Source: Utricularia gibba
Lineage: Eukaryota; Streptophyta; Magnoliopsida; Lamiales; Lentibulariaceae
Length of the DNA: 64,000 bases
Direction: 5' to 3'
NCBI GenBank assembly: GCA_002189035.1
Contig: NEEC01000027.1
Location: 434,001-498,000, forward strand
This document shows, piece by piece, positions 1 to 64,000 of the stretch (position 1 is its first letter; every line of letters begins with the position of its first letter). The notes under the pieces were generated by a model, which saw nothing but the letters and a program-made list of their open reading frames with translations, was not told where the DNA came from and did no database searches. The position numbers and the translations under genes are program-made.

Positions 1-1124
1 TGGCTTTGACTTCGAAAATGCCCTCCTCAATGGTGAGGAGAGACACATCGAAGGTGCCACCACCAAGGTCAAAGATCAGAACATTCTTCTCGCCGGAACT
101 GGTGGCCTTCTTATCCAGACCATACGCTATAGCCGCGGCAGTGGGCTCGTTGATGATCCGCATGACATTGAGACCAGAAATCACTCCTGCGTCTTTTGTC
201 GCCTGACGCTGGGAATCGTTGAAGTAGGCTGGGACTGTAACCACGGCATTCTTTACGGTGGTCCCGAGGTAGGCCTCGGCGATTTCCTTCATCTTAGTGA
301 GGACCATGGAGGAGATCTCCTCGGCGGCGAACTGTTTGTCCTCTCCTTTGTAGTTAACCACGATCATGGGCTTATCACCAGGTCCGGGGATGACCTTAAA
401 CGGCCAGAACTTTATATCGCTTTGAACTGATCCGTCAGTGAATCTACGGCCAATCAACCGCTTGGCATCTGCAATGCAAATTCAGCAATGAGTCCCAATG
501 AACCAGCGCAGCTCATCGAAAGCCAAAATCAAGCTAATGTTAACACACCACGACCCAAAAGGCGAAAATCTAGCCACAGAGGCCTAATCAGGCATGAAAA
601 CCACCAGACGTAACAAACAAAGAGAAATGAATTGCACACAGTTCACTAGAAACCTCTTAAGAACTAGGCATCCGTTGACTGACAAAAAAAGTCGACTACG
701 ACATCGCAATCGAAGCTTCAATTAACTGGAGAGTTTCATCAGGCTCATGAAAAAGCAACTAATCAAAATTATCAGACAACAAACTCTAAAAAATAGCCTC
801 AATATAACTAGAGAATTTCATCAGGCTCTGGAACAAGCAAGCAATTAAGATTCTCAGACAACAAAACCCTCAAACAAGAAATCAAGATTCTCGTCAAAGC
901 GACTACTCACCGAAAACAGTGTTGATAGGGTTCATAGCGACCTGGTTCTTAGCCGCATCTCCGATGAGACGCTCCGTATCGGTAAACGCCACATATGACG
1001 GCGTGGTACGGTTACCCTGGTCGTTGGCGATGATCTCAACGCGGTCATGCTGCCAAACTCCGACGCAGGAGTAAGTCGTCCCAAGGTCAATCCCGATAGC
1101 CGGTCCTTCTCCTTTTCCCGACAT
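1..1124 (-). CDS. HSP70: Cytosolic heat-shock protein 70 (HSP70/HSC70), 5' part
   Basis: ATP-driven chaperone of the cytosol and nucleus; only the start of the nucleotide-binding domain lies in the window and the gene runs off the left edge. Exon 1 is 911-1124 and exon 2 is 1-468 and beyond; the intron 469-910 has GT-AG ends and splits an Asp codon (phase 1). The protein starts [19 protein letters not shown], which carries the first phosphate loop (IDLGTTYS). Exon 2 carries [10 protein letters not shown] and the second phosphate motif [10 protein letters not shown]. The absence of any transit or signal peptide and a single intron at this Gly-Asp-Ala-Lys site are typical of plant cytosolic HSP70s, as opposed to BiP or organellar DnaK. 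The ATG at 1122-1124 is chosen; upstream in-frame codons have no ATG. HSE and TATA motifs precede it. Identification is very secure; heat-inducible versus constitutive member cannot be told. Confidence 0.97.
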
Positions 1125-1963
1125 TATCAACGATACAAAAACGCTCCTTAAATAATCTCAAACTACAACGAAAAACAGCGCTCGGGGAGGCTTGGATATA
1201 TAGTTCGCTGATTTTGTCTAGAAAGTTCTTACGCGTTCATTTTGGGCGGTTCCTATTGGCGCACTTTTTCTCAGTTTCCTCCCTTCTGGTTCCTTCTAGA
1301 GACCTCTCCCAATAAAATAATAATAAACCCTCCATTTATTATTTTATTTACGTCTCTTTTCAAACACGCCATCTACTTTTGGCATTATATGACATTCCCC
1401 CCAACTCTCCTCGCTCTCAAAATCAACGCGCCCCCTATCTATTGATTATTTCAATTTGCCCCCTAAGAGTTTTTTTAATCTTATATACATATTTTTTATT
1501 TAAAACCATATCTACCTCTTATTTTAATTAAAACAATTTAATCTCATTTTTAATTTCGATATTAAAAAGTATCAAAAATTCATTTTATCAGATTCTAATT
1601 TCATATCAACATCGAATATTAAAGAATTATAAGTTTAAAAATAATGATTCCATTTTCGAATGGAATAATATAAATTATGAAATATTCCATGTTATATATC
1701 ACAAGGGTATTTCAGTAAACAACTCAAATTGAAGCCTGGAATCCTACCGTAACAGAAGCAGCGGCATTCAGGTACAACAGCACACGAAACAGCAATGTGA
1801 AGCTTTCAGTAATGGCTGACTTTCAATGAATGATCTCAAAACCGCTTACCAGTAAACTCGAAGAAGAAGAACCCGTGTAGTTTTCCCTCATCTCCTGCCC
1901 CAGATGTGCATAAATGGATACCTCCAGCCCCTGGTTAAGGCAGTTGAAGCGTCGGAAACGAGC
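1125..1963. other. Intergenic region between divergent HSP70 and C2-protein genes
   Basis: Holds the HSP70 promoter at its left end, then an AT-rich stretch (about 1310-1720) with no gene-like coding potential, then the leader of the C2-domain gene. No transposon ends were recognised. Confidence 0.7.
1196..1230 (-). promoter_or_regulatory. HSP70 core promoter: TATA box and heat-shock element
   Basis: Read on the minus strand, a CTATATAT TATA-like box lies at 1196-1203, about 70 bases upstream of the HSP70 ATG. A heat-shock-element palindrome GAAnnTTC (1221-1228, with a further partial TC unit at 1217-1218) lies about 20 bases upstream of it. Spacing and order fit a plant heat-shock promoter. 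This is motif matching only. Confidence 0.55.
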
Positions 1964-2623
1964 ATGAGAATTGGCAGATTCGAGGTTACAGTTTTTCGTG
2001 CTAAGGGACTCAGAAACTCCGCCTTCTGTGGTTTGTGATTCTCTTATGGATGAAGGGGACATTGTTGTGGATATAAGCTCATTTTTTTCTGCAGGGATGC
2101 TGGATGCCTACGCGGTTATCGAGTACAGAGATCAGGAGCACAAGAGCGGGATGGGAGCGCGGAGTTTCTCCTGCTGTTGCCTACACGGTGCGTCTGTAAC
2201 CAAGGGTTTTGATATTCCGTTTTGGATCGCAACACAGAGAGGGAAATTAGGCGTGTTTTCAGGGAGGGGAAGCAGCCCGAGTGGAACGAGACGTTCAGGT
2301 TCGAGGTGGAGGCTTCTGAGGCAGAGGATGATCACCACAAGCTGGTCATCAAGCTCATGGATCGCGGCCCTCTATCCGAGGATGAGTATCTCGGGCAAGC
2401 AAAGTAAGACGAAGGAAAATCACATTGTGTTTGAAGAGTGCTTACAAAAAAGCACTCACCCCATTGCAGGATTTACTTGAATGAGGTGATTCATAGTGGA
2501 CTGGAGAGTGGCAAAGCTGAACTCCATCCTCAGAAGTACAGGGTCGTCTTCAGCGATCTGAGTTACCGCGGAGAAGTTACAGTCGGGGCCACTTTTACTG
2601 CTGGAATGAGTTCCACAGACTGA
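1964..2623 (+). CDS. Small C2-domain protein (elicitor-responsive protein 3 / phloem PP16-like)
   Basis: A single C2 domain, expected to bind membranes in a calcium-dependent way. Proposed exons: 1964-2030, 2095-2163, 2263-2403, 2470-2623. The start reads MRIGRFEVTVFRAKGL, followed by MLDAYAVIEYRDQEHKSG and EGKQPEWNETFRFEVEA, the typical strand pattern of this family. It ends ELHPQKYRVVF...GEVTVGATFTAG before a TGA at 2621-2623. The total of about 143 residues matches the family. Introns 1 and 3 splice cleanly in phase. The exon 2 to exon 3 join is out of frame by one base with the best donor (2164) and acceptor (2262); one extra G in the run at 2262-2269 would restore it. A 47-base alternative intron (about 2190-2236) keeps the frame but looks too short for a plant. 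Usual calcium-binding Asp residues are partly replaced (Ala in DAYAV where Asp-Pro is common). Confidence 0.75.
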
Positions 2624-2863
2624 TCAGATACTTTTTTTTCCCTCGTATTCATTCATTTCTGTGTGGAAGGATGAAACGGAGAATAGCTTCAAGTAAAGCT
2701 GAGTGAAACTTGCAGCCACTTCACGCCTCTTACAATATCTCAGCGAAAGCTGATAAGCCCAAAGGATGGAACATTCTAAGCTAAGCAACAGGGTGTTGAC
2801 GTATGTATGTGAAAGATAAAGGCCGCCGGAGACGGAAAGATGGAGCTTCCATTCTCTGCAGTA

Positions 2864-3787
2864 TCAGTAGGCTCTGAAATTGTTGCCTGTAAAGGTCTGG
2901 CCGAATTGCCAATTGGAAGGAGCAATGTTCCAGGAAGTGGTGGAGCTTCCATCACTAGCCTGAACTCTGAACGACAGAGATTGGCCTACCAAAACGGAGT
3001 CCGATTGCCAGTTCTGACCCCAGTTTCTGCTAAGATTCATCCATCCAGTTCTGGAGCCTTTGACCCAGGCGTTCGTGATGTCTCCGGCGCCGGCGACGTT
3101 TGTGATCAGGATCAGGTTAAAGTAACGGAACCCGTTGATGGTAAACCTGATTCCGCCGCTTTTGTGACACGGAACCCTAAGCAAAACAAGCACGTTGAGA
3201 AAAACAGAGTGCGAGCCCTTGCATTAAGTCATGACGAACGGTTTCTTCTTACCGGCGGTAGGAAACAGCGACGATTCCGGCGTGGTACTCGGCGATCTTG
3301 AGAAACATGGGCATGGCGAGATCGAAATGGGATCGCGGCGGATTGCACCAGCCCCCGTTGTCGTTGGGAAGAGCGTAGTTTGGCGGGCAAAAGTTGGTGG
3401 CCGTGATGAAAATGGAAGGGCTCCCTGGGTGGCACCATTGCCAATGTGGCTCGTTCCTGCACTTGATCTCGAAGCAGGCGCCGCAGGCATAACCATTGTT
3501 GAAGAGGGCCGTGCTCAGGGCCGCCGTGTTCACCCCGTATCCTTGGCTGTAAAGATTGCCGTACCCACAAGCTCCACCTGACACCAAACATAATCGTCAT
3601 CATCAAATGAAAAACAAATAAATAAAACAAACATACCCATCGTCCCCGATGCGTCACTGCCGCCGTAGAAGGTGGCGTGGGCCGCCTGCCATTGCCCGGC
3701 GGAGAATGCAGCAACCGCCGACAACTGGCCGAGTGCAGCCAACACGAGAGAAGAGGCGATGAAACAGAAACCCACCAAGGAAGCCAT
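2864..3787 (-). CDS. EXPA: Alpha-expansin
   Basis: Secreted wall-loosening protein of primary cell walls. Exons 3637-3787, 3253-3577 and 2864-3176 join in frame to give 262 residues, a standard expansin length, with both introns at the positions usual for this family. The N-terminus ([20 protein letters not shown]) is a signal peptide. The mature part starts near [26 protein letters not shown], with the eight-Cys double-psi barrel domain ([28 protein letters not shown] with the HFD motif). The C-terminal CBM63-like domain ([35 protein letters not shown]) ends in [15 protein letters not shown] before a TGA at 2864-2866. The two-codon region between RTGW and the end shows no damage. A TATA motif lies at 3826-3832. 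The assignment to the EXPA rather than EXPB class rests on the HFD motif and the [13 protein letters not shown] signature. Confidence 0.97.
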
Positions 3788-3825
3788 TGGTCTGAGAGCG
3801 GAGGGAGCGGGCGGTGGCGACGGTA

Positions 3826-3832
3826 CTTATAG
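3826..3832 (-). promoter_or_regulatory. TATA box of the alpha-expansin gene
   Basis: CTATAAG on the minus strand, about 40 bases upstream of the expansin ATG at 3787, in an otherwise GC-rich leader. Confidence 0.55.
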
Positions 3833-4427
3833 AAGGTGAAGAAGAAGAAGATACTCAGCAACGCGCACTGTTCATAATCCCTGAATCAATGCAAATACTA
3901 GCGGGATGGAAAGTAGTATTTAATCCGCGAATGAATCGAATCAATCCCACTCCCCCTCTTTTTTCAAACGTGTTGACCGGGAAGTAGTGAAATGACAACT
4001 ATACCCTCGAATCCCAGACCCACATCAGCTATCTTCGAGGTCACTTCCGACAAAACTCCCCACGAGAAAGGGAAAAGTTGCAAGCCCCTCGATTTCCACG
4101 ATCCAGAATTAAATTAAAATTCGTGTAATTAAGTTACGCATCGTATAAAAAAGAGAAATAACGGGTTTAATTGCATTCCAAAATCACGGCGTCCGGTCAA
4201 AGGGGGCTGCCCGTTTCCCAACGGCAGCCCAGCACCAATCACGCCACAGCATCCGGTCACCCACTCGGGCATCGAGAATCAGAGTTGGGATGGTGCAGGG
4301 CGTAATTAACGTATAATCCAGGGACCCACCCGCAAAATACACCTACAGCTCCGACTCTTAAAACCTAACCAATCACTTGCGTTCTCTCACAAATGACGAC
4401 ATCAAACGTGGACACGAGACTACAAAG

Positions 4428-4448
4428 AGCAGCAGCAGCAGCAGCAGC
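4428..4448. repeat. (GCA)n microsatellite
   Basis: Seven uninterrupted GCA/CAG units downstream of the PP2A B'' stop codon; probably 3' untranslated or intergenic. Confidence 0.85.
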
Positions 4449-4854
4449 TGTAAACAAATCCAACACCAAGCAGGGTGGGGTGGGGTGGAGTGGTCACCTT
4501 GTCCTCGTGTTTTAGGGCGGCTGGCCAACGAGCCTGTGGGAATGAATGAATGAATGAATGTGAATGGATGGGCGGATGGATGGATGGGAGCTCATCATCA
4601 GGCTTTTCGTTCCCGTGAGCCTTCAGGAAGAGGAGGTCTGGTGCTGCAGCTGAGATCAGATGGCTCCAAATTTTCTTGATTGGAAGGAATGCTGAACCAA
4701 AATACTCTGCTGCGCGATCTACACCCCACCTGATGCAAAGAATTTCATATGGAGAGGGCACCTGAAAATGAACAAGGAATTCCTCGTCAGACAGTGCCAA
4801 CGGGTGGCAGGCACCTCATTTTACAGTGATTTTGTGGCTTCTTACGGAAAGAGC

Positions 4855-7800
4855 TCAAAAGGGAGCCTCAAGGGATTCATCCCAAACATCTGCGCTTCCA
4901 TTTGAAGCATCTTCCGCGTCTTCTTCCATTGAAAGTCTGATGTATTCTCTGTGAGCGAAGCGATCCCACTCGGTCAAATGTGGGTTCTCACGCTCCTGCA
5001 GGGATTGCAACATAAAAACCAAGCCACAGTACTTGAGCATTTATAGCACCATAATGCATCATTTTACCTGCCGAATTAGAAATGGGTCGCGAGTCTCAAA
5101 AGCCATGAACTTGTTAAGGTTAAAGAGGATATTGAAGATACTGCCAGAGAGCTTGCTTCCCTTTAAATCTCGTAATGTAATATAGCTCTCGTCCTGCAGA
5201 AGATATCATTTGGTGCCGCATCAAATACCCAATTTCAGCATATCAGATCTCACCCATGATAGTTGCAGATGATGCTAGGTTATATGTAAATAAAAAAACA
5301 TGTTTATCTGACAATGGCCTACAGAACGGGTGAGCTTTAGAACCTACTAATGTGAACTTGAGAAAAGGAAAAATAAAGAGAACACTAACTACAAAAAATA
5401 AAATAAAAGCACAAAATCGGGGAACTCGCCTCTGGACTTATCATGTCAACTATCTGACATAAAATATCCTCAAAAAGCACAGGCTCTTGCGCCATGCATT
5501 CCATTCTATGCAACTGCTCCTCGTAAAAGAATTGCATTTCATTGCGTGTAATAACACCATTTCCATCCAAATCCACACACTTGAACCTGAACAGAGGAAG
5601 AGCAGGAAAAGGGCGGAAAAACCTCTTTAGCACATTGCTCTCAAATGAGTTGAATATTACTTGGTAGAAATAAATAACTCAGGATCAGCAACTCAACTAA
5701 CTAGCAAAAAAATCATCATACGCAATGGCAACTTGGATACAAACAACAAAATCACAAGAGACCACCATTGAAGAGAATACTTCCAGCTCTCATAAATCTA
5801 TCGATTACTCAGAATGTACTCTTGACAGGTTATTATATTAAAAAATGACTACCAATCCTACAATGCAATCACATTTGGAGATATCATATCACAAAGAAGC
5901 ATCAAGATTAAAGATAGCACAAAAACATGAGTGACTTGTACCAAAATTCACTGACCAGTACTCGAGACTAGGCTCAGAGGATTTATCCTCTTCTGACAAT
6001 ATGAAGTAAACAAAATCTTCATATCCCATCTTTCCTTCAACCTTGCACGTGAATTTTCTGGGTACCTTTGATGTTCATACAGCCAGCCAGTCAGTACATA
6101 AAATAGATGGATCCAATAAGAAGAAGATGCAGCATAGAAAGCAGAAACCTGTGAGAATACTCTGTCGACTATCCTGTAGGTAAGCGCATGGTTGCCATAT
6201 CTGATGAGATTCTCTTTGTCAATAAGAAAATCATGGTCGGTATCTAGCTCCCAAAACTTGCAGTAAATCACATAAAAATGTTCGTAGGAGAAGTATCTGC
6301 ATTCAAAAAGATGGAAGATCAGGGCCTAGAAAGATGCACAGAGAGTGATGCTAATATCAGAGCAAACCACATAACTAAAAGTACCAGGACTAATTATAAA
6401 AACGAAGATAAGAGAAAGATTCAAAGGCAAAAAACAACAAAAAAATTGGCATCAATATATTCACCTCAGAACTTTGTTAATATCCTCTTCTTCATCTGCG
6501 TGTTGCATACCAGTGATTAAGTTGGAATGTTTCAGCTCCCTGAGAGTTATCCGACCATTACCCGCTCTATTCACATAGTAAAATATCCTGTATATTACTG
6601 TTTCAGCTGGAGATGCAACATATCAAATGTTACTTCAATAAAATGTGTAATTCAGTGGACAACATAAAACAGAATCTTGGTTACAGCCCTAGAAACAAAA
6701 GTGCCACTATAAACATGCTCAACTGCATCATAGAACTGCCAAAAACATGACAAGGACTCAATAAATATGTTTTGTTGGTCAAAATTCACTCAACAGTAGC
6801 AGATAAAATGCATCATTCCCAAATAATATGAAAGTGCTCATAAACACCAAAAAGCTTATTTTCTGTAAACAAATTAAAGAAAAATCAAGAATACGTGATT
6901 AAGGGATAAAGACATCTCTGCACAAATAATGAAAATGAACTACCTTTTATGTAGATGATAAAAATAAAATACATTCTGTAGGCGTATTGAATGAACTAAC
7001 CATGGAAAAGGTTGTGTAAACAAAGAACGTTCAACCTTACCATATCTTTCTTGAAATTCAGGGGTGCTTAGTAAGAACTCCAACCCAGGATGAGATGCCA
7101 AAAGTTCTCGAAGCACTGGTTTCAAGTCATCCTACAATTATTTGATATTCCCAATAAGAAAGAATAGAATCACTGAAAATGTGAAACCAAAAACATATAA
7201 AGAGTTCTATGCAATGATGAAAGGCTTCAGTGTGACGCCAACCTGCACCAAAAATCTTGCTTCTGGCTGCTTTAGTATTGTGTATATTTGCACTGCAATA
7301 TCTTTCATCAGCATGTTTCCATTGATCCAGTAATCAACAAAAGAACCTCTGTTGAAATCCATTAAATTATGGGCAAATTAATTATAGATTAGGCAAAAGC
7401 CCTGCTATCTAATATATGCTTGCTGAAACACTCAACATTTAAAATAATCCAAGACTTGAATGGCATGAACAATTTTTTTCAGATGAAATTAAGTAAAGCA
7501 TGTGAGTGAGTATCTACCTGGTAACAACACCAGTATTACCAGAGTCAATTTTTTTGAAAAGCACAGATGAGAAAAATGAAGGTAGCTTGCAGACTTCCTT
7601 GGTTATTGGTTTGAAGTCTGTAAAAGAAGAAAGTGAGGAAACAGGGCAACTACTGCTGACCCATCAATTCTCCATTCAAATACATGCAGAAGATAAAGAC
7701 GAAAAAAAAAAATATTATGACACAGAGCAAATATCTGACCATTAATTCGGAGCCCATCTGCATGACCATAAAAAAACTGATTTATCATAAACACGCATCT

Positions 7801-8826
7801 CTCTCTCAATTCATTTGTTGCTGGACGACCGTCAAGGAAATAGAACTGCAGTTCATAAAATCGATTCAAAGAAAATGAAACTAGAAACAATTTCATACAG
7901 TACTGAACAATGAATAAAACCTGAGGGATAAGTTCCTTGACAGGCTCGTTCACTAATTTCAGAGGTGAACCTAGCGCAGATGGGCCAGCTCTGTGTTTCA
8001 CGACCCGCGGTGACCCTGATGAACTCCTTGGTGAAAGCGGAGGCGTACTGCCAGCAGGAAACATTGAAGGGATTGGACTGCCTGCCGCAGTGTTTGTACT
8101 AAATGATGCTCCAGAGATATTCAAAGGAACTCCATTTTCAGCGTTGTTCAGTAAGGATTTTACCTGGAATTTACATATGGAAGAGTGTAAAAAAAAAAAA
8201 AAAAATTGGTCTCCAATTCATAAAAAGAAAAGACGATATGAATACACTCCAATGCTTCAATTAAAGAATCTGGATGGAAAAAGGAACACTTCAGTAAGCA
8301 AACATGAGAAGAATCATCAAGACTCAGACTTCGTTTACCAATGATCGAAATATGAGATGTATTCTGATTTTGCTATCCAGATCTAATTTCAAATAACCGA
8401 ACAGCCTTGATTTACAAGGTATAGGAAAAATCTACGAAAACCACCCACTAAGTAAGTGTTCTGTATAACATACATCAAATGAAAACAATATTAGCCCCAT
8501 ACACTAATTTGCTCTCCCCTGAACAAAAGAAGACACGAAATGATATCGCCGATGTAGCAGAACACATTTCCAAGACATCAATCAGGAAATCCAACAAAAC
8601 GAAAACATAATACATTGAACAGCTTACAATCAGCTGCAGCATGAAAATCAGCAAAAAAGAAAAAAAAAACATATACCATCGACATGGTTTCAGGAAGAGA
8701 AAGCCACTGATCGAAGAGCTTCTCCGCCACAAAAGAGTTGGCTTTGATAGCCAACGGAGACACCTCCGGAAGCTGCAAAAGTTCCGCATCCAAGCGCGCG
8801 ACGTCGCCACTGAAATCCAAATCCAT
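4855..8826 (-). CDS. Protein phosphatase 2A regulatory subunit B'' (EF-hand)
   Basis: Regulatory subunit that directs the PP2A catalytic/scaffold dimer to substrates in a calcium-influenced way. Tw​elve exons: 8677-8826, 7921-8163, 7740-7845, 7518-7617, 7243-7348, 7041-7131, 6465-6606, 6149-6296, 5956-6065, 5430-5586, 5068-5193, 4855-4995. All phases agree and give 539 residues, the usual length for plant B''. It starts [21 protein letters not shown] Ser/Pro-rich linker ([15 protein letters not shown]) follows. Two EF-hand regions are seen: [13 protein letters not shown] (around exon 8) and a canonical loop [12 protein letters not shown] in exon 10. It ends WDESLEAPF. The protein belongs to the larger B'' group (related to those that act on HMG-CoA reductase in Arabidopsis) and not to TON2/FASS, judged by its N-terminus. 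Intron 10 begins with GC instead of GT (see findings). No frameshift anywhere. Confidence 0.95.
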
Positions 8827-10846
8827 AACTAAAAAGATCCTTCAGATTACACAAACACAAGAACCGTCGAGATATTCCAACGCTTCATGAACCATCAAAA
8901 AGGACGCCCCAAACAGCCAGGCCAAGCAACCAACCCAACCGGATGATTTTATCCCACTCAACGGATTCAGACAGGGACCCCCAAATGCAAGATAAATCAG
9001 CGCAAAGCAAGCAAACAACCACAAAAATCGGGCCGCAGTGAGATACAATTCGCCAAACCCTTGAAACACAAAACGCGGAGCAGATTGTAGATAGAGAGAG
9101 AAAGAGAGAGAGAGAGAGACAAGAGATTACTGATGAGGATGAATTACATGATTAGCGAGGGTGAAGTATATAAATACCCCGAAATCTCCTCCGCCCAAAC
9201 ATAACATAGTACTCCTGTGGGCAATTAAATTATTCCCGTAACGCCACTTTTGTAGTTTTCAATACTTCGGGGCAACTCTAAGCATTTTCCACAAGTTGGA
9301 GGACGTGGGCGCAATTACTCGGTATTTGGGTTCTGATCATAACCGAACTCCGAGCTGGGCTTACAGGCCCACCCGCCCAGAACGACGGCCCAGTAAACGT
9401 CTCCGGCATCGTCGGAAAAGCCCAACAAGACAGACACCACACCACCATACGGAGCCCGGAGGTAAAGTTTGAATTTCGAAAAAATTAAAATAATAATAAT
9501 AATAATTGATATTTTTTAATGTGTACGGAAAATTGGCATTAAAATTGAGATAATAAAAAAAAAATGGATATTGATTTGTGTGGGAAATGGGTTGGTGTGC
9601 CACATCACATGGGGGATGGAATGAATGAATAATTGGGGAATAATTTATATTTAAAAAATAATAAATTCCGGAATTCGATTGAACAAGTCACGAGTGTGGG
9701 CCCCGCCCAACCCGGGGCTTCAATAATTGGAGTGCCTGGGAGTTACAATATCCATAAAAATTCAAACAACCAATAATTGCTGGAATAATCAAATCAATAC
9801 AAAAATATATTCCCACCCACTTTCCTCTTTTTTTTTTTTTATATATATTATTTTCCTATTAAAAAATTAAAAATGTTAAATTAATGGATATAGAAACGTG
9901 GAAATATGCATCAATATTTTTTTATTATATTCAAAATGTGATAAAATCTAATAAAACTAAGCATAATATACCTGACTACATACTATCAAACATAATATAC
10001 TAGTTTATTATTATTTTGGAGTTCAGTGTTTTTTAATAATTTTTTTGAATGATAATTCGAAAAAACGTTGTTATAAAAGATTTCAAATGGAGAAAATCAT
10101 GTTCGTCGAGAAGTGATCTTAATGCAATCTTTAGGTAGTGTTTGGTTGATGTGAATGGGATAAAATGAGTTGGGTTTAAATAAAATTGATGTAGAGGAAT
10201 TAATTTTTTACGTATTGTGATAGTTATTGAGTTTAAGTAATGGGGGATGCGATTTTAAATAAACTCGTATACATAAAATTAAAAAAACGATGTATAATTA
10301 TAAATGCATAACAACACAACAAGAGAGCAAAAAATTAAATAAAGAAAATGCTAGAAATTGGTGTATAAAATAATAAAAAAGTATTATTGGGAAATAATTT
10401 TCTCCGTCTGCGTGGCCAATCAATCGCTGTCTTGACACGTACCCCAAGAGAGCAAACAAAAATGGAGCCATTCCCATGAGTCTGTGTCTGGAGACGGTGA
10501 CCGGACAGCGAAGCCACAAACTTTGACGCAGTCGCTCGCAATTACAACCTGATGTACATTTTTGTAGGTTCTCATGGGGTGGAAGTCATCGCCATTTGCT
10601 TCCTTCTCCCTTGTCTCTTTCTTGTACTCCAGACATCTCCCCGCCGATACTCCAGCCTCATCTGGGTGCTTTCTTTCTTTTTTCAGATCGGGGATTGGAT
10701 TGCTGTAGTTCATCACATCGTCTGCTGAGTGAGTAGTTCATCGTCGTCTGGGGCGCTGCTGCTGCTGCATGATTCGGGTTTGAGGATGTTGTGTGACCGG
10801 CGCCGTTGAGGAGGGTTTGTGATCAGGGAGGAGTCTGGGTGAAAGC
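8827..10846. other. Intergenic region between divergent PP2A B'' and AHL genes
   Basis: The left part is the B'' leader and promoter with a GA microsatellite. The middle (about 9470-10390) is strongly AT-rich with poly-T/A runs and a possible MITE-like stretch near 10136-10300. The right part (about 10400-10846) is the GC-richer promoter and leader of the AHL gene. No coding region is supported. Confidence 0.65.
9092..9120. repeat. (GA)n microsatellite in PP2A B'' leader
   Basis: Nearly pure GA run about 270 bases upstream of the B'' start codon. GAGA/CT-rich tracts are common in plant 5' leaders and promoters. Confidence 0.8.
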
Positions 10847-11662
10847 ATGTCGTCGAACAGGTGGTGGACGGGGGGTCTGGGGCTCCCCGGAACAGGAGTT
10901 GACTTGTCTGGTTCATCTACGTCGATGATGAAAACGGATCTCGGAATCTCGATGACCTCGGCAGATCCGAGCATCTCGATGGGGGATACGACTCGCCGAG
11001 AGGAAAACAGAGAGCAAAGCGAGGACCCTAAGGAAGGGGCGGTGGAAGTTCCCACGCGCCGCTCTCGGGGGCGTCCGCCGGGCTCCAAAAACAAACCCAA
11101 GCCGCCGATTTTCGTCACCCGAGACAGCCCAAACGCGCTCTGCAGCCATGTCTTGGAAGTTGCGACCGGTACCGACATCGCGGAATCCATAGCCCATTTC
11201 GCTAGAAGAAGGCAGAAAGGAGTTTGTGTGCTGAGCGCCAATGGAACCGTCACCAACGTTACCATCCGTCAGCCGTCGGCTCCCGGAGGCGTCTTGGCGT
11301 TGCACGGCCATTACGAGATTCTCTCCTTGACAGGGTCCTTTCTTCCAGGGCCGGCGCCCCCCGGATCCACCGGCCTGACGGTGTACCTATCCGGGGGACA
11401 GGGCCAGGTCGTGGGTGGGAGTGTCATGGGTTCTTTAGTAGCTGTTGGGCCGGTGATAGTGATCGCTTCGACTTTCGCCAACGCCACTTACGAGCGGTTA
11501 CCGATAGAGGAGGACGAGGAGCAGATTGACACGGCGGCGGGCGACGGGTCTCGTTCCCATGTAGAAGAAGGAGGCTACAACAATCTCCAGACTCTGGGAG
11601 GTGGACTGCCCAGCGAATCCCTAGGGTGGAGCCATGGACGCCATCATCATCACCCTTACTAG
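10847..11662 (+). CDS. AHL: AT-hook motif nuclear-localized (AHL) protein, clade A
   Basis: Chromatin-binding regulator that contacts AT-rich DNA in the minor groove and forms trimers through its PPC/DUF296 domain. Single exon, 271 residues, ATG at 10847 and TAG at 11660. One type-I AT-hook is seen near residues 71-83 ([15 protein letters not shown]), followed by the PPC domain: [20 protein letters not shown], then [15 protein letters not shown], and [21 protein letters not shown]. One hook and no introns place it in the intronless clade A (the AHL15-29 type of Arabidopsis). The C-terminus is short, with an Asp/Glu patch and a His-rich end (GRHHHHPY). The N-terminal Ser/Thr-rich segment is variable in the family. 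No damage is seen although the gene is GC-rich. Confidence 0.95.
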
Positions 11663-12245
11663 CTGCTTCATCCCTCCCATTCCTCACACCTCCATCTACA
11701 GCAAAAAGGTATGGCTTCCTCCTCTTCCCGCATGGTTGTACTATCACACTGTCTGTGTTTCCGGTTGACCCTTTAACGTGGAAATCCAACGTCTGGTTTG
11801 CTTCTTCTGCTACACTCCTTGGGGAAACCCTAGTGACTCTCCCCCAAACCCCCTTCTCTTCTCCTCCTCATCATCACTAACTTTGAGCAGTACGGGGGAT
11901 GGCGCCGGCGGCGGACAGGATGACGATCGGTCAGAAGGAACATGAGATGCGAGATGCTGCGGCTGGGACCGCCCTAGCGACTGCTTACATTGAAACCTAC
12001 CCTACCGGACTCCTCCCTCCCTCCCCCTTGCCTTAAGTTGACTTGTCAACAAAAAGGCCTCCCCCTCATTGATCACCTGTTGCCATTATGAGCCACTACT
12101 GCTACTGGTTACCAATCCAAGTCGCCGGGGAGTTCCGTGAATGATCCGCCACCACAGAGTCAAAACACACAAGCCCAAGTTCAGATACGACATAACAAAG
12201 TACAGAGGGTATGCAGGACAGGGACATCCGAACCACCCTGACTGA
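11663..12245. other. Convergent 3' region of AHL and PRP3
   Basis: Holds the 3' untranslated sequence of AHL on the left and of PRP3 on the right. Short pyrimidine-rich stretches occur near 12010-12030. No further gene is supported. Confidence 0.65.
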
Positions 12246-15163
12246 CTACTCCTCTCTGAAGTTGACTGCTAGATCCCAGTAATGCGCCACGCCGTGATCC
12301 TGAAAGTACTTGCGCGCAGCAGCCTCGGTTCTGCACTCCTGGATGCTGAAGCGGCCGAAGCTCTGTCTCGCAACGCTGCCTTGCCACACCAGCGCGCATT
12401 TATTGGTGGGTTTGTCGTCGTCCCCGTCGCCGTCAGCCGCGTCGCCATCTGCATCTCCATCCCCATCTTTCACAGCTGCTGCAGCAGCCCAGTCGATCCT
12501 ACGTAGCATAAGCTTCCCGTATCTTTTGATGGACTTGGCACCACCTTCAACCACGATCACGGTTACTCCTTCCGAGATCAGCGCGCAGCCGTTGAGTCGA
12601 TTCTCGTTAGCGTTCACGTCCACCTTGAAGCGAGCTTGAGGGTGGGAGAGGTCATTGACCTTGTAAACGGAGACGATGGTCTCCAGGGTACTGGGATCAT
12701 CGAAAAGCTTCCTCTCTTTCTTTTCCCGGCGCTCCCCGAAGTGAGCTTCCGGGCAATGTTCCGGTCGATGTGGGCTTGCTCACGTTCCGCTGCTGCGCTC
12801 CTAATCTCCATTTCAAGCTTGTGGGGTCCTGGGTGGCTTCAGCCCCGAGCACCCGCATGAGGTTGCTCATCTTCACTTTAGGTTTGGGTGGCTCCATTAC
12901 ACCCAACCGAATCATCTCCTGTCTCTCCTTCTCCATTGCCAGCCGCCGCTGCGTCCTGAGTTTCTTTTGCTCCTTCTTGGTTAACTTCAGAGGCTGAGGA
13001 GAGGGCGGCGCTGGTTCAGCAGGAGGGTCTATAGGTCGAGGATGCTCAACGTATATCGTGAGTTTCTCCATCTTTATCTTATCTTCAACAAGTCCATCAT
13101 CAACCATATCACCATAGACACCATGAGCAAGAATAAGCACATCCCTGCATCATTAAACACCAGAAATTAAGTAGAAAGGCCCAAGTACGTAAATCATGCA
13201 ATCTGACTTACCACCACTCAACATCAGGGATCGACTCCTTTGGCTTCTCTCTGGTTATAATCCTCTCGCCTATTTCTATCAGATTTGGGTTTATATCAGA
13301 ATCTGTCCTTGCCTTAGCTAGCTGTGCTTGCTTTGCCTTCAGCTCTTTCGCTTTTGCTTCCCCAAACTTGGCCTGTAGAATCAAGCTCAGAAAGCAAGAG
13401 TGAAATAACCAAGAAACCGAACAACAAAAAATGTCAGACCTTGAGTTTAATGATTTCAGCCTCTTTTGACCACTTTCCTTCCTCAACAAACTGAAAGCTC
13501 GATCGTTTGGGCCTCAGTAGCTTGTTTTTATCAATTCCCATCCTTGCATCAAAGTGTGGATTTTTCTCAGGATCCACATCAAGTTCAGGCTTGAGGATTT
13601 GGAATCGGTCTTTTTTTTGCTTGTTGATGTTTACCTGGCAGGGAGAACCAGATTATGAGCAAGGGTGATGTTGAAAAAAAATTCTATTACAAACAGCTGG
13701 TGAATACCTTTAGCGTACTCAAGCTATTCATTTTTGGGACGTTCACCACATCGCCTTGTTCATCAATTTCCCGGCCAAGTGCATCCAGGCGAAGAACAGG
13801 TGTTCTTAAGGGTTTTGGGAGAATTGAAACATCAGGTGGCATCTGCCTGGGAACAAATTGATGAGAGGAGCAAATTCTGGATCTTGCCGGAAGCCCATCT
13901 TCGCGGCAAGCTCCTGTGCTCGCTTTACAGCTTCATATTTCTGGGCAGTGAGGGCAGGAAGATGAGGCAAACCGAGTGGTGAAGCAATCACTTGAGCTGC
14001 AACAGAGGAGGCTGATGCAGAAGTGCCACTGGACGAAATTCCATTAGGAAGAGAGGCAGATGACAGAGGAGCAGAATCTTTGTTCAGCTACACATGGCAA
14101 AACGGAAACGAAAATATCAGGAAAACAGATCCACTAAAGGGTTACAGCTACAATGTGCATCATCATTTTTTTCTTTTTTCTGTTTCCAGAAATGCCACAC
14201 ACAGAATCATATTATCAGCAAATTCCTTAAGGAAAAGCGCCATGATAGGACTAACCACAGGAATCTTCTTCATCCGCTCGGCAAGCTCCTTTTGCATTTG
14301 CAAAGCTCTCTTGGCTTTCGCAAGGGCATCAAGGGATAAGCCCCCACTCTTTCCAGCATCTGAAGCCGCCCCATCTGTACTGGATTTCCCAGGAACCTCA
14401 TGAGGTCTGTTAATACTAACTCCCTTATTTTCATGTGTCGTTGAAAGGGAAGATACCTTAGTAGCAGGGGAATGGCTCCCCGCAAGAGTCTCATGAGTTA
14501 TGCCAGTTGCAGTAACGGCAGATCCAGTCTCTCCCCCCTGAAGAAACGAAGAGTGGGCGCTGAATAAGAACGCGATCGCATACATCATCACTTCGATGGT
14601 TAAAATGCATCGTCATGCGGTTCAGAAGCTAAGCTGATCAAAGCAGACGAAAAGGAATTTGAAATGAAAAGTTCTTGCAACGGGTGCAAGCCAAATGAAC
14701 TGGATGAAGGAAGCGATAATGATTCAGTATGGAGGCAGAGTTGAAGAAGCAGCACACTCACATGGCGAGCTGAACCAGCCTCGGCGGTCGGCACGGAATT
14801 CTTCGCCGAATTCCCTCCGAATCCTGAACTCCCCGGTAAAGGGGTGCCCTGGTTGACCCTCGTATCTTCAAATGTACGCTTCTCCCGTCCATTGCTCTCA
14901 GCAACCCTAGCTTTCTTATCGCTCCTTTCCTCACTATCCCACCTATCCCTTCTCTTGTTCCTCACAGCAGACCCAGGCCTATCGGAATCATGCCGCGAAT
15001 CCCCCTCCCTGTCCGTCCTAGATGCCGATCGACGGCGATCATCGTCCTCCGGTCTGCGGCGATCTTCACCGTTTCTTGGCCGGTGGTGATGCTCTTTGGA
15101 GACCTCTCCATCCCGATGCGAACCAGATTCCCGACGTTCACGCCCTGAACCTTCCTTCCCCAT
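12246..15163 (-). CDS. PRP3: U4/U6 snRNP protein PRP3 (RDM16 homologue), three apparent 1-base deletions
   Basis: Spliceosomal protein that holds U4/U6 in the tri-snRNP; the Arabidopsis homologue is RDM16. Exons: 14762-15163, 14256-14537, 13708-14087, 13440-13634, 13212-13372, 12246-13144. The N-terminus is an Arg/Asp/Ser-rich segment (MGKEGSGRERRESGSHRDGE). The PRP3 domain follows (GFRQDPEFAPLINLFPG, NINKQKKDRFQILKPELDVD, EKDPHFDARMG-type region) with a C-terminal DUF1115 domain (RLNGCALISEGVTVIVVEGG, KRYGKLMLRRIDW). A Gly/Asp-rich insert lies within DUF1115 and it ends AHYWDLAVNFREE. Exon 3 and exon 6 carry one and two missing bases at about 13845-13850, 12818-12822 and 12734-12742. Each changes frame in the middle of conserved sequence. 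Restoring one base at each gives exact phase across the gene. Most likely sequencing errors; a decaying copy is the alternative. Confidence 0.93.
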
Positions 15164-16632
15164 GGAAGCGATAGGGTTCGCCTGCTTCCGGATTTTTCCT
15201 TGTTCCGTTCTGGGCTCGCTGCCATAGATAGCCGCTGATCTTGAATTTCCGAGGCCCCCCTACTTGGGAGGCAAATGCGGCCCGCCGAGTCACGTGGGCC
15301 GGGCTAGGGCCAGCATCCGGCGCAGTGCAGACTGCAGAGAAAGAGAGAGAGATAGAGCTCGTGATGAGATTTGAAATATCGCGTGGCGTTGCAGTGGAGA
15401 CGAAGAAAGGGACAAGAGCAACAGGTTTGGAAATAGAAAGTTGGTGGTGCTCACTTTGCTTAGACTCCATTTCTCACTCATCTTCATCATGTGACTCCCG
15501 TCCTGTCCCTCCATTACCTGCAGCATCCCAAGGGACACCCACAAATGCACCATCATCTTCTCCCCTTTCCCTTCACCATACGTTATTTCATCAGATGCTC
15601 AGAGGGAATGCCACCCCATCAAGTTCCAAGTAAACACAGATCCATGGAAGCCCAATGGCAATCATAAGTGAAAGAAACAGAATGATTTGTAGGACTAGAT
15701 GGGGGTGGTTTCCATGATTGTGCAATCATGATGATGATGAATAGAAGAAGACTGAAACACTGTGGCATCTATCTGATCACCTCACCATTCCACCTCCAAC
15801 AGCACTGCATATTACCAAGGAAAAGGCTACTGCTGATAGCAGGAGCAAGGTCCATTAATCAATCAACTAGACATTGAAATGCAGGCATTCATTCTATGGT
15901 ATGCAGCAGCAGGAGCCCGTGAAGAACAATGTCAGCGGATCCCAGCCCCGGGATCGTTGAGATTCTGCGGAATCGGCATCAGTGTGGTTATGGTTACTGC
16001 TTAAAAGAAAAGGAAAAAGGAAGGGGAGGCACATAAATTGAGGTGGGCAGGTCAAAAAGGCGAGGGGAATCATTGAATGGGGTTTGGATAAACAAAAACG
16101 ACAGTGACGTAGGGGGAGGTGGCTACCCATTTGAATTGAAAACACCACTCCTGAGGCGCGGGCCTACCAACTGGTGTGGTGAGTCCCACCCGCAGGGGAG
16201 CAAAGCCCCACACCTCACTTCGGGTTCCGAGACAAATGAATTTTATATGGAAGAGGAGCGAGCACTCCCAGGCGAGTCCCGACGCGTGCACTCCACGTCG
16301 AGGACTCCTCCGGCGGGCGCGTGTAGATGGTGTGACGTCATCGGCCGGCCTCCTGGCTCTGGGACCGGACGGAGGCGCAGGGACCGATGCCCCCCAACCC
16401 CCCTCCTTGTCCTTTTCCCCTCCCCTCCCCCTCCCCCCTCCTGGCTTATTGTTGTTGAGTAATGCTATTTTATTTTCTCTTCCATTTGGGTCTGTCCTCC
16501 CTGATCCGCAGAAGCATACGAATCTCTTGGCTTCGCCTGATCCCCTTCTATACAATACATACTCGGGAGCCTGACAGGAATCAATGATTTGGGTGTTAAT
16601 GAGGCTGTTTGCGCCATCAAATAAACAATGCA

Positions 16633-16655
16633 TGAGAGAGAGAGAGAGAGAGAGA
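16633..16655. repeat. (GA)n microsatellite
   Basis: Eleven GA units upstream of the GIF gene. Confidence 0.8.
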
Positions 16656-16902
16656 TGGGAAAGGGGGGAAATGCAATGCAATTGCAGGCAGAGATACGAG
16701 ATAAGAGGGGGGGATGTGGTAGGGTCCCCTAGGAGATCTAGGGGAGGGGCGGATGAGATCTTGGGTGTAAAAGATGATCACGTGACTGACCTTCCTGTGC
16801 TTTTTTGTTTCTTTGGGTGTACCAGCAGGGAGCCACCACCAGCCACGGGGCTGCAGCCATGGCTCAGGGGGCGGGGCCTGACTTGGCTAATAAATGCGGG
16901 TG

Positions 16903-16946
16903 CTGAGCCTGAGCCTGAACCTGATCCTGATCCTGATCTTGATCTG
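16903..16946. repeat. Hexanucleotide repeat, CCTGAG/CCTGAT type
   Basis: About seven imperfect six-base units (CCTGAG, CCTGAA, CCTGAT, CTTGAT), drifting from one variant to another along the array. It lies 520 bases upstream of the GIF start codon. Confidence 0.8.
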
Positions 16947-17463
16947 ATACACTCCTCAGCCTCAGCCCCGTCTCGTCTCAGCTGCACCCGCTGTCGCTCG
17001 TCCTCGCCAGATTCTTTTCCTCTCCACTCATTGAAAGCGACCTTTCGACATGAGGGTTTTCCATATCTATCTATCTATCTCCTAATGAATGCAGCACCAC
17101 CTCAACAATACTGCATTTATTCCTTTTCCCTCTCCATTCAATTAACTTGCTCGCCCCTCCTCATTGCTTGCGTCGCGACATTTACGGGTTGCACCTACAC
17201 ACGGAGCACATCACAGTAGAGGACAATCCAAATTCAATCCATGAACGACCAATTTAATTAAGCACTCTGCTTAGGCTGCGTGGAGGGCTCACTGGTAGTC
17301 CTTTTTGGGTTTCATTTGCAGAGCCCTTGCTGTTGACAGGGAGCTTGCGTGGTCAAAGTTACAGGGGAGGTGAGAGAGAAACTCGGGAGGAGGAAAGAGA
17401 TAGAAGCTACAGTGTGTGTATGTAGGTGTGTATTGGGCGTTGGTTGGTGTATAAAAGAGAGGC

Positions 17464-18794
17464 ATGCAACAGCACCTGATGCAGACGCAGATGCAGCCCA
17501 GGATGGCAGCCTACTACCACAGTAACGTCACTACTGATCACATCCAACAGGTTTCTTCTCCTCTTCTTCCTCTGCTTCTTCTTCTTCATCTTCTTCCTCT
17601 TCTTCTTCCTGTTTCAGTTCCTGTCCCTTCTCTTCTTGCTGCCACATAAGCTGGATTTCTACCATCTTCTCTTCCAAAATGGTTTCTTTTTTTGTGGGTC
17701 TTGCTTTTGATTTCATACCCAGTGGTTTGGGGCGTGTGGAACACCATTTTTCTATGCCTTTCCCTGAAAAAAAGAAAAGCATGTCTCATTTTCTACTGAG
17801 TGATATGCCGCCTGCCAGTTTCCTTCAAAAGTTGTAATCTTGGTGGGGTTAACACACTTCTTTTTCTGACTTGGCCTCAACTTTTATGCTCGTGAACAGC
17901 CACGGGGATCCCGGCAACATTGTATCTTGACACTGTGTTCTATACTTCCCGACACTTCTCTTTTTCCTTGGGGTTTACTTACTGGTGCTGTTGTGTTCTT
18001 TCTCTTTTTCACATCAACATTCTGTTTGTCACATCCCGACTTCAAAACTTCCACCTTGATCTGTTTTTATTTTTTTCAATGCTTTGCTACGGAGCTGAAA
18101 CTTTGATGTTTGTTGCAGTATCTGGACGAAAACAAGTCCCTGATTCTGAAGATTGTTGAGAGCCAGAACTCTGGAAAGCTGAGTGAATGTGCCGAGTAAG
18201 TTGTGTTTTTTCATCTGCACACTGAAAGGGATGCCAAACATTTTAGGGTTTGAATTGAAATTTGTTACTGTGGCTGCACAGGAACCAAGCGAGGCTTCAA
18301 AGAAACTTGATGTACTTAGCCGCCATTGCTGACTCCCAACCGCAGCTTCCCACCATGCATTCTCAGGTACTCTGAAGACTGTAGTTTTATTCATTAAGAG
18401 ATGGTATCTGACTCCCTTTAGTGTTGGGCGTTGAGCAGTATGCCGGTGGGGGGATGCTACAGACAAGCCCTTATCTGCAGCATCAGCAGTCGCAGCAAAT
18501 GGCTCCACAGTCACTAATGGCCGCCCGTTCATCCATGCTCTACGGCGCACAGCCTTACCCATCCCTCCAAACCCTCCACAGCCAACTCGGGATGAGCTCC
18601 GGCGGAAGCAGCGGCCTTATGCTGCAGGGAGAACCCCACGGTGGGGCTGGGGTTTCCCCGATTTCAGAGGTGGCATGCTAGGAATGGGCGGCGCAGGCAA
18701 GCAAGACACGGTGAACGGTATGACCGTGGAAGGCCCCGGCGGCGGTGACGGCGGTGAGAATCTGTATCTCAAAACCGCCGATGACGGCAATTAG
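17464..18794 (+). CDS. GIF: GRF-interacting factor (GIF/AN3, SSXT domain), one apparent 1-base deletion
   Basis: Transcription co-activator that bridges growth-regulating factors and SWI/SNF remodellers and so promotes leaf and organ cell proliferation. Exons: 17464-17550, 18119-18195, 18282-18366, 18439-18794. The SNH/SSXT domain is complete: HIQQ-YLDENKSLILKIVESQN, GKLSECAENQARLQRNLMYL, AAIADSQPQ. Gln- and Gly-rich C-terminal parts follow, with the family motif SLMAARSSMLYG. Exon 4 starts at 18439 (Y-A-G-G-G-M), since the AG at 18420 would give the wrong frame. In exon 4 one base is missing within 18642-18654 (a G run). With one base restored the reading continues GGFPDFRGGMLGMGG and ends ENLYLKTADDGN, the invariant C-terminus of GIF proteins, at TAG 18792-18794. 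As read, the frame stops early at 18679-18681. Intron 1 is CT-rich. Confidence 0.95.
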
Positions 18795-19124
18795 GTTTCC
18801 AATCGGAGTTGATCACTGGTTAAGCTAGAGAGTAGAACTCAAGTCTCGTCTCTGTAATCCTTCCGTAATGGTGTAAAATCATTAGGGTTTTTCCTCCTTC
18901 CTTAATGGGCCTGACCCATTATTAGTATGCCTGGTCTGCTAACTTAGGCCCATCAGGTGCGCCCTTTTATAATTTAGGAAAAAAAAAAAATATTTCCTTC
19001 GCATCATGCTTCTTCTTCTTTGCTCCTGTGCCCATCCCAACACACACGAACAGGGGGGCGCACTTCCATCAGAAAGCATGAAATAACTATCAATCAAGCA
19101 GCAAGGGCAGGGATGCAGCATGGT
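18795..19124. other. Convergent 3' region of GIF and PEN-2
   Basis: 3' untranslated sequence of both genes; contains an A-run near 18978-18989. Nothing else is seen. Confidence 0.6.
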
Positions 19125-19926
19125 CTAGATCCACCCGGTTAAGCCGTACTTGTCTGCCATGTTGTACACTACCAGCTGTTGCCAAACCGGGCCGAACAGT
19201 TTCTCTCCTCCAACAGCGAAGGTGAGAGCCCATGAGAGCAGAACAGCCGTGAACGCCAGGAAGCCGATGGCGGACCCAAGAACATCTAGTGGGAGATGCA
19301 GCATCAAATGTAAGTAAGGAGCTTTGTTTACAGTGATAGATTTCATTTATACAGTGAGAGTAAAGAGGATGAACTGGTTTCCTAATAAGCCTTGACAAGC
19401 AGCAAAAGGATTGTGAAGAACAGACTCCAGATCATGCCCTAATCACCAAACCATAACATGAACTCGATGCCCCACTTGCAAATCCAATGCATACGAAGGT
19501 ATCACAATGTTCCAAGAAAAACTCCATCAAACAAGAATTCCTCTTTACGGTTAATCGAAATCAACGAAGACTGCTAGACGGCGATTGATTACAAAACCAT
19601 CGAAACATAAACGAACGTAACTTACAGCGACGGAGCAAGGGGTGCGAGTGACGAGAATTCGGGTTCCGAAGGACCGGCCAGAAGTAGAAGCAATTAACAG
19701 CCCACAAAAAGGGCAAGCACAAAAACCCGAATCTGAAGAATCTGCGAGCGTAAACAAGGGAGTCCTCATGCGATAGGCCCAAAGGACCATCTACTGTCGG
19801 CCATCCCTCCCGACTCAAACTTCCTCTCGAGGGTGAATCCCCGTCGGCAGAGACGACTGCGGGAAAAATTCTTTCCCCGGAGTTGGGCTGGCGATCGGCG
19901 GCACCAGATTCCGAACCGTTTTCCAT
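19125..19926 (-). CDS. PEN2: Gamma-secretase subunit PEN-2 homologue
   Basis: Small membrane subunit of presenilin-type gamma-secretase, in plants mainly in endomembranes. Two exons, 19626-19926 and 19125-19285, joined in phase 1 within a Tyr codon, give 153 residues. A non-conserved Ser-rich N-terminus is followed by the plant PEN-2 core: EGWPTVDGPLGLSHEDS, VYARRFFRFGFLCLPFLWAVN, CFYFWPVLR, then exon 2 YVLGSAIGFLAFTAVLL, SWALTFAVGGEKLFGPVW and NMADKYGLTGW. Two hydrophobic segments lie at about residues 70-90 and 108-128. The ATG at 19924-19926 is the first in frame. It is divergent from the prolyl 4-hydroxylase gene with about 224 bases between start codons. Confidence 0.93.
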
Positions 19927-20150
19927 TTGGGGTGGAAATTCCTGGGTTCGAATTCTGAATATCATATTTAAAAATAAATTATACCAGATTTTTTTTATAT
20001 AAAAAATATTATTAAAATGCATAGGTTGTTGATGCTAAGGTTAATAACTCCGCCACTCCTTGAAAAATAATGCCCGTTGACTGAGGGAAGGAAGACGAAC
20101 AAATTTGCTTGAATTTTGGGACTTCTTCTGCAACTTCAGATCGAATTGCA
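19927..20150. promoter_or_regulatory. Short bidirectional promoter region, PEN-2 / P4H
   Basis: Only 224 bases separate the divergent start codons, so both leaders and promoters must lie here. The left part is AT-rich (about 19960-20020). Confidence 0.6.
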
Positions 20151-21786
20151 ATGGCCGGGAAGGGAAGGCAGGTCTACTCCAAGAATGCGTTACGCAAGTC
20201 GTCGTCGTCTTCGACGTCGACTCTCGCCCTATACGGCGTCGTAATGCTGTCATTGGTGGTCGCGGTCCTTCTAGCTCTTGGGATACTTTCGCTGCCCACC
20301 AGGAGCACAAGGGATTCTCACAGAGTGAACGATCTTAGCTCAATCGCTCACAATTCAGTCCATGGGTTAGTGGATCCGATCTGTGCGAGTTGAATTCAGC
20401 ATTTGATTTCTTCTTTAAGGAGGTATTTCGACTGCTGGTTGTTTCAGGGATGATGAAATCCAGGATACCAGGGATCAGTGGGTAGAAGTCATTTCTTGGG
20501 AGCCTAGAGCCTTCGTTTTTCACAATTTCCTGGTAATGCTCTGATTCCATAGGCAGTTTGCTGAGTCATTTGAAGCTTGGATTGTGCTGTTGTAGATTTC
20601 CACACTATTGCTGCATTTTTTCCTCAATCACACTTGAGGCGTTCTTGTACAAGGATTCTGATCAACAGATAATGCATCTTCATAATCATCTAGAGTGCAG
20701 CAGGCATGTAGAGGGATGATGACTGCTAATGTTCCATTATCTACCTGTGTTTCTGGTTCACGTTTTAAGGCAGCTTGTCGATGAAAGTTTTGCATCTTTG
20801 GGTGGCAGTCGAAGGAGGAATGCGAGTACCTTATTAGTGTTGCTGAGCCACACATGGAGAAGTCATCTGTTGTTGATAGTGAGACCGGAAAGAGCAAAGA
20901 CAGCAGGTTCCTTTGTTTCTTGGCTTTCTCCAATTGCATTTCCAGCATCATCAATTGGGATGCAGAACTAAACTCTACTTGTTTTCTGATGGATCACGTA
21001 ACTTCCCATATTGCTGCCTTCTCGCAGAGTGCGTACGAGTTCCGGAACGTTTCTGGCTCGAGGGCGTGACAAAATCGTCCAGAGAATTGAGAAGCGGATT
21101 GCAGATTTCACCTTCATACCTGTTGGTAGGAATACCACCTTTAATTGTTTCCAAATCCCGTTTACAGCCAAGGGATGCAATTTGACTTCAGTGTGCTAGA
21201 TTCTGGCTCATATTATTTGTTTCTTGCCCTTATTGATCTACAGAGCATGGAGAAGGGCTTCAAGTCCTGCACTATGAGGTAGGCCAGAAGTACGAGCCAC
21301 ACTTCGATTATTTTATGGACCAGTATAATACCCAGAATGGTGGTCAGCGCATTGCCACTGTCCTCATGTACCTGTAAGTGACGTCCATGTGCACATCAAC
21401 ACATTACTTAGATACCCCATCCACCACCTGCATTCTTGATGCCCATTAACAGATCTGATGTGGAAGAAGGCGGAGAAACGGTCTTCCCTGCGGCCAAGGG
21501 AAACTTCACTGCAGTGCCCTGGTGGAATGAGCTGTCTGAATGTGGTAAAGGGGGGCTTTCAGTTAAACCAAAGATGGGTGATGCGCTTCTTTTCTGGAGC
21601 ATGAAGCCTGATGCGAGTCTAGATCCATCCAGTCTGCATGGTCAGTTCTCCTGCTTTAGATTCACTGGCTATCTATTCCTTTTAACCAGCTTCAGGTGGA
21701 TTATCATTTCAGGTGGCTGTCCTGTGATAAAAGGGAATAAATGGTCATCCACAAAATGGATGCGTGTTCATGAGTACAAGGCCTAG
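20151..21786 (+). CDS. P4H: Prolyl 4-hydroxylase (type II membrane protein)
   Basis: 2-oxoglutarate/Fe(II) dioxygenase that hydroxylates proline in wall glycoproteins and arabinogalactan proteins in the ER and Golgi. Seven exons: 20151-20365, 20448-20532, 20809-20906, 21028-21125, 21244-21373, 21453-21640, 21713-21786. All phases agree (295 residues). A basic Ser-rich N-terminus is followed by a signal-anchor (ALYGVVMLSLVVAVLLALGI). The catalytic domain shows the substrate-side motif RTSSGTFLARG, the iron ligands His-Asp in YEPHFDYFMD and the distal His in SSLHGGCPVIKGNKW, whose Lys would bind 2-oxoglutarate. The protein lacks the C-terminal ShK-like Cys domain seen in some plant P4Hs. No frameshift. 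Confidence 0.95.
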
Positions 21787-22368
21787 TCTAAAAGCCATCA
21801 TCATACTTCTGGTGAGAATGAACACTGAAACCCTTCTAGTAGCAAATAAGCAGGTGTCCATCTTCATCTTCAGTTCAAGTCCTTGATAGAACTCGCGCTT
21901 CAGATACAAGGTTTTTATAGCAACACATCAACAGAGAGCTAGCGCTTCAGTGTCACGTTTGCTTGCCTCTTTTTTCTAGTGTACTTTCTGTAAGTCAACC
22001 AACATTTTTCCTGTTGTTTCTTCTGAGACACCTTTTCTAGAATACACGTGCGTTTTGGTTTACCATCCAACCGATGTTAATCCTTGCTTTTTCTTGAACT
22101 AGACGAGATGAACAAGCTTCATAGCATAAACTAACCACTGAAAAAGTAAGCAGAACTCAAAGTCACTAATCTTAGGACAGCCCCGAAACTCCATTTCTAA
22201 AATGGAGCTGGGAAAAAATCCATCAGTAAAAAGCTCGTATTTGATTCACTGCGTTCGTTTTGCACTGCATAGACTATACAACATGCTCGAGTATACCTGA
22301 AGGTGATGGACATGAAACGTAAAAGGACCTTTGAAAGGAAGCTGGAACCAACAGGGAACCTTCGGTTT
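21787..22368. other. Convergent 3' region of P4H and LTO1
   Basis: 3' untranslated sequence of both genes. Short open frames here are not conserved-looking. Nothing else is seen. Confidence 0.6.
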
Positions 22369-24068
22369 TCATTGCCTTGAATCTTCAGGATCGAAACCGG
22401 ATAATGTGGCAAGCTCAGAGAGTTGCTTCTCCCCATCCAGAATCTGGAAGAAGAGTCCACTTCAGTACAAGGCCATGCATTACACAGAGGAATTAGATGA
22501 GCTTTGGAGAATTGAGTCCGGAATCCATAGTGTCCTCACCTGACCATTTATGGACCAGCTTGGAAAGCCTTTAAGCTCGGCATCTACACAAGCTTGAGTC
22601 ATACTGTTATCTTTGGTGAGTCCGTTTGGAAAACATTCGACATAGTCCAATAACTTTGTTGCTTCACGCCCAAGTATCTTCCATTAAAAGAAACCAGATT
22701 GTTAGTAACTGCCTTTTCACAAGGTTTTGTGGGTGTTGAAAAAAGACGAAGAAGATACCTCCTTTTGATCCTGACAATGTGAGCACCAAAAAGCACCATA
22801 CAACTTTGCCCCTATGGATTTCAGATGCTTTGCAAGAGAGATCGCGAAGGGACTAGATTCTTTGGCGATGGGGGTTTCGAAATATGGGATTTCATTTATA
22901 TCCATGCTGTCATGCACAATGCAATGTTTGAAAACGGTCATTAGTATGTTTATGCAAAGCCAGTCTCAGCAATACTCAACCCAAATCCAATCTCCAGATG
23001 ATATGAATGAAGACGTGTTACCTTGAGGAGGCAGATTGCACTGAACTATAAGATGCTGACAACGCAATGACCACTAAGCTAGCAACAGTTAGCTGTAAGC
23101 CCAAGACTTTTTGCAGTTCATTAGGGCCAAATCCCTGCAAAATGAACCACAGAAGATTAGGGATTTTCACATGATAATATCACAAGACACTGGAAAAGAA
23201 GACCTTGATCGAAAGGACCAACAAGCTGAAGGAAAGGATTGCTGATGCTAAGCAATATAAACAAGTTTCTCCGGAGAATTCAGTGCTCAGTATGTACAGG
23301 AAGTCGGCACTAGAAACTGCCATGGCGGTTGTCAATCCAATCAGGATATATTCTCCATCACTTTTCCCAGTGGTGAGGTCCTTTCTCCTGCCACTCAACT
23401 GCAGGCCAAGTACTGTAACTAAACCATATGCCACCATCCCAAAAACTGGCAAAGGAACCCCTGAAAATACGCAAAATAGACTCCTGAGATGGGATGAATC
23501 TTTCAACTTCAAGGAACCTTCTCATTGAAGCAGGATACAGAGACTACCGAAAACCGAGGAGTAGTCGCTGGTTAAGATGGTGTTACAGGACGCCCCTCCT
23601 GTAGGACAAAAGGCATCCGTGTTGCTGAGCTTTAGGTAAGTCAAATAACAAGTCTCCAACAATCCTAGCCCGCCAAGAGCTGCACACCATGTGTATGGTG
23701 AAATGCCAGCTTTATCATCACCATCACCACCGCCATTGGAAGAAGAAGAAGACGGCGACTCCGACGATGAAGTAAGCAAATTCTCTTCATTCTGCGATCT
23801 CGCATCCTCGTTACTCCACTCCGAAGTGCAGTTAACTTTCAGCGACACACGCCTCCGCAACCTAACTTCCTGATCCAGCAATCGATTGGCACAATTTATG
23901 AAATCTTCACCTAATATCATTGCAGGCTTATGAAAAACGTGAAAACAGTTCGATAATTCTCACCTTGAAGTAAGGTAAATAAGCAACTCCCGAACGCGAA
24001 CAGAGAAATGGAACCTGATGAAGAGTAGAACAGGAGGATGCGGTGCTCAAGCAGCTAGTCGTCGCCAT
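22369..24068 (-). CDS. LTO1: Thiol-disulfide oxidoreductase LTO1 (VKOR-thioredoxin fusion), chloroplast
   Basis: Thylakoid membrane enzyme that forms disulfide bonds in lumenal proteins, needed for PSII assembly. Seven exons: 23964-24068, 23548-23926, 23204-23460, 23022-23134, 22759-22906, 22540-22677, 22369-22443. Phases agree (404 residues). The Ser/Thr-rich N-terminus (MATTSCLSTASSCSTLLHQV) is a likely transit peptide. The VKOR domain has four to five membrane helices, the loop Cys pair (AFCPTGGASC) and the redox centre CLYC (GETCLYCLASA). The C-terminal thioredoxin-like domain carries CSHC (YGAFWCSHCQDQKE). It ends DGEKQLSELA...GFDPEDSRQ. Exon 2 uses the acceptor at 23927; the AG nearer to 23909 would hit an immediate stop. 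Start codon only about 340 bases from the divergent DUF1990 gene. Confidence 0.96.
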
Positions 24069-24407
24069 CCCCGTCGCCGCCGCGGCCGTGTGGTCACAAT
24101 ATATCTAGCTCTATAAAATGCCAAATAAACAAATAAATAAAATGAAAATTTTACAAATTACTGTGATTTAAGGAATTTCTATTACCTTCAAAGACCCTGT
24201 TCTTCTTCTCCGATTGGCGGTTTCCAGGGCCTGAAGAGCATCGGAGGGCTCAGTTTGAAACCTCCATTCAGATGTAAGGCTGAAAACCCGTCATTCTCTC
24301 GGCCATTTTGTACTGATTCCAAATTTGTAATCGCTTCCCTATCAACGGTGAATGCTTATCCAACTGCCTCATTCTCGTTAGTTTATAAAGACTTCACTTT
24401 GAGGAAG
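24069..24407. promoter_or_regulatory. Bidirectional promoter region, LTO1 / DUF1990 protein
   Basis: The intergenic space between the two divergent genes. An in-frame ATG at 24255 would extend the DUF1990 protein leftwards (see findings). Confidence 0.5.
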
Positions 24408-25242
24408 ATGATTTTCTTGGCATGGTCTTCCCGCCCATCTCATCAGGAGCAAACGGCGTGTGTTAAGTAAATGCCCCTTCCCCTTCACCTCTTGGCGCGC
24501 TTCTTCTGATACATTTCACGGTTTCATTATCAGGTCCACTGGTTTCAAGTTCAACTATGATGATAAATTTCGCGGTCGTACAGCCAAATCAAGTTCCAAT
24601 CTTCAGCAAGACCAGGAATTATCAGAAAGTGGCTTTGTCGTCAATCATGCCTGCACGTTAGTTGGTTCTGGTGTAGAAACCTTTGAGAAAGGTAAAAGTG
24701 CTCTTCAGACCTGGAGGTAAGAAGGAGATCATCAAATCGTAAATTGCATTGCTGTTTTTACTGCATTCAATTGGTAACTTTTTCAGGCATTTTACTCTGA
24801 ACTGGGCATTTGTTGATCCCCAAACACCCATTCAGAAGGGTTCAAACTTCTGCGTTTGTTTCAAAGCGTTGTTCCCATGGGTTCTGATGCCCTTACAAGT
24901 TGCATATGTTGATGAATCGAAGAACATCAATGGGAATGTGGCCTCTTTTGGTTTTGGTTCTGGAACTCTTCAAGGGCACATGCTGGTAATGTCTTAAACT
25001 GAAAGTTGCTTTTACCTAAATGCTGGCTGTCATTTACATGTCATTACATGCAGGCAGGAGAAGAGCGCTTCTCAGTGTCAATGGACGAGAAGAGCAATGT
25101 CTGGTATGAAATACTTTCCTTCTCCAAGCCTGCAAATTTCCTTTCATTCATCTGCTATCCTTATGTGCTTCTGATGCAAAAGCATTTTGCCCGACGATCA
25201 TCGCTGCTAATGCATAATCATTTATCAGAGAAGTTAAAGTAG
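24408..25242 (+). CDS. DUF1990 family protein (UPF0548, At2g17695-like)
   Basis: Conserved protein of unknown biochemical role; the domain is also found in bacteria. Exons: 24408-24466, 24534-24716, 24787-24985, 25054-25242, giving 209 residues with agreeing phases. Recognised by MIFLAWSSRPSHQEQ, the motif VNHACTLVGSGVETFEKGKSAL, the block NWAFVDPQTPIQKG, the block YVDESKN...GFGSGTLQGH and the C-terminal region EILSFSKPANFLS with YPYVLLMQKHFARRS. The ATG at 24408 matches the start of the Arabidopsis relative. The frame stays open upstream to an ATG at 24255, which would add 51 residues. No signal peptide is seen with the short start. Confidence 0.92.
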
Positions 25243-25443
25243 GACCCTTGTGTTTTGCTGTATTGAATCTGCTTTTTGAATAATGCTCATTGAATGAGAA
25301 ATCTAGGCATCATGACAACCAGAAAAACGGGGTAGAAATTGATTCAGTATTTACACAGCTTTGTTTTTTCATCTGCTACAAGAGAGATCAAGGGAGTTGA
25401 TTTGTGGTGAATCTTTCATGAATTGAGATCACCTCGCTGCATG

Positions 25444-28022
25444 CTAATCTCCATCTCCATTTTTGGAAGATCTGTGCTGTTGAATGACTAAAACAGAACC
25501 ACTGATATCAAAGTCTGAAGAAGCTAAATAGTCCCCGACTTTGCCAAGCTCTGGGCATTCTTCCCAATCACTCATTCCAGTGGTTAGTGAATTGCATCCT
25601 GATCCCTTCCCAACTACAAACATTGAATATGTGTCCACCATATCTCGCAGAGCAATCGCTGTTTCTCCCCCATTCTCGACATGCTTCTCTATGTATCCTA
25701 CCTGACCTGATGTCACATACCTATAACATGTGATGATGATTGTTAGACAGTCAGCAATTCGTTAGCTTTTATCTGAAATAACAAGGCACGAGCTTAGGCT
25801 TACCTATTGAAAAAGTCAGACATTGCCTTGTTATCCATGTCATTTTCGGGCTCACGGTTTGATAAGGCCAGTAGCACATCCTTATCCTGATAAGCTACAT
25901 CAATTCCAATGTTTTCCAGTTTTTTCGATGCATGGAGGAACCTTATGACTGTAAGGTTTACATGGTGATGCATCCCCAGACGTTTGCTGAGCCCCAGTGC
26001 TTCACGATCATCTGGTCCACCAAAAAACAACATGGCCACATGCTGTAGTGATCCAGAATTGGACATGAGTGATGCTCCGGCAGTGAGCCCTCGGTCCACA
26101 AGAATGGCAACGGAGCACTTGGCTTGCCGAAGAACTTTCTGGTTTGTAATCCTTATTCCTTCCTTGCCACTCTCCAGCTTTCCATCGATTCTTTGATGCT
26201 TGTGGAAAGGTAATATGATGAAGGATGTTCTTGAATCCTCTGCAAATTCGCATATACCGGAATACATTCTTGCAAATGGAGCCACAACTTTAGATTGGCG
26301 AATATTGACCCCAGTTTCAAATGCAAAGATATCTACCGCTTCATTGATTTCCACCTCATCATTCCCACCATAATCATCATCATCATCACTGAGTTCATCT
26401 TCTTCCTTCTGGTGGTAGAGTAGGTTTATCTTGTTTTTCTCTGGAAGCTCAATTAGGTGCATCAGATGGGGAGTGATGGCGATAGATTCAGATGTGAAAG
26501 TTGCAACAAGGCCTAACATTGTTGCCAGTGGACGAGGATTATGCACACAAGTCAGCAGTTTCATTTCACTCTCTGGTGACTGAAATTCAAAAGCTACATG
26601 CAGGTAGCCAAGGATGTCGCTTTCACTTTTGACCACAGAGGCGATTATCGGTCCCCAGATCAAGGAGTTGACTACAACTGCAGCCACCATCAAATTGTAG
26701 AACAACTGACTGGACATAACCTGCATCAAGGATTTAGTTTTCAGATCAGCAGCTGTGTTCGCAGGTCAAACCAAAGAAATGACACCTACTTTATCCTCAA
26801 GAACTAATGTGAGAGCAAGCAAGTCAACATGGCCCTTCAAGTTCATAAGGAATGCAAGCAGCACCCCTTCATTCAGAGGGATTTTAAGGTGAAAGCAAGC
26901 AGCCAGTGTGCCAGTTACTTTCCCCCCAATGCTCAGAAGAATAAGAATGGCAACGATTGCAAAGCCACGGAGACTGCTCATGAATGTCACATCTGCCTTG
27001 AAGCCACTGTACCCGAAGTATATAGGAAGCACAAAGTTATGAACTATGTATGTCAGTTTTGTCAAGAGAGTGCGACCAGTTTTGCCACCTCTAGGGAACA
27101 TAGCACCGATGAGGAAACAAGCAATAATGCTGTTGAATCCCATTGTCTCAAGAGACATGGCAGCAACAAATAAGATTGCCAAAAGAACAAAAAGCTCAGT
27201 GTTCTTGAGGTACTTTTGATTTCTATTCCTCCTATTCAACCAACTCGCTACATATCTGTTGGCAAAAACAACTGCAATAACAATAACAAAGTAAACAACT
27301 CCCAGGAAAAACCAGGTTGAAAATGAATCTTCTCTCCTGTTTCTCGACGTTACAATCAACAAAAGGGCAGCATAGCCGTCACTCAACAATGAGGAAGATA
27401 TAGCGAGCCTGCCCAGATCTGTGCTTGCGAACTTGAGATCATGAGCCAGACGGACAACGAAAGGGGAGGCTGTGTTTGATAATATTACAGCTAAAGTCAA
27501 CGCCATCATGAAGGGAGAACCATGTGCTCCAATCTCTTGATATATGAAAGAAGTAGCAGCTAACGCAAAAATGGTACAAACTAAGCAGCTCCCGCCGGCA
27601 ATGACGCCTGCGACATACAGATTGCGCCTTAGATACGGTATATCCGTCTCAAGCCCGATCAGGAACATTATGATCATCCTAGCATACAGTACCATCGTCT
27701 CGTAGTATTCAGTTGAGTTATAGAAGAAAAAAGTTTTCACACTGTCTATGTGTGATAAACACGAAGGCCCAAGCACGAATCCCGACTGCACCAACATTGC
27801 AGCAAACGACATCAATCACAATCAGAACCAGAGGAACAGAGAAATAACGGTGAGTTTTGATGACGTACTTACGAGAATTTGCGCAAGGGGTGCGGGTTGA
27901 CCCAACGGCTTCAGCAGAAGCTGGAAGAAATGCGAAATAACCAGAAGACAGGAAACCTGGGTGCCCATCGCGAGGATGGGGTTGAAGAACTCCCCTTTCC
28001 CAAAACACTCACCATAATCCAT
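25444..28022 (-). CDS. CHX: Cation/H+ antiporter of the CHX family
   Basis: Monovalent cation:proton antiporter (CPA2 class) of endomembranes or plasma membrane. Four exons: 27873-28022, 26790-27785, 25804-26720, 25444-25720, in agreeing phase, giving 779 residues. The N-terminal Na+/H+ exchanger domain (about residues 20-420) has 11-12 hydrophobic segments, including LLKPLGQPAPLAQIL-SGFVLGPS, MFLIGLETDI, SDGYAALLLIV and LNLKGH-type LMNLKGHVDLLAL. The cytosolic tail (about 440-779) holds two USP-like regions, an acidic stretch (DELSDDDDDYGG) and SGQVGYIEKHVENGGETAIAL. The best match I can suggest is the CHX28-like group, by exon count and the short N-terminus; this is tentative. No frameshift. 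Confidence 0.94.
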
Positions 28023-28499
28023 CCCAATCGAATTCTACAATCTTCTACACCGCATTCCGTTCATGCATCCCTAGATTCCTCCGCCTCATGCATGAACTCC
28101 TTCTATATCCAGAATTTCCAGACGGTGAAAATGGTGAAAGAATGTAGCAGGTTCAACTTCATTCCATATCAACCCCGGCAGAATGATGGACCTCCGCCTC
28201 AAACGGATAAAGATATTTTTTTACAGATTTTATCAATAATAAATACATTAATATTATTTTTTATCAATATTTTAAAAATCACATATATTTTTATGAAACA
28301 TAAATAATTTTTGCACCAATAAAATAGACACTAAATTTACACATATTCAATAATATCTCCAATATTTTGCAAATGAATTTCTGAAATACAAACATTTTGC
28401 AGATAAAATTCCAAACACATGTATTTGACCAAATTTATCGCATATAAGCTTACTGTGACATTACCAGGAGAAAATGCATATACCAGCAGAAGAAGGAGG
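28023..28499. other. Intergenic region between CHX promoter and the IST1-like 3' end
   Basis: Contains the CHX leader and promoter on the left. The AT-rich middle (about 28205-28440) holds a short imperfect inverted arrangement around 28375-28430 (AAATACAAAC.. / ..TGTATTTG). No gene is seen. Confidence 0.55.
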
Positions 28500-30329
28500 T
28501 CACCAGTATTTGGGATCTTTCTTGTGATGCTTTAATGCCTCAAAACGGGCAGCAAGATCCTCATAGTCGGGCAATCTGGGATGAACACGATGCCCACGAG
28601 CTTCATGAGCTGGTGGAGATAGATCAGCAGCACTGTCTTCCCCATCGTAGGACTGGTCAGGCCTTGTTGGTGGAACATTGTAGCTGTGCCTTCTATTAAA
28701 CTTACTAGTTTCTTGGACCTCATCTTCGTCTTCGCAGTCTGATTCATCGAATTTGATGTCTGTGTTTGCCTTTCGGCAACTGTAGCTCTGTCTTCTGTAG
28801 ATTTTCCCACTGTCCTGGTTGTCATCTTGAGAAGCCCTGGTGCTATCTATCTTTGTCGTACTGTTCCTCCAGTCATCGGAATGGTTGCCGGTGGAATTGT
28901 GAGAAGAGCTGTATGTGGGGGCTTGGTTAAGGCTATTGGTGTAAGAAGCAGGCATCTGTTTCTCTATGTCAGCAAGGAAGGCAGCGGCCTCAGCAGCAGC
29001 CAAGGCTTTCTCTGCGGCAACTCCAGCAGCAGCGGCGAGGTCTTGAAAGCTACTCGTCTGGGTTTGGACCCTTTTCAATGAAATTGATCGAGGGTGAGAG
29101 ACAACGCAAAACGCATACATAATAGTAAAATGTGAAGCCAAGAAATTACCCATTTGTTGCATTGCAGAATTCAGAGTTCTGCTGCTTGGGAACTGGTTTT
29201 ATCGGCATGGTTGAAGCACTAGTAAAACTGTTTGGCCCATCCTGAAATGGAGAACATAAAATGGGACACACAGGTTTAGCAACCCCTTATCTGATCAGGA
29301 GTTTTCGTGTTCAGTGTGTGTATTGAAGAGAGGGTGAACAGAGAAATTACAATGCGTCCTTCCGGCGGTTTGAGTAACTCCGATTCGCACTCTGAGGCGT
29401 CCCATTGAACCTGATATTCATTAGCTATATCCTTCAGAACTTTCAACTTTGATTCACCAGATGGAGTCTTTATAGAGAGCTTCTCAATGAGCAAGCGATT
29501 GACACCAGCATTGGGGCGTAGATCAGTAGCTGCTGATACGAAATCATCACCATATTTCTTCTTAAAAAGATTCCTTATGGACAACAGCTCTGGTATTTCC
29601 GAACATCGTGGTCCGGCGAATAGCAAACTAGAGATCCCTTCTTTAAGATCAGGAGGGCATTCACTGTCCATAAAAGCAAGCAACATTGAAGTCCTCGAAC
29701 AAAGAAGTTGGTTAATCTTAAATGGAGTGGGAGGAAATGTTGCAAAGATAACCATGAACAACCTCTGCTTTGCAATGATAGAGAGCCGGGCCACGACCAA
29801 CTCACAGAAAAGCTCAATCAACTCATTTGCTGCCAGGATATTCTGTTCTCGCATAACATGTTCAACCTTCCCAAACACGGACAAAACAAAAGATACGATG
29901 CGGTCAGAAACGGGCAAGGAAACGAAAGATAACTCCTACAGACGCCAAGCAATGAAAACGATCGAGCGGAAAATGCCGCAATTCGTAAAACCCTAAGAAA
30001 ATTACTCGAATACGAGCAGTGGCATCCTGCCCCGACTCTAGAAGCACAGCAATGTCACGCCTCATCTGCCGAATCACCACCTCCCTTTTGTTCCGCAGCA
30101 GCTTCACTCTCGCCACCGCCATTTTCGCCATCGTTTTGCTGTGCCAGAAAAAAGGCCAAGACGTCACAAGAATCAGCCCCTATACTCCATCAACACAGAA
30201 GGCGAACAATACTAGAGGGAAAGGATCGATCGAAAGATCGATCACCCACCATTTGGAGGAACTGAAGCGCGGACGGATGAGCGAGAGACCCATTTTCACG
30301 GCCTTCCTCCAGCGGGTACCGGTGGCCAT
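28500..30329 (-). CDS. ISTL: IST1-like protein (regulator of Vps4 in ESCRT)
   Basis: ESCRT-III-associated protein that helps control the Vps4 ATPase during multivesicular body sorting. Six exons: 30250-30329, 30006-30138, 29763-29866, 29351-29663, 29150-29241, 28500-29070; phases agree, 430 residues. The Ist1 domain covers about residues 28-200: KMAVARVKLLRNKREVVIRQ, RRDIAVLLESGQDATARIRVEH, NILAANELIELFCELV, PPDLKEGISSLLFAGPRCSE and IPELLSIRNLFKKKYG. The tail is low complexity, with an Ala-rich block (AAAAGVAAEKALAAAEAAAFL) and acidic and Ser-rich parts. It ends DLAARFEALKHHKKDPKYW, a conserved tail of plant IST1-like proteins that resembles an MIT-interacting motif. The ATG at 30327-30329 reads MATGTRWRKAVKMG. 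Confidence 0.94.
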
Positions 30330-30827
30330 GTCGTCCCGTTACTCGCAGAGAGAGAAAACTCAAGCGTAGTGTCCGGGCGTAGCGGGCGATTCAAATACAA
30401 TACAATTGAAGAAAAAATGATAAAAAATAAAAATAAAAAAGCGCAACGGCTGGAACGTAATTAATGCAAGTCTCCGACCAAGGGAATCTTCCCGCCCCTA
30501 ACGGCTAGCTCCATAGGCCTCATCAGGATCGAACGTTGTAGTGCAGCAGTATCACAAGTGTTTCTTTTCCTCTTTTTCGAGTTGTTAAATATAGTGGTTG
30601 GCAATACACACAACCCGAAAGGAACTACTTCATGTAGCCCATAGCTTCTGCTCTCTTTCTTGAAATCATCATGGTCAATGTGATTTCCAAATCCTTTTAC
30701 AATGACGCACCTGATCTTTTTTTCTAGTTTGTGTGCCAAATGGATGGGGCGTGATTGAACAAGGGTGGTGGTATCAGAGAGTCTGGTATATGAATGCACA
30801 AAGCTAGTAGCACATCCAGCGCCCGGA
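30330..30827. other. Intergenic region, IST1-like promoter / GRIP 3' end
   Basis: Promoter of the IST1-like gene on the left; 3' untranslated sequence of GRIP on the right. An A-rich run occurs near 30411-30440. No gene is seen. Confidence 0.6.
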
Positions 30828-33800
30828 TTAGGTGGAGGTTGCGGCGGAGTAAGCTTGTTGGCACTTCTGCATCTGTGGATGGGGAACAGAGATGCAATGT
30901 GAGGAAGGGAAAACCGGCAAGGTGAATAAAGACAGGGCTACCTCGTCTGGGCTGAACTGAAGAAGCATGGCGATAACAGGTAGCAGTCGCTCTACTTCAC
31001 CTACGAATTTCCAAGGCAAATGCTTTCAGTGGCTGAAAGGGGTGTCCAGTGACTGTGTTTTCCGAGTTGCAAGGCAGAAAATGCAAATCACCTGTTTCCA
31101 GAAGCTTCAAGACAACGTTCTTAAGATATGTTAGGTCCACTCCCTCCCTCTTTTGTGCTCTTTCCGCATTTCGAAGCTCCTCTTTCAACATGGCCTCCTG
31201 CAAGAAGTATCCGTTACTGAACCAGGGATGGTGGCAAAGTCTCATGTTACGGAACTCAACGCATTTTGTGCAATATTTGTAGGATTTCTACTTCTATGCA
31301 AGATTTTCTGACACAAACTGCAGTCATACTCTCGTATCTCCCCTGAATAAAATGCCCGGTAAAAGAGTCATGTCCATCAACGGATAAGATGGTCCAAAAC
31401 CATATGTTGAAGACGTTTGAGTGAAACATTTTTTGCATCTTACAGACGAATCTACGGTAAACTTGATATGAAAGGTAGAAAAGTACCTGCTGCTTATGAA
31501 GACGATTTTCATGCTCAAGTTCCTCAATTTCTTCCTGCAAATAAAAGTATCAATATATCAGAATGGTTTCTTGAGCAGTTTAAATGGGGTCAGCCCTATG
31601 CAAACCTAATGAAAAAAAAAAAAAGGAAGAGAATTTTATCCATCACATACTTGAAGTGCAAGAATATGCCGCTGAGTTTGAGCAAGCTCTTCTTCCCTCT
31701 GAGCTTGCTGTCTAGCCAGAATCTGCAGGAAAAAATAATAATATCAGAATACTGCCACCACGAGATACCTGGAAAGGAAACGGGAAATCTGTTCATATGC
31801 ATCATTAGATTACGTAACACAAAAAAGACATACCAGTATTTGCTGCTCTGCAGCGACAGAACTAGCATTGGAAGCTTCCTGTTTTGTGAAATCTGTAACC
31901 CAAACATTGAAAAGATGTCAAAAAAACTACAAAAAGTTGGGACATTGTTGATGCTTGAAAACCCATTTGTACCTTTCTGGTCAGCCAGATACTCAGCCTG
32001 AACCAAGAACAATAAACGTGTCAAATAACACAAAAGCAGTTTAAAATTACCGAAAACCCACAATTCTATTTTATAGAGTATATAGGCAGGAACCACCTAA
32101 TTGCATACGAAATGTGAGAACTAAGGGCAGCTAAATTTGCTTAGAGAGAAAGGGCATACAGAAGGCCTTGAATCCAGTAATTGTTGCAGATTGTTATTAT
32201 CATTCCATAGTCTGGCGATTTCTTTGTCCTTCTGCTCCATCAGTGTGTCAGCAAGATCGCGCAAAGATATTTGCTCCTCCTATCAAATATTTTTCTTTGT
32301 AAGAAAGAGAAGCCTCACTCTTTCACTAAGCAAAGCCACTATATTATGCACAACCTGTAGTGTTTTACAACGTAACTTTAGCCTTTCGACTTCAGCTTGC
32401 AAATTATTATCTGGTGACTCTGAACATTTCCTTTCCAGATCTTCATATTTTGCTGAACAAATTTTAATTGAAAGTCAGATATTTTTCATTACAGCTGTTA
32501 TAAAACCAATATACAATATATGTATATTAAAAAAACTAGAAGGGCAAGGGAGGAGAAGAATACCTCGCCATGTCGCTTCCATATTTTTCTGTGCCCTGTC
32601 CCATGCTTCTTTATCTGATTGGTAGTTGGAAAGTACCGAATCCAACTTCACTTGCAAAGTTTCGACATGCTGTTCTGCTTTACTCAGGGCTGCATCCCTG
32701 AAGAACCATTTAATAGAAACATGTCAAAAACACATGGCATGTAAACTACAAGAAAAAGTAACACATAACTATCTGCGATCTGAAACTAAGAATCCAGATA
32801 TACAAATAAAGAAAATATGGATTTCACCTAGAGGAAATTTCCCTTTCAGAATTAGACTGGGCATCTCTAAGATCTTCAAAAGCTTTGTCCTTCTCTAATG
32901 ATACTAACTGTAATTCTCTTTCTGCATCCTGAGGAAGCGAAATACCCACCAAATTAATACAAAAATTATGTATCCATCACAGCTTTATGCACGTTAACAG
33001 TAATATAAGCTAAAAATTTTCAGTTTGCACAAACAGGAGAGAAAGATTCATTTCACCTTAAGAGCTTCCTCAAGAGCTTTGATTTGCTCATTGTCCCTAG
33101 CTGCAGCTAATTCTGCGTCCTTTTTAAGAAGCAGTGCATGAGCCCGGGCTTTGTACGAAGAAAATTCATTTTCAATGCTCTTTATCTGCATTAGGAGATG
33201 ATAATACAACAATAGCTACTGAGAGTCAACCATATAGAGACTTGTGGTTCAGAAAGTAAAAGTCGTAATGTTTCCCATGCAAGGGGCAGGAAGGATGAAA
33301 GGAGAAACCTTCTCATTGGCTTCCTGAAGGTCAAGATCTTTGTTATTCACAAGATGAGTTCGCTCAGTGAGTTCTGATTCCAACTGACCTAATACAAATA
33401 GAGCATGAATGCAGAGTTTACTTTGGAGTAGAAAGTGGGACTGTAAAATAGAGAACATACTTTTAAATTTTGCTGCTTCAACTTCTGCGTGTACGCGATT
33501 TCTTTCAGATATCTCAAGTTTTGACAACAAGGAGCGTGACATGGCTTCAAAATCTTCTTTTTCCTTCTCCTGGAGGTATCAATGGCAGAATATCATTAGA
33601 TCCAGCAGTCAAAAAAACACAGCTTACCTCGAAATATTTTTTTAAGGGGTTGGAAATAAGATATATTTCAACCAAACTTCCTAAAAATGCATCAACATGC
33701 AGAAAGGCTCCAACAATATAAATATATTTATGAATCAATCCTGTGATATATCAGGTATAGTGACAGATCGAGTCAAATCATACATGTTTGTTCTTTTGAT

Positions 33801-36018
33801 GGCCCAACTCTCCCTTTAAAGTCTCGATTGTGGCTTTCAACCGTGCTGCTTCACCACTTGAAGCTGCATCGATCTCAGCAATCTTGGTGTCCCTTTCAGC
33901 AATTAATGCCTATAAATAAAAACAACGTTACCATAGACTTTGAACTATGAAAATCCCAAACCATAAATTCATGATAGGCAAAGAAGAACATAGGTTACTA
34001 CAAGTAATCAGAACACGCCATATAAAAAAATAGAGGTTCTTTGCTATCCACACTCATCATTCTAAAACAAATGAGAAGGAAATAAGAAGTGCCTGAAGAG
34101 ACGATATAGTTTCAACAGCATGGTTTCTCTCGGATATAAGATCGGCAATTTGGGCCTCCAAATCCTCCACTTCCTATATAATAGAACAAGATATTACTCC
34201 AAGCCTCAACACAAGTCATAATGAATTAAACATGCGGGCATTAATAGCCTATTATACAAATCAATATGATGCATGCACAATACCTTCTCGTGCTTTGCTG
34301 AGACTTCGGAAATCGCAGTTTCCTTCTTTTCATCTGCTACCTTCAATAAACCATACGATTCTTCCAGCATCTACACACAATTTAGAAACCAGAACAAAAG
34401 ATTTGGGTTGGATAAGAAAAAAAGAAAAGCAGAAAGTATATATACTCGCTAATTGTTCCAGATGAACAAAAGCATTTATTCATCATGATATGACAGCACT
34501 TTAGCATACAATGTACAACAAATAAACAAAACACTTTTGTTTATTAAATCATGTAGTTTAAATTCTTCTACATTCTCGAAAAAAGTTGAGGCTTCTAGAA
34601 CGATGATGCACCTGATCTTTTTCTAGAAGTGATTGATGTGCTGCCTCCAGAGATTTCTCTTTAGTAGCCAAAGCACGGTGTAATTCATCAATTGCATCAG
34701 AGAGTCTGATATAAATGCTGAAGGTTACTAGCGTTCATTTTACAGTTCCTTTATTCTAGACTAAATTATAATCAAAACCTTCTCATTGAGATGAGAAAGA
34801 GAAAATTGAAGCAATATACTTGAACAACGTACTTGTTGTTGGCAGTTCGTAATTGTTGCCGCTCTACATCCATTGCTTTCAGCGCTTCATTAGCATGCTG
34901 GCGTGTACGATCCAGTTCTTGCTGCAATTCTGACAGTTGAGAAGAAGCATGTTCGGCTTTTTCACTAACTTCACGTAACTGGACCTCAATGTCATCTTTT
35001 TCCTGAAAAATTTAGTTTACTAACTGAACTAACTCAATTTACTATAAGCAGACTGGAGACACCACTTTGAATGCTGAATTCTTATAACACAAAGGGAAAG
35101 ATGTTGAACCACCCAAAAAGGACTTTATCTTCACGTAATTTACAGAATGCATGCAAAACCAAGTCAAGTAAATAACTTTTACTATTAGCAAAGGAAAAGA
35201 TGATTTTTGACAAAATGTGATGGACTTCATGGCAAGTATCATCACGTAAAAAAACCAGAAGTTCACAGGATGAGAGAACAAAAAGTTGCTTGGCGAGTTG
35301 GCAATAATGAAAAGAGATTACAAAAAATCACCCACTTTTTGAACCTCCTGTATACGCAGTTTGGCTCTCTTGTGAAGTCTATTGAACTTGGAATCAAGCT
35401 CGGAATACTTCTCATCCCGTTCTTTTATTTCTTGTTGAGCTAGACAATATAATAATATGGTAAGACAATCGACGTCAAGCATAACAAGAAGGGAAATAAG
35501 CATAATTACACGACCATATTATCACCTTCAGCAAGCCGAGCAGTAAGTTCTAATGCCCTTGTATCTACCTCTGAATGTGCAGCTTCTAGTTGCTTCACAG
35601 CCTCTTCTGCAGTTTCACGTGCTTGCCTTTCTTCAAGGAGTCGTGTTTTTAGAGATACTATTTCTCCATGAAGGACTACAACATCACCATCAGACACCGG
35701 CTCATCATGCTCCAGCACTTCCGGTTTGCTGTTCAGCTCATATTCTGAAAGATATTTCTTGAAGTTCCCATACTGAGCCTTCAAATATTCATTTTGGAAT
35801 TCAAGCTCCACCACCCTCTCTATCAGTTTATCGTTGTTGTCATTGAGAAAAAAATTTACATCAGAAGACCCATTTTCCTTGATGATTGTTTGGTCAACCG
35901 AATCCATTCCCGTGGCTTCATGGGCTCCTCCCACTTCTTGAGACATTACTGCAGACCCCAGATAGATAACTTCTTCCGTTCTGTCAAAACTTTCTTTAGC
36001 TAACTTCTCACTAAGCAT
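30828..36018 (-). CDS. GRIP: Golgin GRIP (trans-Golgi coiled-coil protein)
   Basis: Long coiled-coil tether recruited to the trans-Golgi by ARL1 through its C-terminal GRIP domain. Twenty-one coding exons: 35526-36018, 35336-35439, 34833-35002, 34612-34705, 34284-34370, 34093-34173, 33784-33909, 33461-33569, 33309-33388, 33057-33185, 32828-32928, 32564-32697, 32355-32452, 32160-32279, 31973-31997, 31834-31892, 31651-31722, 31487-31534, 31092-31197, 30942-31000, 30828-30872. All phases agree (779 residues). Nearly the whole length is heptad-rich coiled coil. The GRIP domain is NVVLKLLETGEVERLLPVIA, MLLQFSPDEMQKCQQAY, with the key Tyr after DLT. The ATG at 36018 is the first in frame after a likely 5' UTR intron acceptor; the ATG at 35946 (MSQEVGG) would give 755 residues. 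Exon 15 is only 25 nt. Intron 6 has a GC donor candidate. Confidence 0.92.
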
Positions 36019-36885
36019 TCCGTAATATACAGGAGATCTAAACTCAAGAGCAAAATTACGAGGATACAACTGACGAATGTAGATCCTTTATAAATATATA
36101 TATCAAAAACTGAATTCACAAACATCCCATGAAACTTACTATCGAGCAAAGCGAACAAAGTCAAGGACACTTCCAATCGGATTCCGATTGCGGCAAGAAC
36201 GGATCCCCAATCGCAGTACTAGCCGTTAAACGATCCAACACTACTCCGATCTAACGACTGGCGCCAGATCACTCGGCATCTGTTTCTTCCCTCCGAAACC
36301 GCCCAGATTCCGTCTTGCCATTTGACAACCGCAAACGAGCGCGCCCTTCCTGACACCATGAGCCCGCTCAGCCTAGGGGCATTTTGGGTATTCCAGGGAA
36401 TGGACGTAGACAGGAGTGTATCGTAATCGGTTAGAATGTCAAGTAGCAAAATAACAGGTTGACCATCAACATCGTGCTCACTGCTCAGTCACAGTTGCTT
36501 ATTACCAGGTTAGGTCAAAAATTCTAGTAGTAATGGACGTGGCTGATTGTGTGTAGAACATTCACTCCATTAATGGCCGATTAACACTACAAAAACAAGC
36601 CTACATATCAAGGCCACACATACAGAAACTACCCACTTTGTCTTGATTCCATGTGGACCTTCTCATCTTTCCTTCATCAGCAGGGCTATCCACATTTCAC
36701 AAAGAAGGTACAGAAGATGGTGCTGGGAGGGTAGATACCTTTGGCATTCCATCTTGATGCTCAAATGAGCAAGCTCTCTGGTCACTTGATTGCTGTTGCT
36801 CTCAGGTAGGATACAGTCTATGCCACTCTGATCAACTTCATTTTTCCGGGTATGAAGCTGGGGAGGATGGCCTGTGGTCACATCA
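36019..36885. other. GRIP promoter and leader; 3' flank of the nucleotidyltransferase gene
   Basis: The GRIP leader, probably with a 5' UTR intron (a TTTAG acceptor candidate lies just upstream of 36018), fills the left part. The right part, about 36600-36885, is 3' untranslated sequence of the next gene. The short frame at 36663-36881 looks like a 3' UTR. Confidence 0.55.
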
Positions 36886-39800
36886 TCACCTGAAGAGAGT
36901 GGAAAGCTTGGCAGTGCTGCACTTGTTCAGGGGTGCATCCTTGTTTGTGTCATCCAAAAGGCTCTCTCTTGTGTTCGCCTTCCTGTTTCTGCTCAAAGAT
37001 GGATTTGATTCCCTTTGCTGGTAACTGTCCTCATGAAACGCAGAAGAGGAAGTTTTGATCATCCTCTGTCTCTTCACAAGAGCATCTCCTGATTGTCTTT
37101 GCTCATGATTTTCCTTGGTCCCATCATCATCCACAAAACATATCCGTTTACACTGCCTCTCTGAGTCAAGTGTTTTTAGTAAGCTGATCACTTGAACATG
37201 GCTTGGTTCCTCTCCTTCAGGATTCGTAGATACAGTCCTACCAACAAGAGTTTCCAGTATGATCTTACCTAGCGCGAACCTACTCTCACCTATATCTCCC
37301 TCTGACAGCAATTTGCTGTCAATCTGCACACTTCTACTGTAATTTTTCGAGGAGAGAACATCTTCCGCAAGAATGATATGCCGGGCCTGTTGAGCCTTTT
37401 TCTGGGATACAAAAACCTGGAAAGCGATGTGAATTTTTGTTCATCAATAACAAAGCAGAAACACAAATGGATATCAAGAACAGATAGCATCACGCTTACA
37501 AAATCAGGGCATGAGAATTTTGGAAATCTAGTCATTGCATGTGATAATTTATCCGTGTTCACGAGAACATTCAATGACTCTTCCACGTGCCTTGCCAACT
37601 GAGAAACCTCATCAGCTATACACTCATCTGATAAGTCGCCGGAAGCCTCTAGAATCTCAGGAACATACATTTCTGTATTCAAAGAATGCTTTCTAGCAAA
37701 ATTAATGCTTTCACCCCATGTTCCATGATAGAGGAGAGAAGCAAACGTCAAGATCACCATAGGGTGGCATGGATTACTGAAAAGCGCTGTGTGGAATGCA
37801 AGGATAGCAACCCTGTTGCATGGTTGTAGACATAAAAGAGAAAAGAAAATTAAAATTCTGTTCAACAGGGGGGGCATCAGCCACATCAAAAAAATATTCA
37901 TGCAAATTTATTACAATGTGAACAGACAGGAGTAGTGTCATGGGCAAAAGTACCTCAGAGTTACATTTTGATATATTTATGAGATTTGTTTTCATTAGCT
38001 ACGCCAGAGAATGCGTCCCAGCAGCAGTTTTTTGCGTTATACAGTACAAAGATGAATATTAAAGAAACTTCTTCCTTCAGTGTGTTACTAAATTTCACCG
38101 GGTTCTGTTTTCATGGTCTAAGAAATATCACATGTAACTCAATGCATCGCAGGAAGTAGGTGAATTGTACCATTTAGAAAGCAAAAAAAAAAAAAAAAAG
38201 TTACCAGAAACTCTGATTGGCTGGCTGACTGCAACTAACCAATTGATCCATTTTGGAAAAGAGCTTCTGAAAAGGATTAAAAAAAAATAAGAAAAATTCC
38301 AACTCCTCAAAACAGATGCATAAAAGCTGCAGCGTCCGGGATAGCTAACCATTAACATTGTGGACCGTAGATCAGACCCATTACCACGTTGATAAGAAAG
38401 GTATGCAGCCTACACTTTTGGGATATTCCAATCAGATTTCTAAGTCAGTGATAAGAATGAACAAGAAAACACTCACTTGGAAGGGTAAAAAAATCTGCAG
38501 CAGTTTAAACTTTTCTAACAGAAGGATTGAGGGCTCAGCAGCTCCATATGACAACATATAATTCATCTCCAGCCCAATTCTAGCCTGAATAAAATAAGCA
38601 CCACATTCATAAATTTCATGAAACAAAACTGAAGAGAAACAATGTTGGGATGCCAGAGAGCAGAGGCAAATGGACACATTAATGCAGCAGTTGCTCTAAG
38701 AATAGGAAAAATACCTTGCTAAGGTTCCCAACGGATGAAGAGAGACTATTTATAGCTTCCTCTGCTTCTTTTGAAAATGACATATTAAGCCGGGCTGCAA
38801 GCCTTAAACCCCGCAGAATTCTGGCTGTATAAAGCAATGTATTTCCTAAAACTGGAAGATTGCAGCTAAATTGAGTGAGGTGGAAGAAAATGACCTTCAT
38901 CCTCTTTGAAGGACAAGTGAGCCGGCATTATTGTCCTTAACTGTTAATGCCACCAATAAAGAACTTTAGCAAGCTTTTAAAATGACAATTTATGAGCCTG
39001 AACTTTTAATAGCTTTAGCACTCACCTCCATAGACCTCAAGTCCTTCAATGCATTCGTGTAGTCAAAAATAACATTTCGTGAAGGATCAAAGAATAGGCT
39101 GCCAAAAATAAAAACGGTTGGGCCAAACTTTTCATGATGCTGAAGAATTATCTCTTACTTTTGGTGAAAAAATCATGCAAGATAATGTGCATTTCCATAG
39201 CTATCAGATCACACTTGGCTTATAGCTGAAACAGCAGTTTGCAAACCTGTTAACTGTAAAGTCTCTTTTCATGCAATTTTTCCAACGAAAAAAGTCCCCT
39301 GGATCACACCCTTTTGGCTTTGGAGGGAAAGAAAATTGATCTCTCGTGCGATTCTGAGATGATGTGTCAAAACTTGAAACCTAAAAACAACATGAGAGAA
39401 AGGTCAAGAGGTAAGGCATAGCATTGAAAAATCAGAGCATGCAGCGGTTAAATTTATGGAAAAGATTTTACAGAGAATTCTGAAAATCAGAGTAACCTCC
39501 ACAAAAGATCCTCTTGAATACACCCTACATATTGGGAATCGTTGTCCAACTATAATCGCATGCTTGAACATCCGTTTAATCTACATCAGGAATTACTTAG
39601 TCTTTTAGTGCACGTTCATTAATAATATAGCGGAAAATCATACAAAACCATCAACTACCTGTTTAAGTCCTGCAGTAGTAATGATATCAAAGTCTTTGGG
39701 TACTCTTTGAAGAACCAAGTCTCTAACACACCCACCAACAAAATAGGCTTCATATCCTGCACGTCATATTGGAACATATGCTAGAAACACTAAGGAATAA

Positions 39801-40451
39801 CTTTTATTCTCGTGTTTCTATTCAGTAATTCTGTAAATTATTGTATCACGCAGATAAAAAATTACTCTATCATCTTTGCGAAATCCAAACATATCCAGTA
39901 AATTCGATAGTCAAAACACGTTTTGAAATGACTAAAGAACCTGCATATTGAAGAACCCTGATAATATTCAAGGAGCCATGTGAGATCTTTGAGCTAGAAA
40001 CTCCCAAGATCCTTGAGCTGATTTTTTTCCAACTTGATACGTCAAGTTCACCTAAACAATATTCAAAATGTTTAAACTTGAGAGACATGCAAAATGTGAA
40101 TGTATAACCTGCGGTTTGTTCGTTTCACTTAATATCATCTAAAACTGCTCCGAACTTGTTAAGACAACCAGAATCAAACTAGACATTCAAGGCACCGAGA
40201 AGAATGAACAAAACAGATAGCACAACCCAACATAACCACAACCCCAGCAAGTCACCTGGTCCAGAACTGAACCACAATGAATAGCCAACTTCCCCGGAAC
40301 ACCAATTCGACCTCTGCGAAAAAAGATAAAACAATCCTCTCATGGTCCCAATACAACTTCTGGTTACCGAAAGTTAAAATGGTAAAACCTGAGTTGTAAG
40401 AAAAAGACGGCCTTGAGACAGCGCGGCCTTTCCATTGGAAGAATGCAGCAT
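36886..40451 (-). CDS. Poly(A) polymerase / CCA-transferase family nucleotidyltransferase, organellar
   Basis: Class II (bacterial PcnB-type) nucleotidyltransferase, probably acting on RNA 3' ends in mitochondria or plastids. Fourteen exons: 40389-40451, 40256-40313, 39941-40051, 39659-39756, 39497-39580, 39247-39380, 39026-39098, 38895-38940, 38715-38824, 38477-38584, 38350-38409, 38205-38266, 37500-37812, 36886-37416; phases agree throughout (616 residues). The start [20 protein letters not shown] at 40451 is chosen because only this frame continues into WKKISS and the conserved core; the longer frame starting at 40558 runs into a stop. The active site is [19 protein letters not shown], followed by KRDFTVN-SLFFDP and [14 protein letters not shown] of the RNA-binding helices. 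The Lys/Arg/Ser-rich C-terminal tail (about 37300 to 36886) is not conserved and may be nuclear-signal-like; this is inference. Confidence 0.93.
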
Positions 40452-40705
40452 CGCGATCGACCAGTTAGACGAAAAGCGTTAACATCTTCCAACATCCATG
40501 TTTTCCACCCTTTTGACGCCCGTAGGCCGCATACCATAGAATGGGCCGATCGCATCATGAGCCTAATTCAAATATCCACTAGTGGGCCTCATGTTGGGCC
40601 CATTTTGTGTTAGGACATGAGCTTTGACTCTTGTCTTTCTGTCTGGTGGCTGACAGACAGCTTCCAAGTACTCGACACTCGACAGAATGAAAAGTCCCCA
40701 GCCGG

Positions 40706-40732
40706 AGGGGAGTGGGGAGGGGAGGGGAGGGG
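40706..40732. repeat. G-rich GGGGA repeat
   Basis: Runs of four Gs separated by A or T (five G-blocks), a sequence able to form a G-quadruplex on this strand. Confidence 0.7.
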
Positions 40733-40978
40733 CGCACAAGTGAAGAATGAATATGATAGGCATAGTTCCAAGTACTGGTTCAGTGATCCTCAAAACTCAC
40801 AACCCAAAGTGACAAACAGTGCAGCCAAAAAGGGCTGCCAATCCAGTGAAGATAAGGATGCGCCCCATCGCATATACAATCATGCAGAAGCTAGAGGTCC
40901 CCTACAAAAATGAAAGCTGAACGAACAATCTTCTTCTAAAATACAGCCACAACAGGGGGGAGGTGTGTATAAAGGGGA

Positions 40979-41000
40979 TGGGAGGGAGGGAGGGAGGGCT
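40979..41000. repeat. (GGGA)n microsatellite
   Basis: Five GGGA units near the EH1/Pan1 3' end. Confidence 0.7.
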
Positions 41001-41115
41001 CACTGCTCACACGCAGGAAGAAGAAGAATATCTCGCTCCCCAACAGGAAACTCAAGGCTCAGATATGAATGAGTTGCATATAAGACAAGGCAGGGCAGAG
41101 CAGAATGGGGCGAAC

Positions 41116-44100
41116 CTAAAAAGCTTTCCAACCGCCAGAATCTCCTCGAGGGGTTTGTGCATCATGGGATGTCTTGAATGTGTCTCCACCGAATGGATCC
41201 CTAGCGTCATCAAAAGATGGAATACTGAAGTTGTTGTATTCAGAGTTGGTGGAGCTTCTCACGGAGTCGAATCTGGTGAATAACTGTCCTCCGCTGGCAG
41301 TATGACCAAAGTTGTAGTCAGAGTCAGCTGTGCTGCGGAAGGAGTCGAACCTTGCAAGTGCGGGGGAGTCCATCCCGGAGAAGTATCCATGGTCCAAATC
41401 AGAATCCCTTGTGCTTCGCATGGAATCAAATCTTGTCAGGGAATCCCTTGTGCCAAAAGGGCCACCCTCGCTTGTGTTGAATGAATCAAATCTTGAGAAA
41501 CTCTGAAATGCGTACTGCCCTTCTTTTCTAGGAGAGGTGGTGGTCGAATTGTACAGTGGAGTGCTTGGAACAGAGTCCGCAAAGGCAAAAGGGCTGTTTC
41601 TTGCCAGAAGATTATCGCTGTGAGGTGTGCCGGCTGAACTGTATAATGGTGTGCTTGGCACTGAATCAAAAAATGGACCTTGCTTCGGAGTGTTCATGTC
41701 TGAACCTCTGGAACCAGTTCTAATTGGGTTTAGGCCCCAATCATCACCGCTAAAAAGAAATCCATCATTCTGCTTCAAAGGTTGATTTCCCTGTTTTTAC
41801 AATGCGACGATGTGAATATGGTGCACCTCGAAAAAATAACAGCATAGAGCAAAAACAAAAAAACGGGGAAAAAAACCCCATAATACCTTTGGACTGAAAG
41901 AATTAAAATCCCATGCAGTATCTGTGTCATAATTTGCATCAAAAGAACCCCAATGTGGTTCATCAAAGCGCATGTCCCCGGACAGCACAGATTCAGCACC
42001 AAAATCACTGCAGTGAAAGAATCAGGTGTATGACTATAAGTAAATTCAGTAAAATATAATGACAAATGGAAGTCAAAACCAGAACCGTGAAGAAGCAAAT
42101 GTGCAGATAGATGAACCATTAAATCATGATATACCTTCTTGTGTCAAACTCACGAGGAGAGCCATTACTCATAATTTCCTTTTCCCGTTGGAAGTCATGG
42201 AATTCCTTGGGCCAGCTTCGAACAGCACTATTTCCAGCAGGACTGCCTGTTGGACTTCTTTCTGTTTGGTCCAAGTTGTGTGCACTCCGTCCATCATTCT
42301 CAGGCAGTTTCTCCCAGACCCTGAAGGCTCAGTCTTCTTGTCAAGCTCAGAAGGGGACTTGACAGCAACGCCATAATCTACTGGAGTAATGGTCTCCCTT
42401 TGTAAGGGCATTTTCGGTTTTGGAGGAGCAATGACATTGTCGACCTCCAAAGTAAGCTCTTTGACGTATGAGAATCCTAAGATTGCACGAGTTGAAATGC
42501 AGAAAGGTTAGGAACCTAAATGAGACAACACTGGACAGAAGTGAACAAATGCTGTTTGACCATTTTTTTAAGGAAAAAAAAATGCATAAAGCTACCTTCA
42601 TCTTCGAATTTATCCCAACTATCATCCCAATCTGCAGTTGTTGCTCCAATACCCGGTTGCCAACCTGAAAACAAGTTTTACAAAGTCGTAAAAATGAGTA
42701 TCTTAAAGGACATCAGAAGACAAATGGTATCACTCATAATCATTTAGTAGTTCTGATATTTTCAGCTTGCACATAGTTGCCATAGCAATCAAATTTGGCA
42801 ATGGATTAAGATTTAAAGCTAAATGTGATGGTCACTCATGGAGGAGAGAAATCTATTGCAATATATTTCCATGTGATGTTTTAAGAAAAAGAAACAAAAA
42901 ATGTCAGTAACAGGAAGAGAAGGATTATCCTAGAAACTATTTTAACATAAGGATTAAGAAAAATTCAAACTTCCAAATAAATTATACAGATTTGCAACAA
43001 AGATATTTGCATCAATCACTTAGACCAAGATAACCCATGGTTACTATGTTTCTTAAGGAAATAGAAAGAAGGGAATAAAGAGAAAAGAAAATGTGGAATC
43101 CGTTAAGTTACCGAAAGGGAGCTCAACAAGAGTTGTAGGTTTCCCCCGTAACCCATACGCTTTACAGCGTTCATTCAATGCCTTCACTAGACCCTCAAGA
43201 TCTGATTGGATCTGTTTAGCGCGTTCCTGGTGTATAGAGGATCAAGATCAACACTTCAATATATATACACCCCGCATAAATGTACAAGGGGGTACATACC
43301 TCAAAGCCATCAACATTCTCTTGTTCCAGAGTGAGAATCTCCTTGTAGAGCCCCATTTTTCTTTCCTGTTACAGGATCAAGCCATTCATATGTAACAGCA
43401 CATTCATCGGACCACAACATAACCTAGTTCAGTTGGTGACAAAGAGCAAACAGAACCTGAATGTCACGAAATGTAGCTTCTTCAATGGTTAATTTGGATG
43501 CAACATCTCCAACTAGCTTGTACTTCTCTTCATACCTTTTTGCTATGGAATCCGCCTAGAGACGAAAAAATAAAAAATCAAGTGAACAACAAAGCATACT
43601 TCATAAAAACACAAGACCGAATAAATCACCTCTCTCTTGTCAGCAACAACTTTTTCAGATATTTCATTCAGTCTATTATCGCATCTGCTTTTGTACAGAA
43701 TCTGCAACCAAAAAATGGTATTAGAAATATGGCAGTCAACCACAAGTCATAAAAAACAGCGAGCCATGGATTCTTTTTTGGTTTATCGAACTATATGACG
43801 ATCATTCTCACATGAACAGCTTGTATTTAAGTTTTTCTATCACAAATTCTGTTTTAGCGTCTAAATGAACATTGGACGCACAAGTTCTTGCATCTTGGCA
43901 TGATAATACTGAATTTTCTGCCTGGACTCTAGTATCTCCTTCTCCAGATCAGCCACCTGCATACAAAATTACCATTAAAAACAAACAAATCAATGCAGGA
44001 ATACGGAGGAAAGAGAAATACATACGCCTTATTTGTTCTACTTCAATTAAAAAATCCCTAAAAGTTATTCACTGAAAAAAAAAATATTCTTGGTGCATTA

Positions 44101-46554
44101 AACACAATAAGAAAATACAAGTTCAATCGCAGGAGATATAAGCCAAATTTTTGGGAAACAAATGCATAATTCATTGATAGGAAGCATTTGGAACTCAAAC
44201 AAACATGAAACTATGTGATAAAGATCACCTTTTTCTCAGAATCCTTAGCTTCCTCTAACTTTTTGTTCAATGAATCTTGCTCCTCTGTGCTTAACTGATC
44301 CAAAAGATGCTTTTCCAACTCTGGGACCTTAGCTTTTTGTTGGACAGGCTCATCAGATTGTGGTGCAGGTACTGGACGAGGGGGTTTTCCGACATTGGCT
44401 GGAATGACCAATTGTGCATTCTTGGTAACATGTGACTGTTGCCAACCAGAAGAAGGCCTCCAAGATGTATTGCTAACAGGATGCTGATAAGAAGCAGGCG
44501 TTGATGGTTGGTCAAAGATAACAGAGTCAGGAAGTGCAGTGGGAAGTGCCCGCCCTTCCCTGTACCGTTCCATGAAGTAGAGAGCAATGCAGAACTCCCT
44601 CAGTGAAAGCATACTGTCACCATCTTGATCAGACAAATCCCACACCTTCTTCAAGATCTCTAAGAGATAAAATATCTATAAATGAGTAGTAAACCTAGAC
44701 ATCCGAATTAAATACATAATCCATATCCATATAAAACCACAGCAGCATGCAATAATAGAACCAACACCAAATTTCTGGTTAGATGAAGACTTCCTACCTC
44801 GTGGCAGCCTCCAACTCAAGAATAGGGTCCGTGCTTGTTCACCAGTTATTTTCCCATCTTGATCTCTGTCAACCTGCAAAAAGACTTTGCTATAGCGCTG
44901 AAAATCAGATGAGGTCATTTTTGGCCAAGGAGCAGTGGATTGGCCTGCTGCAACAGGAACAGTGGGGGGCCTTTTAGCTGCAGCATTTTGATTATCAGTC
45001 ACAGTAAATGGGACTGGTTGCGCTTCAGCAGATGGTGGATGAGAAGCAGAATTGGATTTGGGATTAGGATGATTCAGAGGAGTCACACTTCTAGATGACA
45101 TTGTGGATACACTGGTGCTGGGATGGGGCAAAGCTGTTTTTCCCAGCATTGGATCTGAAGCAAGCCCATTTCCATTAATTAGGTCTTTTGAATTTCCCTT
45201 AGCACCTTGCGAACTTGAAATGAGTGAAGTAGTTTGCAGTAACCCAGAATCTGTAAGGGTTTGAGTAGCAGGTGTGGATAAGACATTAACCCCTCCCTGC
45301 ATTACAGAAGGTACAGGGTTTCTTTCAGAAACCTGAGAAAGACCTCCACCCTGGGGGCCAGCAATAATCCCAGGAACTCCTTGAGCTGAAACAGCTGGTT
45401 GAGATGGGAATCCTGAAATGGGAGGCTGAGGCCAATTCGGCCTCACTGCTTGGCTTTGCGCACCACCACCAGTGCCTTGCACAGCGAGGCTGCCACCAGA
45501 TTGTACAGGTGATGGGCCAGGTGTTGCATTTGAATGAAAAACTGGCGTGGTTGCAAGGGTTATTTTAGGGGCCGGGATTTTAACTGCAGCAGGGCCATAT
45601 AACGCAGCCTTCACAATATCTGGAGTCAATTCCCTCTTACTTTGTGCCACTGTAACAAGTTTCAGGGCATTGTAGAATTCGGAACGTCCTAAGTAGCCAA
45701 CCTTGTTGTTATCAGCATACATCCATATCTGAAAAAGACAAAGCAGCATTTTTTCAGCCAGCACATGAGCTATGAAATGGAAACTACTTCCAGATTCAAA
45801 AAAATTAAGGTATTGGGGATCAAATAGGAAAATCATGATGCAGATAGCAGTCAAGGTTCAATAAGAATCTCAACTGAGGAGTACCAGCCAAACATAGTAA
45901 ACAATAAGAAAGATTAAGATTCATTCATCTCCACAAATTTCGACACTTAATCAGCTTTCCTGAAAGTACTCTGGATTGGTCTCAAGCTACCATAGGTTAT
46001 CCTCAGATTCATACTCCGGGAACTTAAAATAGCTTAATGGAAACAAAACTTTCAAATATAAACATAATAAACTGGCAATCTAGAAGAAACTTAAGGGGAA
46101 AATTCCACAAAACACAATCAGGTATGGAGTGAGTTGATAGCTCAGAAACTACACGCATGCTTATAAGCAGCACATTCTATTTAACTGATCAGATAGGTAA
46201 AGGCCACAATCTTTTCGACACCAAGCCAACAAATTGAAACAACAATCTGGTAATGGAAGGAACTAGGCCCGAATCTGAATGGAAGTTACTCATACACCAG
46301 CTGGTAATAATGCCAGAATCTACTGACCTAAATAGCCTTGTGAAAACACGAAACAAGCTATTGACAACAGAAAACACACACACAACTAGGAAAAATAAAA
46401 GGGCAATAAAGACCTGAGCGAGAATGTGTCTGGGCAAATTAGAACCTTGGAGGAAGGAAACGGCCTCACTGCCACTAATCCGCCCATCTCGATCCAGATC
46501 GGCTTTCTGAAAATAAGTCTCAAACTGTTCCAGATTAGAATTGTGCGCAGCCAT
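41116..46554 (-). CDS. EH1: EH1/Pan1-type subunit of the TPLATE endocytic complex, one apparent 1-base deletion
   Basis: Plant EH-domain endocytic adaptor (AtEH1/Pan1, AtEH2/Pan1). Twelve exons: 46414-46554, 44798-45728, 44229-44659, 43882-43956, 43630-43701, 43457-43555, 43300-43365, 43112-43226, 42596-42664, 42135-42476, 41887-42007, 41116-41790. The product is about 1,045 residues. Two EH domains carry EF-hands: ADLDRDGRISGSEAVSFLQG near residue 20 and VDRDQDGKITGEQARTLFLS near 340. A Pro/Ser/Thr-rich linker separates them. A coiled coil follows (exons 3-8), and an acidic C-terminal half with about eight RFDS/RFDSxRS-like repeats ends GDSGGWKAF. In exon 10 one base is missing within 42311-42316 (a G run). 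With it restored the frame runs on into KEFHDFQREKEI and exon 11, exactly in phase. As read the frame ends early at about 42169. Confidence 0.94.
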
Positions 46555-47515
46555 CAACCAGCAAATCAACAATAAAGTGAAAACCCTGGTGTCATGGATC
46601 GAATATCATCACGAAGGATCCGAAAGAGTGAGAATAGGGGATAAACTCCCCCGCGATCTAGGAATGGATTACGATTTCACTCAAGAAGAGGACTTCATTG
46701 GATGAATCCCCTCGGAATCCTGCCGACGACCCTGTCGGCGCGGTGCCACTGTTGACGGTTGCCCTGAGAGCGGCCGAGACGCTGGTGATTGGGAAAAGGA
46801 AAAGAAGAACAGTAACAGTCAAAATCTGGGCCAATGATTGCCTGGCGATGATCCCAATTCCTCCGATCCTCCTCCTCGGTCGGGGCTTAGATTGCACTCG
46901 GAAGGGTTATGATTTTCACCGTAGAGGATGTTCCTCAGCTCGACCTTGTGCCACAAGGGATGTCATTAATTATAACTTAAAGTTCAATTAAAAAAAATAA
47001 AACCTCCATTTTTTTCAAAAAAAAAAAAGAAATTTAAATAACTATCTACCTGGGCCCAATTGGATAGAGGGCCCGATCCATTGAGCCGTCTCTTCGGCCC
47101 AGAACTCCTGCTCGGTCATGGAGTCAAAAATCCGCAGACCGAATTCCCAAAGCGGCCAGAGAAAAAGGTCGCCATAACTGTCTGCTTATTACATTAAATT
47201 CTGAAAATCAAGTGGAGACCGCCATTCCTATCATGTGCTTAAACCGTACAACTGCGGACTTCATTTTGTAATAAAATGCTTGGTCTCTAGGGGCCGTTGC
47301 TCTTGAATGCGTCGGGAGGAGAGAACTCTTACTTGCCGTAGGAAGAGAAGGGGGAGGAGCCCCCATTTTGCGTTTTGCCCGCGTTTCTGGGTTGTCGATA
47401 CCATTTTGCATTCTAATCTGGTGTAGCTTGGAAGGATTTCTTTGTTTGTTAGACGGATCTTGCACTTCACGTGCTGTGTTGTACCCTGGTTGGTATTGGT
47501 GTCTGTGTTTGCGAC
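46555..47515. other. Divergent intergenic region, EH1/Pan1 / MLO
   Basis: Both promoters and leaders lie here. An A-rich run occurs at about 46988-47030. Nothing else is seen. Confidence 0.6.
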
Positions 47516-50421
47516 ATGTCCGGTGGAAGTGGCCGAGAGAGGTTTCTTGATCAGACGCCAACATGGGCCGTCGCTGGAGTCTGCGCCGTGATCATAATGA
47601 TATCTATTGCTCTGGAAACTAGTATACACAAAGTGGGAACGGTGAGGACTTCATTATTTACAAGGGGGATCTTCAGAGTAATGTTTCCATTTTCGCGTTG
47701 TCTTTGATTGCCGTCTACTTTCTTGACGATTGTTCTGTTCAGCTTTTTGTCTTCTAGTACGGAATCTGTTTGGTGGGGTTTTTTTTATTTGCGAGTTGAT
47801 GGGCTTTTTTTTTTTTATGTACTTGTTCTGATGTTGGTGGTGGGCATAACACTGACAACCTTTGTAGTGGTTGACTGAAAGGCACAAGAAGGCTATGTAT
47901 GAGGCACTGGAGAAGATTAAAGCAGGTATTTTGTGGTGGTTGCCTTAGAATCAGTTTACTTCTTTGTTAGTAAGATTACTTCCCAACTTGTGATGATTTG
48001 GTTGGTTTAATTGCGGCAGAGTTGATGACACTTGGCTTCGTCTCGCTTATTCTTGTGTTCTGCCAATATTACATTGCTAATATCTGCTTGCCTATCGGTA
48101 TTGCTGACATAATGCTGCCATGCGCTGCAAGAACACAAGAGAAACAAAATGAAAGAGATCATCACAGTAGACAACTGTGGTATGAACGTCGATTTTTGTC
48201 AGCATCAAGAGAAGTTTCATGCAAGGAGGTGATGACTCTCAGTTTTTGTTGTTGTATTAGTGTTATAAAGTGATTTCATTTTGGGGGCTAACTAATCACT
48301 AGTATTCTGTAGGGGCATGTGTCACTTATATCAGTGGAAGGACTTCACCAGATACACATACTGATTTTCTTCTTAGCAGCCATTCATGTCTTTTACAGTG
48401 CAATTACAATGTTTCTCGGTCGTCTTAAGGTGATGGATTTTTACATCTTTGCCTTTATGCTTTATTTGCTCTCTTATTCCCTAAGGAACATCTTTATCCC
48501 TTTTATTGCAGATAAGGGCTGGAAACAATGGGAACAAGAAACTTCAACTCATGACTATGAGTTTTCGAATGGTAGATTAATTTTTATATTCACATGCGTC
48601 TCCTGTCAGTTTTTCTTGTTAATGATCAGCAGTGTTTACATGTGAACTCTTACAGATCGTTCAAGGATTAGGCTTACTCATGAAACATCATTTGTTAGAG
48701 CACACAATAGTTTCTGGACCCGGATTCCGCTGTTATTTTATATTGTGAGACACAGTCTTCAATGCTATGGATTTTATTGAAACAGTCATATCTTGTTTTC
48801 ATTTTCATGCTTATCTTCACAAGCTTCTTACATCAGTTGGGCTTATCTTTCTTGCAGGGTTGCTTTTTTCAGCAGTTTTTTAAGTCTGTTAGCAAATCCG
48901 ACTACTTGACACTACGGAATGGATTCATCACAGTGAGTGTGTTTGCGTGATCATACACACTTTACTCGCTGTTCCTCGACCATTCAGGGTATATTTTTCT
49001 TGAACTTCGAAGGTACACTTGTCACCAGGAAGCAAGTTTAACTTCCAGAAGTACATAAAAAGATCACTAGAAGATGACTTCAAGACAGTAGTAGGAGTAA
49101 GGTAAATGTTTAGTATCAAAACGAAACTACAAGCTTCATGTCCCTGAACTCTAATCTTTGTGGTTTTTGACACCATCCCAGTCCGGTGCTTTGGGCATCT
49201 TTTGTAGTGTTTCTGCTCCTAAATGTTCACGGTGAGAAAAAAAGGATGCTCATTTTCCTTTGCATTATTCTCTTATTCATTTAACCTGAATGTTCTTCAT
49301 CATCTCCATTATTTTTTTTTAGGGTGGCGGTCTCTGTTCTGGGCATCCTTGATTCCTCTTCTTGTAAGTATATTCTGTGCGCTTCCCAAAATAAGGAAAG
49401 ATTCAAAAGCTGATCCTATTATCCATAATTCTTAGATCATACTTGCCATTGGGATGAAGTTGCAAGCCATTTTGACGAGGATGGCCCTTGAGATTGTGGA
49501 CCGGGATGCAGTACTCCAGGGCATGCCTCTCGTACAGGGCTCAGACAAATACTTTTGGTTTGGCCGGCCTCGTCTTCTACTAAATCTCATCCATTTTGCA
49601 TTATTTCTGGTACGAAAGAAGAAGAGTGGCACTCTGGTTTATAGTCAGCAGATCCATTTTCCGCCATTATGAACCTTGCAATGATCTTCTTTTATGCTGC
49701 TATTTCTGCAGAATGCCTTCCAGTTAACATACTTCTTGTGGATTTGGGTACTCATCTGATCTTCTTGCCCTCCTTGTTCAACGATATGAAGTTTCCACTC
49801 ACATCACAATACCTTGAATGCAGTATGAGTATGGATTACACTCTTGCTTCCACGACAATTTCAGGCTTCTGATTGCCAAAATTTGCTTGGGGTAAGAAAG
49901 CATCCCTTTTGCACTCTCTTATGGCTTCACCTCATCTCTCACACTTGCGGTGATGCAGGTTTGGAGTTCTCTTCCTCTGCAGCTACATTACCCTCCCACT
50001 CTACGCTTTGGTCACTCAGATGGGTTCCAATATGAAGAAAACCATCTTTGACGAACAAACATCAAGGGCTCTGAAGAAATGGCACATGTCCGTGAAAAAG
50101 AAGCGCGGCGTCAAGTCCCCTGCTCGAACTCTCGGCAGCCTAAGCCGCTCGTCCTCGATGGGTTCGCCGTATCGCCAAACGGGTCCGACTCTTCACCGCT
50201 ACAGGTCAACAGGCCACTCTGTTCGATCAGATGGACATGAAGTATCAGATGCCTCCGATCTTGAAGATCCATCAGCTGCTGCCCTAGAAAACTCTAGCTT
50301 CATCATGGAACCTGGTGCGCATACCAATCCCGGTGATGATGCTGAGAATCATGCCGGTGAAAAGAGAAGAAGGGACGAGGATGACTTCTCCTTCGCAAAG
50401 CTTGCCAAACCTCAGTCTTGA
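47516..50421 (+). CDS. MLO: MLO family protein, one apparent 1-base deletion
   Basis: Seven-helix plasma membrane protein that binds calmodulin; some members are mildew susceptibility factors, others act in roots or pollen tubes. Fourteen exons: 47516-47641, 47868-47925, 48020-48228, 48313-48429, 48512-48571, 48656-48744, 48858-48932, 49013-49101, 49182-49231, 49323-49363, 49436-49609, 49712-49747, 49824-49891, 49959-50421; about 551 residues. Recognised by [86 protein letters not shown] and [11 protein letters not shown], with the calmodulin site around [13 protein letters not shown]. Exon 5 (48512-48571) is one base short within the G run at 48514-48517. With it, the family sequence [21 protein letters not shown] appears and splices in phase to exon 6. 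As read, the frame is broken there. Confidence 0.95.
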
Positions 50422-50579
50422 TCATGGCTATGCCTATGGAGTTTGGTCGGTGTGCGGGTTTTTTTAGGAATTATTTAAGTAATATAATTATGATATTACT
50501 TTCTATTTTTTTGCTTTTTTGAAAAAAATATCAAACAGACGAGAGTTATCCTCCAGAGAATTCGTCCGGCAGTGGAACG

Positions 50580-51598
50580 ATGACACCGTTTGCGGCGGCA
50601 GGTTCCGTCCTCGCTGCGAATTGCTCGGCAAGATTCTACTACGCTCCGATCCAGCTGGATGCACTCCACTTGCCCCAACTCGGCGCCTCTCGGCGGCGGG
50701 GTTGCAGCCGGCGGGACAGCGGTTTTCTAGCTATAAGAGCATACATGGAGGATTCCGGCACCCTTTCCGGCTTCGCGAATAAGATCGTCGGCGCGATTCC
50801 TGTGGTTGGACTGATTGCCAGGATCGTCAACGCTGAAGGCGGTATCGGAGGAGATATTATCGATTTTGCGGAGTTCCGACGAAGAGTGGGCAACAAATGC
50901 TCCGTGAATGATTCCAGGGCCTTTTATGAGTTTCGAGATAGGCGTGGAAAGGTGAATTCTTTAGTTTGTCCATCAAATTCTTGTCCTCTTGCTCACATTC
51001 ATCAACCAATGTGTACGTTGTTTGGTTAAATCTAGGCTGGGGATCCTCTGTATGTGTTGCTGTGCTGCTGGTTGGCTGCTGTGGGCGCTGGTCTACTCAA
51101 ATCGGAAGAAATACTGGAAGGCATAGCCAGGCTTCGGATTTCCAATGACATTGAGTTTGAGGAGGAAAATTTCATCGCTATGATGAAGCAAGCAACTGAG
51201 GCAAGCCTCTTGCATTTTTTATGCTATTCACCTTTGTCCCAATGGGATCAGTCACATGAACTCCGGGATTGCAGAAACGGGCAAAGCTGAAAGCTTCCAT
51301 GCCCAAAGTCCCGATGGAAGTTCGGGTGGAAAAAGCTCTTGAAGCAATATATGTCTGCAGCTTTTGGAGGGATCCCGTAGAAGACGAAGATGCTGAACTA
51401 CTGGTTATCATTCTCAATGCTGTGTTTCCTACCGTAGGAAAGACAGAAATCGAAAGAATCGTTAGAGAGAAAGCCAAGAGGGTGGCTGATGGAACCGACG
51501 AAATCAAAGTGCCGGAGCCGAAGCCTTTACCTAAGGAGGCTGTACAGCTCCAAATGAAGGACCTAGAGTTTCTCAGGAAAGGAAGTCAGAAATCGTGA
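50580..51598 (+). CDS. PSA3: PSA3, photosystem I assembly factor (chloroplast)
   Basis: Stromal protein needed for PSI accumulation, working with PYG7 near assembling PsaC. Three exons: 50580-50951, 51036-51200, 51275-51598 (286 residues). The Arg/Ser-rich N-terminus (to about residue 55) is a likely transit peptide. The conserved part is FANKIVGAIPVVGLIARI, EFRRRVGNKCSVNDSRAFYE, FRDRRGK-AGDPLYVLLCC, WLAAVGAGLLKSEEILEGIA and the tail PKEAVQLQMKDLEFLRKG. Intron 2 starts GC (GAG|GCAAGC) and ends AG; no GT-based alternative keeps the frame. Start ATG at 50580 is the first in the open frame. Confidence 0.94.
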
Positions 51599-52124
51599 CC
51601 CTTTATTGCACCAGAGACCGCTGCAAAGTGATGAAGCTGAGAGCGATGCTATAGGGAAATCAAACTGCCAAACTCATCTGGTTTGTAGAGATGTGCACTT
51701 GAGCCATAGAGAATTGTGAAATTCTACAGACCAAGTTCCCATTTTTAACAGGATTTTCCCTTCCCTGATGCTGTGAAACTGTCACCATATTCAAGGAGAT
51801 GGCTGCTATTTTCTCTCTTATTTTTTTTTTAACGGGCCAGGTTAGTAGTTTGCCCAAGATGTCTAGGGCTTACTGTCTCCAGAACTAATCTCGGGCTGAC
51901 TCGTAAACCCTTGTAGGAATGAGCCCAATTGCAATGATCCGGACATGAAACTCATCTTGCTGCACTACTGCTTCCTGGAGCCGCGATGCGGTGCTGCAAC
52001 TCGGCGAATTCCATCAACCACCGGTGGTTCGTCTATCCTCTCCAGGAGTACGCTGTTTGAGGGGGTCGTTCCACAGTCGTCGTCTTCTTCGAGACACCCG
52101 GAATAAACCCTAATCACTTCAACA
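51599..52124. other. PSA3 3' flank and promoter of the chimeric mS38-like gene
   Basis: 3' untranslated sequence of PSA3, then a promoter and leader of the gene starting at 52125. A T-run occurs at 51821-51830. No gene is seen. Confidence 0.55.
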
Positions 52125-52870
52125 ATGAAGCTTATTCGTAAAATCGCCGGTATTTCTTATTAATAGCTGTATAGATACTGCATGTTCCCTAAGTGTGCCC
52201 AGATTTTGCTTCACATTTTTCATCTCTTGTTCTTGTAGAGTCATCCAGTCAACGCGCATTTTTTCGGGCAATGGGGCGCAGGAATTTCCGTGCCCCATCG
52301 GAGGATTTCTTTATGCAGAATTGTGCCAATAAGGATTTTCACTACAACACTGCTGTTTACCCAATCGCATCCCCGAAAAGGTTTTACATCGTCTTTCTTA
52401 CAGTTGGCTCTCTGGATGTTTTCAGTTGGATTGAGTTTCACGCTTTGCTGTTCGTTTGTGTGTAGAATGTTAAATAGGCGTAACTTGTATGGTGATACGA
52501 TGCTTGATAGAGTGAATCTGGGAGGGACACACTTCATTCGCGTATTCTAGGGACAATGAGTGGGAGGCGAATGCAAGATGCATTCTTTCTCCACAGTGAA
52601 ACAAAAACCATGGATGACTTGTGTTCAGCCGGTTGGAATCCTGTGACACTGAGGCATACTCGTCCATCAGATGTTTACCCCAGCTTTTGTTTGCGGTTTT
52701 TCATTGAACCATGTTGTTCAGAATCATTGATCGAATCTGAACCAGACGTAGCCGCTGAGGATGATCCTGGAGTTCTGAGGGCTGATAGTGTAAAGAAGAA
52801 AAGGAAAAGGAAGATGAACAAACACAAACTGAGGAAGCAGAGGAGGCTTTTGAGGAGAAAGAGTCATTAG
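52125..52870 (+). CDS. Chimeric gene: PPR-derived N-terminus joined to an mS38/COX24-like C-terminus
   Basis: Proposed exons: 52125-52149, 52239-52380, 52597-52870; 146 residues with agreeing phases. Exons 1-2 read MKLIRKIAGESSSQRAFFRA then NFRAPSEDFFMQN...ANKDF-YNT. They match exons 1-2 of the PPR gene at 60176-63285 in length (25 and 142 nt), intron phase and about half of the residues. The region 52440-52596 is also related to PPR exon 3 but is frameshifted and holds a stop. The acceptor at 52594-52596 (TTCTTTCTCCACAG) skips it and is the only one tested that keeps the frame open. Exon 3 ends in a very basic block (KKKRKRKMNKHKLRKQRRL...) like the mitoribosomal mS38 (AURKAIP1/COX24) C-terminus. 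Predicted to be a mitochondrial ribosomal protein; this is inference. It could instead be an mS38 gene sitting next to a decayed PPR fragment. Confidence 0.65.
52440..52596 (+). pseudogene. Decayed copy of PPR exon 3
   Basis: Similar to the PPR gene's exon 3 (62772-62933): GTATG-TGATA-GATGCTTGAT and ATGAG-GGGAG-CGAATGCAAGATGC are shared in the same order, including spacing within one base. One base is missing after GTGAA, so the frame ends at 52548-52550. It is the third, degenerate part of the PPR-derived segment inside the chimeric gene, retained as intron sequence in the proposed model. Confidence 0.75.
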
Positions 52871-53267
52871 TAGCTTTGTTATCCTCTATCCATATTCTTA
52901 GACTGCTTGATTCATTGAATCTACCTTACTTCGCTTGCAGAATAATCAAGAACTTTCTCTTCCACTGTTTCACTGGAAAATGTCTCGCCTTTGTCTCTAC
53001 TGCTTTACAAAATGCAGTCTTTGCAGCTACCCATATGGCACACTCAGTACTTTTTGCAGTGTCTTGGTTTTCAGATGTGTTTTATGGTTTAGTGCTTACT
53101 CTTTTCAGATCAGGATCTGGATTGAAGCAAGGGATGGTCGCCGGGAAGTCTAAAAGCGTAGATGACTAGAGCAGTGGCTTCGTGGTTTAGTTCAATTGAA
53201 CTTTTGTTTATAGAGGGAGAAATGGGAGCCACATAAAACGTGAGGCTCATTTGCACCAACGAGCCAA
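52871..53267. other. 3' flank of the chimeric gene and DEG1 promoter
   Basis: Pyrimidine-rich stretches and several AG sites suggest 3' untranslated sequence, possibly with an alternative 3' exon (about 53108-53169). Not called as coding. Confidence 0.5.
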
Positions 53268-55258
53268 ATGGCCTCTACAGTCTTCTCCTTGGCTCCGAGA
53301 TTCTTTGTCGCCAATTCGCTCCCCAAAAACTCGCCACCGAAATCGCTGTCCCAATATAATATCGTCTCTCCGTTTCTCATAACTGCTTCCGGCGACAAGC
53401 TTAACCGGAGCCTTGTTGCCGGCGGAGCTGATTCTCGCGCCGGAGTGAACAAACTCGTGGATTCGTTACTCACGCTGTGTGCCTCGGTTGCTATATCGGC
53501 GTCTTTGCTGTTCGTTTCCGTTGATCCTGCAACAGCTTTTGTGGTGACGAGTCCTAGAAAATTGCAGTCCGATGAACTTGCTACGGTGCGGCTTTTCCAA
53601 GAGAACACTCCATCTGTTGTTTACATTACTAACCTAGCATCGAGGTAGTTTTTTTTTCTGTTGTTTGTTTGTATTTTCGAAAGGTTTTTGAACTTTTTAA
53701 TCTCTTTTAGGCAAGATGCTTTTACGTTGGATGTGCTGGAGGTGCCACAGGGATCAGGTTCTGGGTTTGTCTGGGATACAAATGGTCACATTGTAACCAA
53801 CTATCATGTGATTCGGGGTGCTTCTGATCTTAAGTATTTCTAATCTCTTATGTTTTTCTTCTTGTAATGCCATATTTTGTGCTGCATTTTCTGTGTTGAG
53901 GACTTGAGTCTTGGCTCTTGGTAAAACTTATGCCTGCAAGAAAATTTTTCAGTGCTATTGGGCTGGGTTACACATTTAAACTCTCATTTATCCTCATTGC
54001 GTGAAGGGTGACTCTTGCTGATCAGAGCACATATGATGCCAAGGTTGTTGGCTTCGATCAGGATAAAGATGTTGCTGTGTTGTATATTGATGCGCCTAAA
54101 GACAAGTTAAGACCCATACCCATTGGTATATCTGCGGACTTGCTTGTGGGCCAAAAAGTATACGCCATCGGTAATCCTGTGAGTAAAACACTGACCAATT
54201 CTCATCACCATTCCAATGTCATGAAGTTATTGAAGATCTGATGACACATCTCTCCCTTTCTGACATTGTTTCAACAGTTTGGACTTGATCATACACTCAC
54301 AACAGGCGTCATCAGGTATAATGAAGTTACTGAAAGCATGATATCTTCTGCTCCTTATATTCTTCAGTAGGCCTAATGTTGAACTAAGGGTGTTCTATAG
54401 ACTGCATTTTGACTATGGAGTAAAAGTGTATCCTACATTTCATTCATTGGCACAGGCAAATTGTCTGATACTTATTGCATGCTTTTTCTAACAGTGGGTT
54501 ACGGAGAGAAATCAGTTCTGCTGCTACTGGCCGTCCGATCCAGGATGTCATCCAAACTGATGCTGCAATTAATCCTGGTAACAGTGGAGGACCCCTCCTC
54601 GACAGTTCTGGAAACCTGATCGGGATAAACACTGCTATATACTCCCCTTCCGGTGCTTCATCTGGCGTCGGCTTCTCTATCCCAGTTGACACTGTAAGTG
54701 CCATGGAAGTAGCTCGCCTTCTTGGATCCATTGTTTCACTTTCATGCTCATCTTCAGGTCAGCGGCATAGTCGATCAGTTGGTGAAGTTCGGCAAGGTCA
54801 CCAGACCCATCCTAGGCATCAAGTTTGCACCTGATCAATCCGTGGAGCAACTTGGAGTCAGTGGGGTTCTAGTGCTGGATGCTCCTGCACAGGGACCAGC
54901 CGGCAAAGCAGTACGAATCCCCTCTCAATCCATTTCCTCCCTCCCATTTGATCGCTCCAGCTTTGGTGCTACTTACTATGCAGGGTCTTCAACCCACGAA
55001 ACGGGATGCCTTTGGAAGACTCATTTTGGGCGACATAATCACATCCATCAACGGGAAGAGGGTTTCCAATGGCAGCGACTTGTACAGAATACTGGATCAA
55101 TGCAAAGTTGGTGACAAGGTGAAGGACATCTGATGCCTTTGGAAAAGTTGCCTCAAACTGAACTGCTTCATTGCTCACAGGTTGTTGTGGAAGTGTTGCG
55201 CGGTGATCAAATGGAGAAGATCCCCGTGATCCTGGAGCCCAAACCAGATGAATCATAA
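53268..55258 (+). CDS. DEG1: DEG1/DEGP1 serine protease, thylakoid lumen
   Basis: HtrA/DegP-type ATP-independent protease of the lumen, active in PSII repair. Eight exons: 53268-53644, 53711-53833, 54007-54178, 54278-54315, 54495-54693, 54758-54910, 54984-55118, 55181-55258; phases agree, 424 residues. The transit peptide is followed by a lumen-targeting hydrophobic stretch ending in a likely cleavage site ([10 protein letters not shown]). The catalytic triad is visible: His in NYHVIRG, Asp in [14 protein letters not shown], Ser in [11 protein letters not shown]. One PDZ domain follows ([32 protein letters not shown]). The stop is TAA at 55256. No frameshift. Confidence 0.97.
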
Positions 55259-55541
55259 TGCAAACACAGAAGCAGCAGCAGCAGAAGCACCCAGGGGGAC
55301 TTCCTTGTATATTGTACGGAATGTTGGTTGCACCAAATATCCCCATGTCTTACCCATAGAACAAACCCAAGTTATTTCATTGGAATTGCTATGGACCCTT
55401 TAAACCCAATTCTATCATTTGCAATTAATTACAAAAGAATTGAATTAGGGCACCAGATGGAGCGCAGGTATTCATTCTGTACAAAGGATTGTTCTCCTTG
55501 AGCTGTGGCGTCGCGCAGTCGAGTGGAGTTTGGTGTCTAGG

Positions 55542-57489
55542 ATGGCAATGGCAGCTCTCTCTCAGCTCACCGACGATATCGTTCGATCGATGTCTGTCGG
55601 AGCTGTCTTTTCTGATTCCGTCAGTCCCTAGCGCCTTGATTCATGTCCTGAACTAGTAGAATTCAGGATTTGTGTTTCGGTTCTTGAGATTTAAAAGCAT
55701 GTGTCTTTTTTCAGGGTGGGAATATCAACTCGCTGGACTTCCATCGGACGGCTGATTTGTTGGTGACATCGAGCGATGATGATTCAGTGCGATTCTACGA
55801 TATTGTTTCTGCCAAGTAAGAGACTGTTTTAAGCAGATATGGTATGTACTGCTCCACTCTTTTCTTCTACGTCTTCAAGTTTTCATTTTGAGGTTTGTTC
55901 AAGTAGAATCCTGAAAACTACATATCACAAGAAACATGGAGCCGACCGGGTATGCTTCACTCACCACCCCAGTTCCGTAATATGCTCATCAAAACATAAC
56001 TTGGATTCCCATGGAGGTGACTGATCTTGAATTATTCTTGTCGACTTCGAAAGGTGTTTCATTTCATAGTTTTCTGACTACTGTCTGTCACCGTAACCCC
56101 AGAGTCCTTGAGGTACCTTTCCCTGTATGACAATAGATGCATTCGGTACTTTAAGGGGCACAAGGAAAGGTGACGATTCCTAATATTCTTAGCTCATTCG
56201 CCATTACCTAACTATTTACATTTATGTTCGTTAGCTAGTACCTGCTAAAATGCATATTTTATTCAACAAAAAAAGGGGAAATCTTGGGCCTGCTGTGTTG
56301 TTGAGTTGAAAATTCTTCATATGTCAGTGTCATGCATAACTTGCTTTTATTTCAGGGTGGTCTCCCTGTGTATGTCTCCAGTGAACGATAGTTTCATGTC
56401 TGGTTCTCTAGATCACACTGTCCGTGTATGGGATCTACGCGTAAACGCTTGCCAGGTTTGTTTCCAGGCCTTTGAGCCGGATTACATGTCCCCTCCATCC
56501 AGTTTTTTTCCCATAGGAGCTCATAATGATATGATTCTAATCGTCTTTATTTTCCTCTATGCATTTGAGTTTTCTTCTCTGGTCAAACTAGTGGGATCAA
56601 AGATATGACGGGATTCTAGAGTAGTTATTAAGATTCAACTTCTGATGAGTTCTCACAATTGTCCCTTTCAGGGCATATTGCATCTTCGCGGTCGCCCCGG
56701 CGTCGCTTATGATCAACAAGGACTTGTGTTTGCCGTGGCAATGGAAGGAGGTGCAATCAAACTATTTGATTCTAGGTCCTATGATAAGGTACATTCATTT
56801 TGAATAAGTTTGCTTGCTCCTCATATTAGAGTAGCTCATTTTTTGGTTGTTCCCTCCTTTACAGGGTCCCTTCGATACTTTTCTAGTTGGCGGTGATAAG
56901 GCGGAAGTCTGTGATATCAAGTTCAGCAACGACGGAAAATCGATGCTTCTAACCACAACAAACAATAACGTGTATGTCCTCGATGCTTATCATGGAGAAA
57001 AGGTCAGTGATCTTGGAACTCTTCCTCCCTGAAGCTGTTTCTCAAGATTCCTGGTTCAATGCTTCATATCATATCTCAGAAATGCGGATTCACCATGGAC
57101 TCCTCCCCCAATGCAATAGAAGCTACTTTTACACCTGATGGCCAATACTTGCTCTCTGGTAGCCGCCTTCCCTTTACCCAAATTCTTGACTTTGAACTGT
57201 GAAAATGAATACTCAAGTTGCTGCTCTCATTGGTTTCAGGTTCAGGAGATGGGAGCATACACGCATGGAACATCAGCAATGAGCCTGCTAAGGTACTCTT
57301 GGTTTTGGAATAACTTTTAACCCCGGCACCATTGTGAAGTACGTTTGCTGTTGCAGATAGCATCGTTTGACAGCTACATCGGTGTGCCTTCGTGCCTGAG
57401 ATGGGCTCCCCGGGGTAATGTTCGCCGCCGCTGCTGAGTCTGTGCTCACCTTTTGGATCCCCAACAACTCTGAGGAACCTGATGTGTAG
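55542..57489 (+). CDS. SWD2-like WD40 protein (COMPASS component, APRF1/S2L homologue), frame break near the end
   Basis: WD40 propeller subunit of the COMPASS H3K4 methyltransferase (Swd2/WDR82 type); Arabidopsis APRF1 promotes flowering. Ten exons: 55542-55619, 55715-55815, 55907-56016, 56103-56169, 56356-56455, 56672-56788, 56865-57002, 57080-57158, 57240-57292, 57357-57489. The motifs are very conserved: NINSLDFHRTADLLVTSSDD, LKTTYHKKHGADRVCFTHHP, SFMSGSLDHTVRVWDLRVNA, GRPGVAYDQQGLVFAVAMEG and ATFTPDGQYLLSGSGDGSIH. In exon 10, at the G run 57411-57415, the frame is off by either +1 or -2 bases. The following frame reads VMFAAAAESVLTFWIPNNSEEP to a TAG at 57487-57489, the true family C-terminus. 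As read, a premature stop follows within about 8 codons. Confidence 0.94.
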
Positions 57490-57679
57490 CTACAACTGAG
57501 TTTTATGGAATAGCCAAAATTCTCCATTCCAAACGCTGTGAAAATGATGGCATTGGATCGGATAAAATCCCAAAGAGTGCACATGCAACAACCAGACGTA
57601 CAGCAACTACAACATTTTTCAGAAAACTACATCCCCTGTTTATTCTCCTCCATACCAGCAAGGTACATAGTTATTTTAT

Positions 57680-58216
57680 CTAAGGCCGTGCGGCGGTGCC
57701 CCCTCCGGCGGCGCCGCCTTCCTGCCCCTTGGACTTGATCACCTCGGCGGCTTGCTTTGTCTTATCGCCCATCATCTCCCCAACTTGTTTCGTTTTCTCC
57801 CCAACCTGAATCGTTGCCTCCTGCACGCGCCGCTTAGCGTACTCCAGCGGCTCTTGCCCGGTGGCCTGCCTGAGGGAATTGAGAACCCAGGAGAGTGATG
57901 ACAGCCCAGTGAGCCCAAAAGCACCAGAAGTCATGAACCCTGTCACCGCTCCTGCAAGGAGGATGGCGGCCGGTACTAAAATAGGGCTGCAGAGCAGGAA
58001 AAGTGGGGTGGCTACGGCCAGGCCAAGGAGTGTTCCGACGAGTGTGATTCCGGCGAGGCCGAGGAGTGAGGCGCCGATGGGAAACAAAGTGATGACAGCG
58101 AGAACTTGGGAAGTGGAAGGGCCCCTTGAAGGCTGTGGGAGAAGGCCCTTGATTCCGGCATCGTAGCGCTGCTGCGGGTGCACCTGGACCTGATGCGCCT
58201 GCGGACGGTCAGCCAT
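57680..58216 (-). CDS. OLE: Oleosin
   Basis: Structural protein of seed oil bodies. Single exon, 178 residues, ATG at 58214-58216 ([20 protein letters not shown]). Hydrophilic N-terminus, a long central hydrophobic hairpin of about 70 residues with the proline knot (LCSPILVP, at about residue 87, in the form PxxxxxSPxxxP), and an amphipathic C-terminal arm with Lys/Glu repeats ([20 protein letters not shown]). The arm has the insertion typical of the H-type (18 kDa class) oleosins. Terminates at 57680-57682 (TAG). The divergent prohibitin promoter lies to the right. Seed-specific RY and ABRE motifs are in its promoter. Confidence 0.97.
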
Positions 58217-58692
58217 TACTGGGAGCTGGTGGCGTCGAGGAAGAGGTATAAGAAGGATCGGCCATGGTGAAACGTGTTGTGGTGCATGTTGGGGACCCTC
58301 GCATGGGATGCAAGTTGCGTGATCTGCCGCCACGTCACACTACTCTGACAGAATGTACAGATCTGGGAAACTTTGACGGCTGGATACCAACTGGCGAGCT
58401 TTCAGGGTTCACGTTGACGAATACCGCCGGAGAACGGATGGGTTGAGCAGTTACCGGAGAAGACGATCGGCGATGGACTAGCCTTCGGGAATGGGGGGAT
58501 TTTCAGATTAACCAAAAAAAAACACTGAAAGACGGATACACCTGGAGGAGGCCCAGCACGGCCTGGCCCATTTAAGTCTTCATAGGGTTTTAGTTCACCG
58601 CAATCTGACTTGCAGACGGGGCAAAGATTTCTACAAAAACCCTCGTTGCTCACTTCTGGTGGAGGTTCGATTCTTCGTTTACCTGAATCAAG
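58217..58692. other. Divergent intergenic region, oleosin / prohibitin
   Basis: About 476 bases shared by the oleosin promoter (left) and the prohibitin promoter and leader (right). An A-run occurs at 58511-58521. No further gene. Confidence 0.6.
58272..58335 (-). promoter_or_regulatory. Oleosin seed-type promoter elements (RY and ABRE)
   Basis: Upstream of the oleosin ATG on its own strand: an RY core CATGCA at 58283-58288, an ABRE ACGTGGC at 58329-58335, and a second ACGT core at 58273-58276. RY and ABRE motifs together are known from seed oleosin and storage protein promoters bound by ABI3/FUS3 and bZIP factors. Motif evidence only. Confidence 0.6.
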
Positions 58693-59874
58693 ATGAGCCA
58701 GGCCGCCGCGTCGCTCTTGACCAATATTGCTCGGGCTGCGTTCAGCCTCGGTATCGGCGCCACCGTTCTCAATTCGGCGCTCTACACTGTCGACGGCGGC
58801 CAGCGTGCTGTTCTTTTCGATCGTTTCCGCGGAGTCATTGATGAGACCGTCGGTGAAGGGACGCACTTTCTGGTTCCCTGGCTTCAAAAGCCGTATATCT
58901 TCGACATTCGCACCCGTCCTCACACCTTTTCCTCCATCTCAGGTAACACCATCAACGTTAGAATTTCAGCGTTTCCTCCCTTGCTTTGACTGGTTCATTA
59001 GAAATTTTATTTTCTGCAACTACTTTGCCTCAAATCGATCGATCTTTAAACCGAAAACGAAGAGGTGTGCTGTGTTTTACCACTTAACCGGTATACATTG
59101 AACAGAAGATGCTTTGCATTTGCTACATTTCTGTGATTGAAGCATTTTATGGGTAACAAAGAAGCATTTTGATGATTTCTCTGCAATGGGTAAGGGACGA
59201 ACCAGTGGTTCCTACCACACTTGTCCTGTGTACATGCATCCGGACAGGCCTGGCGTTGTTAGATTCCTGCAACTGATGTATTGAATATGTCAGGCACCAA
59301 GGATCTGCAGATGGTGAATCTTACACTCCGGGTTCTTTCCCGTCCTGAGGTCAATCATCTCCCAGATATATTCAAGACTCTGGGGTTGGAGTATGATGAG
59401 AAGGTGCTCCCATCAATCGGCAATGAGGTTCTCAAGGCGGTTGTTGCTCAGTTCAATGCAGATCAGTTGCTCACTGAAAGACCCCGAGTTTCTGCCCTTG
59501 TCCGCGAAGGCTTGATAGGAAGGGCAAAGGACTTCAACATTGAACTTGATGATGTTGCCATCACTCACTTATCATACGGTGCTGAGTTCTCCAAGGCTGT
59601 GGAGCAGAAGCAGGTTGCACAGCAGGAGGCTGAGCGCTCCAAGTTTGTAGTGATGAAGGCTGAGCAGGAGAGGAGGGCTGCAATCATTAGAGCCGAAGGT
59701 GAAAGCGAGGCTGCCAAGTTGATTTCTGATGCAACCGCAGCAGCTGGGATGGGGCTGATTGAGCTTAGGAAGATTGAAGCAGCAAGAGAGAACGTTGCAT
59801 CCATGGCCCGGAATGGGAATGTAATCTACGTCCCTCGTGATGCCAACATCTTCCTCGGCGGACCTCGTCCCTAG
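58693..59874 (+). CDS. PHB: Prohibitin (PHB3/PHB4 type), mitochondrial inner membrane
   Basis: Ring-forming scaffold subunit of the mitochondrial inner membrane prohibitin complex. Two exons, 58693-58942 and 59294-59874, with a phase 1 Gly codon at the join; 276 residues. N-terminal membrane anchor ([18 protein letters not shown]), then the SPFH/band-7 domain ([59 protein letters not shown]) and a C-terminal coiled coil ([20 protein letters not shown]). Ends [18 protein letters not shown]. Type I prohibitin judged by the sequence around [20 protein letters not shown]. Confidence 0.96.
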
Positions 59875-60175
59875 TTGCACTTATTGATCTGTCTATGCAA
59901 GACTTCCATTTATTGTGCTCTGAACTAAGGTAGCCTTTGAGTGAATGTCGATCCCTGCGGCAGCTTCTCTGTTGGTAATAAGAAAAAACGCCTCACCATT
60001 CTGTGTGAACTTATCAGCCGAGAGTTGAAAAGATTCAAATGACTTCATGGTCTCAGATATCCATGGAAAAAATGATCCCAACTGCTGAATGTGCAACGAC
60101 ATTCGCGTGTTCTTATGCCCTATGGTAACCGCCAACTATAGGGAAATGCTGCTTGGCCAGCATTCTTCTTGCCCT
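59875..60175. other. Convergent 3' region of prohibitin and the PPR gene
   Basis: 3' untranslated sequence of both genes. Nothing else is seen. Confidence 0.6.
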
Positions 60176-63100
60176 TCAAGACTCTGCTTGTCTTCCACCG
60201 GAAGGTCCAAACCTTACCATAAGATTATTCAATGTCTTGGAAACCAGCAGGAGACGAGAATCATCTTCTGGTATCTCCCTTTCCTGAAAAGGGTTATCAA
60301 ACCATGAGGAAGAAATTGTGCAGACGCGGAGCTGAAGTTTCAGGAGAAACAAAAACAAACAATACACGTAAAAAGGGCCTCCCTCACCTTCAACCCATTG
60401 TGATAAGCCTGGACGGCGGGGAGTGATGGCGTGAACCGGCGCTTTTGCATCATGTCCCATATCAAGTTGGCGACGGTGTACCCACCAGCCTAGTAATGAG
60501 TGCTATGAATCAGCGCTCACATGGAAAAAAATGACCGTAGTGTTTGCAGAACAACGATAGAGATACTTTCTACCTTTTCACCAGAAGCGACGAGGAGGAG
60601 TTCGCTCCCCTGTTTGGAACTCAAAAAGAAGCCTCTACTATTCAACATTACCTGGATGTTCAATGAGATCAACCATAAACCATCTTTGAATGAACGAGAT
60701 CCCACTCAAATGGCATCAGTAACATATGGAGGATTAAGAACTAATGGCAAGGGACAGGAGAGATACCAGAGTGTCGTAGGCAAGTTGCATGCCCTTAGGT
60801 GTGTACCCCACCATCGCTCCTTCAGCAAGCGTCTGTGAATAATTAGTAGTGGCATTAATAAAAACAAGTTTTTAAAAAGCTGACAGAAAGGACAAATAAC
60901 TGCACTAAGGGAAATTAAGCATCAACGATGTGTCTAGCAAGAATTATTCACAAAATTCTTTTCACAAGTGGAAAAAAGGACACCAAAATTCTCATGTTTG
61001 CGCATGAATAGTTGACTTATATTATGTTCCCAAACTTACAAAATATAGTTCCACCATGGGTTGCTTCCTTGAGTTCATGTAGTCATCAAATATTTTATGG
61101 CCTTTGTCGATGTCCCCAGAATGCAGATAACACCTGCACTACAGTATCAATTGTAAAGGAGATTGATTTAAAATAAACATGGTACAACATTACTTTCCAC
61201 CGAAATGAAGATTACCTCATAATTTGCAGCAATATGAATACATCAGGTGTTTTTCCATCCTTCTCAAGCATTTCCATTAGTTTTTCAGTAGCCTTCCAAA
61301 ACATTATAAAAGGGAACTTTTGAAAACTATGTAGACAGCTCACCGTGCAAATTGCAAGTCAAATAAAAGACAATCAACAGGTGTTACTAGGCATGCCATT
61401 AGACAAGAATCAGAGTCTTCGAAAAATAATTGAAAAGGCATGAAGGGTATAAGATTAACTCAACTGAGATTTTACTACACACCTGAACATCCTTGAGATC
61501 GGCAAGGGCATGAAATGCAACATGGTATATCGTCAATGATCTAACAATGAAGCCACCACGGCGATGGACATATTCACCTGTTGGAAGGTTATATAATTCT
61601 TCTTCGGAAACACCCATGGTATCATACGCTGGATTTTCTTTTGTTTCATCAACTGAGGACCATCCCTTGGACTGCTCCACCAGCTCAATAATCTTGCAAG
61701 AAGAAAATTTTAAGGCTTTTTAATCAGCAGCGAAAAATGACAGAAGTAATGTTTCATGCGTACTTTGGAAGATATCTCATCTGTAGGAGTTGACTTATTC
61801 ATGTGCGCAGTTATGAGACCAGCATAGCAAAATTTGTTCAGACCAAGACCAGCTGCAGTCATATCTCTGACAATGGCATTTCTGCAACATCAAAATAAGA
61901 CATTGTGCTTACTGTGATGGTGAAGACCACGAATAGAGCATTTCAAGGTGCAGTCACTATTTTTGTAGAAGCAGCCACAGATACATATTAAATCATATTC
62001 ATGATCACATTTTCCAAGAAGAAAGTCATAGTCACTATAAGGAGGTGTATACGTAATTTGTTTGAGCTTACACTCGATCTAATCTTCCATTTGCAGCACA
62101 TGCATTAAGTAGACAGATGTAAGTTTGGCTAGTAGGTTTGACTTCAGATTTCTTCATTTCCTCCAGAAGCTTCAGTTCAGCGAAAGAAACAAATGGTCTC
62201 AAAAAAAAAAGGGGGGGGGGGGGGGGTCATACAAAAAAAAAAAAAGGTTTAGTTATATCTATCTTGAAGGATTTAGAGTCTTTTTGATGTAACTCCATCT
62301 TCAATAAAATTACTTCTAGAAGTGATTCTTGAATAAAACACATGTTGCTTCTATTCCATATAAAACTAAAACAATAAAGTGCTTCAATTTTTTAAGAAGC
62401 TGAAGGATCCCTACTCCAATAAAAACTGAAATGTTTTTTATATATAAAAATTCACTTTTTTTAAAATTATTTTTTGAAGCTATACCAAAGAGATCCTTAA
62501 ACTCAGAAGTAAAATATATTCAATACCCAAATGGCTTGCTCAGAATTCTTGCACTTCCCACATGTAGATATCAAGTAGTTGTACAACGCAACCTGATGAT
62601 AATAAACAGAGACAGTGATGATTTCTTCACAGTAAAAACAAAGATAGTCCAGATTTCCTAATTGTAGTCTGAAAACTAAAAGGGCAATGCAAATAATGAT
62701 TGACTTGAATATCACCCGGGAACTATAAAATGATCCCAAATTATCAAAAGGCAGGTGAGGCAACAACGTACATCAGGAACCGCACCCATGGATCTCATTT
62801 CATCGCGAAAAAAGAACGCATCTTGCATTCGACTCCCCTCATCGTCCCCAGAATAAGTGCGTGAAATGTATCCCTATCTGGCTTCACTCCATCAAGCATC
62901 ATATCATCATACACGTCTCTCAATAAATAATGCCTAAAGAAAATTTAGACTCGGCTCACTCAAAAACAATGAAAAACTTGAGATGTCTAAAAGCATCTTC
63001 TCATCAAATTAAAGGGCACGCGAACCTTCTTTGAGATGTAATTGAGCTGATAACAGTGTTGTATTCAGCCTCATTGTTGGCATAATTCCTCTTCAAATAT

Positions 63101-63285
63101 TCCTCTGAGTGAGCACTGAAATTCATGTGCTGCATTGCTCGGTAATGAGCTCGGCGACTCGCCAATTCTACAAACAAAAAAAAAGCACGAACCTAGAAAA
63201 AATGGCCCTCGCAATCACATAGTACATACACATTATTTTCATTGGCTCAGCAAGAAGTACCAGCGAATTTACGAATAAGCTTCAT
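60176..63285 (-). CDS. Mitochondrial P-type PPR protein (At4g35850-like), one apparent 1-base deletion
   Basis: Pentatricopeptide-repeat RNA-binding protein with a likely mitochondrial presequence. Thirteen exons: 63261-63285, 63026-63167, 62772-62933, 62527-62592, 62072-62169, 61764-61881, 61483-61692, 61216-61292, 61040-61133, 60767-60832, 60574-60651, 60388-60489, 60176-60283; about 448 residues. Recognised by YDDMMLDGVKPDRDTFHALI, VALYNYLISTCGKCKNSEQA, LLEEMKKSEVKPTSQTYICL, CYAGLITAHMNKSTPTDEIS, EELYNLPTGEYVHRR, TIYHVAFHALADLKDVQ and the tail EREIPEDDSRLLLVSKTLNN. Exon 3 lacks one base within the run at 62833-62838; with it, GSRMQDAFFF continues in frame. Intron 4 holds a G16 run and AT-rich filler. 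Exons 1-2 were apparently duplicated into the gene at 52125. Confidence 0.93.
62201..62240. repeat. Homopolymer cluster A10-G16-A13 in a PPR intron
   Basis: Ten A (62201-62210), sixteen G (62211-62226), then TCATAC and thirteen A. Located in intron 4. Lengths of such runs are often unreliable in assemblies. Confidence 0.85.
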
Positions 63286-63926
63286 AGTCGCGTCTTTCCT
63301 CAGAAAAAAACCTCAAGAGGACTCCTTGATCAGCCCCCTCGGGCGAGCTGGAGCAGGACGATGCACCGGCGCGTGAGGAAAGCACGTATACCGCCACAGG
63401 GTTTTTATACCTTGCAATTGGGCTCCTATATCCCAAATTCTCTTCCCCAGTCCCCGAGCTGGGCTCGGGTCCAACCCGGTCGACCCGAGCAGACTTGATA
63501 GTAATAATATTGAATAAACCAGAGTGGCAACAAATTGAAATAAATGTTTAAATTTGGAAAATAATTTTGGATTTCGAATTTGACTAAAAAACGAAATTTA
63601 ATTTGAAAAATATTTCATTTATAAAAAATATATATGAAGAATTTCATTGAAATTTCGTCGAAATTTAAAAATTTAATGTGAATCTATTCCTGCGAGCGAG
63701 ACACAGACGGCTTGAGTCCTCTGAATTTGTAGATGAAGGCGTTGCTCCTGCTCCGTACAATCCTCCAGTTCGTCTTTTCCTTTTGGACCTCCTCTTCCTC
63801 GTTGTCAGTTGGATTGTAAACTGGGGTTGCTTGGTTGCAGGTCCTACCCGCTCCTCCAATCCGATTGAGTCGCCTCAGCTTCTCCTCTTTTAGCGATTCC
63901 TGAATTTCCCCGACCCAGGATCTGTA
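63286..63926. other. Divergent intergenic region right of the PPR gene
   Basis: PPR promoter on the left, an AT-rich stretch (about 63500-63680), then a probable leader of the next gene. The frame 63678-63893 is not recognised. Confidence 0.5.
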
Positions 63927-64000
63927 ATGGAACCTGAAGCTTCACCCCCTCCCAGCGGAAGGACCCTCGCCGGCTATGCCGCCCACCAGTCTTCGTGTTC
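63927..64000 (+). CDS. Probable start of an unidentified gene, cut by the window end
   Basis: An ATG at 63927 opens a Pro/Ser-rich frame (MEPEASPPPSGRTLAGYAAH...) that runs to the window end without stop. Twenty-five codons are too few to identify. The preceding pyrimidine-rich stretch resembles a leader. The call is uncertain. Confidence 0.35.
   Translation, partial: MEPEASPPPSGRTLAGYAAHQSSC

Follow-up and report, generated by a model that had tools for sequence, protein, structure and literature searches.

Plant nuclear genes can acquire a mitochondrial presequence by copying one from an existing nuclear gene. For example, PMC2631504, in a passage citing Kadowaki et al. 1996, describes rice rps11-1 (presequence from atp2), Arabidopsis sdh3 (from hsp70) and carrot rps10 (from hsp22), and presequence copying is likewise documented for conifer sdh3 (PMC8317393). 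An initial annotation of the locus studied here had stated that exon capture of mitochondrial presequences is known in plants, and the rps11-1, sdh3 and rps10 cases support it. In these cases one nuclear gene with a mitochondrial product supplied copies of its 5′ exons to the front of another gene whose product is also mitochondrial.

Here we describe a locus in Utricularia gibba with the same arrangement. We consider it likely to be a functional mS38 gene that begins with a duplicate of the 5′ part of a P-type PPR gene nearby. The mS38 protein is specific to mitoribosomes and has long been nuclear-encoded, and this recipient was very probably nuclear already before the capture. In rps11-1, sdh3 and rps10, the recipient had recently been transferred out of the mitochondrial genome and gained its first presequence, whereas the chimera looks like the replacement of an existing front. 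It also differs from them in that the PPR donor is still next door, and in that promoter and UTR sequence and part of the mature protein appear to have been copied too. The process is known, but this pairing of donor and recipient was not found described: the open-licence literature yielded no presequence chimera with a PPR donor or an mS38 recipient. What is unusual is the combination of a recipient that was nuclear already, an adjacent donor and two homeologs that have diverged around exon 3.

Structure of the chimeric gene

The window is the whole 64,000-nucleotide stretch that was analysed (C496:434001-498000), and the genome searched is the 100.09-Mb, 516-contig assembly. A second copy of the chimera lies on contig C4. 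The features of the window copy and of the donor are as follows.

51921..52124, + strand: 5′ flank and 5′ UTR, with the PPR gene as the probable source
52125..52149, + strand: exon 1, copy of PPR exon 1; 25 nt; MKLIRKIA, start of the putative presequence; conserved in C4
52239..52380, + strand: exon 2, copy of PPR exon 2; 142 nt; remainder of the putative presequence up to a cleavage site predicted at RNF↓RAPSE; linker after it
52477..52617, + strand: copy of PPR exon 3; 78% DNA identity to PPR exon 3; 1-base deletion near 52520
52583..52596, + strand: splice acceptor TTCTTTCTCCACAG of the initial annotation; in the window copy only
52597..52870, + strand: last exon in the short model, C-terminal part of mS38; mS38 homology from about 52637 (NPVTL)
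52781..52855, + strand: COX24_C / mS38 domain (PF08213), 27.9-29.2 bits, cut-off 23
60176..63285, − strand: donor PPR gene (P-type) with 13 exons; probable orthologue in Arabidopsis, At4g35850

Exons 1 and 2 of the chimera, in phases 1 and 2, have the same lengths and phases as exons 1 and 2 of the PPR gene (63285-63261 and 63167-63026). The initial 18 bases of the two coding sequences are identical, as are 27 of 55 residues at the protein N-terminus (BLASTP E 3e-9, database size set to 1e8). The exon coordinates, lengths, phases and identical start given in the initial annotation were thus all reproduced, together with its PPR-like N-terminus sharing about half its residues. In a DNA search of the whole genome, the matches to PPR exons 1 and 3 had 91% and 78% identity. 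Among the introns of the chimeras, only C4 intron 1 can be aligned, weakly, with its counterpart in the PPR gene. Judged by DNA scores, protein scores and preserved gene structure, the likeness between chimera and PPR gene exceeds chance. Presequence capture is recognized by 5′ exons homologous to those of the donor, found here with matching phases (25/142 nt, 1 and 2), and by relatives that do not have that front, which holds for Brassicaceae mS38, the relatives compared.

The other end of the gene had been described as very basic and mS38/COX24-like, and this is confirmed. COX24_C (PF08213) scores 27.9 bits in the window chimera and 26.5 bits in the C4 chimera, against a curated Pfam cut-off of 23, and mS38 of solved plant mitoribosomes is matched as well (cauliflower PDB 6xyw_BB, E 1.1e-10; 9evs_c, E 1.2e-8). 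The solved mS38 sequences are from Brassicaceae (PMC12672651). These proteins (6xyw chain BB and 9evs chain c) have about 83 C-terminal residues in common with the chimera, including NPV-TL, YPSF and the motif ADSVKKKRK-KMNKHK.RK.R, and the homology to cauliflower mS38 begins at NPVTL (window 52637). The N-terminal ~54 residues of 6xyw mS38 are, in contrast, missing from the chimera, which has PPR-derived sequence instead. Most of the cauliflower N-terminus was read as NNKSCFNSIQRLTTTPSLFTYQKPFINNNNIESIIQKPDPVSFANPVITL..., from phmmer alignments extended into unspecified positions, and the part read (residue 11 onward) contains no MKLIRK-like front. The Brassicaceae mS38 N-terminus (NNKSCFNSIQRLTTTPSLFTYQKPF...) is unrelated to that of the chimera. 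A PPR Pfam hit is absent from both chimeras, and the tandem PPR motifs that characterize a PPR protein are not found in them. Searches of the genome with Pfam, with the local tail and with cauliflower mS38 found no conventional mS38 besides the two chimeras, which are therefore probably the mS38 of this species.

The donor PPR gene lies ~7 kb from the chimera in opposite orientation. We take it to be the probable At4g35850 orthologue on the basis of the mature N-terminal peptide. At4g35850, a mitochondrial P-type protein, has a presequence and early mature region like those of the chimera, although the chimera does not have any complete PPR repeat. At4g35850 is co-expressed with mitoribosome genes (PMC7287149), so its promoter would suit mS38. 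The donor was also considered as an rPPR protein of the solved mitoribosomes, a candidate that was rejected as there is only generic PPR similarity. An intron of the PPR gene (62500-62265) contains a dispersed repeat that matches at least 35 other places in the genome at 70-82% identity.

A homeologous copy and the age of the fusion

Utricularia gibba has a genome of about 100 Mb and two recent duplications (PMC8333044). The same chimera is found at C4:93805-93060(-), 72% identical over nearly its full length in a DNA search. It lies within a syntenic block, where 13.6-18.7 and 52.0-59.9 kb of the window match 98.9-94.3 and 93.9-86.5 kb of C4. A PPR gene was looked for at the syntenic place on C4 and is absent; there it was either lost later or never present.

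For the homeolog pairs, dS ranges from 0.33 to 0.72 across three neighbouring genes and is ~0.35-0.49 for the chimera. Between PPR gene and chimera dS is ~0.9, which exceeds the homeolog range, so the PPR front was duplicated before the genome duplication. As both homeologs carry the chimera, the fusion too is older than the genome duplication that made them. The initial annotation had proposed that the chimera formed by inverted copying near the PPR gene; this is borne out, with the correction that the event predates the homeolog duplication. How recent the fusion is, and which front it replaced in this lineage, are matters that we infer.

The two regions also differ upstream of the chimera. 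The window has ~33 kb (18714-51995) without a counterpart in the C4 region, where the flanks are only 0.36 kb apart. This window-specific stretch ends just upstream of the 5′ flank of the chimera, and was either inserted in one copy or lost from the other. Elsewhere in the window, an open frame at 49954-50421 looks by eye like the C-terminal end of MLO membrane proteins and may encode such a tail.

Exon 3 and splicing

PPR exon 3 (62933-62772) corresponds to window 52477-52617. The initial annotation regarded this third exon as simply decayed and skipped by way of the acceptor at 52583-52596. The homeolog contradicts both points as a general structure. In C4, exon 3 has the acceptor AATACAG↓GCATTGC, and from C4:93432 it is open and in frame into mS38. 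The resulting CDS is 549 nt (182 aa) with a 142-nt exon 2, and the frame holds just as well if exon 2 is 12 nt shorter.

In the window, a single missing base near 52520 closes an exon 3 that is otherwise open as in C4. This is either a real frameshift that is bypassed by splicing or an assembly error. Single-base assembly errors are plausible, given a similar loss in the PPR gene, whose exon 3 is one base short at a run of G (62840-62835, GAGGGG-AGTCG); both chimeras have that base. The later exons of the PPR gene are all open, so this loss, too, is either a frameshift of very recent origin or a fault of the assembly.

The proposed acceptor does open the frame into the mS38-like end, as had been claimed: in the short model, exons 1 and 2 joined to 52597-52870 give an in-frame CDS of 441 nt (146 aa). 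However, this acceptor sits inside sequence derived from PPR exon 3, and a net 21-nt in-frame deletion in C4 removes it, so the homeolog cannot use it. By inspection of the sequence, the old window acceptor (TTAAATAG, ~52476) looks weak, and the new one at 52596 has a good pyrimidine tract.

Constraint on the PPR-derived front

The last 47 codons, i.e. the mS38 tail, have a dN/dS of 0.03 between window and C4 (1 of 8 changes non-synonymous) and are under strong purifying selection. In the PPR-derived codons dN/dS is about 0.7, not distinguishable from 1, so the amino acids of this part are weakly constrained. Its frame is better preserved. Of about ten indels between the homeologs in 185 nt of intron, eight have lengths not divisible by three, whereas exons 1-2 (167 nt) differ by one 12-nt indel and by 9 nt inserted in C4 right behind the ATG, with the start codon kept. 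The alignment of exon 2 needs the 12-nt in-frame gap near its 3′ end. At the intron rate, zero frame-breaking indels in exons 1-2 has a Poisson P of about 7e-4, a value from few events. The exons keep an open frame and splice sites in both copies; neutral simulation leaves exons 1-2 stop-free with 20% chance, and the indel pattern is the stronger argument for translation. This constraint on frame supports translation of the PPR front. The weak constraint on amino acids fits a presequence followed by a free linker, but it also leaves the case for translation short of proof.

Putative presequence and upstream region

The first 25-28 residues have a net charge of +6 in the window copy, +3 in the C4 copy and +5 in the PPR protein, and the amphipathicity of the presequence is not above that of shuffles. 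The mature N-termini of At4g35850 in vivo are FASSPEEIAKR and ASSPEEIAKR (PMC4986872). At residue 25 the PPR protein here has FSAHSEEYLKR, 5 of 11 residues identical to FASSPEEIAKR, a match reached by 4% of shuffles of the 55-residue front. At the equivalent place the chimeras have RNF↓RAPSED (window) and RDI↓GTLSEE (C4). The R-x-F/I before the putative site fits the RX(F/Y/I/L) consensus in both; the residue after it is R or G, against the usual S or A. The PPR-derived front probably acts as a mitochondrial presequence. Of the earlier proposal that an inverted PPR presequence now targets an mS38-like protein, the inverted front of the neighbouring PPR gene at the head of mS38 stands, and the presequence role is probable given the mature N-terminus of At4g35850 at the corresponding place.

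The likeness to the PPR gene extends upstream. When anchored at the ATG, the 110 bases upstream of the PPR gene align with the upstream regions of the C4 and window chimeras better than 99.8% and 98.9%, respectively, of 1000 random window segments. The 14-mer GAGCCCAATTGCAA is common to 51921-51934 and to the region upstream of the PPR gene (63425-63412). The 5′ flank and UTR of the chimera thus look PPR-derived too, and copying probably started within the promoter. Within the UTR, a stretch at 51996-52070 is conserved between homeologs and can be read in the window as a serine-rich, presequence-like peptide, GGSSILSRSTLFEGV. We considered this stretch as the original mS38 presequence exon and rejected it, since a 1-base indel shifts the frame in C4 and it resembles the PPR 5′ UTR.

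Discussion

This conserved stretch matters for one alternative, that the PPR fragment is untranslated intron debris in an ordinary mS38 gene with its real presequence exon upstream, at about 51940-52080. The readable peptide GGSSILSRSTLFEGV and the nearly neutral evolution of the PPR-derived codons are what this account would expect, but at an equal distance from its ATG the PPR gene has 5′ UTR sequence similar to this upstream stretch, which has no match to cauliflower mS38 and an open frame shifted by that indel. Exons 1-2 hold frame and splice sites in both copies, and the introns do not. We regard it as very unlikely. The fused front could instead be ancestral to the mS38 of a much wider plant group, with no capture near this species. 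An origin before the genome duplication and the dS of about 0.9 from the PPR gene lean that way; the unrelated Brassicaceae N-terminus, a donor still ~7 kb away and a piece of PPR repeat within the fused part lean against it, and make it improbable.

It is similarly improbable that only the C4 copy works and its window counterpart is a pseudogene in decay. The one-base deletion in exon 3 of the window copy invites this reading, but only one in eight changes in its last 47 codons is non-synonymous, the acceptor at 52583-52596 restores the frame, and the similar loss in the donor's G run suggests an assembly error.

We therefore return to capture of the PPR front by mS38, for which what can be read directly is the homology, the gene structure, the two copies, the constraint on frame and the selection on the tail. 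Before the genome duplication, a stretch of the PPR gene running from the proximal promoter through the 5′ UTR and exons 1-2 to include most of exon 3 would have been placed, inverted, before the C-terminal coding region of mS38, with exon 3 read in frame into mS38. The presumed transcript would be spliced with the first introns of the PPR gene itself. The first ~25 PPR-derived residues would direct the product to mitochondria and be cleaved off near N-F↓R-A-P-S, leaving a mature protein in which a PPR-derived linker under weak constraint precedes the basic, conserved tail of mS38, the part presumably built into the ribosome. Both copies would have been kept after duplication. C4 would retain exon 3; the window copy would read like C4 if the missing base is an assembly error, and if the one-base frameshift is real would skip the exon via the new acceptor (52596).

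More tentatively, and with some doubt on our part, the N-terminus and 5′ control region of the only mS38 gene may have been replaced lineage-wide by those of a PPR gene co-expressed with mitoribosome genes, the homeologs then diverging in splicing to give two forms of mS38, one short and one long, with an extension from the PPR gene at the small subunit of the mitoribosome. The homeologs also provide a splice-site difference that can be tested.

The locus offers a legible case of presequence capture, where the donor is adjacent, intron phases are preserved and a homeolog pair reveals the constrained parts. It would show that a nuclear-encoded mitoribosomal protein can swap its targeting and 5′ control region, and that drift in a captured mature linker goes along with conservation of frame and tail.
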